The notes below the pieces were generated by a model. That model saw only the letters and a program-made list of their open reading frames with translations, made no database searches and was not told where the DNA came from. A stretch of 33,908 bases of DNA. Origin: a virus. Positions 1 through 33,908 of this stretch are shown here, piece by piece. Location: the IMG/VR virus record IMGVR_UViG_3300024520_000291, positions 1 through 33,908 of that record; one strand, written 5' to 3'. The position numbers and the translations under genes were made by a program. Positions within the stretch are counted from its first letter, which is position 1; each line of letters begins with the position of its first letter.

Positions 1-52
1 GGTAATTCGCGCTGCAGAGTTTGTGCAAACGTCAGAATGTTTCGGTCTTATT

Positions 53-568
53 ATGGGCGAGGTTTTTGCAGTGGTTAAATGGGCAAGTACCGTTGAGCTC
101 ACAGAGTTGACCGGTATACATAATCGAATGATTAAGGCAACGGGAGACGGCGCCGGAATAGAAACCAAGAAGGGACCAAGGAATGCAATACTGTGGCGGT
201 GTCCGGATATTTTAAAAGCCCTCTATACGTCAAGGGGTGACGATCGGTTGAAAGAAATAAAGATTGAACGGGCCGAGTTTGAACTGTTGAATATGCAAGG
301 GGACACAGTAAGTAGAGCGGCCGCTGATGCGCTTTTCGGGGCGATGGTAGTGAACTGTAAGGGAAGGTTACTTGCCATTCCATCGAAGGCCGCACCGACA
401 ATTACCAACATGAGACCAGCACAGGCAAACAACTTTTTAACGGAACTTATATTTGATGCGCTTACTGAATTATCAACTTCCCATACACCTGTGGAGGCCC
501 CCGCCAAGACTAAGCGTAAGCGAGTGGGCCGACCAAAACAGAAGGCTAAGCGAAGAGTCAAGCGCTGA
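53..568 (+). CDS. Terminase small subunit (Nu1-like)
   Basis: This is the likely DNA-recognition subunit of the packaging terminase, which binds the packaging site and recruits the large subunit. The N-terminal 60 residues read like a winged HTH (ELTELTGIHNRMIKA). A charged helix (RLKEIKIERAEFELL) and a segment ending in LLAIPSKAAP follow, as in Nu1-type proteins. The C-terminus is strongly basic (KRKRVGRPKQKAKRRVKR) and includes a GRPK element that may touch DNA. The frame is open to base 2, so the true start could be GTG 23 or lie left of the window. ATG 53 is chosen because it precedes the HTH closely, although no clear ribosome site is seen. Its last 113 bp overlap the next gene, and the assignment rests mainly on that position plus the motif order. 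Confidence 0.7.
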   Translation: MGEVFAVVKWASTVELTELTGIHNRMIKATGDGAGIETKKGPRNAILWRCPDILKALYTSRGDDRLKEIKIERAEFELLNMQGDTVSRAAADALFGAMVVNCKGRLLAIPSKAAPTITNMRPAQANNFLTELIFDALTELSTSHTPVEAPAKTKRKRVGRPKQKAKRRVKR

Positions 569-2312
569 GTCGGGTAAATGGGACACCGCGCGGGCTGCAT
601 ACCAGCGTGAGATTATGGATTGTGCCAACGATCCAGCCATTGAAATTGTTACTTGGGTTTGTTGTGTACAGGTAGGAAAGACCGAAGTCCTCTTAAACAT
701 CATTGGTTATCACATAGACCAAGATCCTTGTCCGATTCTGGACGTTCAAGCCAACCAAAAACCAATGGCCGAAACCTTTTCCAAAGACCGGCTTGCCCCA
801 ATGATACGGGATACAAAGGTATTAACCGGGAAAGTTGTTGACTCCCTTGCCAACAACAAGAGCAATACAATACTTCACAAGGTATTCCCAGGTGGGCACA
901 TTACGATCGCCGGGGCAAACAGTCCTGCAGGATTGGCGTCACGACCGGTGAGGTTGGTACTTTGTGACGAGGTGGATAAGTACCCAGCATCAGCGGGGGT
1001 TGAAGGTGACCCGATTATGTTGGCCGAAAAGAGGACAACAACCTTTTGGAATAAACAGAAATGGCGGGTCAGTACCCCAACGGTTGAGGGGACAAGTCGG
1101 ATAGACCGGTCTTACGAGCAAGGTGACATGAGAAGATACTATGTACCGTGTCCACACTGTAACGGAATGCAGACTTTAGACTGGACTGGAATAAAGTTTG
1201 ACAAGGAAAAAGGAAAGGAACCCGACTATGAGACAGTCCATTACGAGTGCACACATTGTCAAGAGCCGATTGAACATGTTGAATTGGATGAAATGCTTCG
1301 GGCTGGGGAGTGGCGAGGGCGGAAGCCGTTTAACGGGCATGCGTCCTTTCACTTGTCGGCGTTGTATTCGCCGTGGGTTACATGGGTTGAAATTGTTCAA
1401 GAATGGTTTAACGCTCTTCACGATGTGGAGCTCATGAAAGTGTGGACCAACACAGTACTAGGGGAAACCTTCAAGGCACCGGCCCGGGAGTTGAGTGATC
1501 AAGCCTTGATGAAGTCCCGAACGGATTACAAAGTCCCTGAAACGGTATTGGTTACTGTCTGCACAGTTGATATTCAGGCGGATAGAATAGAATTAATGGT
1601 CTCAGGTTGGGGTGCCGGGGAACTTGGGTGGCATTTAGATAAGCAGATTTACTATGGTGATACCTCTTTACCGGACGTTTGGGAGAAGTTGGAGGCCTTT
1701 ATCACGACAGAAACGGTAACCAGGGACGATGGGGCAGTACTGAAACTTAACGCAATTGGTATAGATTCCGGGTTTCAAACCAAAATGGTGTACGCTTTTT
1801 GTAAGAGTACGCGGCATCCGCGGGTTTATTGTTTGAAGGGGGCGGGCGGAGAGATCCCGGTTGTGAGTCAACCCGTCCGATCGTCTAAGACGCCCGTCCC
1901 GGTTCACATAGTTGGAACCGACACAACCAAGGATATTCTTTTTAATCGGTTGGCACCCCCGTCCGAGGACGGAATGACGTTTAGCCAAATGTTGTTTTTT
2001 AACCTTACCTGTAACGACGAGTACTTTGCACAGCTGACCGCGGAGAAAGCGGTTAAGAAGATAAGTCGGGGATTTGAGACCCGGGAGTATGTAAAAACCC
2101 GCCCGCGAAACGAGATATTGGACCTGTGGACGTATGCACTAGCCACACTTTACATATTAAATCCTGTTTGGAAAGCGTTAATACCAAAGGTTGATGAGAA
2201 CAAACCGTCTCCGCCACCGGTAACGCCAGCAAAACAGATGCAAAACCAGTACATGAAAGGACTAAAACGCCAGCCAAGACGGGGTGGATTTGTAGGAGGT
2301 TGGAAGAAATGA
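456..2312 (+). CDS. Terminase large subunit, GpA family
   Basis: This is the ATPase/nuclease motor that cuts concatemeric DNA and pumps it into the prohead. About 618 residues, normal for GpA. Visible motifs are a Walker-A-like QVGKTE (residues 72-77), Walker B VRLVLCDEVD (165-174), the coupling motif STPT (206-209), a zinc-binding set CPHC/CTHC (232, 235, 265, 268), and nuclease-half acidic residues in CTVDIQADRIE and IGIDSG. The N-terminal block SVSEWADQNRRLS is conserved in the family, so translation must begin before about base 510. ATG 456 is the first candidate (TTG 453 is adjacent). This forces a 113-bp overlap with the small subunit in a different frame. There is no strong ribosome site, so translation is probably coupled. 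The family call is very secure. Confidence 0.95.
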   Translation: MRLLNYQLPIHLWRPPPRLSVSEWADQNRRLSEESSAESGKWDTARAAYQREIMDCANDPAIEIVTWVCCVQVGKTEVLLNIIGYHIDQDPCPILDVQANQKPMAETFSKDRLAPMIRDTKVLTGKVVDSLANNKSNTILHKVFPGGHITIAGANSPAGLASRPVRLVLCDEVDKYPASAGVEGDPIMLAEKRTTTFWNKQKWRVSTPTVEGTSRIDRSYEQGDMRRYYVPCPHCNGMQTLDWTGIKFDKEKGKEPDYETVHYECTHCQEPIEHVELDEMLRAGEWRGRKPFNGHASFHLSALYSPWVTWVEIVQEWFNALHDVELMKVWTNTVLGETFKAPARELSDQALMKSRTDYKVPETVLVTVCTVDIQADRIELMVSGWGAGELGWHLDKQIYYGDTSLPDVWEKLEAFITTETVTRDDGAVLKLNAIGIDSGFQTKMVYAFCKSTRHPRVYCLKGAGGEIPVVSQPVRSSKTPVPVHIVGTDTTKDILFNRLAPPSEDGMTFSQMLFFNLTCNDEYFAQLTAEKAVKKISRGFETREYVKTRPRNEILDLWTYALATLYILNPVWKALIPKVDENKPSPPPVTPAKQMQNQYMKGLKRQPRRGGFVGGWKK

Positions 2313-2881
2313 CGCTAGTAATCCCGCTAACAGAGCCGGTTGAGGTGTTTAAGGGTGACACAATCAAATGGAGAATTAGTTTGGCGGACTTTCTGCCAAC
2401 GGATTCATGGACATTAACATACGAATTTGTCCAGACTAACGAGCATCAGAACGTTACCGGTTCAGATAACGGGGACGGGACACATCTTGTAGCCATTACC
2501 CCCGCAACCAGTAACAAGTTTAAACCAGGGTACATTCGGTATGTAGGGTATGTCGACAATGGGACCGACCGCTACACAATGCGTAATGGGGGGATAACAG
2601 TCCGGGCGGAATATGATCAACGGGTTTCTGGATACGATGGGCGAAGTCACGCCCGGAAAATGTTGGCGGCAATAGAGGCGGTATTGGAAGAGTCGGCAAC
2701 GGACGATCAATTATCCATGTCGATTAATGGTCGGTCGGTTACTGTAATGAACAAACTTGAGCTGGTTCAGTTAAGAAACGAATACGTTGAATACGTTAGG
2801 CAAGAAGACGATGCCAACAAAGTTGCTCGGGGTCTTGCCACCGGCCGGCAGGTGTTAACGCGGTTTGGAAACTGGAGTTAG
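2309..2881 (+). CDS. Head-tail connector candidate in the gpW position
   Basis: A 190-residue protein between terL and portal, where lambda-type phages carry gpW or other head-completion proteins. The first 100 residues are beta-rich and Ig-like (WTLTYEFVQ, YIRYVGYVDNG). The last 80 are helical, with the pattern ARKMLAAIEAVLEE then SMSINGRSVTVMNKLELVQL, which resembles gpW-like connector helices (a repeated 'ngRsv...eL...r' layout). The start is ATG 2309, overlapping the terL stop as ATGA with TAGGAGGT eight bases upstream; the longer TTG reading from 2300 is not supported. A fused 'Ig-like plus gpW-like' arrangement is an inference from sequence pattern only. A plain unknown virion protein is the alternative. 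Confidence 0.6.
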   Translation: MTLVIPLTEPVEVFKGDTIKWRISLADFLPTDSWTLTYEFVQTNEHQNVTGSDNGDGTHLVAITPATSNKFKPGYIRYVGYVDNGTDRYTMRNGGITVRAEYDQRVSGYDGRSHARKMLAAIEAVLEESATDDQLSMSINGRSVTVMNKLELVQLRNEYVEYVRQEDDANKVARGLATGRQVLTRFGNWS

Positions 2882-2883
2882 AA

Positions 2884-4425
2884 ATGGCATTTACTGACCT
2901 TGTAAGGGTAATTAAGAACTTACCCAAGAGACAGGCGCGGAAATTTACCGGCGCCCAGATGGGCCGTTTAACCGCCGCTTGGGTAACGCAGCCCATGTCA
3001 ATCGATGAGGAGCTCAGAACCCAACATTCGTTACTCCTTGCACGAGCACGAGACTGTGCAAATAATAATCCATGGGTTTCAAAGTACCTTGCTATGGTTC
3101 AAGACAACGTTGTTGGCCGTGGGTTTTCTTACCAAGCGGCAGTAATAAACGAGCGTGACGGGAAACCGGATAAGGAGGCAAATACCGCAATAGAGGCCGA
3201 ATACAAGAACTATGGCCGGCTTGGGCTCTCGGATATGTCCGGACAGATGACGTTAAACGATGTTGACCGGTTAATGATACGGACGGTTGCCCTTGATGGC
3301 GAGGTAATTTTAATCAAACACCACTTGAACAAGGAAGATAATCCTCATGGTTACGCCGTCAGCTTTATAGATACCCGCCGATTGGACGTTGCCCTGAATA
3401 AGGATCTTGGAAATGGGCGCGTTATTCGCATGGGAGTAGAGGTTGACCAGTATTGGCGGCCTCAAAATTACTATTTTTTACCGCTTGACGGGGACGGAAG
3501 GGTAGTTCGACAGGATAAACATGATGTATTCCCGGCCAACCGGATTTATCACAAGTTTGTGCGGGTGGATGTAAGGCAAACCAGGGGTGTACCTTCTTTG
3601 GCTGGAAGCTTATTGCGGCTAAACATGTTGGAAGGTTACGAAGAGGCGGAGTTGATTGCCGCTCGGGTGGCCGCCGCTAAAATGGGGTTTTTTGAATTTG
3701 AAGAAGGAACGGGCGGATTTACTGGTGACGATGTGGACGCGGCAGGGAACACTATAACTGACGCGGAGGCGGGTTCCTTTGAAAGACTACCAAGAGGGTT
3801 GACGTTTAAGGCTTGGGACCCACAACACCCCAATACGGCCTTTCCTGATTTTGTTAAAACACAGCTCAGGGCGTTTGCTTCAGGGGTTGGGGTTTCATAT
3901 AACAAGGTTGGCAACGACCTGCAGGGAGTAAACTACACAAGTTTACGCGAAGGAAACCTTACAGAGCGTGAGACTTGGAAGAGTTGGCAGCAGTGGATGA
4001 TAGACCAATGGAAGGTCCCGCACTATGAAGATTGGTTAGAGCATGCACTTCTGGCAAGCAAGATTAGAATAGGGCCCGTGGCACTGGATCCGAATCGAAT
4101 TGACAAGTATCGACCGGCCGTTTTTATTGGTCGGCGGTGGGCATGGGTTGACCCCATGAAAGAGGCTCAGGCGAACAGTGTGCTATATGGATTACGGTTA
4201 AAGTCCCTGAGCTCGATTATGCGGGAACAGGGGGACGATCCAGAGACCATGTGGCAAGAGTGTGCGGCCGACAACGAAAAGTTAGAAGAGCTTGGGTTGA
4301 CGGTTGTAATGAACGGCGGAGGTAACAATGGAAGTAACGGCAACGACAGTGCCGGAGCATCAGAAGAGGATGAAGACGGCGATTCAGGACCGGAAGAAGA
4401 CAATCCCAACGGGGAAACAGTATAG
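2884..4425 (+). CDS. Portal protein, lambda gpB family
   Basis: Forms the dodecameric ring at the capsid vertex through which DNA enters and to which the tail attaches. 513 residues, with family features: an N-terminal region with LLLARARDCANNNPWVSKYL, a wing/stem region with DVDRLMIRTVALDGEVILI, the segment HKFVRVDVRQTRGVPSLAG, and a later GVGVSYNKVGNDLQGVNYTS typical of this family. The C-terminal 35 residues are acidic and low in complexity (Gly, Asn, Ser, Glu, Asp). That tail is the part that shares DNA with the downstream protease-capsid gene, which suggests relaxed constraint there. Start ATG 2884 lies two bases after the upstream stop with GGAG just before it. Confidence 0.95.
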   Translation: MAFTDLVRVIKNLPKRQARKFTGAQMGRLTAAWVTQPMSIDEELRTQHSLLLARARDCANNNPWVSKYLAMVQDNVVGRGFSYQAAVINERDGKPDKEANTAIEAEYKNYGRLGLSDMSGQMTLNDVDRLMIRTVALDGEVILIKHHLNKEDNPHGYAVSFIDTRRLDVALNKDLGNGRVIRMGVEVDQYWRPQNYYFLPLDGDGRVVRQDKHDVFPANRIYHKFVRVDVRQTRGVPSLAGSLLRLNMLEGYEEAELIAARVAAAKMGFFEFEEGTGGFTGDDVDAAGNTITDAEAGSFERLPRGLTFKAWDPQHPNTAFPDFVKTQLRAFASGVGVSYNKVGNDLQGVNYTSLREGNLTERETWKSWQQWMIDQWKVPHYEDWLEHALLASKIRIGPVALDPNRIDKYRPAVFIGRRWAWVDPMKEAQANSVLYGLRLKSLSSIMREQGDDPETMWQECAADNEKLEELGLTVVMNGGGNNGSNGNDSAGASEEDEDGDSGPEEDNPNGETV

Positions 4426-6253
4426 GGATTTTGAGGTTGTAAACCGCTCCAAGATAGATACCGAGGCCAGAACAGTAGAGCTTTCCTTCTCCTCAGAGGA
4501 ACCCGCCAAACGGTATTGGGGAACAGAAATACTAGATCATTCAAAGGGGGCGGTTAGAATGGCTCGGTTGAAGAAGGCCGGCCCCCTGTTAGTGGATCAC
4601 AACAGCACCGACATAGTTGGTGCTTTAAATGACATCTCGATTGACTTCAGCGGTGACCGAAAAGGCCATGCTGTTGCGCGCTTTGGTCAAAGTGTGCGGG
4701 CAAACGAGGTTTTCCAAGATGTTGTAGACGATATTCGGCGCACGGTCAGTGTTGGGTATTTAATACACAAAATGTTGGAAGACACAGATACCGGCGAATT
4801 TCGCGCGGTGGATTGGGAGCCTTTGGAAGTGTCCCTGGTAGCAGTACCTATGGATATAACCGTTGGCGTTGGCCGTGACTTTGAAGACGAGTTCAAAGGG
4901 CACGTTACACAAGTGGAGTATCGTTCAATGCCCCCTGATGAAAACACTACGACAACCAGTACGGTTGTTTTACCCCAGAATACGGATAATACCGTAGACG
5001 TGACAGGCGAAAGAAAGGACGCCGCGAAGTTGGAAAGAGACCGGATTACACAGATTGCCGCAACTGGCAAACGGTATGGAATGGAGGAGCTTGCAAACAA
5101 GTTCATTCAGGAAAACGGTTCTTGTGAAGACTTTAACGCCGAGGTTCTGCGCACATTACCCTCACAAGAGATTACACCAGAGTCCGCTGAAGTTGGGTTG
5201 ACCGAACAGGAACGAAGAGATTTTTCCTTTATTCGGTTGATTCGCGCACAGGCGGCCCAGAAGGGAGTAGCTGACTTTGATAAAAAGCACATCAAGGATG
5301 CTGGCTTTGAGTTGGAGTGTCACCGCGCGGTGGCCGACATTAACGGCGACGCACAGGGCCTTTGGGTCCCTTACGATGTTTTAAGGGGAACCCGGGAACA
5401 ACAACAGCGGATGCTTCAACGTGATCTGCAGGTAGCCATCGGAACCGCTGGCGGCAATCTGGTTGCTGAAGAGTTTCTTGGTGCTTCGTTTATCGAGCTC
5501 TTAAGAAACAACATGGTTACAACCCAACTCGGCGTCCGAAACTTGGACGGCCTAGTAGGTGACATTGCAATCCCGAAACATACCGGGGCAGCAACAGCTT
5601 ATTGGGTTAACGAAGGTGGAGCGCCAACAGAAAGTGAACAAACCATAGGGCAAATTGGCATGACGCCGAAAACCCTTGGAGCGTTTACCGACTTCCGGCG
5701 TAAGCTGTTGTTACAGAGTGCAATCGGAATTGAGCAATTTGTCCGAGAGGACTTTGCCGCCATTATTGGTCTGGAAATGGACCGGGTAGTTATATATGGT
5801 TCAGGCGTTGCCGGGGAGCCAAAGGGGATTACCTCTTGGGCCGACGTTAACACGGTCACCATTACAACCACATCAACGCCAGATTGGGCTGAGGTTGTAG
5901 GGTGTGAAACCGAAGTCGCAACCGATAACGCGTTAATGGGAAGTTTGGGATATGCGACTCATCCAACCGTTAAAGGCAACATGAAAACAACCAGCAAAGC
6001 GGGAACCGAGGCCATTTTTGTAATGGGCGAAGGTAACACACTGAACGGTTATCCTTGTGCCGTATCAACGCAAATCACTTCCACGCATTTACTGTTTGGT
6101 AATTGGGCCGATGCCCTGGTTGGCCGTTGGGGTGGCATAGACATTCTGGTTGACCCGTTTACCCAGTCTACGACTGGAACAATCCGGGTTGTGATTTTTC
6201 AATCATGCGATGTGGCGGTAAGACATGGCCAATCGTTCACACTGGGAAGCTAG
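4328..6253 (+). CDS. Fused HK97-type prohead protease and major capsid protein
   Basis: One 641-residue polyprotein joins two functions that are often separate genes. Residues about 33-190 are an HK97-type (peptidase U35) prohead protease: the motif GPLLVDHN gives catalytic His91, RRTVSVGYLI gives Ser141, and DWEPLEVSLVAVP (162-174) is the conserved third block. Residues about 200-330 are a charged, helical scaffold-like linker. The rest is an HK97-fold capsid protein (AEEFLGASFIELLRNN, then VNEGGAPTESEQTIG, LLLQSAIGIEQFVREDFAA, ending in DVAVRHGQSF). Maturation should cleave protease and scaffold away from the shell. ATG 4328 has GGAGG five bases upstream and sits 98 bp inside the portal gene. 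Function is very sure; the exact cleavage site cannot be read. Confidence 0.93.
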   Translation: MEVTATTVPEHQKRMKTAIQDRKKTIPTGKQYRDFEVVNRSKIDTEARTVELSFSSEEPAKRYWGTEILDHSKGAVRMARLKKAGPLLVDHNSTDIVGALNDISIDFSGDRKGHAVARFGQSVRANEVFQDVVDDIRRTVSVGYLIHKMLEDTDTGEFRAVDWEPLEVSLVAVPMDITVGVGRDFEDEFKGHVTQVEYRSMPPDENTTTTSTVVLPQNTDNTVDVTGERKDAAKLERDRITQIAATGKRYGMEELANKFIQENGSCEDFNAEVLRTLPSQEITPESAEVGLTEQERRDFSFIRLIRAQAAQKGVADFDKKHIKDAGFELECHRAVADINGDAQGLWVPYDVLRGTREQQQRMLQRDLQVAIGTAGGNLVAEEFLGASFIELLRNNMVTTQLGVRNLDGLVGDIAIPKHTGAATAYWVNEGGAPTESEQTIGQIGMTPKTLGAFTDFRRKLLLQSAIGIEQFVREDFAAIIGLEMDRVVIYGSGVAGEPKGITSWADVNTVTITTTSTPDWAEVVGCETEVATDNALMGSLGYATHPTVKGNMKTTSKAGTEAIFVMGEGNTLNGYPCAVSTQITSTHLLFGNWADALVGRWGGIDILVDPFTQSTTGTIRVVIFQSCDVAVRHGQSFTLGS

Positions 6254-6261
6254 GAGGAAAA

Positions 6262-6720
6262 ATGAGTAGCTTATCTAAAGACTTCCTTTACAACCAGCTG
6301 ATTGCAACACAGGTTACGAATGCTGTTGTAGTAACGGCGGACGCCAATTCTGCCTCAGTTGACATGCTTGGATATAACAGCCTCGCTTTTGTTGTCAATG
6401 TTGGGATAGAGGGCGATACGCTTTCGGGTTCTGTTAAATTTGACCTTGAGATTGAGGAGTCGGCAGACGATAGTACTTTTGCTGATTCGGCCGCCGCTGA
6501 CGTTTGGAGTAAGTCAATAACGGCCGCCGGGGCCGCGGCCTCTACGCCGTGGGCAACCCTTGACGCGATTGCAGAAGCCCCGGCACAGCATGTTTGCCAC
6601 TATTTGGGGACCGCTCGATATGTTCGGTGCGTGATAAACGCAACCGGTACGCATACCAACGGAACGCCAATAGGGATTACCGCACTACGCGGGAAGGCGG
6701 ACACACTACCGGCAACCTAA
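6262..6720 (+). CDS. Putative capsid decoration/cement protein
   Basis: A 152-residue beta-rich protein directly after the capsid gene. Alternating hydrophobic strands (SLAFVVNVGIEGD, GSVKFDLEIEESADD, RYVRCVINATG) suggest a jelly-roll-like fold. Position and composition fit capsid cement proteins such as the Bbp16 type, which lock the expanded shell from outside. No catalytic pattern is seen. AGGAGG five bases before ATG 6262 decides the start; the in-frame upstream extension to 6205 would overlap the capsid gene and has no ribosome site. Cement role is inferred from order and fold pattern, not from a recognised motif. Confidence 0.6.
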   Translation: MSSLSKDFLYNQLIATQVTNAVVVTADANSASVDMLGYNSLAFVVNVGIEGDTLSGSVKFDLEIEESADDSTFADSAAADVWSKSITAAGAAASTPWATLDAIAEAPAQHVCHYLGTARYVRCVINATGTHTNGTPIGITALRGKADTLPAT

Positions 6721-7053
6721 GTGTTACTGGATGCAATTAACAGGCGAACGGATCGCCAGTTAAAACGTTTGGATGGGAGAGGGTTTATATACGTACCCCT
6801 CTCCCTCCCACCGCGGCCCATTGAAGGCGTTTTTGAAAGGGAGTTTATTAATGTTGACTTGGGACCAGGGATCGATGGAACCAACCCGTTTTTTGTTTGC
6901 GCCGCGTCAGAAATAGAGGCCGGTGCGCACGGGGATCAGCTGGTTGTCAGTAATGCGGACCTTGACGGGACGCCCGGACAAACAACGTTTAATGTTGTTT
7001 CCAGACAACCGGATGGAACAGGGTTGATTACTCTTGAGCTGGAGGAACAATGA
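6721..7053 (+). CDS. Head-tail joining protein, gpFII-like
   Basis: A 110-residue protein starting with GTG directly after the preceding stop. The N-terminus (LLDAINRRTDRQLKRLDG) and a C-terminal strand pair ending in RQPDGTGLITLELEEQ match the layout of lambda gpFII-type joining proteins, which sit on the connector and give the tail its docking surface. The central part is a small beta barrel (NPFFVCAASEIEAGAHGDQL). The gene sits between capsid/decoration and tail terminator, exactly where FII is found. Its stop overlaps the next start as ATGA. No strong ribosome site is seen before the GTG, so coupling to the upstream gene is likely. Confidence 0.65.
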   Translation: MLLDAINRRTDRQLKRLDGRGFIYVPLSLPPRPIEGVFEREFINVDLGPGIDGTNPFFVCAASEIEAGAHGDQLVVSNADLDGTPGQTTFNVVSRQPDGTGLITLELEEQ

Positions 7054-7262
7054 AGCTTGAGATTCTGAAAGACCATACCGGTTATCAGGGCGAATCGTAT
7101 AACGCCGGGGACACCCTAACCAATGTTGGACAAAAGGAAGGCAGGAAGTTAATTGTATTAGGTCGAGCGAAGGAGGTTAAAGAAGGTGGCGCACGTAAGA
7201 CAGCAGATAAGAAGTCGGCTAGCAACGGCAACCCTGCTGAACCTGACAACGACGGGAACTAG
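7050..7262 (+). CDS. Small connector-region protein, unknown function
   Basis: A 70-residue protein. Residues 1-45 look like a small SH3-like barrel (MKLEILKDHTGYQGESYNAG, then GRKLIVLGRAKEV). The last 25 are Lys, Ser, Asn and Gly rich and probably disordered. It starts at ATG 7050 overlapping the previous stop. Its last 77 bp also encode the start of the tail terminator in another frame, which fits a disordered, weakly constrained tail. Similar short barrel proteins occur in head-tail gene clusters, but I do not recognise a named family. Confidence 0.6.
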   Translation: MKLEILKDHTGYQGESYNAGDTLTNVGQKEGRKLIVLGRAKEVKEGGARKTADKKSASNGNPAEPDNDGN

Positions 7263-7647
7263 CGTACACCAGTCACGCCCGGAAACCGGTCGGCCACTTG
7301 AAACGTTACCGGCGCTGTTAATTTATACAAAAGAGGAAGAGGTTGACCAAGAGGCGGAAACCTTTGATGGAACGACTCGGAAAACCTTAAGAATTTTAAC
7401 ATTAGTGGTCGAAGGTTATGCGGCGGCTAATTCAAATCTTGATAATACACTGGATACTATTTCAAAAGAGGTGGAAATAGCAATGGCCGGTGACCCACAA
7501 ATTAATTCCCTTGCAGAATGGTCTTGGTTAACGTCAACAGAAATGGCGTTTGAAGCTGAGGCGCAAACGCCGCACGGGCAAGTGAAATTAAGCTATGAGG
7601 TGCATTACAGAGTAGATCCTAACGACCCTGAAACAGCGCTTTCATAG
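7186..7647 (+). CDS. Tail terminator protein, gpU-like
   Basis: A 153-residue protein that should cap the tail tube and join it to the head. Family features are an N-terminal helix (MAHVRQQIRSRLATA), a strand with LPALLIYTKEEEVDQEAE, a central strand LRILTLVVEGYA, a helix LDNTLDTISKEVEIAMAGDP, and a final strand LSYEVHYRV. This matches the gpU order of helix, strand, strand, helix, strand. The start is GTG 7186: AAGGAGG lies nine bases upstream, inside the preceding gene, giving a 77-bp overlap. A later start would lose the first conserved helix. Confidence 0.8.
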   Translation: MAHVRQQIRSRLATATLLNLTTTGTSVHQSRPETGRPLETLPALLIYTKEEEVDQEAETFDGTTRKTLRILTLVVEGYAAANSNLDNTLDTISKEVEIAMAGDPQINSLAEWSWLTSTEMAFEAEAQTPHGQVKLSYEVHYRVDPNDPETALS

Positions 7648-7685
7648 CCTAATCCCCAAAAGCAACTTTAACAGAGGTTAGTGTT

Positions 7686-8081
7686 ATGGCCGTTCACCAC
7701 GGAAAGCAAGGTGTAGTAAAAATTGGTGCAGCTTCGGTTGCGGAAGTAACCGGGTTTACCTACATAGAATCCGCAGATACCGCAGAGTCTCATGCGTGCG
7801 GTGACTCTTGGAAAGAAAGGGTTGCCGGTATGAACGACAACAAAGGCACAATTACGTGTCATTACGACCCCTCCGATACAGCCGGACAGGATGCATTAAG
7901 TATTGGTGCAGGTGTAACTTTACTGTTGTATTTTGAGGACGGGTCCACAACAGGTGAAGCGGAACATTCAGTGCCGGCCATTATTACGGAAGTTGGTCGG
8001 GTTCTTGAACGGGACTCTATTACTGAACGTAGTTATGCGTTTGAAGGTAATGGGGCGCCAACTGAAGGCACCGCCACATGA
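7686..8081 (+). CDS. Major tail tube protein
   Basis: A 131-residue beta-rich protein that should form the hexameric rings of the tail tube. It has a short N-terminal strand (GKQGVVKIGAASVAEVTGF), the block SADTAESHACGDSWKERVAG and the strand NDNKGTITCHYDPSDTAGQD, a set typical of compact siphovirus tube proteins. Location between tail terminator and tail chaperones is diagnostic. GAGG lies ten bases before ATG 7686. The gene has its own 38-bp leader after the terminator gene, unlike the tightly overlapped neighbours, which may allow higher expression. Confidence 0.85.
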   Translation: MAVHHGKQGVVKIGAASVAEVTGFTYIESADTAESHACGDSWKERVAGMNDNKGTITCHYDPSDTAGQDALSIGAGVTLLLYFEDGSTTGEAEHSVPAIITEVGRVLERDSITERSYAFEGNGAPTEGTAT

Positions 8082-8446
8082 CAATTCTTGAAAATGCTCA
8101 GGGACATTTCAAGCGCGTATTGGAAAACGGTCTTATAGAGATTCCAGTTCCGGAGTGGAATGGTTCTGTTTATCACAGACGAGCTTTCACACTGGCGGAA
8201 AACGCGAAACTTCTTCAACTACAAGAAGCGGGGAAAACCGCCGAAGCTCTCGCAGAGGCAATGATTAAGCACGCCCGGGATGTTGACGGTCGGCCCTTGT
8301 TTAAACAATCAGACAGATTGATTTTAATGAAGAGCATAGATCAGGACGTGCTTGGTCGGATTGTTAACGCAATGCTTGGTGAGGAGCTTGATAAGTTAGA
8401 GCCGGAAGAGGCTGCGGATTTGTTGGAGACTGCAGCAAAAAACTAA
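8078..8446 (+). CDS. Tail assembly chaperone, G-type (zero frame)
   Basis: A 122-residue helical protein that coats the tape measure during tail assembly. It has an N-terminal strand-like part (VPEWNGSVYHRRAFT) and helices (AKLLQLQEAGKTAEALAEAM; EELDKLEPEEAADLLETAAKN). It overlaps the tube gene stop as ATGA. It ends with GCA AAA AAC TAA: the last codons form the slippery heptamer A AAA AAC directly before the stop, so a fraction of ribosomes should continue in the -1 frame (see the GT product). Confidence 0.85.
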   Translation: MTILENAQGHFKRVLENGLIEIPVPEWNGSVYHRRAFTLAENAKLLQLQEAGKTAEALAEAMIKHARDVDGRPLFKQSDRLILMKSIDQDVLGRIVNAMLGEELDKLEPEEAADLLETAAKN

Positions 8447-8592
8447 GGTCGGACGCGCAGTTAATGAACATGTTTACCGTAGCGTCCGAGCTTGGAATGA
8501 CGGTTGAGCGACTGTTAAACACAATGACTCAAACAGAGTTTTATTGTTGGTTGGCGTGGTTGCGGGAGAATAACGAGAATGGCAACACCTGA
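8078..8592 (+). CDS. Tail assembly chaperone GT frameshift product
   Basis: This is the predicted 171-residue fusion made by -1 frameshifting at 8437-8443: 122 residues of the G-type protein plus 49 residues read from 8443 to the TGA at 8590-8592. The extension (LRSDAQLMNMFTVASELGMT, then VERLLNTMTQTEFYCWLAWL) is helical and looks like the T domain that contacts the tail tube protein in lambda gpGT. The extension also contains an ATG at 8464, but no ribosome site precedes it, so separate translation is less likely. Its end overlaps the tape measure start by 14 bp. Confidence 0.82.
8437..8443 (+). promoter_or_regulatory. Programmed -1 ribosomal frameshift site A AAA AAC
   Basis: In the zero frame the sequence reads gcA AAA AAC taa, a canonical X XXY YYZ slippery heptamer placed so that the zero-frame stop follows at once. 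After a one-base backward slip, reading resumes CTA AGG TCG and stays open to 8592. Tail chaperone genes of long-tailed phages are the classic users of such sites. The stop codon next to the heptamer may itself pause the ribosome; I did not identify a clear downstream pseudoknot. Confidence 0.88.
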
Positions 8593-10195
8593 AGCGAAAT
8601 ATCGGATAACCGCACAGGATAAATCGAAGAAGGCCCTTAACTCCGCGGGGAAGGGGCTTAAAGGCCTTGAACAGATGGCCAAACGGGTTGGCGGGGTTCT
8701 AATTGCTGCCTTGGGCGCCCGGGCAATGTTTCAAGCCGGCAAGGAAGCGTTGGATTTTGCTGAGAAGGTAGGGCAGCTCAGTACTCGTCTTGGAATTAGT
8801 GTGGAGGCGTTATCACAACTGAAGTTTGCTGCGGATGTTACGGGGGTCTCGTTTAACAAGTTGGTTATGGGCCTTCAGCGTATGACAAGACGTGTTGCGG
8901 AGGCGGCAGTTGGAACAGGAGAGGCTCAGGCGGCCATCAAGGAACTTGGACTTGATGCTGAGAAGTTAAACCGGTTAAGGCCTGAACAGCAATTCGAAGT
9001 ATTGGCAGACGCGCTTAACGGGGTAACCGACTCAGGGCACAAAGTTCGGTTAGCCATGAAGCTGTTCGACTCCGAAGGCGTTGCCATGTTGCAGACAATG
9101 GAAGGCGGCGCTCCGAAAATTAAAGCCCTTCGTGCGGAAGCCGACAAGCTCGGGTTGACCTTAACAGAGTCAATGGTTAAGAAGGCCTCGGATGCAAATC
9201 ATGCATTAACCTCGCTTCAGGGCGCGACAACCGGGTTAACCCAGCAGCTTGCAATTCAGCTTGGGCCGGCAATTGCTGACATTGCTAACTTTATGGCAAC
9301 ACACCTAAATACTGTTATTCGGGCCATTTCAGGGACGTTTAATGGGTTACGGTTTGTAATTATTTCCTTTGTACAGGCTTCCGTTGGTGCCCTGCAATTA
9401 CTGTTTGAGTTTATTGGCAAGTTGCCTGAATCCTGGATTGGTGCACAAGCAAAACAGGCGGCCGAGTCTTTGAAAGGGGTTTATAGCTCTTTGGAGATTA
9501 CCAAGAACAAATTTAAGGCCGCAACAATTGAAGCCCGGGCGTTTCGAAGTGAACTGGCCGCGCTCCCTGGTTCCGGGGGATCGGCTTCTGGCGGCGGTGG
9601 AACTGGTGGTGCTACCGGTGGAGCCAGTGGCGTTGCGCTTGATGAAGGGGTAACGCTGGCTATGCGGCAGGCATTTTTAAGGTCGCTTAAGCTTGCCGAG
9701 GGGTTGAAGGCGGAAATGGAACGAGCGGCAACAATGAAAAATGGAATTCAGGAAACACTCGCCAATGCAATTATGGTTGGCTCTCAAAACGGCGCCAAGA
9801 GTATGGTTGACATGTTAATACAGGGGCTAAAAACAAGGTTCGCGCAACAGGCCGCCGGAATTATTGCGGGGGCGTTGGGGAACATGTTTGGTGGTTCAAA
9901 GGCCGGTGGCGGTGGTTTTTTCGGCAAGCTGTTTGGATTTGATAAGGGCGGGGTTGTACCAGGGCCGCGGGGGCAACCTCAACTTGCCGTTGTAGAGGGC
10001 GGGGAGACCATACTTCCAACCCACAAAGGCCGGGGAGGCGGTGGTAATGGTGGTGTAACGATTATTCAACACAATACATTTAACACCAGTTCAGGATCGG
10101 CCGCCGAAATACAAGGAATGCTAGTTGCCAACAAGCGAGAAACGTTGGCCGCGGTTCAGAACCAGAATAGACGCAGACGGGCGATAAGAGTATGA
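8579..10195 (+). CDS. Tail tape measure protein
   Basis: A 538-residue protein that sets tail length and is ejected into the host at infection. Features are a positively charged N-terminus (AKYRITAQDKSKKALNSAGK), hydrophobic stretches near residues 37-55 (VGGVLIAALGARAMFQAG) and about 255-280 (LRFVIISFVQASVGALQLLF), long helical segments, a Gly/Ser-rich linker near 330-350, and a C-terminal part with GGVVPGPRGQPQLAVVEGGE, a motif common at tape measure C-termini. By the usual rule of about 0.15 nm per residue the tail would be near 80 nm. No muralytic domain is visible. It starts at ATG 8579 inside the end of the GT frame. Confidence 0.9.
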   Translation: MATPEAKYRITAQDKSKKALNSAGKGLKGLEQMAKRVGGVLIAALGARAMFQAGKEALDFAEKVGQLSTRLGISVEALSQLKFAADVTGVSFNKLVMGLQRMTRRVAEAAVGTGEAQAAIKELGLDAEKLNRLRPEQQFEVLADALNGVTDSGHKVRLAMKLFDSEGVAMLQTMEGGAPKIKALRAEADKLGLTLTESMVKKASDANHALTSLQGATTGLTQQLAIQLGPAIADIANFMATHLNTVIRAISGTFNGLRFVIISFVQASVGALQLLFEFIGKLPESWIGAQAKQAAESLKGVYSSLEITKNKFKAATIEARAFRSELAALPGSGGSASGGGGTGGATGGASGVALDEGVTLAMRQAFLRSLKLAEGLKAEMERAATMKNGIQETLANAIMVGSQNGAKSMVDMLIQGLKTRFAQQAAGIIAGALGNMFGGSKAGGGGFFGKLFGFDKGGVVPGPRGQPQLAVVEGGETILPTHKGRGGGGNGGVTIIQHNTFNTSSGSAAEIQGMLVANKRETLAAVQNQNRRRRAIRV

Positions 10196-10797
10196 CAACT
10201 TTTACATTTCCAGCGGGCATTGCTCCAAGTCTCATTAATTGGGGGGGCCGTACCAACTCCCGGGCGTTTCGATCGCCAACGACCGGCGCTACGCAAACGG
10301 CCAGTCGGAAGGGAAGTCGGTGGCGCGCACAGTTGGTGTTTAACAATATCGTAAACCCAAATAAGGCGATACTCAGTGCTTTTTTTCATTCCCTGAACGG
10401 GCAGCAACACAGAATGTTTGTTCCTGACGCGACCCATTACATTAGAGGAACAATAGCCGGAACGCCTCTTATTGCCGGAGCAAGTCAAACAGGGACAACG
10501 GTTAACATTGACGGCTGGACGGGCACCCTGTTAGCCGGTGACAGAATAGGGTTTAACGGGGAGTTAAAAGAAATAACGGCCGACCATACATCTACCGGTG
10601 CAGGGATTTCGCAGAATTTAAGTATATGGCCAGAAATTCATAATTCGCCAGCCAACAACGCGGTGGTTGATTTCACTAACCCCGTTGGGACATTCATTCT
10701 TGCCGACGAGGAAGTTGTATGGCACGGGGAGCCATGGGGTCCCACAAATAAAATTTTGTTTGCTTCCGTTGTAAACATTATAGAGGACATTACCTGA
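10192..10797 (+). CDS. Distal tail protein candidate
   Basis: A 201-residue beta-rich protein immediately after the tape measure and overlapping its stop by ATGA. Blocks such as FRSPTTGATQTASRKGSRWR and LSAFFHSLNGQQHRMFVPD resemble baseplate-proximal proteins of siphoviruses with compact tail tips. A second domain follows with short strands (GTLLAGDRIGFNGELKEITA). The order tape measure, this gene, next tail gene, peptidase-like gene, tip protein argues that it builds the hub at the tube end. The exact homologue (lambda M/L or Dit-like) cannot be decided by reading alone. Confidence 0.62.
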   Translation: MTTFTFPAGIAPSLINWGGRTNSRAFRSPTTGATQTASRKGSRWRAQLVFNNIVNPNKAILSAFFHSLNGQQHRMFVPDATHYIRGTIAGTPLIAGASQTGTTVNIDGWTGTLLAGDRIGFNGELKEITADHTSTGAGISQNLSIWPEIHNSPANNAVVDFTNPVGTFILADEEVVWHGEPWGPTNKILFASVVNIIEDIT

Positions 10798-11462
10798 TGG
10801 CCGGACGAGGGGCAGCAGCAGCAAACGTTACGGAGATGAACGCAAGTTCAAACATGCCGGTAACCTTTGTAAAACTGGAGTTTGGTTCGGCAAACGGGAC
10901 ACAGTATGTTCATGACTCCTTGAACGCGATCACTTGGGATAGTCAAAGTTGGTCGGGGCTTGGGGATCTTGGTCGAATTAGCCGGTTGGAAGAGGGGGAA
11001 GAGGTTTCCCCTTATGAGGCCGTTTTGGAGCTCTCAGGCGTTGATGATTCGATCATGGTTGACGAGGCAGTTAGTCAACAGTACATGGACGATCCTATTA
11101 CGATTTATTTGGGCTGGTTAAACCCCACAACACACGCTTTAGTCGCGGACCCCGATTTAATGTGGAGTGGAAAGATGGGCCAAATGGCTATGGTTGTCGG
11201 AGAGGTAAACGTCATCCAATTAACGTGCGAGTCGGACCTAATTGTTATGGAGAAAACCAACGGCGCGCTATTTTCTGATTCCAATTTACAGTCGAACTAT
11301 TCCGGAGACACGTTTTTCAAGTTTGCTACACAAATGAAAAACCTAGAGCTCACTTGGGGTGGAAGTACTTTAAATTTGGGCGGCGGAGGTTCCAGACTGG
11401 GCCCAGGGGGCAATTTTGGTGGCGGGCCGGGTAATCAGCGGCCAAACTCTCACAGAGGTTGA
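10797..11462 (+). CDS. Minor tail protein near tail tip (DUF2163-like position)
   Basis: A 221-residue protein. The body has blocks typical of tail-tip proteins: PVTFVKLEFGSANGTQYVHD, WSGLGDLGRISRLEEGEEVS, PYEAVLELSGVDDSIM, and LMWSGKMGQMAMV followed by VNVIQLTCESDLIVMEKTN. ATG 10797 shares a base with the previous stop (TGATG). The last 30 residues are Gly-rich (LGGGGSRLGPGGNFGGGPGN) and end at 11462, while another frame is open across 11416-11664. The normal C-terminus might therefore have been changed by a frameshift, or the Gly-rich tail may be genuine. Confidence 0.7.
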   Translation: MAGRGAAAANVTEMNASSNMPVTFVKLEFGSANGTQYVHDSLNAITWDSQSWSGLGDLGRISRLEEGEEVSPYEAVLELSGVDDSIMVDEAVSQQYMDDPITIYLGWLNPTTHALVADPDLMWSGKMGQMAMVVGEVNVIQLTCESDLIVMEKTNGALFSDSNLQSNYSGDTFFKFATQMKNLELTWGGSTLNLGGGGSRLGPGGNFGGGPGNQRPNSHRG

Positions 11463-11473
11463 CAGGAACCCGT

Positions 11474-11590
11474 ATGAGGAACGTATTTTTAAGCCACCCA
11501 AACGTCAAGGGGTCTGCTGGAAAATCGATTCTGGCAAGCCCTGGAAGGTCAAATTCTGCGTATACGCCCGAAAATGCCGGGAATCTATGA
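11474..11590 (+). CDS. Possible 38-residue peptide between tail genes
   Basis: The 164-bp gap between the two flanking tail genes holds an ATG at 11474 with AGGAA six bases upstream and a 38-residue frame (starts MRNVFLSHPNVKG). It has no recognisable domain. A competing open frame crosses the whole gap (11416-11664) from inside the upstream gene to inside the downstream one, without a good ribosome site. Either could be non-coding. It is listed because tail gene clusters rarely leave gaps of this size. Confidence 0.25.
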   Translation: MRNVFLSHPNVKGSAGKSILASPGRSNSAYTPENAGNL

Positions 11591-11626
11591 AAAAGGCCCA
11601 AATATTACAAGTTCGAGCCCCAACTT

Positions 11627-12016
11627 ATGAAAAAGACGGAATCATTAAGAGCCCTGGTTACTGAGTACGGTAAAACCTCGTTTGAATGGGGGGCCTTTGA
11701 TTGTTGTCAACTGGTGGCTAAGCATATTTCCAATGTGAAAGGAATTCCCAACCCCGCTGACGAGTACGCCTATACATCTCTGGAAGAGGCGGAAAATTAT
11801 CTAATACAACAAGGTGGCGTGGACGGAATTGTGTCCCGCGTGCTCGGTGAGGACTCCTTAATTGAAGATTTGGACGTTGGCGACGTTTGTGTTTGTAAAC
11901 TCCCCTTTGTTGGGGAAGTACTTGGACTTATCGGTGGGACGGGCGTAATTGTTCCTCTTGAAAGAGGGTTATTACCGGTTCCTCAAGACTACATTATTAA
12001 AGGGTGGATTTTGTAA
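11627..12016 (+). CDS. NlpC/P60-like tail assembly protein (DUF6950-like)
   Basis: A 129-residue protein with the signature FEWGAFDCCQLVAKHI (catalytic-type Cys26 or Cys27 after Asp), then a helix-rich part (YTSLEEAENYLIQQGG) and the beta element DVGDVCVCKLPF, which is the order of DUF6950/NlpC-P60-type cysteine peptidase relatives in phage tails (the lambda gpK position). Such proteins may open the cell wall at entry or process tail parts. A clear catalytic His in the usual GH motif is not visible, so activity is uncertain. Its stop overlaps the next start (TAATG). Confidence 0.72.
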   Translation: MKKTESLRALVTEYGKTSFEWGAFDCCQLVAKHISNVKGIPNPADEYAYTSLEEAENYLIQQGGVDGIVSRVLGEDSLIEDLDVGDVCVCKLPFVGEVLGLIGGTGVIVPLERGLLPVPQDYIIKGWIL

Positions 12017-15000
12017 TGCCTCATGCACTGGCCGCGGCAATTGTTACTGCACTGAACATAACCGCACATGTTGGGTTTTGGACGGCGGTTATAGAACTGT
12101 CGATAATCGCTACGGGAACTTTTGTTGCCAATGCTTTGTTTGGGCCGGAACTACCGAAGGCCCCGGAACCGTCCCTTGATTACATGGCAAGAGGGGACGT
12201 ACAAAACCAAAAGCGGGTTTATGGTGAAGCCCTGGTATCGGGTCCGCTTGCTTATGCAAACGTTAGGCAAACAGCCGGTACTGTTGACAATGAGGACTTA
12301 TGGCAGGTTGTTGCGCATGCCGGTCATGAATGTGACTCTATTTCTGACGTTTACATAGACGGGACGGTTATAACCAGTGCTCAACAGGCTGGTGGCGGGT
12401 CAGGGGTTGTTATTGGTGGGACGTATTACATTGGGGGGCATGGGTATGTCTTGTGCAACAAACACCTTGGAACGGCAACCCAGACAGTTGACACTGACCT
12501 AGACGCGGCCTTTACAGACATAGACTCGAACTTCCGCGGGCGCGGAATTTGTTACACGGTTTGGCAACTTGAGCTGGACCATATATCGATTGACGTTTTT
12601 AAGCATCCACCAAACGCCCTTAAGGCTCTCGTTAAAGGAGCAAAGGTATATGACCCGCGGCTAGACTCAACCAATGGTGGAAGCGGTGCACACAGACTGG
12701 CAACTCCGTCTACGTGGGAATGGTCCGAGAATCCGGCGCTATGTTTGGCGGACTATCTAATCAACTCCGATCAGGGGGCGGGGTTTCCCACAACAGCAAT
12801 AGATTATTCTTATGTTATTACTGCTGCCGATCATTGCGACGTTACGGTATCCATTCCAAGCAGTACAGAAAAACGGTTTACCTGTAATGGTGTTTTGTGG
12901 ACCAGTACCAGCCACCGGGACAATATTACCAAGTTAACGAGCTCGTTTAATGGACGTATTTCTTACGTTGGCGGGCAGTGGAGAATACGCGCCGGTATGT
13001 ATGAAGCGCCTTCCGTTTCAATTACCGATGATGATTTAGCCGGGGACATAAAACTACAAACGGCAACCCCAGCTGACGAGCGGTTTAATACGGTACGGGG
13101 GATATTTGTTGACCCAACGGAAAACTACGCTGAGACGGAGTTCTTAACCATAACCAACGCCAACGCCGTTGCCCGGGATAATGGTGTAACCAAGTACCGT
13201 GATTTGGTTTTACCAATGACCAATTCACAGTATATGGCTCAGAGAATTGGGTTTTTACAGTTACTCCAAACCGCAAACGAAAAGGTTGTAACCATTCCGA
13301 CTAACTTAATGGGAATTGAGGTTGCCGTTGGCGATACGGTCGACTTAACTTTTGAGGTTCCCAACTACTCTGGAAAGATCTTCCGGGTTGAAAACTGGGC
13401 GTTTGATTTGGAGCGTGGGGTTGAGTTGTTATGCCGTGAAGACAGTTCCAGCTCCTATACCGATCCATTAGTCGGCGAATATACAACCAGGGTTGCTGGG
13501 GTTGTTACTCCCGGAGCACCGGTAGTTCCAGCGCCGACGAGTTTGGTTGCGAGCTCAATGTCAGGAGGGGTGCATCTTGCTTGGGTTTTACCTTTGCTGC
13601 TTTCCCAATACGAGACCATAGAGCTATACGCCAGTTCACAAAGTGATTGGACGGTAGCCAACGAATTAATCTTTTCAGGGTTGGCCGATACTTTTGACCA
13701 TCTGTTTACCAATTCCGGGAAGTCTATGGTTGGTAAAGAGCGGTGGTATTGGGTAAAGGCCATTGATTTGGCAGGAAATGAATCGCTTCGCTTTCCTGAT
13801 AACGATATATCAACCATTACCGCAATTGGTGGCGAGGTTGGAACCGACCCAATTACATCGTTAACGGCACAGGCAATGCCGGCTGGAATTCAGTTAAATT
13901 GGACCAATCCAGTAGACGGGGAATTTGACTTCATCAGGATTTACGCAAGCTCTCAAGATACGTTTTCGGTTGCAAACGAAATTGTTTTTGAAGGGCACAC
14001 CAATACATTTGATCACCTGTGGACCAACTCTGACAAGTCCGTAGCCGGGAAAACCCGTTATTATTGGGGAGCGGCGGTTAACGCGGCAGGCGAGGAAAGT
14101 GTAAAGGACCCTGCAACAGATGTTTCTACCGTAACGGCGGTTGGTGGCGACGTTATTGTCACGGACGTAACCAACCTGCAGGCCTTTGCAATGCCCGGTG
14201 GCGTGCAGTTGACATGGACCAATCCCACCGCGGAGCCGGAATTCACAAACATTAATTTGTATGCCAGCTCCCAAAACGACTTCAATGTCGCCAATGAATT
14301 AATCTTTTCAGGACTGGCGGACAAATTTGATCATTTGTGGACCAACTCTGATAAATCAATGGTTGGGAAGCTTCGGTACTACTGGGTACGACATGTAAAT
14401 CCCGGTGGATCAGAGGGCCCGTTACACCCCGCGCAGGTTTCCACTGTAAGTGCAACCGGTGGCGACCCTGCAGCTATATCCTTGCCAACGTCCCTTGCCG
14501 CAGAGGCGACCCCAACGGGAATACTGGTTACCTGGGTGCCTCCTGTTGCTGAACCGGAGTTTTACGAGATAGTTTTATATGCCAGCAGCCAAAACAATTG
14601 GACTACTGCACATGAAGAGGTTTGGCGGGGGAATGCGGACCAGTTTCATCATGAATTTTCAAACTCAGACAAAAGCCTCATAGGTAAAACGCGGTGGTAC
14701 TGGATAGCAATTGATAATCCGGCCGCCACGGAGTCCGGGCATGGTTCAAATATATCAACGATAACCGCGACCGGTGGAAATGTTGCCGTTACTGTGCCGA
14801 CAGGATTGGCCGCTGAGGCTTCGCCTACCGGGATCTTTGTTACATGGAGTAACCCGTCAGATGAGCCGTTTTTAGAACTGGTTTTATACGCAAGCTCCCA
14901 AAATAACTGGACTACTGCACATGAAGAGGTTTGGCGCGGTGTAGCGGAGGCCTATCACCACGAGTTCAGTAATTCGGACAAAAGCTTAGTCGGTAAAACA

Positions 15001-16989
15001 AGGTATTACTGGATTGGAATATTTAACGCTAACGGGGTTGAACAGGGCCACGGTTCGAACATATCAACCATTAGTGCCACTGGTGGAAACCCGTCACTGA
15101 CACAACCCGCAACGTTAACCGCAACAACAATGAAAGGCGGCGTATTTTTATCTTGGAGCAACATTAAGGAAGGGGCGCTTGATACGATCAACCTTTACGC
15201 AAGTTCCCAAAACAACTTTACAACCGCAAACCAGCTAATCGCGTCCGGAAACATTACCGAGTGGAATCACCTGTACACCAATTCCGGCGTAAGTATGGTT
15301 GGGAAGCTTCGGTATTACTGGATCAAATCCGTTAACGCCAACGATGCGGAATCCGCCATATATCCAGCCAACATATCAACCATCAGTGCAACCGGTGGCA
15401 CATTGGACTATGGCGACGTTTCTGGCGGGCCGCCCTCTGACGCCACCAAAACGACTGTATTTTTTCTAACCTCTGCGCCAACTTCACAAGGAGTAGACGG
15501 GGATTTGGCAAAAGTAACCATTGCCGGGGATGTAACTTATTACATAAAAGAGGGCTCAAACTGGATATTGACTTCAGACATAACGGCACAGCAAACCGCC
15601 GCCGGAATTGCTGGACAGGGTTCACTGGCAACACAGAATAACGCTGACTTTGCAACTGATGTAACGGGTACAGAAAAGCCGGACGATAATGCAACTAATA
15701 ATAAGGTTTGGTTTTTAACTTCCGCACCAACAACACAGGGAACAAACGGTGACTTAGCGAAGGTTACTATTTCGGGGGACGTTACTTATTACGTTAAAGA
15801 ATCCTCAACGTGGGTTTTGACTTCAGACATTACCGCGCAACAAACAGCGGCTGGGATTGCTGGTCAAGGGGCACTGGCAACACAAAGTACGGCTGATTTT
15901 GCAACAGATGTTTCTGGCGCACAAAAACCCGCAAATAACGCAGATGTAACCAGCGCCAATACAGCGGCGGGGATTACTGGCCAAGGCTCGTTAGCAACAC
16001 AGAACAATGCTGACTTTGCCTCTGATGTAACGGGATCAGCAAAACCCGAAGACAACGCAACATTTTCAGTAATTAATTTTGGAAATACTGCATCGCGACC
16101 TGCGCCGTGGGTATCGGGAGAGAACGATTTATACTTTGACACAGAAACCCATGTTTTGGGGTACTTTGATCCAGGTGTAAACAATTGGCGCGGGTATAAC
16201 ATTAGTGCGACATATCTGGATACAAATTTGTATTCAGATTATTCAACTACTGCGCAAGCGGCGGCTTTATATCTGGGGATTACTGCAACGGCGGCAGACA
16301 GTAGTAAGCTTGGTGGAACTGTTGCCGCTTCCTATCTGCTGAGTGCGACAGCAGCAAGCACTTACCTTGGAATCTCTGCCAAGGCTGCAGACAGTGAACT
16401 GTTAGATGGAGTTAATGGCACGTCGTATGCCAGAACAGATCAGGCTGATACACACTCAAGCATTATCACGGGGCTGTTGGATGTAACTGGAAATGGTATC
16501 AAATACACAGGTGCCACTGCCGGTGGCGGAACGCTGGCGGTAGTTGGTTTCCGTTGGGCAACGCCAAACCTGGTTGGTGTGGTGAGTAACACCACCACCA
16601 TGACAGTGGGCACCACGTCAGATCATCGGCTGAAGGATGTGCAAGGGCCGATGATCAATGGCCTGAAAACGTTGAAGCAAATTCGTACCTGGTCATACAA
16701 AAGCAAGCCGGGTTGGGGTGAAGGTGAATGTGATGAACAGACGTTGCATTATGGGGTTCTGGCACATGAAGTTGCTGATGTAATTCCGTCTCTTGTGATG
16801 GGTGAAAAAGATGAAAGCCATTTTGTTTATGACGATGATACAGGCTTGTTTGCCGTAGAGGTTCCAAAATACCAAAGTGTTAACTACGCGTTGTTTACTC
16901 CATTTTTGATTGATGCAGTTAAAGAGCTCTCAGATACCATAGATGTGTTAAAGGCCGAAATTGCAGAGTTGCAAGAAAAAATTAAATGA
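12016..16989 (+). CDS. Tail tip/host-specificity protein with FN3 repeats and S74 chaperone
   Basis: A 1657-residue protein, functionally like lambda gpJ plus a fibre. N-terminal residues 1-45 are hydrophobic, as in many tail hub proteins. Residues about 50-500 form the hub region. Residues about 500-1130 are six tandem FN3-like repeats of about 104 residues, each with YASSQ, a SDKS-like element and GKxRYYW. Two and a half collar-like repeats follow (GDLAKVTIAGDVTYY; QTAAGIAGQGSLATQNNADF). The end is a peptidase S74 intramolecular chaperone: SDHRLK supplies the Ser1535/Lys1540 pair, with YGVLAHEVADVIPSLV and a terminal coiled coil. It should trimerise the fibre and cut itself off just before Ser1535. 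ATG 12016 is preferred over TTG 12004 because of the TAATG overlap. Confidence 0.92.
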   Translation: MPHALAAAIVTALNITAHVGFWTAVIELSIIATGTFVANALFGPELPKAPEPSLDYMARGDVQNQKRVYGEALVSGPLAYANVRQTAGTVDNEDLWQVVAHAGHECDSISDVYIDGTVITSAQQAGGGSGVVIGGTYYIGGHGYVLCNKHLGTATQTVDTDLDAAFTDIDSNFRGRGICYTVWQLELDHISIDVFKHPPNALKALVKGAKVYDPRLDSTNGGSGAHRLATPSTWEWSENPALCLADYLINSDQGAGFPTTAIDYSYVITAADHCDVTVSIPSSTEKRFTCNGVLWTSTSHRDNITKLTSSFNGRISYVGGQWRIRAGMYEAPSVSITDDDLAGDIKLQTATPADERFNTVRGIFVDPTENYAETEFLTITNANAVARDNGVTKYRDLVLPMTNSQYMAQRIGFLQLLQTANEKVVTIPTNLMGIEVAVGDTVDLTFEVPNYSGKIFRVENWAFDLERGVELLCREDSSSSYTDPLVGEYTTRVAGVVTPGAPVVPAPTSLVASSMSGGVHLAWVLPLLLSQYETIELYASSQSDWTVANELIFSGLADTFDHLFTNSGKSMVGKERWYWVKAIDLAGNESLRFPDNDISTITAIGGEVGTDPITSLTAQAMPAGIQLNWTNPVDGEFDFIRIYASSQDTFSVANEIVFEGHTNTFDHLWTNSDKSVAGKTRYYWGAAVNAAGEESVKDPATDVSTVTAVGGDVIVTDVTNLQAFAMPGGVQLTWTNPTAEPEFTNINLYASSQNDFNVANELIFSGLADKFDHLWTNSDKSMVGKLRYYWVRHVNPGGSEGPLHPAQVSTVSATGGDPAAISLPTSLAAEATPTGILVTWVPPVAEPEFYEIVLYASSQNNWTTAHEEVWRGNADQFHHEFSNSDKSLIGKTRWYWIAIDNPAATESGHGSNISTITATGGNVAVTVPTGLAAEASPTGIFVTWSNPSDEPFLELVLYASSQNNWTTAHEEVWRGVAEAYHHEFSNSDKSLVGKTRYYWIGIFNANGVEQGHGSNISTISATGGNPSLTQPATLTATTMKGGVFLSWSNIKEGALDTINLYASSQNNFTTANQLIASGNITEWNHLYTNSGVSMVGKLRYYWIKSVNANDAESAIYPANISTISATGGTLDYGDVSGGPPSDATKTTVFFLTSAPTSQGVDGDLAKVTIAGDVTYYIKEGSNWILTSDITAQQTAAGIAGQGSLATQNNADFATDVTGTEKPDDNATNNKVWFLTSAPTTQGTNGDLAKVTISGDVTYYVKESSTWVLTSDITAQQTAAGIAGQGALATQSTADFATDVSGAQKPANNADVTSANTAAGITGQGSLATQNNADFASDVTGSAKPEDNATFSVINFGNTASRPAPWVSGENDLYFDTETHVLGYFDPGVNNWRGYNISATYLDTNLYSDYSTTAQAAALYLGITATAADSSKLGGTVAASYLLSATAASTYLGISAKAADSELLDGVNGTSYARTDQADTHSSIITGLLDVTGNGIKYTGATAGGGTLAVVGFRWATPNLVGVVSNTTTMTVGTTSDHRLKDVQGPMINGLKTLKQIRTWSYKSKPGWGEGECDEQTLHYGVLAHEVADVIPSLVMGEKDESHFVYDDDTGLFAVEVPKYQSVNYALFTPFLIDAVKELSDTIDVLKAEIAELQEKIK
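13515..15405 (+). repeat. Six tandem FN3-like repeats inside the tail tip gene
   Basis: Six in-frame units of about 310 bp. Each unit runs from a 'TSLxAxxMxGGVxLxW' start through LYASSQN, FxHxxxNSDKSxVGK and RYYW to STIxATGG. Units 4 and 5 share an uninterrupted 29-bp identical stretch around 'actactgcacatgaagagg', and units 3 and 6 share about 20 bp around 'atggttgggaagcttcgg', while the rest has diverged. Local identity inside diverged repeats points to gene conversion or slippage between units. Confidence 0.9.
15450..16060 (+). repeat. Tandem beta/collar repeats before the fibre tip
   Basis: Two complete units of about 250 bp plus a partial third encode FLTSAPT..GDLAKVTI.GDVTYY.KE...W.LTSDITAQQTAAGIAGQG.LATQ..ADFATDV. 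Unit 3 keeps only the TAAGITGQGSLATQNNADFA part. Synonymous sites differ widely, so the duplication is old. These look like short triple-helical or beta-spacer modules of fibre shafts. Confidence 0.8.
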
Positions 16990-17627
16990 AAAAGTATTTG
17001 GTTTTATTGTTGTTGGCGTTTCCGGTTTACGGGGAAGTTACTCTTGGTATTGTCACGTCAATTTATGATAGTCAAGAGGTGGAACCAGGGACGGGCCTTC
17101 GGGGGACAATAGGGACTAACAACGTATACGGATTTATAGAACACGGGGCGCCAACACTAAGACTGTTTGGTCAAGGCATGGGTAAGGTTTCCTCTTGGTG
17201 TATTGGGCCCGGTTTTCGGCACTGGTTTTCCGATCGGTTTGCCGTGTATTCAGAAATAGGGTACTGCAGGATTTCAAACACTCCCGGAGCAATTCAGATG
17301 GCCGAGGTTGTTACCGAAACCTTCCGGCAGAATCACACAGCTGAATCTTGGTGGCCATTTGGGGTGCCGCTAGACTTTGATAATGAATTGTATTGGTTGG
17401 AAGACAACGCGCTAACCGCGGGGGTTGGCTTACGGTTTGACATTATTAGAAACCTTTCCGCTGAGTTTGGGTGGCGCTTTATGGCCATTGAGGAACACTA
17501 CCGTGCATGGAATGGAGCCGCAGAGTTACCGTCCACCACTGTTGCCGATACATGTAACTGTTTGTTGTTGCGGAATACGGTTTTAGGAATGAACCGTTTT
17601 TACGTTTCGTTGCTGATTACTTTTTAA
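16986..17627 (+). CDS. Outer-membrane beta-barrel protein, Lom-like position
   Basis: A 213-residue protein with a clear signal peptide (MKKYLVLLLLAFPVYG, cleavage before EVTLG), amphipathic alternating strands (FIEHGAPTLRLFGQGMG, FAVYSEIGYCRIS, LTAGVGLRFDIIRNLSAEFG) and a C-terminal strand ending in aromatic Phe (RFYVSLLITF), the hallmark recognised by the outer-membrane insertion machinery. Such barrels next to the tail tip gene recall lambda Lom, which sits after J and alters the host surface. Likely roles are receptor masking or surface change during infection. It starts at ATG 16986, overlapping the tail tip stop by ATGA. It ends against a convergent minus-strand operon. Confidence 0.75.
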   Translation: MKKYLVLLLLAFPVYGEVTLGIVTSIYDSQEVEPGTGLRGTIGTNNVYGFIEHGAPTLRLFGQGMGKVSSWCIGPGFRHWFSDRFAVYSEIGYCRISNTPGAIQMAEVVTETFRQNHTAESWWPFGVPLDFDNELYWLEDNALTAGVGLRFDIIRNLSAEFGWRFMAIEEHYRAWNGAAELPSTTVADTCNCLLLRNTVLGMNRFYVSLLITF

Positions 17628-17868
17628 CCTGAAAAGAATTGTGTTCTTCCTCTTCGGCCAAGTCCCGAACCCATTTTGGCTGTGCCCGCCATCTTGCATA
17701 CTGATACCAGTAAACCATCCACGCCCACCCCAATTGAACCCTTCCACAAATTAATGCGGATATTCGGTATTTATGTAGATGGTTTGTTGTTCCCCTACAG
17801 TTCCACCGAAGGCGTATTCTATGCGGTCTTGAGGGGGATCCCCGCCAAAAGTGCAGTTTATTTGGCAT
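17617..17868 (-). CDS. Small Trp-rich protein at operon end, frame uncertain
   Basis: The frame starting at ATG 17868 (overlapping the previous stop) gives 83 residues. Its last 40 look protein-like: LGWAWMVYWYQYARW, possibly membrane-associated, then KWVRDLAEEEEHN. The first 40 are Arg-rich and unconvincing, and another frame over the same DNA reads GDPPQDRIEYAFGG...TIYINTEYPH but has no start codon. Either a short gene begins near TTG 17730 with GGAAGGG before it, or there is a frameshift or decay here. The gene ends 10 bp inside the convergent barrel gene. Confidence 0.4.
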   Translation of the reverse strand: MPNKLHFWRGSPSRPHRIRLRWNCRGTTNHLHKYRISALICGRVQLGWAWMVYWYQYARWRAQPKWVRDLAEEEEHNSFQVKK

Positions 17869-18172
17869 TGAGAAAGGCGAGGGCTTCCGCTTTTGTGGTT
17901 TTACTAATTTTGGCAACCAGGGAAGAAACAACATCCGGGATTGTTGTTTGTAATACCGCGTCAAGGTCAAATATTGACGTAGCGTTAAAGTGAATTGACG
18001 GCAAGCCATCCTTAACGGTTGAGCTCATTACCTTGCTACCGGTTAAATCCCATTGAACAGCACATCCGGAGAGGGGTTCGATTTGAAAATGTTTGGCGAG
18101 GCGTTTAATTGTCGCCCGTGTATTGTCGGTTACTGTGTCAACCATAATGGAGCGTTTGTTTGCTTGGGCCAT
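17858..18172 (-). CDS. Unknown 104-residue protein
   Basis: I do not recognise this protein. It has no signal peptide or membrane segment. The N-terminus is basic and helical (TRATIKRLAKHFQIEPLSG) with an HTH-like rhythm, followed by a beta-like region (CAVQWDLTGSKVMSSTVKDG) and a C-terminal helix (SKTTKAEALAFLNAK). ATG 18172 with AAAGGA nine bases upstream is preferred to longer readings up to 18298, which would run into the secreted FN3 gene. Third or fourth gene of the minus-strand operon headed by the RHH regulator. Confidence 0.6.
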   Translation of the reverse strand: MAQANKRSIMVDTVTDNTRATIKRLAKHFQIEPLSGCAVQWDLTGSKVMSSTVKDGLPSIHFNATSIFDLDAVLQTTIPDVVSSLVAKISKTTKAEALAFLNAK

Positions 18173-18191
18173 TTTGAAAAGGTTCCTTTGT

Positions 18192-18620
18192 TTACGAGAC
18201 GATACGAAATTCAACCCTAAAGTCGGACGGGGGGTTGGGACGTTGTACACATTCAAACTGTTTGCTAACCGGCTGACTTCTAACGGACTCTGTGCCATTA
18301 ACCCCTAACGCCGTAATTTTGAAATGCCACAAGGCCGGTGCACACGCCATTGTTAGCGAATAACCGGTTGCACTGTTGGTGTCTATTCGGACCGATTTAT
18401 CAAGAGCTCCAAGAGTGGTTCCGTAATAAATCTTAAACCCAATAATGGCGCCAATTGGAAGAGGGGCCCCGTCCGCGTACTGAACAGGAGTTGTCCAACT
18501 TAAACAGGCCAAATCTTTGTCAAGCTGTGTAGCGGTAGCGGTTCCAGCCCAAAGGTCCTGACATGTTGCGGCGTAAACAGGCCCAACCAACAAAACAAAT
18601 AACGCAATTACAAACTTCAT
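18192..18620 (-). CDS. Secreted FN3-domain protein
   Basis: 142 residues with a signal peptide MKFVIALFVLLVGPVYA, then Cys-containing mature protein. The core reads as a fibronectin type III domain: DLACLSWTTPVQYADG, IIGFKIYYGTTLG, SATGYSLTMACAPALWHFKI and GTESVRSQPVS, in the usual strand order. Three or four Cys in the mature part could form disulfides in the periplasm. Start ATG 18620 follows the lipoprotein stop directly, with GAGGA eight bases upstream. Phage FN3 domains usually bind surfaces or carbohydrates; here export suggests a periplasmic or surface role, perhaps with the neighbouring lipoprotein. Confidence 0.72.
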   Translation of the reverse strand: MKFVIALFVLLVGPVYAATCQDLWAGTATATQLDKDLACLSWTTPVQYADGAPLPIGAIIGFKIYYGTTLGALDKSVRIDTNSATGYSLTMACAPALWHFKITALGVNGTESVRSQPVSKQFECVQRPNPPSDFRVEFRIVS

Positions 18621-18977
18621 TTACTCGGTCCTCACATTTGGGTCCACCGGGGGTCTAATCCCGGTTAGGGCATTAATGATATTAACCAAATCGATTTGCA
18701 GTCCGTCAATTTTCTCAACTAAGGCCATCATTGTTTCCTGCGCCGCCGAAATGGGTTGTGACGCGTCCACGCCCGCTTCAGTAAGGGAAAGGGAAATGCG
18801 GTCCCCGGCCGCAGTTATCTTTTCAAACTCAGCATTAACGTTTGCTACGTCTTTTGTATTGTACAGCGAAACCTTTGACCCGTCCGGGGAGTGGTAGGTA
18901 TAAACCGCTTTACCGGCCCAAGGCGTTTGGCAGGCGCTGAGTAATAGTGAAAAACAGATAATAATTATTGGTCTCAT
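18621..18977 (-). CDS. Lipoprotein
   Basis: 118 residues with a type II signal: MRPIIIICFSLLLSAC, lipobox LLSAC with Cys16 as the lipidated residue. The mature part has a short beta region (KAVYTYHSPDGSKVSLYNTK), a helical middle (NVNAEFEKITAAGDRISLSL) and a final helix (DGLQIDLVNIINALTG). ATG 18977 has GAGGA six bases upstream and overlaps the regulator stop (ATGA). Single small lipoproteins in such operons can act in superinfection exclusion, or be outer spanins; the sequence does not decide. No inner-spanin partner is adjacent. Confidence 0.75.
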   Translation of the reverse strand: MRPIIIICFSLLLSACQTPWAGKAVYTYHSPDGSKVSLYNTKDVANVNAEFEKITAAGDRISLSLTEAGVDASQPISAAQETMMALVEKIDGLQIDLVNIINALTGIRPPVDPNVRTE

Positions 18978-19168
18978 TGGGGGTCCTCATCGTCAACCGG
19001 GTATTCTGAAACTATTAAATCCCTTAAATACTCTCCCCTGGTTTGGTTAACCCGCTCAGCCAAGGCGTCTATTCTTGCCACTACTTCATTAGGTAATCTA
19101 AGGGTTACGACGGTGCTGCGGTTGTTGGATTTACTGCTTTTGAGGGCGACCATAAAGGGGGGTTCCAT
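18974..19168 (-). CDS. Ribbon-helix-helix DNA-binding regulator
   Basis: 64 residues with a CopG/Arc-type ribbon-helix-helix: strand STVVTLRLPNEVVARIDALA, turn ERVNQTRG, second helix EYLRDLIVSEY. These proteins bind as dimers to short palindromes. The gene heads the minus-strand operon, and its start lies at the edge of the palindrome GTGTATACAC (19170-19179). ATG 19168 gives the longest product; ATG 19153 (MVALKSSKS) is equally possible, as neither has a good ribosome site. A small regulator beginning almost inside its own operator fits autoregulation. Confidence 0.78.
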   Translation of the reverse strand: MEPPFMVALKSSKSNNRSTVVTLRLPNEVVARIDALAERVNQTRGEYLRDLIVSEYPVDDEDPQ

Positions 19169-19169
19169 G

Positions 19170-19217
19170 GTGTATACACTTTGTGCTAGAGTATACGCTT
19201 GATTTTTTCACTGAAAA
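19170..19217 (-). promoter_or_regulatory. Promoter with GTGTATACAC operator, divergent intergenic region
   Basis: On the minus strand a -35-like TTTTCA (19217-19212), a 16-base spacer and a -10 TATACT (19195-19190) point toward the RHH gene. The perfect 10-bp palindrome GTGTATACAC lies at 19170-19179 and a second GTATAC core at 19191-19196 overlaps the -10. The same 10-mer recurs at 23922-23931. This layout is what autorepression by a ribbon-helix-helix dimer would need. The plus-strand promoter for recT must also lie here, but no convincing -35 was found. Confidence 0.55.
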
Positions 19218-19228
19218 AGGAGTTGTAA

Positions 19229-20203
19229 ATGACAACTGCGCAAGAGCTTTCTACTTCTATCGTTCAAAATGTAGCCCGGGACTATCACAAAAAGGTCCCT
19301 GGTTTCGCAAAAGACACCCTGAAATGGGCCGTTGAAAAGCAACACTTAACCAACCTTCTTACTGGAAATAAGTCACTCCGTGACTGTATCCCCGGATCAG
19401 TTAAGGAGGCCATCTTAAATGCCGGGGCAATGGGGTTATCCTTTAATCCGGCCCGGGCAGAATGTTATTTAATTCCACGTCGAATGTGGCGGGGGAACCC
19501 TCAATCCAAAATAGCGGAGCGACGTGTTGACGGCCCGTTGGTTTGTTATGCGTCTCCATCCTATGTTGGTTTAATCCAACTAGCCGTTAAAACCGGGTTT
19601 GCCCTTATCATTCGAGCACAGGTTGTTTTTCAGGGGGATGCGTTTAGATACTTTGGGCCGCTTAAAGAACCTAAATACGAGATGTGCTTAGGTGGTGAAG
19701 CCAAAACATGGGAAACCGCAATAGGTGTTTATGCCGACTGTAAATTAAAGGACGGAAGTCACGCGGCCGAGTGGATGGATAAGGCAACAATAGAACGGAT
19801 TAGAAGTATGTCTGACAACCCCAAGTCCATTATGTGGAACCCTGACAAGTTGTGGACGGAAGGATGGCGTAAAGCGGTTATTCGGAGAATGTTTAAAACC
19901 ATTCCGGTTGATATGGGCCCTGAGTTGTCACTGGCCGCCAACTTAATGAATCAGGCGGAAGGAATCACAATAGAGGGTGAGGCAGTACACGTTGAAGATT
20001 CCAAAGAACCAACGGTTGAAACAATATCCAAAGGACAAGCGGTTCAGTTACTTGAGTCGGCAGAGATCGCAGGACTTGAATTAAGTACACTGTTAACGGC
20101 GTTTCACGTGGAACGGATTGAAGAGATTCCAGCAAACATGCTCAACACGGTTACTAAAAGGATTGAGGTGTATGCGGATAGAAAGGCAAACCAAACCAAT
20201 TAG
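19229..20203 (+). CDS. RecT family single-strand annealing protein
   Basis: 324 residues. RecT-type annealases coat single-stranded DNA and pair complementary strands during phage recombination and concatemer formation. Family blocks are the central SVKEAILNAGAMGLSFNPA, PLVCYASPSYVGLIQLAVKTG, RAQVVFQGDAFRYFGP and KLWTEGWRKAVIRRMFKTIP, in normal order and at normal length. A less conserved acidic C-terminal third follows. ATG 19229 has AAAAAGGAG six bases upstream. The YqaJ-type exonuclease three genes downstream is its expected partner, which would generate the single strands. Confidence 0.93.
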   Translation: MTTAQELSTSIVQNVARDYHKKVPGFAKDTLKWAVEKQHLTNLLTGNKSLRDCIPGSVKEAILNAGAMGLSFNPARAECYLIPRRMWRGNPQSKIAERRVDGPLVCYASPSYVGLIQLAVKTGFALIIRAQVVFQGDAFRYFGPLKEPKYEMCLGGEAKTWETAIGVYADCKLKDGSHAAEWMDKATIERIRSMSDNPKSIMWNPDKLWTEGWRKAVIRRMFKTIPVDMGPELSLAANLMNQAEGITIEGEAVHVEDSKEPTVETISKGQAVQLLESAEIAGLELSTLLTAFHVERIEEIPANMLNTVTKRIEVYADRKANQTN

Positions 20204-20211
20204 GAGTAAGT

Positions 20212-20481
20212 ATGAAAAAGATTAAATTTGGTATAACGGTTAAAGATGTGGTTACCGGGTTTACGGGCGTGGTCTGTGGACGAGCAAGCTACATAACGGG
20301 GTGTCGCCAGTATCTTGTTTCCCCAAAAGTTAAAGCGGACGGGGAACACAAGTCGGGAATGTGGGTGGACGAGGCCCGTCTTGAGATTTGTCAGGACCTG
20401 GAAAGAATTGTTCTCGCTGAGGAAGTGGAAAAAGCTCCGGTAACGGGGGGCCCGCAGGATTCACCATCGAGAGGGCTGTAA
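20212..20481 (+). CDS. Small SH3-like barrel protein, unknown function
   Basis: 89 residues. The first half (KFGITVKDVVTGFTGVVCG, then YITGCRQYLVSPK and MWVDEARLEICQD) has the turn-rich pattern of a small KOW/SH3-like barrel that is common in short phage proteins. The tail is charged. ATG 20212 follows TAGGAG with good spacing and its stop overlaps the next ATG. It sits between recT and the exonuclease, so a role in recombination or nucleic-acid binding is possible but not shown. Confidence 0.65.
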   Translation: MKKIKFGITVKDVVTGFTGVVCGRASYITGCRQYLVSPKVKADGEHKSGMWVDEARLEICQDLERIVLAEEVEKAPVTGGPQDSPSRGL

Positions 20482-20729
20482 TGGAATTAACTGAACTGTT
20501 AGAAGGTGACGCCCACAATCCAACGGAATTAAGTGAACAGTATTCGAAGGCCTACGATCGGTTTTGTGAGGTGTCCGGAATTAATGGGTTATACACACTG
20601 GCGTTTTTTATGGCGCTTTTGCCTGCGGAACAAAAGGTTTTAAAGCTGTGGATTGAAACCGCTTTTTCCAAAGGGTTTGACAATGGTGTGGACGCCACAC
20701 TGAAACGATGGGAGCAACTAAATGAATGA
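20481..20729 (+). CDS. Unknown 82-residue helical protein
   Basis: Not recognised. It is mainly helical, with an acidic N-terminus (ELTELLEGDAHNPTELSEQY), a hydrophobic middle (YTLAFFMALLPAEQKVLKLW) that is too short and polar-flanked for a sure membrane segment, and a charged C-terminus (DATLKRWEQLNE). It overlaps both neighbours, the upstream gene by one base and the exonuclease by 8 bp, so it belongs to the recombination operon. Confidence 0.6.
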   Translation: MELTELLEGDAHNPTELSEQYSKAYDRFCEVSGINGLYTLAFFMALLPAEQKVLKLWIETAFSKGFDNGVDATLKRWEQLNE

Positions 20730-21429
20730 GGGGCCGGTACTTAAGATTATTGGAAAGTACGAACAAGGCTCCCCGGAATGGATAGAGGTTAGACGGGGGA
20801 TGTTTACAGCATCAGAATTCCATTCTCTTCTAACCGCTCGCCCTGAAACCTTGGAACGAATTAGACAAACCAAACTGGCGGAGTTAAAGGGGGCCGTTGT
20901 GAAAAAACCGTTTACTTCAATCTATACAGAATGGGGTAAGGTTCATGAGGCACAAGGGCGGGCACAGGTTTGTTTGGAATTGGAGGAGCTCGGGGTTGTC
21001 AATTCAAGTGACAAATGCATTGTCCCTGGTTTGGTAATTCAAGAAAACCGATTGTGGGTAGGGGCTTCGGCTGACGGGTTGTTTCTTGAAAAACAGCTTG
21101 GAGTTGAAATTAAATGTCCGTACAAGCAAGATAATCACGTTAATCATTTTAAGCCTCAACCCGGGAACCAATGGATTAATGGAATTCCAAAAAAGTATTA
21201 CACGCAGGTTCAAGGGGGAATGTTGGTTACCGGTTGGAAGTATTGGGTATATGCTTCCTTCGACCCAAGGCTGCTGGTTGACGGACAAGCCATTCCACCA
21301 TTATTTATTAAAATGCTTCGGCGCGATGAGGAGTATATAAAACCGTTGGCCGAAAAGCTTAACTACATTTGGAAATCAATGAACGTTAATTCGGAAGTTT
21401 ATCGACGTAGACACAGGACGGCAGGATAA
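20722..21429 (+). CDS. YqaJ-type (lambda Exo-like) exonuclease
   Basis: 235 residues, close to lambda exonuclease size. It should degrade 5' strands from double-stranded ends to feed RecT. Core motifs of the YqaJ fold are GSPEWIEVRRGMFTAS near the N-terminus, YTEWGKVHEAQGRA (Glu76), GASADGL with Asp118, VEIKCP with Glu129 and Lys131 forming the D-(D/E)XK metal site, and YYTQVQGGMLVT with the conserved Gln pair at 162-164. Start ATG 20722 overlaps the previous gene by 8 bp. All catalytic residues appear present. Confidence 0.93.
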   Translation: MNEGPVLKIIGKYEQGSPEWIEVRRGMFTASEFHSLLTARPETLERIRQTKLAELKGAVVKKPFTSIYTEWGKVHEAQGRAQVCLELEELGVVNSSDKCIVPGLVIQENRLWVGASADGLFLEKQLGVEIKCPYKQDNHVNHFKPQPGNQWINGIPKKYYTQVQGGMLVTGWKYWVYASFDPRLLVDGQAIPPLFIKMLRRDEEYIKPLAEKLNYIWKSMNVNSEVYRRRHRTAG

Positions 21430-22370
21430 TGGGTTGGTATAACTTGGTTAAACACTTTAAGAAGTATCCGGCGGACAAGGCGCCGCTTACGGTTTTGGAC
21501 TTGTTCAGCGGTACTGGTGGTTTCTCGTTGGGCCTTGAACGGGCGGGACTAAAAACCATTGCGTTTTGTGAAATTGAAAATTACCCAACCAGGGTGCTAA
21601 ATAAAAATTGGCCGGAAGTACCAGTATTTCCGGACGTTAAGGAGTTAAACGGACATGAGTTTAAAGGATCAGTTGACATTGTTTGCGGGGGGTTCCCCTG
21701 TCAAGACATCTCCTTCATGGGTTCCGGCGCCGGAATCACGGGCGATCGCTCCGGACTATGGGGAGAAATGTGCAGAGTTATTCGCGACGTTAGACCCAAA
21801 TACGCAATTATGGAAAACGTCTCAGCACTCCTTAATCGAGGACTCGGAGACGTTCTCCGAGACTTGGCCGCGATCGGGTATGATGCGGAATGGTATTGCA
21901 TACCAGCTTCAGCCCTTGGTGCCCCGCACCGAAGGGATCGGATTTGGATTGTGGCCTACCCCGCTGACGAGCAACGGTGGAGCGGAACCGACCAAGGCGG
22001 TGACGGCGGGGGAATACGGGTGGCCGCTGAGAACCGCGGTTGTGGATTCGCTGAAACGGGTTCCAATGAAAATGTGGCCAACTCCACGGGAGTGCGATTA
22101 CAAGGGGTGCGGGCATCGCGGAACGAAAAGCCATCGCCACTGGTTGGGAAAAGGTTATTTAACAGCTACCGCAATGGAGGAAGAAAAAGAGAATGGACCT
22201 CTGAACCCGAATTGGGTCGAGTGGCTTATGGGGTTTCCAACGGGGTGGACCGAATTAAAGCCTTAGGTAACGCGGTGGTTCCACAAATTCCGGAGATGAT
22301 TGGACTTGCTATTCTTAGGTTGGAAGAGGACAAAAAAAGGGCCGGCAGACTTAAACCGGCCCTACTTTGA
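21429..22370 (+). CDS. DNA C5-cytosine methyltransferase
   Basis: 313 residues with C5-MTase motifs: I VLDLFSGTGGFSLGLERAG (22-40, S-adenosylmethionine binding), IV GGFPCQDIS with catalytic Cys91, VI MENVSAL (128-134), VIII APHRRDRIWIVAYP (165-178), a target-recognition part of about 90 residues, and X GNAVVPQI (280-287). Phage versions protect DNA from host restriction or mark it for regulation. The recognition sequence cannot be read. Codons 76-279 also contain a complete second ORF in another frame (21655-22266). The gene ends in a two-hairpin terminator and overlaps the exonuclease stop by one base. Confidence 0.95.
   Translation: MGWYNLVKHFKKYPADKAPLTVLDLFSGTGGFSLGLERAGLKTIAFCEIENYPTRVLNKNWPEVPVFPDVKELNGHEFKGSVDIVCGGFPCQDISFMGSGAGITGDRSGLWGEMCRVIRDVRPKYAIMENVSALLNRGLGDVLRDLAAIGYDAEWYCIPASALGAPHRRDRIWIVAYPADEQRWSGTDQGGDGGGIRVAAENRGCGFAETGSNENVANSTGVRLQGVRASRNEKPSPLVGKRLFNSYRNGGRKREWTSEPELGRVAYGVSNGVDRIKALGNAVVPQIPEMIGLAILRLEEDKKRAGRLKPALL
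21655..22266 (+). CDS. Nested ORF inside the methyltransferase gene (WPTP-type protein)
   Basis: A complete 203-residue frame lies within the C5-MTase gene, shifted by one base. It starts at ATG 21655 with AAGGAG ten bases upstream. Its blocks GGSPVKTSPSW, SETWPRSGMMRNG, two WPTP motifs (100-103 and 141-144) and the ending NPNWVEWLMGFPTGWTEL match a pattern I recall from stand-alone phage proteins of unknown function. The DNA for WPTP is the DNA for MTase motif VIII (VAYPAD), and that for WLMGFPTGWTEL also encodes VAYGVSNGVDRI. Either both proteins are made from one locus, or the WPTP pattern seen elsewhere is itself an MTase reading-frame shadow. No function can be assigned. Confidence 0.5.
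   Translation: MSLKDQLTLFAGGSPVKTSPSWVPAPESRAIAPDYGEKCAELFATLDPNTQLWKTSQHSLIEDSETFSETWPRSGMMRNGIAYQLQPLVPRTEGIGFGLWPTPLTSNGGAEPTKAVTAGEYGWPLRTAVVDSLKRVPMKMWPTPRECDYKGCGHRGTKSHRHWLGKGYLTATAMEEEKENGPLNPNWVEWLMGFPTGWTELKP
22338..22363 (+). terminator. Hairpin at the end of the methyltransferase gene
   Basis: Perfect 8-bp stem AGGGCCGG/CCGGCCCT with a 10-base loop, inside the last codons of the gene. It is followed at once by a second, longer hairpin. It has no T-run of its own, so it probably assists the next element. Confidence 0.5.
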
Positions 22371-22407
22371 AACCGGTGGACAACCTCCAAGCCTCCACCG
22401 GTTTCAA
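22367..22407. terminator. Bidirectional terminator between convergent genes
   Basis: Perfect 14-bp inverted repeat TTGAAACCGGTGGA / TCCACCGGTTTCAA with a 13-base loop, exactly between the converging methyltransferase and minus-strand operons. The right arm is followed by AAAAA, giving a U-tract for the minus strand; on the plus strand the U-tract is weak. Confidence 0.75.
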
Positions 22408-22413
22408 AAACCT

Positions 22414-22587
22414 TTACTCAAATTCGCTATCCCCCTCTACCTCTTCAACAATTTCGCGACACAAAAAGATTAACTGTTTTCGGTAATCTCGTTCATCGTC
22501 CTCTACTTTTTCACGATCGCAAATTGCCTCATAACAATCCCGTAAATCCCTATACGTGTTTTCAAACCTGCAGTAACTCATGTTCAT
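22414..22587 (-). CDS. Small conserved phage protein (MSYCRFENT type)
   Basis: 57 residues beginning MNMSYCRFENTYRDLRDCYE, an opening I recall from many short phage proteins of unknown function. The rest is acidic and helical. ATG 22587 has GGGAG eight bases upstream; GTG 22596 and ATG 22581 are alternatives. Last gene of the four-gene minus-strand operon, ending 7 bp from the shared terminator. Confidence 0.75.
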   Translation of the reverse strand: MNMSYCRFENTYRDLRDCYEAICDREKVEDDERDYRKQLIFLCREIVEEVEGDSEFE

Positions 22588-23030
22588 TTTTGGCACTCCC
22601 GGTTATTAATGGCGATTTCAAAGTCTTTTCTTGCGGCCGCATTTCCTTCATCCGCGGGGGTATTTCCGGGTTGAACCGAAAACCAAATATCCAGCCGACG
22701 TTCATACTCGGATTTTTCTTCTGTGTTGGAACCTTCAAGGCAGCTACCGTATTTGGCTTTAAGGGTTGTTCTGTACTCGTTGAAATAACGCTGGCTTGAA
22801 TTTAACGTTACTTCCCAGTCACCAACCCAAGCATCATATTCATCCTCTTCACAACCGTGGAATTCTGTTTCGATTGTCATAGAACCTTCCATTGGTACGT
22901 CTTCTATAACGGCGTAACAGGGAACCGAATAAACAGTATTGGCGAGCTTATGAAGGCGGCACCAAAAGATTTCATTAATGTCTGTTCGGTCAAGTTTGAT
23001 TTCTTCAACAATTTCATTTAGGGTTTTCAT
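22584..23030 (-). CDS. Unknown 148-residue acidic protein
   Basis: No family recognised. Mixed helix and strand: N-terminal helix MKTLNEIVEEIKLDRTD, a middle beta part (SMTIETEFHGCEEDEYDAWV; DWEVTLNSSQRYFNEY) and a charged C-terminus (DFEIAINNRECQK). Overall strongly acidic. ATG 23030 has GGAGG five bases upstream, and the gene overlaps both neighbours by 4 bp, so the operon is translated in series. Confidence 0.65.
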   Translation of the reverse strand: MKTLNEIVEEIKLDRTDINEIFWCRLHKLANTVYSVPCYAVIEDVPMEGSMTIETEFHGCEEDEYDAWVGDWEVTLNSSQRYFNEYRTTLKAKYGSCLEGSNTEEKSEYERRLDIWFSVQPGNTPADEGNAAARKDFEIAINNRECQK

Positions 23031-23512
23031 AACGTCCTCCAAATCTTTACAACTTCATCCACTGGTAGGGAGTTTAATATCCGGTATGTAGGATTTTCTT
23101 TTTTAAACTCCGCCAGGAAATCAGGCGTAGGTTTCCATTTTGGCTTAAGTTCCCATATGTCTGTTGAGTTCGGTTTTGTGTAAATAACGCGTTTTAACGC
23201 TTTTTTTACATCACGTAAAACCAGAAAATCATTAACCAAGTTTCCGCAAATGGTTTCAAGGCTTTGGTCCATTTCCCAAAATGTGCCATCCGACTCCTTA
23301 ATGTCGGTAACCTCTTTTGGTAAGGAATCAATGTACGCGTAAACCGCTTTCATTGTTTCCTTGTTTGTTTCATAAACACGGTCGGGGCCGCCGTGGCCAT
23401 CATTGCCAACTTTAGCAACGGCCTTGCCGTTTGCATAAAGAGTGGCTTCGTAACAATGGGTTTCTTCACTGGCGAATGCTGCGTACTTAATATTTTTAAG
23501 AATTAATTTCAT
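23027..23512 (-). CDS. Conserved phage protein of unknown function
   Basis: 161 residues. The N-terminus (MKLILKNIKYAAFASEETHC, then YANGKAVAKVGNDGHGGPD) resembles a widespread family of phage and proteobacterial hypothetical proteins that I recognise by pattern but cannot name. It is a mixed alpha/beta protein ending PTYRILNSLPVDEVVKIWR. ATG 23512 has GGAGG seven bases upstream and shares ATGA with the previous stop. No catalytic motif or membrane segment is seen. Confidence 0.7.
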   Translation of the reverse strand: MKLILKNIKYAAFASEETHCYEATLYANGKAVAKVGNDGHGGPDRVYETNKETMKAVYAYIDSLPKEVTDIKESDGTFWEMDQSLETICGNLVNDFLVLRDVKKALKRVIYTKPNSTDIWELKPKWKPTPDFLAEFKKENPTYRILNSLPVDEVVKIWRTL

Positions 23513-23784
23513 TGGAGCGCCTCCAACTTTTCTATGATGTCTTGGAAATTATCGCTGTTAATAATTTCTGATTCAAATTGTTCGTAATCGTCAAGCTGAC
23601 ACAGGGCAAACCGTGTTGCGGTTGGATCTTCACGTTGTTCTTTATCTTCGTAATCAAGCCAGACTTGAACGCGGGCTTTTACGTTAATAAAGGACGGGCA
23701 AATATCGTTTCCCCATGATGAGTTTTCAAAACCGTTGCCAGTAAGATAGGCTTCAATTTCTGCGGTGCTCATAGTTTTAAACAT
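23509..23784 (-). CDS. Unknown 91-residue protein, first of minus-strand operon
   Basis: First gene downstream of the promoter at 23834-23862. 91 residues from ATG 23784, with AAGGAG seven bases upstream (minus strand); longer readings to 23991 run through the promoter and are rejected. Sequence: STAEIEAYLTGNGFENSSWG, then KARVQVWLDYEDKEQRED and a helical acidic end (NFQDIIEKLEALQ). It is mixed alpha/beta and of unknown function. Confidence 0.65.
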   Translation of the reverse strand: MFKTMSTAEIEAYLTGNGFENSSWGNDICPSFINVKARVQVWLDYEDKEQREDPTATRFALCQLDDYEQFESEIINSDNFQDIIEKLEALQ

Positions 23785-23833
23785 TTTGTAACTCCTTGTT
23801 TTTGTGGTTGTTGGTAGTGACTCCAACAAAATC

Positions 23834-23862
23834 AGTGTACACAGGGCGTATACATGTGTAAA
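23834..23862 (-). promoter_or_regulatory. Promoter of the 22414-23784 operon with embedded operator
   Basis: On the minus strand: -35 TTTACA (23862-23857), exact 17-base spacer, -10 TACACT (23839-23834). The spacer contains a GTATAC core (23848-23853) and the -10 overlaps the palindrome GTGTACAC (23835-23842). The similarity to GTGTATACAC at 19170 and 23922 suggests control by the same regulator. Confidence 0.6.
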
Positions 23863-23921
23863 CCCCCGCGCACACCAGTAATGGCGGGGCCTGTAGGGGA
23901 GCAAAAACAAAATCCTTCCAT

Positions 23922-23931
23922 GTGTATACAC
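23922..23931. promoter_or_regulatory. Operator palindrome GTGTATACAC, second copy
   Basis: Perfect 10-bp palindrome followed by TTTATG, matching the copy at 19170-19179 followed by TTTGTG (12 identical bases from TGTATACACTTT). A -10-like TATGAT (23934-23939) lies just downstream, toward the DUF932 gene. A dimer bound here would block that promoter. Confidence 0.55.
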
Positions 23932-24005
23932 TTTATGATACTTTACGGGTCGCCCTGGTTTGGAAAGCACTCCGGCCAGGTTATAAACCACAAAGGAAAA
24001 TCACT

Positions 24006-25163
24006 ATGAAAACCGGAATTACATTACAAGCCCTATTAACAGAGGTTACCCGACAGAGCGAAGTAAAGAGGGACTTTGTCGTAGGAACAAACAGGGGAGT
24101 AAGGTTGCTTAGCCATTTCCCGGACGGGGCCGCCGCGGCCATCATTGCCAACTCGGAAGGCGTAGAACCTATTACCGCATTACACTTGGCGGGAGATCAA
24201 CAATCCGAAGTGTTTACAGTTAGCGACCACTGTCACTCACAAATTGCTGGCCGACTTGGAATCCCGCAAAAGTATTACCAACGGTTGTTAACCGATCACC
24301 CAGACATTCTGCGAAGCGACGTTAACAACTTGTTTAACCGGGAACCAAAAACCAGATTGGTAAGAACGTTAGATGGAAACGCACGAGCGTTTTTGTCTGA
24401 CCGGTTTCGGCGGTTGGATAATTACGAGGTTCTTGAAAACGTATTACCGCCGTTAGTAAAAGGCGACATTGAAAACCGGTTGTTGTCCTCGCATGTTGGG
24501 GAAAACTCCATGCACCTAAAAATCCTTTTTACCGATGAGTCGCTAATTCGGGAAATTGGTTTGGCGCCTAACGGTAGCCCCGACACAGTACAGCCCTATT
24601 GTGTATTGCGTAACTCAGAAACAGGTATGGGAAAACTATCCGTTAAGGCCGGGTTTTATCGAGATTACTGTACCAATGGTTGTATCTTTGGTGCGACTGA
24701 GGCCTTTAGTTGGGCGCGAAATCATATCGGTGGCAAGTTGGTTGAGGGTACAGAAATTGAAGTGTTTACGGATGAAACACAGCGACTCCAAGACTTGACA
24801 ATAATCGCTGAGATTACCGATTCAATTCGTGCAATGGTTAACCCGGAAACGATCACAACAATGTGCAACCGGTTACGAGAAATTAAAACCGGTGAAAAGG
24901 TAGTGGATAGTTTTGGCGCGGTGGATCAACTGGCAATTGAGGTTGGACTAAGAGAGCCGGAAAAGTTGAGCGTATTGGCAACCCTGTTAAAGGACGATGA
25001 TTTTTCACAATGGGGGATGGTTAATGCGGTTACGGCGACAGCGAACCAAGATGATATTTCCTATGAACGAGCTCAAGAGTTGGAACAGGTTGGTGCAAAA
25101 ATCATTGAGTTCACGCCACGTAAATGGCATCAGGTAGCGTCCGCTGAAAAACTGGCCGCGTAA
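24006..25163 (+). CDS. DUF932 family phage/plasmid-like protein
   Basis: 385 residues from ATG 24006, with AAAGGA ten bases upstream. DUF932 features are the GIPQKYYQRLLTDHPDI block, the core RTLDGNARAFLSDRFRRLDN and LENVLPPL, and the later GFYRDYCTNGCIFGATEAFS and KLSVLATLLKDDDFSQWGM. The family is common on phages and plasmids; its role is not firmly known, though replication or recombination support is often suggested. It heads the large rightward operon opposite an operator palindrome, suggesting early expression under the shared regulator. Confidence 0.88.
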   Translation: MKTGITLQALLTEVTRQSEVKRDFVVGTNRGVRLLSHFPDGAAAAIIANSEGVEPITALHLAGDQQSEVFTVSDHCHSQIAGRLGIPQKYYQRLLTDHPDILRSDVNNLFNREPKTRLVRTLDGNARAFLSDRFRRLDNYEVLENVLPPLVKGDIENRLLSSHVGENSMHLKILFTDESLIREIGLAPNGSPDTVQPYCVLRNSETGMGKLSVKAGFYRDYCTNGCIFGATEAFSWARNHIGGKLVEGTEIEVFTDETQRLQDLTIIAEITDSIRAMVNPETITTMCNRLREIKTGEKVVDSFGAVDQLAIEVGLREPEKLSVLATLLKDDDFSQWGMVNAVTATANQDDISYERAQELEQVGAKIIEFTPRKWHQVASAEKLAA

Positions 25164-25172
25164 GCAAATCGG

Positions 25173-25204
25173 TTCGGGGCGGGAAATAGTGAGCCCGTCC
25201 CGAA
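25173..25204 (+). terminator. Hairpin after the DUF932 gene
   Basis: 11-bp stem TTCGGGGCGGG / CCCGTCCCGAA with one G-T pair and a 10-base loop, followed by TTTGT, nine bases past the stop codon. Placement and GC-rich stem fit a terminator, but the T-tract is short, so it may be partial. Confidence 0.6.
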
Positions 25205-25232
25205 TTTGTCGGAAGTAAGGCACCGGTTTTCC

Positions 25233-25252
25233 AAAGCCCTTGTTAGGGTTTT
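25233..25252 (+). terminator. Second weak hairpin in the 25.2 kb gap
   Basis: 8-bp stem AAAGCCCT / AGGGTTTT (one G-T pair) with a TGTT tetraloop, followed by ATTC. The right arm itself supplies four T, so it could act as a weak terminator or a processing site. Confidence 0.4.
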
Positions 25253-25299
25253 ATTCATAAACTCCTTACCTAAGAAGGAAGGAGGAAAACAAACGCCCA

Positions 25300-25321
25300 G
25301 AAACCCCCGTGCCGGGGTTTC
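25300..25321 (+). ncRNA. Hairpin in possible structured RNA
   Basis: Perfect 8-bp stem GAAACCCC / GGGGTTTC with loop CGTGCC, no T-tract after it. It lies just 5' of a terminator-like structure (25328-25386). Together they could form a short, independently folded RNA or a leader. AGAAGGAAGGAGGAAA upstream (25273-25288) is a purine-rich ribosome-site-like tract with no start codon at proper distance. Confidence 0.35.
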
Positions 25322-25327
25322 GGAATC

Positions 25328-25386
25328 GGAAGGCGCCTCAAAATAACGAGGCTCTCTCTCCCAATTGGGGCGTCTTCCTTTTTTTT
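25328..25386 (+). terminator. Terminator with competing inner hairpin and T8
   Basis: The outer stem GGAAGGCGCC / GGCGTCTTCC (10 bp, one G-T) closes directly onto eight T. Inside, GCCTC (25335-25339) can instead pair with GAGGC (25348-25352), which destroys the outer stem, and CCCAATTGGG is self-complementary. Two exclusive folds before a T-run is the design of an attenuator. The next gene starts 25 bases later at ATG 25411. Confidence 0.6.
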
Positions 25387-25410
25387 ACTTTAATTAAAAG
25401 GAAACCTTAA

Positions 25411-26406
25411 ATGACCGATAACCTACTATCCAATAATCCTGAAGAAGACATTGCACCAATATCACCCTTCGGTGCGATCGAATATCCTCACAGTAAAGAC
25501 TCCTTACGCGCCGCCGTTTTTGCTTGTCAACACCTAACAGAAATCAATGATTCCGATGATTACGAAATCATAACCGAGGCCGCGGGCAGGTTGGCAGCAT
25601 TGAAACAGGAAACCGAAAAAACCCGCAAATCACTGAAATCCGACGCGTTAAAACATGGGAAACTAGTTGACAGTATGGCCAAGGAATTACAGTTGATACT
25701 GGAACCTACGTTAACCCGTTTGGCAAAGTTACGGGTTCTGTGGAATAACAGAAAAAAAATTGAACGTGAAGAAATGGAGCGAAAGGATAAAATCAGAAAG
25801 GATAAACTTCAGGCCGTTTTAGATAAAGTTACTAACTATCCCCTTCTTTGTTTAATGAAAACCTCTCAAGAAATAATGGGCGCAATGAAAGAGTTGGCGG
25901 ACATAACCGGTGATTGGGAAGAGTTTGAACTTGAAATTTTGTCGGCCAAACAAAAGGCCAGAGCTCGGTTAAGTGAAATGTATAACGATGCACTGGCCAA
26001 CGAACTGCAGAAAGCCGAACTTGACAAACTGAAACAGGAACAGGAAGAACAGAAACTAGGGCGGTTTACCAAATTATTTACAAGGCCAGAAAAACAATCC
26101 GTTAGCGGCCCTGAATACGAAAACGACTACACGGAGGCACCCGGAGCCAAAGTAGCAGAAGTTACCCTTTTTGATGAGGTTCAAGAAATTGACAAGGTGT
26201 TAAATGGTGTCCAACACAAAGAAGAGGTGTTACCCGGGACTTGGGTTTACTTCGAAGGTAAAGGGGACCTGCCGCCTTCTTTGGTTTTTGAAACTGAGCA
26301 CGAGTGGATAGAAACAATGGTAGCCGAAACGAGGGTAACGCCGCGAAATGTTTCCGTAGTTATTAGGTGGGACGAGGGGGACAAAGAGCAAGAGGGGTTG
26401 TTTTAG
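25411..26406 (+). CDS. Coiled-coil protein, unknown function
   Basis: 331 residues, not recognised by name. Residues about 50-220 are a long, highly charged helical region (LKQETEKTRKSLKSDALKHG; WNNRKKIEREEMERKDKIRK; ELQKAELDKLKQEQEEQK), strongly coiled-coil. The last 70 residues change to strands (PGTWVYFEGKGDLPPSL; VTPRNVSVVIRWDEG). Similar layouts occur in phage recombination-accessory proteins such as DUF1351, but I see no diagnostic motif. ATG 25411 has AAAGGAAA about nine bases upstream. It is preceded by the attenuator-like structure. Confidence 0.6.
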   Translation: MTDNLLSNNPEEDIAPISPFGAIEYPHSKDSLRAAVFACQHLTEINDSDDYEIITEAAGRLAALKQETEKTRKSLKSDALKHGKLVDSMAKELQLILEPTLTRLAKLRVLWNNRKKIEREEMERKDKIRKDKLQAVLDKVTNYPLLCLMKTSQEIMGAMKELADITGDWEEFELEILSAKQKARARLSEMYNDALANELQKAELDKLKQEQEEQKLGRFTKLFTRPEKQSVSGPEYENDYTEAPGAKVAEVTLFDEVQEIDKVLNGVQHKEEVLPGTWVYFEGKGDLPPSLVFETEHEWIETMVAETRVTPRNVSVVIRWDEGDKEQEGLF

Positions 26407-26410
26407 CCCC

Positions 26411-26620
26411 TGTGCATAACTCATGTATAAATGTGCGCAACTTTCAAATGTCCAAATTTCACGGAAGTTGTGCACGTTTGTTTACAGGGAACCACAACGT
26501 TTATACAAAAGTTATCAAACGGGGGTTCCCTACTGGTGGCGGGGGTTACGGTAATCTGCCCACAAGTAACGGGGCCCCCAATAACAACAACAACTTTCTA
26601 TATATATATACATTACTTTT
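26411..26620. other. Candidate replication origin with DnaA boxes and AT-rich element
   Basis: A 229-bp gap upstream of the DnaA domain IV gene. It holds TGTGCATAA (26411-26419, 9/9 to the reverse DnaA box TGTGNATAA), TTATACAAA (26501-26509, 8/9) and two 7/9 boxes (26422-26430, 26432-26440). An imperfect dyad pairs GTGCGCAACTT (26434-26444) with AAGTTGTGCAC (26466-26476). A second dyad, AGGGAACC (26486-26493) with GGTTCCCT (26524-26531), encloses the 8/9 box. A TATATATATATA tract (26600-26611) follows an ACAACAACAA run. Boxes, dyads and an AT-rich unwinding-like tract are the parts of an origin; direct proof is lacking. Confidence 0.5.
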
Positions 26621-26635
26621 AGAGGTGGCCGTAGA

Positions 26636-27025
26636 GTGAGGATGGATAAAACGTATTCCATGCGAGTAATTAAGCAATTGATGCGGCGTGGAAATGAAAA
26701 CGCCATTGAAGCCGTAATTGTTGAAGTGATAGGAAATTATTACGGATATACAGAGGGGGAGCTTTTTGGTCGGTCGAGGCAACAGCCTTTGGCCACGGCA
26801 AGAATGTTGGCGATGTCATTAATATATGAACAAGGGGGAATGTCCTTTCCCTGTATTGGAGACATGTTTTCCCGTGACCATACAACCGCGGTACATGCCA
26901 TAACCCGAATTCATGAATTGATAGAGTTGGAGCCGAAGTTTGGTAAAGAGGTTGAAATGTTGCGAACACGGGTTAAAGAGGAAACAAACCGGTACTTGAA
27001 AGTATTATCAAATGTCGAAAACTGA
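26636..27025 (+). CDS. Stand-alone DnaA domain IV (DnaA-box binding) protein
   Basis: 129 residues. Residues about 25-98 match the C-terminal DNA-binding domain of the initiator DnaA: a helix block (VIVEVIGNYYGYTEGELFG), the basic loop GRSRQQPLATARMLAMSLIY, and the signature SRDHTTAVHAITRI (DHTTAVHA at 81-88, the helix that reads DnaA boxes). There is no AAA+ domain, so it cannot itself form an active initiator filament. It may direct host DnaA to the phage, compete for boxes, or regulate. GTG 26636 has AGAGGTGG eight bases upstream; ATG 26642 has GAGG too close. DnaA-like boxes lie directly upstream. Confidence 0.88.
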   Translation: MRMDKTYSMRVIKQLMRRGNENAIEAVIVEVIGNYYGYTEGELFGRSRQQPLATARMLAMSLIYEQGGMSFPCIGDMFSRDHTTAVHAITRIHELIELEPKFGKEVEMLRTRVKEETNRYLKVLSNVEN

Positions 27026-27224
27026 AAGAGAAAGACAAAAATTAATGCTGTATCGGAAATGGTGGGATACCCGTAACGAACTAACCGTTAATAAGTTTGA
27101 GGTTGCAAGTAAAGCCGGTCGGCGGAGCATATTTAAACGGATAACCAAGTCCGATCGGTTTAAGCAAATGTTTGGTGAGACCCTTCAGGAGTATCACATT
27201 CAATTGAAAATGAGTAAAGAGTAA
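27012..27224 (+). CDS. Unknown 70-residue basic protein
   Basis: Very basic (about 20 Lys/Arg), helical, with no Cys or membrane segment (ERERQKLMLYRKWWDTRNEL; ITKSDRFKQMFGETLQEYH). It overlaps the DnaA-like gene by 14 bp and shares TAATG with the next gene. Its size and charge fit a nucleic-acid-binding helper, but that is an inference. Confidence 0.6.
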   Translation: MSKTERERQKLMLYRKWWDTRNELTVNKFEVASKAGRRSIFKRITKSDRFKQMFGETLQEYHIQLKMSKE

Positions 27225-27547
27225 TGGGGGTAACTGTAATGTTGTACGACCATAAACCGAATGAGGGGGCTTGTATTCAAGCCGTGAGAACCTCTGGACA
27301 GGTTGCGCACTGGCATCAATGTAGAAATAGAATTAGGAAGGATAAGTACTGCCTGCAACATCATCCGGATACCAGGGCACAAAGAAAAAAAGTTAACGAT
27401 CAGAAATACCGGTTACAAATTCAAAAGCGACAAAAACCAATGAGGGACTTAAAGGCTTTTCGGGAGGCCCTGGTTTTTATTGCTGATGGAATAAGTAATC
27501 CAAGACAGGTAGCATCCACGGCATTAAAGCGTGCAGACGATGATTAA
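27224..27547 (+). CDS. Small Cys/His zinc-binding-type protein
   Basis: 107 residues. The N-terminal third has ACIQAVRTSGQVAHWHQCRN and then YCLQHHP, giving Cys, His/Cys, Cys and His spacing of a zinc knuckle. A basic helical region (KKVNDQKYRLQIQKRQKPM) and ALVFIADGISNPRQVASTAL follow. ATG 27224 overlaps the previous stop (TAATG); ATG 27239 with GGGGGT upstream is an alternative start. Function unknown. Confidence 0.6.
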   Translation: MGVTVMLYDHKPNEGACIQAVRTSGQVAHWHQCRNRIRKDKYCLQHHPDTRAQRKKVNDQKYRLQIQKRQKPMRDLKAFREALVFIADGISNPRQVASTALKRADDD

Positions 27548-27932
27548 CAGGCGGATGCGGTGGGAGTGTGCCGATAAGGGTTGTTACCGGGAGTTGTGTT
27601 GTCCGAACCTATCTCTTTTCGATGGATGTTTCCCGGGGAAAATGTCACTTGGTGACGTGGACGGGATTATAGAAATTGGCGGCCGGTTTTTGATGTTGGA
27701 ATGGAAGGGCCCAAATGGCCAGTTAACAACCGGACAAAAGATTATGTATAACCGACTTACCGCTACATGCCCCTTTGTGGTTTATGTGGTGGACGGGAAC
27801 AGCGAAACTATGGAAGTATTTGGTTACCGTCGTTTTTGGTTGGGGCAAACGTCTATTTGGAAGAAGGCCAACCAAAGCGACTTAATGTGTGAAATACATA
27901 ATTGGGTTCAGTATACGGGAAGAGGGAAGTGA
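27540..27932 (+). CDS. PD-(D/E)XK nuclease-like protein
   Basis: 130 residues. The core reads MSLGDVDGIIEIGGRFLMLE followed by WKGPNGQLTTGQ, giving Asp (GDVDG), then Glu-x-Lys (EWK) and a downstream Gln, the metal-site pattern of small PD-(D/E)XK nucleases such as resolvase-like or VRR-NUC enzymes. The N-terminus has four Cys (CADKGCYRELCC), perhaps a zinc clasp. Start ATG 27540 overlaps the preceding gene by 8 bp; GTG 27531 is less likely. A second enzyme of the same superfamily sits at 31772. Confidence 0.65.
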   Translation: MINRRMRWECADKGCYRELCCPNLSLFDGCFPGKMSLGDVDGIIEIGGRFLMLEWKGPNGQLTTGQKIMYNRLTATCPFVVYVVDGNSETMEVFGYRRFWLGQTSIWKKANQSDLMCEIHNWVQYTGRGK

Positions 27933-27948
27933 CAGGAGTTACAGCACG

Positions 27949-28203
27949 GTGAAAACAAAAACGCGGGCATTAATGATTGATTTGGCGGCTAAACAACACG
28001 CCGTAAATGAGCTCAACCAAATGTTAACTCAACAGTTTCAAGACGTATTGGCAGGAATTAGAGGGCGTAATTATCACGCCCGGGCGGCACAAATCCCGGG
28101 CCTAAAAGAGAGAATACATTCGGACGCGGCGTTGGCAAGAAAACACAACATAACTGTGTATGCCCTTAGACGCAAACGTCAGCGATGGTTGGGCTTTGGA
28201 TAG
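27949..28203 (+). CDS. Unknown 84-residue basic protein
   Basis: Not recognised. It has a helical N-terminal part (LAAKQHAVNELNQMLTQQFQ) and a basic C-terminal part with an HTH-like rhythm (DAALARKHNITVYALRRKRQ). GTG 27949 with AGGAG ten bases upstream decides the start; readings from 27889 would lie within the nuclease gene and lack a ribosome site. A DNA-binding role is possible. Confidence 0.55.
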   Translation: MKTKTRALMIDLAAKQHAVNELNQMLTQQFQDVLAGIRGRNYHARAAQIPGLKERIHSDAALARKHNITVYALRRKRQRWLGFG

Positions 28204-28215
28204 GAGAAAAACAAA

Positions 28216-28374
28216 ATGAACCCGGTTGAGTTGTTTGTGGTGGTGGCTTTAATTCAAGTACGTAGGCTTTATTTGGCGCTGGAAAATAAGAAAAAAAAGA
28301 ACAAGGCTTCATTGTGTCCGGTTTGTGGGCATAGGCACTGGGCCCGGGAAGGGCACAATTGGAAAAAGAAATAG
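28216..28374 (+). CDS. 52-residue zinc-ribbon-type protein
   Basis: The N-terminal half is hydrophobic (VELFVVVALIQVRRLYLALE), perhaps a single membrane helix, followed by KKKKNK and a C-terminal CPVCGHRHWAREGH, a two-Cys plus His zinc pattern. ATG 28216 has TAGGAG with good spacing. Confidence 0.6.
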   Translation: MNPVELFVVVALIQVRRLYLALENKKKKNKASLCPVCGHRHWAREGHNWKKK

Positions 28375-28403
28375 CCTTTGGTGAAACAGGTGGATACATT
28401 TAC

Positions 28404-28940
28404 ATGAAAGAAATATCAGAATACAGGCCAACCGAGCTTGTTGAAATGTTAGAGAACTTTATACCCGTAGTTGCTAACGTGTTGTTGTCTGAGGTAAGTG
28501 AAGACGCCCGCGGGCAGACAGCAAAAATCACATTCAACGAAGACGCCAACCCGTTAATACCGTTAATGGTTAATGCCCTTGGAAGTCGGATCCCGTCAAA
28601 GCAGTTTACCGTTTTGATGATAGAGCTTGACGATAACGCCATTCCCGTTGACCAAGTACGGCGGGCGGAGGTTCAGGACCTAATGAACCGGAACGGCCAA
28701 CTGGCCCGAACGTTTTATGCTATTTGTGCGGATACAGAGTTCCACAGATGGTTGGCCACAACGCAAGGTGTTTCCTTTGGAATCGCTGAAAGAAAGCAAA
28801 GGGTTGCCATAGCGAAGGAATGGGCAAAACAAAAAAACATCATCCCTCAAATACTAGACACTGATCAGGGAGCCTTGGATCACTTCAACAAGGTAATGCG
28901 GGCCCCGTTTCAAGAGTGGCGCCAGCGGAGGCTAAAATGA
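28404..28940 (+). CDS. Unknown 178-residue protein
   Basis: No family recognised. The N-terminal half is mixed helix and strand (TELVEMLENFIPVVANVLLS; TAKITFNEDANPLIPLMVN; KQFTVLMIELDDN). The C-terminal half is helical and charged (QVRRAEVQDLMNRNGQLART; AERKQRVAIAKEWAKQKN). ATG 28404 has AGGTGG ten bases upstream; a TTG at 28359 would add 15 residues without a ribosome site. It overlaps the next gene by 4 bp. It sits among nuclease and zinc-protein genes, so a DNA metabolism role is possible. Confidence 0.6.
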   Translation: MKEISEYRPTELVEMLENFIPVVANVLLSEVSEDARGQTAKITFNEDANPLIPLMVNALGSRIPSKQFTVLMIELDDNAIPVDQVRRAEVQDLMNRNGQLARTFYAICADTEFHRWLATTQGVSFGIAERKQRVAIAKEWAKQKNIIPQILDTDQGALDHFNKVMRAPFQEWRQRRLK

Positions 28941-29158
28941 ATTTTTTTGAGATTAAGAAAATACGGGATTTGCTTGAGTACATGGTTCACGCAACGTATC
29001 AATACCCAGACCCAGCCTGTGAACAGAGTATGGATGAAATAAACCGGCCGGAGTACATAGACCAGTGTCTTGAATGGGTTAACGAAAACGCCGATGAAAT
29101 GGCTACTGCAATTGTGGGCGCGCGGGGAGTGCCAAAGGTTCCCGGGACTCACCAATAA
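28937..29158 (+). CDS. Unknown 73-residue acidic protein
   Basis: Helical and acidic (EIKKIRDLLEYMVHATYQYP; PEYIDQCLEWVNENADEMA). ATG 28937 has GGAGG six bases upstream, which rules out the longer reading from 28916. No motif is recognised. Confidence 0.6.
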   Translation: MNFFEIKKIRDLLEYMVHATYQYPDPACEQSMDEINRPEYIDQCLEWVNENADEMATAIVGARGVPKVPGTHQ

Positions 29159-29184
29159 AATATTGAGGAACAGCGGAGCAGAGT

Positions 29185-29280
29185 ATGAGTGCCAGTATTA
29201 TTGAAGTATGTCACGGTGGAGAGGTACCTTGTATGCATGGGGATTATGCAAGGCTGCGCTGTAGTGTTTGCGGTAAGTAG
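29185..29280 (+). CDS. 31-residue zinc-binding microprotein
   Basis: ATG 29185 with GGAG seven bases upstream opens a 31-residue frame ending at 29280. It contains CHGGEVPCMHGDYARLRCSV followed by CG, so four Cys and two His within 23 residues (C-H, C-x-H, C-x2-C), a plausible single zinc site. Much of the rest of its length is linker. Confidence 0.55.
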   Translation: MSASIIEVCHGGEVPCMHGDYARLRCSVCGK

Positions 29281-29313
29281 TCGACGGAGACGATGGGGGG
29301 GAGGTAACAGACA

Positions 29314-29553
29314 ATGAGTGATCGAACAAGTGGCTACGGATTCCACGCTGATGGACAAGCTATTAACCCGCCTGAAGGTCACAAAACCGTAGTGTGGGGA
29401 GAGCCATTACAGGTCGGGGACCGTCCCTTTGATGTATATTCTGGCTGGCTTACAGCTCATCACATAGACCTTGCACACAACCACCATGCCTATAGCACAG
29501 GAAGGTGGACCGCATACGCCAGAAGGAACCAGAGGAAGAGCAGTGCCCTTTGA
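29314..29553 (+). CDS. Unknown 79-residue protein
   Basis: ATG 29314 follows a strong GGGGGGGAGG. The product is Gly/His/Trp rich (TSGYGFHADGQAINPPEGHK; GWLTAHHIDLAHNHHAYSTG) without a recognised domain. The His cluster could bind metal. It overlaps the next gene by 11 bp. Confidence 0.55.
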   Translation: MSDRTSGYGFHADGQAINPPEGHKTVVWGEPLQVGDRPFDVYSGWLTAHHIDLAHNHHAYSTGRWTAYARRNQRKSSAL

Positions 29554-29806
29554 AATAATCGCAGTTTGTAGTCGGTGCAAAAAAAGAGAGCTAACTTTTG
29601 AGGACAACGCTAACGGATATCTTATGCCTGATCAGTGGAGCAAGCTTATAAAATATAACACCCATGAGGGCGATGATCACTTGTGCGTCAGATGCACAAG
29701 CCATCATATTAGGCGGTTTCTGTTGGAGCGAGCTATTACGATTTTTAGAGGAAGGCTAGAGGGGGGAAGCAAATGCCATCAAGGGCCGAACATAGGAAAC
29801 GGTTAA
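29543..29806 (+). CDS. Zinc-ribbon protein, 87 residues
   Basis: GTG 29543 with GAGGAAG four bases upstream gives 87 residues: CSRCKKRELTFEDN then, about 30 residues later, HLCVRCTSHHIRR, two CxxC pairs typical of a zinc ribbon. The ATG at 29486 would add 19 residues but has no ribosome site and lies deeper inside the previous gene. Its end overlaps the HNH-like gene by 34 bp. Likely nucleic-acid binding, function unknown. Confidence 0.6.
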   Translation: MPFEIIAVCSRCKKRELTFEDNANGYLMPDQWSKLIKYNTHEGDDHLCVRCTSHHIRRFLLERAITIFRGRLEGGSKCHQGPNIGNG

Positions 29807-30099
29807 AAGAATTACCCTGTATTGTTACCGGGAAAACCGATCACATTACATTACACCACTGTCACGGGGGTTCCATTAAAGAGGAGTTACTTATAACCAG
29901 CGGGGGGGCCCAAAAAACGAATGACTTTCTACAGGTTCCATTATGTTTCCGGTTACATCTTGGTGACATGAATCCCGAACATATTGGGATTGTAACTTGG
30001 GAGGCCAATATAGGAATGACTCAGGTAGAAATGCTTAATAGGGTTTCCCAGTTACTTGGATACGATGTTATTAAATATGCTCAGGAGGCAGAGCGGTGA
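29773..30099 (+). CDS. HNH-like (Ref-type) endonuclease candidate
   Basis: 108 residues. The sequence CIVTGKTDHITLHHCHGGSI, then FLQVPLCFRLHLGD and TWEANIGMTQVEML, gives the paired His (LHHCH), a conserved VPLC and a later His of an HNH fold. The layout resembles the C-terminal nuclease part of the RecA-dependent Ref nuclease of phage P1. The usual Asn of HNH is not certain. ATG 29773 has GGGGGGAAG three bases upstream. It likely acts in recombination or concatemer processing, inferred from family. Confidence 0.65.
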   Translation: MPSRAEHRKRLKELPCIVTGKTDHITLHHCHGGSIKEELLITSGGAQKTNDFLQVPLCFRLHLGDMNPEHIGIVTWEANIGMTQVEMLNRVSQLLGYDVIKYAQEAER

Positions 30100-30251
30100 A
30101 ACTAGAAGAGCTCCAACGAATGAAAATTAAAAACGGTTGTTTTTATTGTTGCTCGCAGGATATGAAGGCAAGAGGATTGTGTGCGAGTTGTTATCTTAAG
30201 GCCATGAAGGGGGGCTTGGCTTTTCCGGACAAGAAAAAGGACGCGGTATGA
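30096..30251 (+). CDS. 51-residue zinc-ribbon microprotein
   Basis: GTG 30096 with AGGAGG seven bases upstream. CFYCCSQDMKARGLCASCYL holds CxxCC and CxxC pairs 11 residues apart, a compact zinc ribbon of the type seen in small phage and ribosomal-type proteins; the rest is basic. It overlaps both neighbours by 4 bp. Confidence 0.65.
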   Translation: MKLEELQRMKIKNGCFYCCSQDMKARGLCASCYLKAMKGGLAFPDKKKDAV

Positions 30252-30451
30252 CAACAACGATAACCATAGGCCTTTGGGTAATTCCAGCGGGGATTTCTAT
30301 TTTAACGTTGCTAATTGTTATGTCTTTGCCAAGTGTGCGAAAGGATAAGGGGCAAATAGGAAGCGGGGTTTACACTTTAATCGTCTTGTTAATGTGGCTG
30401 GTCCTAACGCTTATTATGTGGTTGGCCTTTGCTCCCTGGTTATTTGGATGA
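30248..30451 (+). CDS. Small two-helix membrane protein
   Basis: 67 residues with two membrane segments: ITIGLWVIPAGISILTLLIV and VYTLIVLLMWLVLTLIMWLA, joined by a basic loop (RKDKGQ). Size and topology would suit a holin or antiholin, but the position 2 kb upstream of the lysis-like cassette makes another membrane role equally likely. It starts at ATG 30248 in the upstream stop (ATGA). Confidence 0.55.
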   Translation: MTTTITIGLWVIPAGISILTLLIVMSLPSVRKDKGQIGSGVYTLIVLLMWLVLTLIMWLAFAPWLFG

Positions 30452-30483
30452 GTAGTTGAAATGTTAGCAAGAGGATATTAAAG

Positions 30484-30702
30484 ATGCAAAAGAGTGCGAA
30501 ATATCACAGGAAACTTCGTAAGGAACTGATTGCCAGAAACAAACTGGACCAAAAAATAAACAGACTTCGTAACGACATTCACATACTGATTGGTAAGCTG
30601 AATCAAATGGAAGACGATCGGTTGTCCAACAAACAGATAGCGGAAAAGGTTGGCTGCTTTGCAAATCAGGTTTCCATGCACGCCAACTTTACAAGACTAT
30701 GA
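30484..30702 (+). CDS. Small coiled-coil/HTH-like protein
   Basis: 72 residues. A basic helical N-terminus (KYHRKLRKELIARNKLDQKI) and a coiled coil lead into LSNKQIAEKVGCFANQVSMH, an HTH-like pattern (xIAxKVGCxxNxVxxH). It could be a small regulator. ATG 30484 has GAGGA about nine bases upstream. It is followed by a 121-bp gap with a palindrome. Confidence 0.5.
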   Translation: MQKSAKYHRKLRKELIARNKLDQKINRLRNDIHILIGKLNQMEDDRLSNKQIAEKVGCFANQVSMHANFTRL

Positions 30703-30743
30703 ACATTATCCAAAAGTATTACCGATTACCAAAGACGGTGCAG

Positions 30744-30760
30744 ACGGTAATTTTTACCGT
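30744..30760 (+). promoter_or_regulatory. Palindrome in the gap before the 30824 gene
   Basis: Perfect inverted repeat ACGGTAA ttt TTACCGT, followed by TTTTGTGTTT. It could be an operator for the small HTH-like protein upstream, or a weak terminator; the T-rich tail favours the latter. Confidence 0.4.
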
Positions 30761-30823
30761 TTTGTGTTTGCTTATATTGGCAGGTACGGCGCTGGTAATT
30801 TAAAAACTAAGCGAGGAAAGAAA

Positions 30824-31345
30824 ATGACGTTGGAACTTAAATACAAGAAAGCACAGGCTCTGTTAGTCGGGGTAACCCCGCGGTCGGATATGCCTGAAAA
30901 AGAGGAAGAGGGGCAAGTAACCGCGGTAACACTATCGCTAAAAATGTTGGTAAAGCCGGACATACTGGATCAGCTTAGCGGGGAGCCAATGCACTTTGGT
31001 ACGTTTTTCTGGCAAGACAATGGGACGTTAAAAGTTTCAGGGATGAAGCCGGTCGAGTTTAACACAAAGTTTGATTATCAAAAACTACGGTTAACCGTGG
31101 ATGCTGCGGGGGGTTCTGAGGTGGTAGCCTCGGCGGCGGTAACCGATCTTATTGCCGCACCCAAAGAAAACTTACAAATTGAGTTAAAGTTTAAGTTGAA
31201 GTTTCAGTGTAGCGAGGACTTTATAGGGCATGCTTCCGGGCAGCTTAATCGGCAAACGGGGGTTGGTGTCCAGTTTCTTGGTGAAAACAAGGAGGCAAAG
31301 AAGGCCGCAACAAACCAGGGAGAGCTGAATTTACCGGAGGATTAA
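30824..31345 (+). CDS. Conserved phage protein of unknown function
   Basis: 173 residues from ATG 30824, with GAGGAAAG just upstream; the extended reading from 30650 crosses the palindrome and overlaps another gene. The product is beta-rich (TAVTLSLKMLVKPDILDQLS; GTFFWQDNGTLKVSGMKPVE; LQIELKFKLKFQCSEDFIG) and resembles proteins often found near phage recombination genes, though I cannot name a family. The C-terminal part is Lys/Ala/Gln rich and disordered. Strand content would allow single-strand DNA binding; this is an inference only. Confidence 0.6.
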   Translation: MTLELKYKKAQALLVGVTPRSDMPEKEEEGQVTAVTLSLKMLVKPDILDQLSGEPMHFGTFFWQDNGTLKVSGMKPVEFNTKFDYQKLRLTVDAAGGSEVVASAAVTDLIAAPKENLQIELKFKLKFQCSEDFIGHASGQLNRQTGVGVQFLGENKEAKKAATNQGELNLPED

Positions 31346-31474
31346 ATGCCAAAACGGGATTCATTAAAAAAGGCGCGACGTCGCGCCGCCAAAGAAAGGG
31401 CGTTTCGTAAACGGCAGCGGGTTAGAGAGGCAAGGGCCGCCAAGAACAGAGGTAGACATGAGTTTCCTAATTGA
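31346..31474 (+). CDS. 42-residue Arg/Lys-rich peptide
   Basis: ATG 31346 with GGAGG five bases upstream gives 42 residues, nearly half Arg or Lys (KKARRRAAKERAFRKRQRVR). Such extreme charge suggests binding to DNA or RNA, as in phage antiterminator-type (arginine-rich) peptides. The gene contains a perfect 16-bp palindrome (31372-31387). It overlaps the next gene by 17 bp. Confidence 0.6.
   Translation: MPKRDSLKKARRRAAKERAFRKRQRVREARAAKNRGRHEFPN
31372..31387. repeat. Perfect 16-bp palindrome GGCGCGACGTCGCGCC
   Basis: Fully self-complementary and GC-rich, within the coding region for the Arg-rich peptide. In RNA it cannot make a stable small loop, but as DNA it could be a protein-binding site or extrude. 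Confidence 0.6.
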
Positions 31475-31775
31475 CGGCCTTACCTTGCTATTTCAGGTGA
31501 GCTTTATTCTGTTTGTAGGGTTGTTTACCTTCATTGAGATAAAAAAGATTCTTGTTAAGCCACCAGAAACGAAGCCGGTAAAGTACGATGAGCCGAACCA
31601 CCAATATAAAACGGCGGATTTTGTTGCCATAACAGGACGGGTTTATCACGTAGACGCTCCCACAAAGGATGTATCCATTACACTTTGGCAGGGACGTAAG
31701 TACAGAGTAATGGTATCGGAAGACGTGGGGGAACTACGAGAGGTTACGGACGAGGACGAGGAGTTTTATTTATGA
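31458..31775 (+). CDS. Membrane-anchored small protein
   Basis: 105 residues with one N-terminal membrane helix (LTLLFQVSFILFVGLFTFIE), then a soluble part with a beta-like domain (YKTADFVAITGRVYHVDAPT; SITLWQGRKYRVMVSEDVGE) and a very acidic end (EVTDEDEEF). ATG 31458 overlaps the Arg-rich peptide gene. No family is recognised. The C-terminal part would lie in the cytoplasm if the short N-terminus is outside. Confidence 0.6.
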   Translation: MSFLIDGLTLLFQVSFILFVGLFTFIEIKKILVKPPETKPVKYDEPNHQYKTADFVAITGRVYHVDAPTKDVSITLWQGRKYRVMVSEDVGELREVTDEDEEFYL

Positions 31776-32107
31776 GACGAGATGGAAACGTAGACGGCAA
31801 TCAAACAGTCGTTGTTGCCATGTACAGGCGGCTTGGGTGTACCGTTACGCATACGTACCAATTAGGCGGGGGGATTCCGGACATTATTGTAGGCTGTCGG
31901 GGTGTAGTTGACTGCCAGGTGGAAATAAAGGACGGGCGAAAACCCCCGAATAAACAAAAACTTAGTACCGATGAGGTGGAGTATCATAAAGAATGGCAGG
32001 GGCGACCGGTTAAAATAATCACAAGTATTGAGGGCGTAATAGACCACGTTCACGAGCTCCGAGCGGACGCAAGTTTGTTACAAGAGGCCCGGAGAAACCA
32101 AACCTGA
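31772..32107 (+). CDS. VRR-NUC-type nuclease
   Basis: 111 residues, the usual size of phage stand-alone VRR-NUC proteins. Motifs are the N-terminal helix NQTVVVAMYRRLGCTVTHTY, the core GGGIPDIIVGCRG with the metal-binding Asp, then VEIKDGRKPPNKQKLS with Glu-x-Lys, and VKIITSIEGVIDHVHEL. VRR-NUC enzymes are structure-specific PD-(D/E)XK nucleases, suited to resolving recombination junctions or processing concatemers before packaging. It overlaps the previous stop (ATGA). Confidence 0.85.
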   Translation: MRRDGNVDGNQTVVVAMYRRLGCTVTHTYQLGGGIPDIIVGCRGVVDCQVEIKDGRKPPNKQKLSTDEVEYHKEWQGRPVKIITSIEGVIDHVHELRADASLLQEARRNQT

Positions 32108-32142
32108 TAGCGCATACGCAAAATACATTTTGAACTATCTTA

Positions 32143-32168
32143 AGGGCCCGAGAAATCACGCGGGCCCT
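32143..32168 (+). other. Hairpin after the VRR-NUC gene
   Basis: Perfect 8-bp stem AGGGCCCG / CGGGCCCT with a 10-base loop, not followed by T. The loop-flanking sequence is AT-rich. It may stabilise the 3' end or support the terminator 32 bases downstream. Confidence 0.5.
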
Positions 32169-32199
32169 GGATTGTGAAATTTGAATGTTCCCCCTTAAG

Positions 32200-32224
32200 A
32201 ACCCTGCGCCCGCGGGGTTTTTTT
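32200..32224 (+). terminator. Rho-independent terminator before the lysis-like cassette
   Basis: Stem AACCCTGC / GCGGGGTT (8 bp, one G-T pair) around a GCCC loop, followed by seven T (32218-32224). It is the clearest plus-strand terminator in the window and separates the early-type operon from the downstream membrane protein, DUF5675 and secreted genes. Confidence 0.85.
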
Positions 32225-32250
32225 GTAAACCAAATAAAAGGGAGTTTTTT

Positions 32251-32601
32251 GTGAGTGGAGCCGTTAGTTTACCGGGTTGGGCCGTTTCCATTTTTGCTGC
32301 GGCCTTTATGGCCATGGCGGGGTTTACTGCCAATTCTGTTTTATCAAATTCCGACGCGATCGCACAAGAGGTTGCCCGGGAACAGGTTGATCGTTTTACA
32401 GCGCGACATGAAGAGGAAAAAAGACAATACGATAAAATACATGAAGGGAAGCCACACGCACCAACGGAAAAAAGGTTAACAGAAAACGCGGTTAAGATTG
32501 CTGAAGTGAATGGAAGGGTTGGCTTGGTCGAAAAGGACATTTTGTACATTAAGGACGGAATTAAAGACATTAAGCAATTGATTCTGGAAATGAAAAAATG
32601 A
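32251..32601 (+). CDS. Membrane protein with coiled coil, holin/spanin candidate
   Basis: 116 residues from GTG 32251, with AAGGGAG eight bases upstream. One N-terminal membrane segment (GWAVSIFAAAFMAMAGFTAN), then a long charged helix (EVAREQVDRFTARHEEEKRQ; KIAEVNGRVGLVEKDILYI). One N-terminal membrane helix with a following periplasmic coiled coil is the layout of inner spanins and some class III holins. Its place directly before DUF5675 suggests lysis. It overlaps the next gene by 4 bp. Assignment is by layout; homology is not established. Confidence 0.55.
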   Translation: MSGAVSLPGWAVSIFAAAFMAMAGFTANSVLSNSDAIAQEVAREQVDRFTARHEEEKRQYDKIHEGKPHAPTEKRLTENAVKIAEVNGRVGLVEKDILYIKDGIKDIKQLILEMKK

Positions 32602-33002
32602 TTCTTGAGTTAACCCGAATCAGTACTAATGAAGACGTGGGAACGTTTGGGGTTTTGAAGTGGAAAAACGATAAGGCCCCGTTTGCGCTTTCATTAGAGG
32701 ACCCCTGGTTAAGTAACACAACAAACATTAGTTGTATCCCCGCGGGGCCGTATGAATGTCGCCCGTTTGACTCCCCTACACATGGGCCCACGTTTGAGGT
32801 TATTAATGTTGTTGGGCGGACGTACATTTTATTTCACAAAGGCAACACGCATATAAATACAAAAGGTTGTATTCTAATCGGGGAACAGTACGAGTTTTTG
32901 GGAAACATTCCGGCGGTGCTTAAGTCAGGAAAAGGGTTTCAAGAGTTTAAAACCAGGGCCCCGAAAGACGGGTTTCCATTGGTGATTAAATGGGCAAATT
33001 AG
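32598..33002 (+). CDS. DUF5675 family protein, lysis-related candidate
   Basis: 134 residues. The family core is visible: FALSLEDPWLSNTTNISCIP, then PAGPYECRPF, and ILFHKGNTHINTKGCILIGE, with His and Cys in an HxGNxxxxxxGCI pattern like L,D-transpeptidase-type (YkuD) active sites. DUF5675 genes often sit in phage lysis regions. The fold suggests peptidoglycan action, but this is not established by sequence. No classical endolysin (amidase, muramidase) is recognisable in this window. Confidence 0.8.
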   Translation: MILELTRISTNEDVGTFGVLKWKNDKAPFALSLEDPWLSNTTNISCIPAGPYECRPFDSPTHGPTFEVINVVGRTYILFHKGNTHINTKGCILIGEQYEFLGNIPAVLKSGKGFQEFKTRAPKDGFPLVIKWAN

Positions 33003-33313
33003 TTACATTACTGGCGGTTATGCTAAGTACGCCTGTACTGGCACACTTCCCGGTGGACTCGAAGTGTGAGGTAAGTTTGCCCGCATTTAAACAGGCCTTT
33101 ATTGTTTACTGTCGGGAAGTTAGCGAAATCAAAACACGGGCACTCGACGAGGCGCCGACTTGTGAAAAATGTCATTCAAACGGAATACAGATAAACCGGT
33201 TTGGTTCCGGGGTTAGTGGTCTTATGTTTCCTAAATATCCTTCCCTGAAGTCCTCGCTTGAAAACATAAAGAGCTCCGGAACCGTTTTTAAAATTATGAA
33301 ACAAAAGGATTAA
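32990..33313 (+). CDS. Secreted protein with CXXCH heme-binding motif
   Basis: 107 residues with a signal peptide (MGKLVTLLAVMLSTPVLA, cleavage before HFPVD). The mature protein contains APTCEKCHSNGIQINRFGSG: Cys58, Cys61, His62 form the CXXCH motif used for covalent heme in c-type cytochromes, followed by 'NG..INRFG' as in small cytochromes. Two other Cys (26, 41) could pair. A possible axial Met is Met79. The gene overlaps DUF5675 by 13 bp. A zinc- or disulfide-binding periplasmic protein is the alternative. Confidence 0.6.
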   Translation: MGKLVTLLAVMLSTPVLAHFPVDSKCEVSLPAFKQAFIVYCREVSEIKTRALDEAPTCEKCHSNGIQINRFGSGVSGLMFPKYPSLKSSLENIKSSGTVFKIMKQKD

Positions 33314-33317
33314 CAAT

Positions 33318-33530
33318 ATGGCAACCTTTGTACAACTGCGTAAGGATCGCGATGATCTTGCTCAATTTGATGAGCTGGCGCGAAATGCTCAAAACCTTGA
33401 ATCAGCGGCGACGGTATATGTGAACATGGGAACGGCGTTACATGCTGGCGCGAACGCTCAACAGAAGGCGGAAATACTTGCTGCAAGGGATGCGTTGATT
33501 GTTAACCTGAAGGCTATATTTGGGATTTGA
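33318..33530 (+). CDS. Unknown 70-residue helical protein
   Basis: Helical, Ala-rich (MATFVQLRKDRDDLAQFDEL; AQQKAEILAARDALIVNLKA). ATG 33318 has AAGGA nine bases upstream. Small helical proteins of this sort often precede tail-fibre genes. Base use looks more Ala/Gln rich than the upstream genes. Function unknown. Confidence 0.6.
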   Translation: MATFVQLRKDRDDLAQFDELARNAQNLESAATVYVNMGTALHAGANAQQKAEILAARDALIVNLKAIFGI

Positions 33531-33536
33531 AATTAG

Positions 33537-33908
33537 ATGGCATTCCCAACTGGCTGGGGTCGGAAGCAAAAAATAACGATCGACAATACCAAAGTATCTG
33601 GGACGGCTAATCTTTCAAATTTCCCTTTTTTGGTAACACTCGATCACCTCAATGCAGAGATTGTAGACGCGGGTACAAATTCTGCTTTGAATGGTGGTGG
33701 CGATTTGCGCTTTTCATCCGACGCGGCAGGCGTTACTCGTTTAGCTTGCGAGGTTCAACATTTTGTCACTAATGCAACAGCGGGCTCAAGAAAGTGCACT
33801 GTTTGGGTTAAGGTTCCGACCGTCACATATTCAACAGATACTGATATATATATCTGGTACAAGAAGGCTGCAGAAACGCAGCCAGCAGTTACTGATACTT
33901 ACGGGCGA
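33537..33908 (+). CDS. DUF2341 tail-fibre-type protein, cut by window end
   Basis: ATG 33537 opens a frame that runs to the last base (124 codons, 3' end missing). It begins WGRKQKITIDNTKV with NFPFLVTLD, then GGGDLRFSSDAAGVTRLACE and TVWVKVPTVTYSTDTDIYIW, the strand order of DUF2341, a jelly-roll domain of phage tail and adhesin proteins, often followed by LamG or lectin-like domains. It is probably a second receptor-binding or side-fibre protein. No ribosome site is clear, so the start is less certain than the domain. Confidence 0.75.
   Translation, partial: MAFPTGWGRKQKITIDNTKVSGTANLSNFPFLVTLDHLNAEIVDAGTNSALNGGGDLRFSSDAAGVTRLACEVQHFVTNATAGSRKCTVWVKVPTVTYSTDTDIYIWYKKAAETQPAVTDTYGR

Follow-up and report, generated by a model that had tools for sequence, protein, structure and literature searches.

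The C5-cytosine methyltransferase gene described here very probably encodes a two-subunit enzyme in overlapping frames, in which a catalytic polypeptide (alpha) is read in the main frame and a nested polypeptide (beta) provides the variable target-recognition region and motif IX. The gene is located in the window, i.e. the whole stretch of 33,908 nucleotides that was analysed, which stems from an IMG/VR virus record. The coding conservation of both frames, the identity of motif IX, the complementary motifs of the two products, the constraint on each frame and the shuffling of cassettes were observed by computation. In ordinary C5-methyltransferases the target-recognition region and motif IX form the small domain, and the alpha/beta pair appears to divide the enzyme along the line between the large and the small domain.

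From these data we infer how such an enzyme would be translated and assembled, what would determine its specificity and how it could act against restriction. The main-frame product would comprise the catalytic large domain with motifs I to VIII, followed by motif X, which is reached via a long disordered stretch. Translation of beta would start internally from its own Shine-Dalgarno site. With tandem “PTP” cassettes for target recognition and with motif IX, beta could represent the counterpart of the small domain, and its binding to alpha would result in one active methyltransferase with a specificity given by beta. Splits of C5-methyltransferases between motif VIII and the target-recognition domain (TRD), both natural and artificial, are described as complementing efficiently (PMC5944983). 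If beta cassettes are swapped or stacked, another DNA sequence would be methylated, and this methylation may protect the phage DNA against varied host restriction.

On balance we favor the view that these genes form a large and mostly unrecognised class of phage C5-methyltransferases, split exactly along the two structural domains on the same DNA, with a constant catalytic scaffold and an exchangeable array of nested specificity cassettes, which could be retargetable or multispecific via recombination inside the overlapping gene. To our knowledge, it is very rare that two frames overlapping at length on one strand specify the two halves of a single enzyme, and the present case can be tested in hundreds of phages and prophages. 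It would explain why many phage “methyltransferases” are seemingly devoid of motif IX and of a domain for target recognition; it also puts right the labelling of PHROG 1008 and leads to the prediction that the main product is inactive by itself. Provided that specificity resides in the cassettes, one could infer the methylation targets and exchange them.

Layout and coding conservation of the nested frame

The nested ORF begins with ATG and is enclosed entirely by the methyltransferase ORF at a shift of +1 (Table 1). A TAA in the +1 frame separates the AAGGAG from this ATG, so that the ATG at position 21655 is the earliest possible start. An earlier note on this DNA had pointed out the 203-residue frame, one base out of phase and with its own AAGGAG and ATG, and direct reading of the coordinates confirms it. 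The double readings it reported also share the same bases, namely VAYGVSNGVDRI and WLMGFPTGWTEL as well as VAYPAD and WPTP (in full IVAYPAD and LWPTPLT). The stretch VAYPAD, which had been taken for motif VIII, is not the motif itself but follows motif VIII, HRRDR.

A RecT-like annealing protein and a RecE-like exonuclease are encoded immediately upstream of the methyltransferase (window positions 19229-21429). The stop codon of the exonuclease gene overlaps the methyltransferase start (TAATG), which suggests translational coupling. This overlap, together with the RecT-like gene further upstream, places the methyltransferase gene in a recombination module.

Table 1. Features of the overlapping methyltransferase gene and their positions in the window.
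Feature	Position	Strand	Basis
Alpha, C5-methyltransferase catalytic polypeptide, 313 aa; motifs I-VIII and X, no recognisable motif IX	21429..22370	+	PF00145 match; phmmer/profile match to M.HhaI and ordinary C5-methyltransferases over about residues 16-181 only
Alpha large-domain core, motifs I-VIII, residues 20-181	21486..21971	+	AlphaFold pLDDT mostly above 90; Foldseek to M.HhaI
Shine-Dalgarno AAGGAG of the nested ORF	21639..21644	+	Direct reading; 10 nt before ATG
Beta, nested ORF, 203 aa, +1 relative to alpha	21655..22266	+	Coding tests across relatives; PHROG 1008, E=2.6e-28
Beta variable cassette 1 (PTPLTSNGGAEP...KMW)	21955..22077	+	Related cassettes in other combinations, e.g. L340, L383, L292
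Alpha tether, residues 187-277, predicted disordered	21987..22259	+	pLDDT below 50 throughout; overlies nested variable region and motif IX
Beta variable cassette 2 (PTPRECDYKGCGHRGTKSH...), runs into motif IX	22078..22218	+	Cassettes up to 55% identical in L313, L073, L340
Beta motif IX, GPLNPNWVEWLMGFPTGWTEL	22195..22257	+	Same motif aligns to M.HhaI 269-286 in L065; best match of the beta profile
Alpha motif X region, RIKALGNAVVPQIPEMIGLAIL and helix, main frame	22251..22349	+	pLDDT 81-94 from residue 281; substitutions peak at alpha position 3

The open +1 run in the window gene comprises 205 codons, compared to a mean of 92 in synonymous-codon permutations (p = 0.0016, i.e. 0.16% of trials) and with p = 5e-5 in usage-based resampling; among the other large ORFs checked in the window the longest +1 run is 92 codons. 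With the methyltransferase sequence as sole query 80 viral relatives were retrieved. A nested homologue is present in 78 of them, in agreement with the earlier claim that a second product is kept, and in 75 of the 80 the +1 ORF is longer than in the relative's own synonymous-codon permutations, individually significant in each case. The +2 frame has little excess (9/80). As a negative control for protein similarity this frame is not independent, since codons fixed by the +1 frame raise the +2 frame too, and tests of codon identity and codon position were therefore used in its place. For 27 ordinary C5-methyltransferases taken from bacterial genomes, the +1 runs have the null value as their median, with one of 27 below 0.05. 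This comparison among relatives carries far more weight than the permutations of the single gene.

At conserved amino acids, synonymous codon identity amounts to 1.02 times the expectation upstream of the nested ORF, 1.75 times inside and 0.76 times downstream. A check for synonymous constraint across homologues had been proposed in the earlier note. The codon identity peaks inside the nested ORF at motif IX, where it reaches up to 2.8 times the expectation. For 127 of 129 relatives, none of 100 codon shuffles reaches the similarity that the +1 frame has to the nested protein of the window. A start codon with an upstream Shine-Dalgarno match of at least 5 nt was found in 37% of 281 relatives, that is in a minority only, compared to 10% of codon-permuted controls.

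The length of the +1 run, the codon identity, the +1 similarity and the enrichment of Shine-Dalgarno/start pairs argue that the nested ORF is a real protein-coding gene throughout the family. A chance open frame was rejected on the basis of the shuffles, the 75 of 80 relatives, the single ordinary methyltransferase out of 27, and the codon identity. Family loci occur in genomes of many bacterial phyla, and members are found in named phages of Mycobacterium, Paenibacillus, Synechococcus, Klebsiella and others; as judged from sequence, the hidden overlapping arrangement is present in over 300 phage and prophage genes.

Two decayed copies with both frames interrupted were observed, one in Mycobacterium phage Jinglebell (L005) and one in an E. 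coli prophage (L350). In the Jinglebell record, hypothetical genes on the opposite strand are annotated at the decayed copy.

Proposed division of the enzyme between the two frames

The PF00145 match to alpha (E=3.6e-42) covers residues 21-181 only. Alpha possesses the catalytic motifs I, IV (PCQ), VI (ENV), VIII and X, and the columns PCQ, EN, RxR and GN are invariant across relatives. No motif IX was found in the alpha chain, and the matches to M.HhaI and ordinary methyltransferases end at about residue 181. Foldseek aligns alpha to M.HhaI over 165 columns at an rmsd of 1.8, where the large domain alone superposes. The AlphaFold model predicts that the alpha product folds only as large domain plus motif X.

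To locate the constraint on either frame a codon-position test was performed on 98 independent gene pairs, where position 1 of an alpha codon is position 3 of a nested codon. In the upstream single-frame part the changes fall to 18/12/70% on alpha positions 1/2/3, like in a normal gene. Across motifs IV-VIII the values are 30/16/54%, as expected if both frames matter. Between motifs VIII and IX they become 65/19/16% (CI for position 1 58-73%), and this skew to the third positions of the nested frame occurs in 16 out of 16 informative pairs. Past motif X the changes are back at alpha position 3, with few counts. In the variable region the nested identity is higher than the main-frame identity in 33 out of 38 alignable pairs.

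With the substitutions of this interval concentrated on third positions of nested codons, the main coding frame for the target-recognition region and for motif IX is the nested one, and the alpha frame is a passenger there. The disorder predicted by AlphaFold for alpha residues 187-277 agrees with this result. It had been suggested in the earlier note that the nested protein arose by overprinting a methyltransferase. The constraint on both frames across motifs IV-VIII is consistent with this, but over the variable region and motif IX it is the nested frame that dominates.

The target-recognition domain might instead be located in the variable region of alpha, with beta giving motif IX only, as described for M.EcoHK31I. 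The predicted TRD of EcoHK31I is placed in alpha in PMC3404938, and alpha stays open across the variable region in 330 loci. We consider this assignment improbable for the present family: it is opposed by the bias of substitutions toward nested third positions past motif VIII (65%, with all 16 informative pairs in agreement), by the higher nested identity in the 33 of 38 pairs and by the predicted disorder of alpha residues 187-277.

The C-terminus of beta, conserved across the family as LNPxWVEWLMGFPxGWTxL, is by sequence comparison the methyltransferase motif IX that is absent from the main frame. In a monomeric relative (L065) the same motif is found in the methyltransferase frame, where phmmer aligns LNPNWVEWLMGFPVGW with LHPRECARVMGYPDSY of M.HhaI and motif X comes next. 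This alignment spans M.HhaI residues 269-319 and contains RKLHPRECARVMGYP as motif IX, then FGNSVV as motif X; the stretch has a low score alone and is collinear with the strong core match. A profile of the beta family yielded three weak matches in the PDB, all of them C5-methyltransferases at motif IX (E 0.6-1.6), and its best match to ordinary C5-methyltransferases is again at motif IX, weak alone (E 0.045).

The single beta protein had no match in Pfam, NCBIfam or PDB sequences, and for its N-terminal part (SETWPRSGMMRNGIAY) no known homologue was found in these searches. AlphaFold predicts beta alone poorly, with a mean pLDDT of 58 and order only around residues 44-55 and in the C-terminal motif IX segment, which speaks against the two-subunit reading; a small-domain fold of beta is putative. 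PHROG 1008 matches beta at residues 5-201 (E=2.6e-28) and is matched by 98 of 98 aligned family members; it represents the nested frame and carries the label “DNA methyltransferase”. This label misleads annotation. PHROG 26627 and 27243 likewise match the nested frame.

The nested variable region mostly contains one to six PTP-like units and up to eight, with one to eight in nearly all loci, and the median cassette has 40 amino acids. Relatives of cassette 2 in L313, L073 and L340 stand at other positions and in other counts, and there are gene pairs with 98% identical cores but only 32-34% identical variable regions. Such shuffling resembles the TRD exchange and the multi-TRD methyltransferases of Bacillus phages (PMC12707154), and by analogy each cassette may read a DNA target.

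Survey of motifs IX and X in the family

The frames of motifs IX and X were surveyed in all fetched loci, which form a redundant set and include the window's own copy (L148). In 330 loci the main frame holds the core and motif X, with motif IX at +1, and in 310 out of 316 distinct genes with motif IX at +1 this frame is open from the core through motif IX. The motif pattern missed 49 loci; on visual inspection, most of these have a divergent motif IX in the +1 frame. L055, L065 and L067 carry motif IX in the main frame, and their nested frame is interrupted; L051/L052 resemble them in combining a short nested frame with an IX-like main-frame segment, GEAFMHFPTGW. The loci L309/L351, L190, L363, L413 and L305/L385/L389 have a main ORF that ends past motif VIII, and their nested frame supplies motif IX as well as motif X. 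Each system thus has a single motif IX, be it in one frame or the other, which fits two products that together make up one enzyme. The nested protein is most likely, on sequence grounds, the beta subunit of a split methyltransferase. L047 was considered as a split methyltransferase and rejected; a simple frameshift with respect to L065 is the more likely cause of its appearance, and it was not counted.

Several individual loci deviate from these arrangements. A second, tandem copy in L267 (912-1952 of the site extract) has an intact nested ORF of 347 codons and a methyltransferase frame without motifs I and IV and with a broken motif X; it is possibly a spare specificity subunit. In L266 (6362-7372), on one contig only, a single-chain methyltransferase has an EWLMGFP segment after motif X in the same frame, which looks like a rearranged or permuted enzyme. 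In relatives, the DNA of motif IX and of the stretch before motif X can be read as EWLMGFPxGWTDL at +1 and as RVAxGVPxRVDRL in the alpha frame. In the split loci these peptides are consecutive in one frame, as if by a frame-shifted duplication or collapse.

The loci L309, L305 and L190 would yield a complete methyltransferase by one +1 shift after motif VIII, which could speak for a programmed frameshift that fuses the methyltransferase core to the nested C-terminal part, the nested frame having no initiation of its own. We regard such a fusion as highly unlikely, because in the common arrangement the shifted product would lose motif X and because it would leave unexplained that openness and conservation of the nested frame extend far upstream of motif VIII. 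The enrichment of Shine-Dalgarno/start pairs also stands against it.

Slightly less probable still is that beta acts on its own as a regulator, inhibitor or counter-defence protein and merely overlaps the methyltransferase gene, even though its N-terminal part has no known homologue and viruses commonly have overlapping accessory proteins. Beta was never found without the methyltransferase in the loci checked, its C-terminus is motif IX, and loci with a main-frame motif IX have a broken beta frame. Neither the viral nor the genome searches yielded a free-standing beta homologue: all 67 loci classified from the nested-protein viral search and all 80 from the genome search are nested at +1 in a methyltransferase. 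Apparent free-standing homologues were rejected as second nested copies, contig ends or frameshifted copies.

The stand-alone phage proteins mentioned in the earlier note, and the homologues outside methyltransferase genes it proposed to search for, thus did not emerge from the viral and genome searches. The family that fits the motifs it named is PHROG 1008, itself this nested frame. Among the functions put forward in the note, a partner was the right guess. No evidence points to an inhibitor, and counter-defence holds only in the ordinary sense that phage methyltransferases protect phage DNA.

Finally, an open +1 frame as a by-product of the amino acid and codon constraints of the methyltransferase is practically refuted, as synonymous shuffles of the window gene do still average 92-codon runs but 75 of 80 relatives exceed their own shuffles where ordinary methyltransferases do not, the synonymous constraint ends at the ends of the nested ORF, and the codon-position test is in disagreement as well.

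Comparison with known systems

The principle of the proposed alpha/beta enzyme is already known from M.EcoHK31I. Its beta subunit is, reportedly according to the original papers, encoded in an alternative frame inside alpha, which would be a likeness to the window and its relatives, where the smaller polypeptide is in the other frame inside the larger gene. M.EcoHK31I (YGGCCR; Lee, Kam and Shaw 1995) is described as having motifs I-VIII and X in the large subunit and motif IX in a smaller polypeptide (PMC3404938), and the window has the same distribution. It differs in that its TRD is predicted in alpha in that description (PMC3404938), whereas the codon positions and the predicted disorder place that of the window in beta, and in that it belongs to a bacterial restriction-modification system, while the present family is from phages and prophages. 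Searches of plasmids and of E. coli yielded no record identifiable as EcoHK31I. As the reported TRD position differs and EcoHK31I was compared by description only, we state that the window works like M.EcoHK31I and do not file it as a member.

M.AquI (CYCGRG) is described as naturally split after motif VIII into a catalytic and a recognition part (PMC3404938). The rare loci L309, L305, L190, L363 and L413, whose second protein has motif IX as well as motif X, resemble an overlapping-gene counterpart of M.AquI. In contrast, the window and the great majority of its relatives keep motif X in alpha, with beta inside the alpha gene.

The multispecific C5-methyltransferases of Bacillus phages combine several TRDs within a single chain of activity, i.e. 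one enzyme (PMC12707154, citing Trautner 1996). They share with the window that they are phage-borne, have a variable region of repeated units and are probably directed against many restriction enzymes. The array of the window is however on a separate polypeptide, and its cassettes are putative TRDs.

With M.HhaI the window shares the large domain, on which alpha superposes, and motif IX, which the beta C-terminus matches through L065. M.HhaI and M.HaeIII are monomeric with all motifs in one chain, and ordinary enzymes are without a conserved +1 ORF.

The same nested ORF is recorded in the Paenibacillus phages Shelly and Sitara as “g55 / g59 internal gene”. The labels in PHROG 1008, Shelly and Sitara are “DNA methyltransferase” or “hypothetical”, with the subunit role unstated, and in the open-access literature we found no report on a nested ORF in phage C5-methyltransferases. 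What the present family adds is its breadth in phages, the evidence for the TRD in the nested protein, the monomeric and split relatives that make the logic visible, and the exchange of cassettes. Compared to the precedent of M.EcoHK31I, the novelty lies in the scale, the split by domains and the shuffled beta cassettes.

Follow-up and report, generated by a model that had tools for sequence, protein, structure and literature searches.

The replication origin oriC of E. coli combines oppositely oriented groups of DnaA boxes with an AT-rich unwinding region (PMC5742627, which also covers the role of DnaA residue R399), and E. coli DnaA contacts the bases through R399, P423, D433, H434, T435 and H439 (PMC7561715). 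Full-length DnaA is autoregulated via boxes in its own promoter (PMC5835720), and YfdR, a protein of a cryptic prophage, is reported to bind DnaA and to inhibit initiation (PMC4776307). For phages, DnaA is listed among the proteins of all HTVC010P-related genomes (PMC6811365), and the predicted DnaA sites of phages of Alphaproteobacteria are described as lacking positional asymmetry (PMC9437464). In the PMC literature under open licence, which mostly excludes the subscription journals, we found no functional test of a phage protein that consists of domain IV only.

Here we analyze a virus record of 33,908 bp, IMGVR_UViG_3300024520_000291, in which a gene for a lone DnaA domain IV is preceded by box-like sites, a palindrome and an AT-rich tract. 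The window in what follows is this whole stretch of DNA, at its full length. A sequence-only reading had proposed that these elements form an origin module; we find that the elements themselves are present, and that their interpretation as an origin is less secure.

The contig and the surroundings of the domain IV gene

The record is of the linear class in IMG/VR, which is often the sign of a fragment. Its first and last ORFs extend past the contig ends, and no terminal direct repeat longer than 10 bp was found in the contig. Terminase, head, tail and tail-fibre genes are followed by genes for RecT, a RecE-type exonuclease and a DNA methyltransferase, and then by the domain IV region. The domain IV protein of 129 aa is encoded at 26636..27025 on the + strand, with a GTG start and an alternative ATG at 26642, and is separated from the upstream gene, for a protein of 331 aa, by a gap of 229 bp (26407..26635). 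In our gene set, which was picked by hand, this gap is the fourth largest of the contig. The downstream ORFs (27012, 27224, 27531 and 27889; together 27012..28203, + strand) are tightly packed and probably form one operon. Because they overlap, the 229-bp gap probably houses the operon promoter.

Among the ORFs scanned, a subset of all those in the contig, none matched a helicase, primase or polymerase. Neither phrog_9327 (primosomal) nor phrog_678 (O-like) has a match in the contig, and with no O-like or primosomal gene the partner for helicase loading is not seen.

Relatives of the terminase large subunit TerL were found in four viral contigs, none of which carries PF08299, and also in 80 genome contigs from many phyla. 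In 10 genomes with TerL relatives every domain IV match falls within an open frame of 324–529 aa, and these frames are probably host DnaA.

Other features of the contig were recorded along the way. The ORF at 27531–27932 shows a weak likeness to VRR-NUC and Holliday-junction resolvases, and both it and the ORF at 31772–32107 are weak matches to the phrog_93 endonuclease profile. Between the methyltransferase gene (+ strand) and the minus-strand genes, a 15-bp inverted repeat (22366–22408), perfectly matched and followed by a short tail of A/T, looks like a two-way terminator. The minus-strand ORF block at 22584–23991 lies where the GC content of the contig is lowest (0.42) and is almost devoid of family matches; it is possibly a lysogeny or accessory region. 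Inside minus-strand genes, a strong minus-strand fold is predicted at 23230–23400 (z −6.9 from 25 shuffles for 23248–23373; z −3.2 for a longer stretch, reached by 0 of 200 shuffles). Finally, the ORF truncated by the contig end (33537–33908) matches DUF2341, which is unexpected near the presumed lysis/packaging end, and may encode an adsorption protein.

A stand-alone DnaA domain IV

The sole Pfam family in the 129-aa protein is PF08299 (Bac_DnaA_C), which covers residues 28–92 and scores 60 bits where the curated cut-off is 31.5 (E = 2.4e-16). Of the NCBIfam model for DnaA, TIGR00362, only positions 329–436 of 437 align (64 bits against a cut-off of 343.9), and because it is only the end of the model that aligns, the protein corresponds to domain IV plus the preceding helix. 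The AAA+ domain III and the N-terminal DnaA domains are absent and no AAA+ family was matched. A full-length DnaA initiator is ruled out, both by the length of 129 aa and by the alignment of no more than the last quarter of TIGR00362; membership of NCBIfam PRK06030 was also rejected, at 13–16 bits against cut-offs of 136–181.

A phmmer search of the PDB returned the DnaA DNA-binding domains of M. tuberculosis (E = 4e-10) and E. coli (E = 8e-9). An AlphaFold2 model built from 57 aligned sequences has a mean pLDDT of 90.9 and a pTM of 0.82; its top Foldseek matches are 3pvp (M. tuberculosis, E = 4e-6) and 1j1v (E. coli, E = 1.7e-4), and it superimposes on these two DNA-bound domains with an rmsd of 0.9 Å over 91–93 alignment columns.

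The recognition signature DHTTAVHA, which the sequence-only reading had pointed out, is encoded at 26876..26899 (+ strand) and forms residues 81–88, which align with E. coli D433–A440. By alignment, R48, P72, D81, H82, T83 and H87 account for all six of the E. coli base contacts (R399, P423, D433, H434, T435 and H439). Across 76 phage proteins D81, H82 and T84 are invariant (76/76), R48 is found in 73 of 76 and T83 in 61 of 76, and P72 is shared by 41 of 76. The protein is thus certainly a stand-alone DnaA domain IV without the AAA+ part, as had been claimed, and binding to DnaA boxes of the TTATNCACA type is the activity expected of it, as predicted from its family, its modelled fold and its contact residues.

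Relatives in other phages

To place the protein we aligned seven phage proteins and used them as the query of a search, which confirmed at least 302 of 600 pattern-matching viral stretches, 80 of which were kept. Adding six loci from named phages gave 86 loci, with 75 closed ORFs of at most 260 aa. Full-length dnaA genes among the hits in the phage collection (L007, L015–L018 and, on a plasmid, L013) and a plasmid gene of about 260 aa (L014) had been left out before the counts. All 76 proteins, i.e., the 75 ORFs and the window protein, match PF08299, with no AAA+ among the families listed. Judged by their sequences, proteins made of domain IV alone are widespread among phages, and the window protein is another member of this type. 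No phage close to this one was found: the searches gave no close relative of the domain IV protein itself and no relative of the upstream 331-aa protein, the head protein or the exact double palindrome described below; the DUF932 protein has one relative, 30% identical (L188).

The neighbours of the gene in other phages include replication genes. Specifically, in Gundel_1 it lies beside genes for an O-like protein and a DnaC-like loader, in ctGfd272 beside a gene for a replication-initiation protein, in RHph_N28_2 directly after a primosomal protein gene, and in ppBeUSDA76-2 about 1.6 kb before one. In Pelagibacter-type phages, Erf-like annealing proteins neighbour the domain IV gene. We also measured distances to phrog_9327 in 50 viral records, drawn from 80 loci. 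This primosomal gene is present in 14 of the 50, and 10 of those 14 have it no more than 3 kb away from the domain IV gene, compared with 3.3 expected under random placement (P = 8e-5), though this proximity overstates a specific link because early genes cluster anyway.

The upstream survey covered 77 viral loci, which were left of the 86 after removal of 8 with ORFs above 260 aa and of one whose 5′ end was open. Over the 400 bp ahead of each gene there was no box enrichment and no perfect box: the 77 stretches (30.1 kb) hold 15 sites of at least 8/9, or 0.50 per kb, compared with 0.73 per kb elsewhere. As a rule, then, the domain IV gene is not accompanied by boxes arrayed upstream of it. Box-like words do peak at 200–400 bp inside the domain IV genes (L019–L098; 38 sites in 15.3 kb, 2.5 per kb), and these are probably codons of the conserved TVLHA/S stretch. 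The upstream gap has a median length of 4 bp over the relatives, an unreliable value since spurious ORFs shorten gaps and the window gap itself was miscalled. In six annotated phages the gap before the domain IV gene is about −1, 1, 4, 120, 153 and 347 bp; none of the three large gaps (120, 153 and 347 bp) contains a box array, and their folds have z values of 1.7, −1.9 and −1.6. Further large gaps that were inspected appear to be coding DNA that had not been called.

Boxes, palindrome and AT-rich tract in the gap

One 9/9 and one 8/9 DnaA box had been reported ahead of the gene, and we recover both as sequence matches: TTATGCACA at 26411..26419 on the − strand and TTATACAAA at 26501..26509 on the + strand. 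Between them lie box-like sites that match at 7/9, TTATACATG (26422..26430) and TTGCGCACA (26432..26440) on the − strand and TTGTGCACG (26468..26476) and TTGTTTACA (26478..26486) on the + strand; a further 7/9 match on the + strand starts at 26604. The six sites of 26411–26509 form two opposed groups, the left group facing left and the right group facing right.

The density of these sites is ordinary. No 120-bp stretch of the contig has more than six sites of at least 7/9, but this number is also attained at 16120, and six such sites within 100 bp also occur at 16175 and 21710. The same level (six or more such sites per 120 bp) is reached by 247 of 300 whole-contig shuffles, and the motif TTWTNCACA occurs five times in the contig against 4.2 expected, which is chance level; we thus do not accept the density of boxes as proving an origin. 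Local shuffles are more favourable: in 3000 shuffles of the gap, a 9/9 site together with a second site of at least 8/9 appeared in 0.6% (P = 0.006), and six 7/9 sites per 120 bp in 5% (P = 0.05). When the letters of the box were shuffled into control consensus words, 5 of 200 words attained six sites at the same place.

The two dyads noted before the gene are also confirmed. One is of 28 nt with 75% pairing (26407–26434/26497–26524) and the other of 15 nt with 87% (26429–26443/26465–26479), and they are nested as one long hyphenated palindrome (26405..26527, + strand) that pairs the left with the right box group and folds into a single long imperfect stem. The best ungapped dyad was equalled in 15 of 200 shuffles, and the palindrome as DNA (126 nt) has a z of −3.7, equalled by 1 of 200. 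As + strand RNA the stretch 26403–26528 has a minimum free energy of −46.3 kcal/mol and a z of −6.6, reached by 0 of 200 shuffles, and as − strand RNA the same palindrome is weaker (z −2.3). It ranks 7th of 538 contig windows as DNA and 2nd of 1076 strand-windows by RNA z, a ranking that favours the palindrome, whose bounds were set by eye while the comparison windows lay on a grid. G–U pairs make up only 7 of the 47, with 5 in the main stem, compared with about two A–C oppositions; because G–U pairs are so few, the difference between the RNA strands is not significant alone and does not settle the choice between DNA and RNA. In an RNA context of 281 nt the inner stem (approximately 26424–26509) is retained, while other pairings take the place of the outer stem. 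The palindrome region matches no Rfam family.

The AT-rich tract that had been noted, TATATATATATA, is found at 26599–26610. It falls within 26592..26621, the 30 bp of lowest stability in the contig, and 26577–26626 are the least stable 50 bp in its 33.9 kb. Over 100-bp windows the tract is third in instability after the windows at 23483, which starts the least stable one, and 32530. The least stable 30 bp lie approximately 83 bp from the nearest 8/9 box. The tract at 26592–26621 is a candidate for an unwinding element or for a promoter −10 region, since a weak duplex of this kind is not specific to origins and promoters can look alike. Triplets resembling a DnaA-trio were judged by eye in the tract and not used as evidence. 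The cumulative GC skew, which had been put forward as a check on the origin, has no turn at 26.4 kb; it is positive on either side and tracks gene direction.

Interpretation

The reading that we tentatively favour, while rating it at somewhat below an even chance, is that the protein is the box reader of a phage replication module and acts on the gap as an origin or control site. This small, monomer-sized protein is no more than the end of DnaA that reads DNA, with the linker helix and domain IV, and would bind sites of the TTATNCACA type, first of all those in the gap before its own gene. With less certainty than the binding, the gap would serve the phage as its own start site of replication or as a control site, which the bound protein may mark or load cooperatively, and it would fall to host DnaA/DnaB or to an unrecognised phage factor to melt the AT tract and load the helicase. 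These last steps are assigned to other factors because the protein is without the ATPase part.

It is plausible that the gap (26407–26635) is a replication origin. The earlier claim that the phage supplies a box reader for its origin holds up as far as the lone domain IV, its canonical residues and the replication-gene neighbours elsewhere are concerned. The opposed orientation of the boxes, as in oriC, and the weak duplex near them also speak for it. The ordinary box density, the lack of box enrichment upstream of the 77 relatives, the absence of a skew turn and the lack of an O-like or primosomal gene in the contig argue against it, and an RNA hairpin accounts at least as well for the palindrome in which the two best boxes pair. 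Whether the protein marks an origin, captures host DnaA or damps host DnaA, all of which had been suggested, is not separable by the data here. A more specific version, in which the domain-IV-only protein binds the two opposed groups of boxes, in a palindrome prone to form a cruciform beside the weakest duplex of the genome, and recruits the host replisome without a phage AAA+ initiator or O-type protein, strikes us as improbable, the least probable of the readings that we consider.

These readings partly overlap, and our estimates for them need not sum to one. The position of the boxes, directly upstream of the gene and in one of the few large gaps, would also fit a DnaA-like regulator that adjusts expression of the early operon by sitting on the boxes of its own leader, with no origin involved. 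Such self-repression would be like that of DnaA at dnaAp, where the full-length protein autoregulates via promoter boxes (PMC5835720), and the operon promoter is probably within the gap, given the overlapping ORFs downstream. However, a search confined to the sigma-70 type found no promoter consensus of that type in the gap, and related genes are without upstream boxes, so that we regard control of transcription as unlikely. Equally unlikely in our estimate, though a rival to be taken seriously, is that the gap encodes a structured leader RNA, i.e., a + strand hairpin or an RNA-processing or attenuation element of the operon transcript, with the mirrored box-like sequences as a by-product of pairing. 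The strong + strand fold (its z, its rank and the weaker − strand) is what this explanation predicts, but a strong fold is equally predicted by a DNA palindrome, the folded stretch was placed on the palindrome by eye in a way that favours it, and the strand difference is not significant alone with 7 of 47 G–U pairs against about two A–C oppositions. The replacement of the outer stem in the 281-nt context and the lack of an Rfam match also count against it, and no relatives were found from which covariation could be judged.

A further reading is a host-directed decoy, in which the protein occupies host boxes (oriC, the dnaA promoter), blocks host initiation and frees the replication machinery, the phage boxes being incidental or self-regulatory. 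Canonical box-reading residues without an AAA+ part are what a competitive inhibitor needs, the related genes usually have no upstream boxes of their own, and YfdR offers a precedent for inhibition of initiation through binding of DnaA (PMC4776307). On the other hand, the reported target of YfdR is DnaA and not the boxes, and the clustering with phage replication genes elsewhere points to a role in phage replication. We consider the decoy doubtful, and less probable than the regulator or the leader RNA.

Free-standing DnaA domain IV genes occur across many unrelated phages, and what makes this locus unusual is that the gene is directly preceded by candidate target sites together with a palindrome and a site of easy melting. 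Such a layout makes it a compact place to ask whether a protein of this type serves the start of phage replication, the control of transcription or a block of the host origin.

Comparison with known systems

Compared with an origin of the lambda O type, for which direct-repeat iterons and an O-like protein are expected, neither component was found at the window locus: there is no tandem array at 26.4–27.0 kb, there are no direct repeats in the 229-bp gap, and phrog_678 and phrog_9327 have no match, so that this type of origin was rejected. The likeness to E. coli oriC is greater, in that the gap has two opposed box groups and an AT-rich region of low stability. Unlike oriC, the gap holds one 9/9 and one 8/9 box with the rest at 7/9, which makes it a candidate site only, and it sits in a phage without a recognised AAA+ initiator.

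The protein shares with bacterial DnaA domain IV (1j1v from E. coli, 3pvp from M. tuberculosis) the fold, the helix-turn-helix, the basic-loop arginine, the DHTT motif and the six base contacts. In contrast to bacterial DnaA it is encoded alone, without domains I–III, and is for that reason not expected to bind ATP, form oligomers or contact the helicase in the manner of DnaA. The stand-alone DnaA-C-like hypothetical proteins of PRK06030 are of like length (approximately 120–150 aa), with a weak match only, below the cut-offs. The closest counterparts in kind are the domain-IV-only "DnaA" proteins of the Pelagibacter HTVC010P group, Rhizobium RHph_N28_2, Tenacibaculum Gundel_1, Caudoviricetes ctGfd272 and Bradyrhizobium ppBeUSDA76-2, which are 22–33% identical to the window protein over their length. 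In the portions of these phages covered here their genes have no upstream box array, unlike the window, but the proteins are likewise small and PF08299-only, and they are encoded in early or replication regions.
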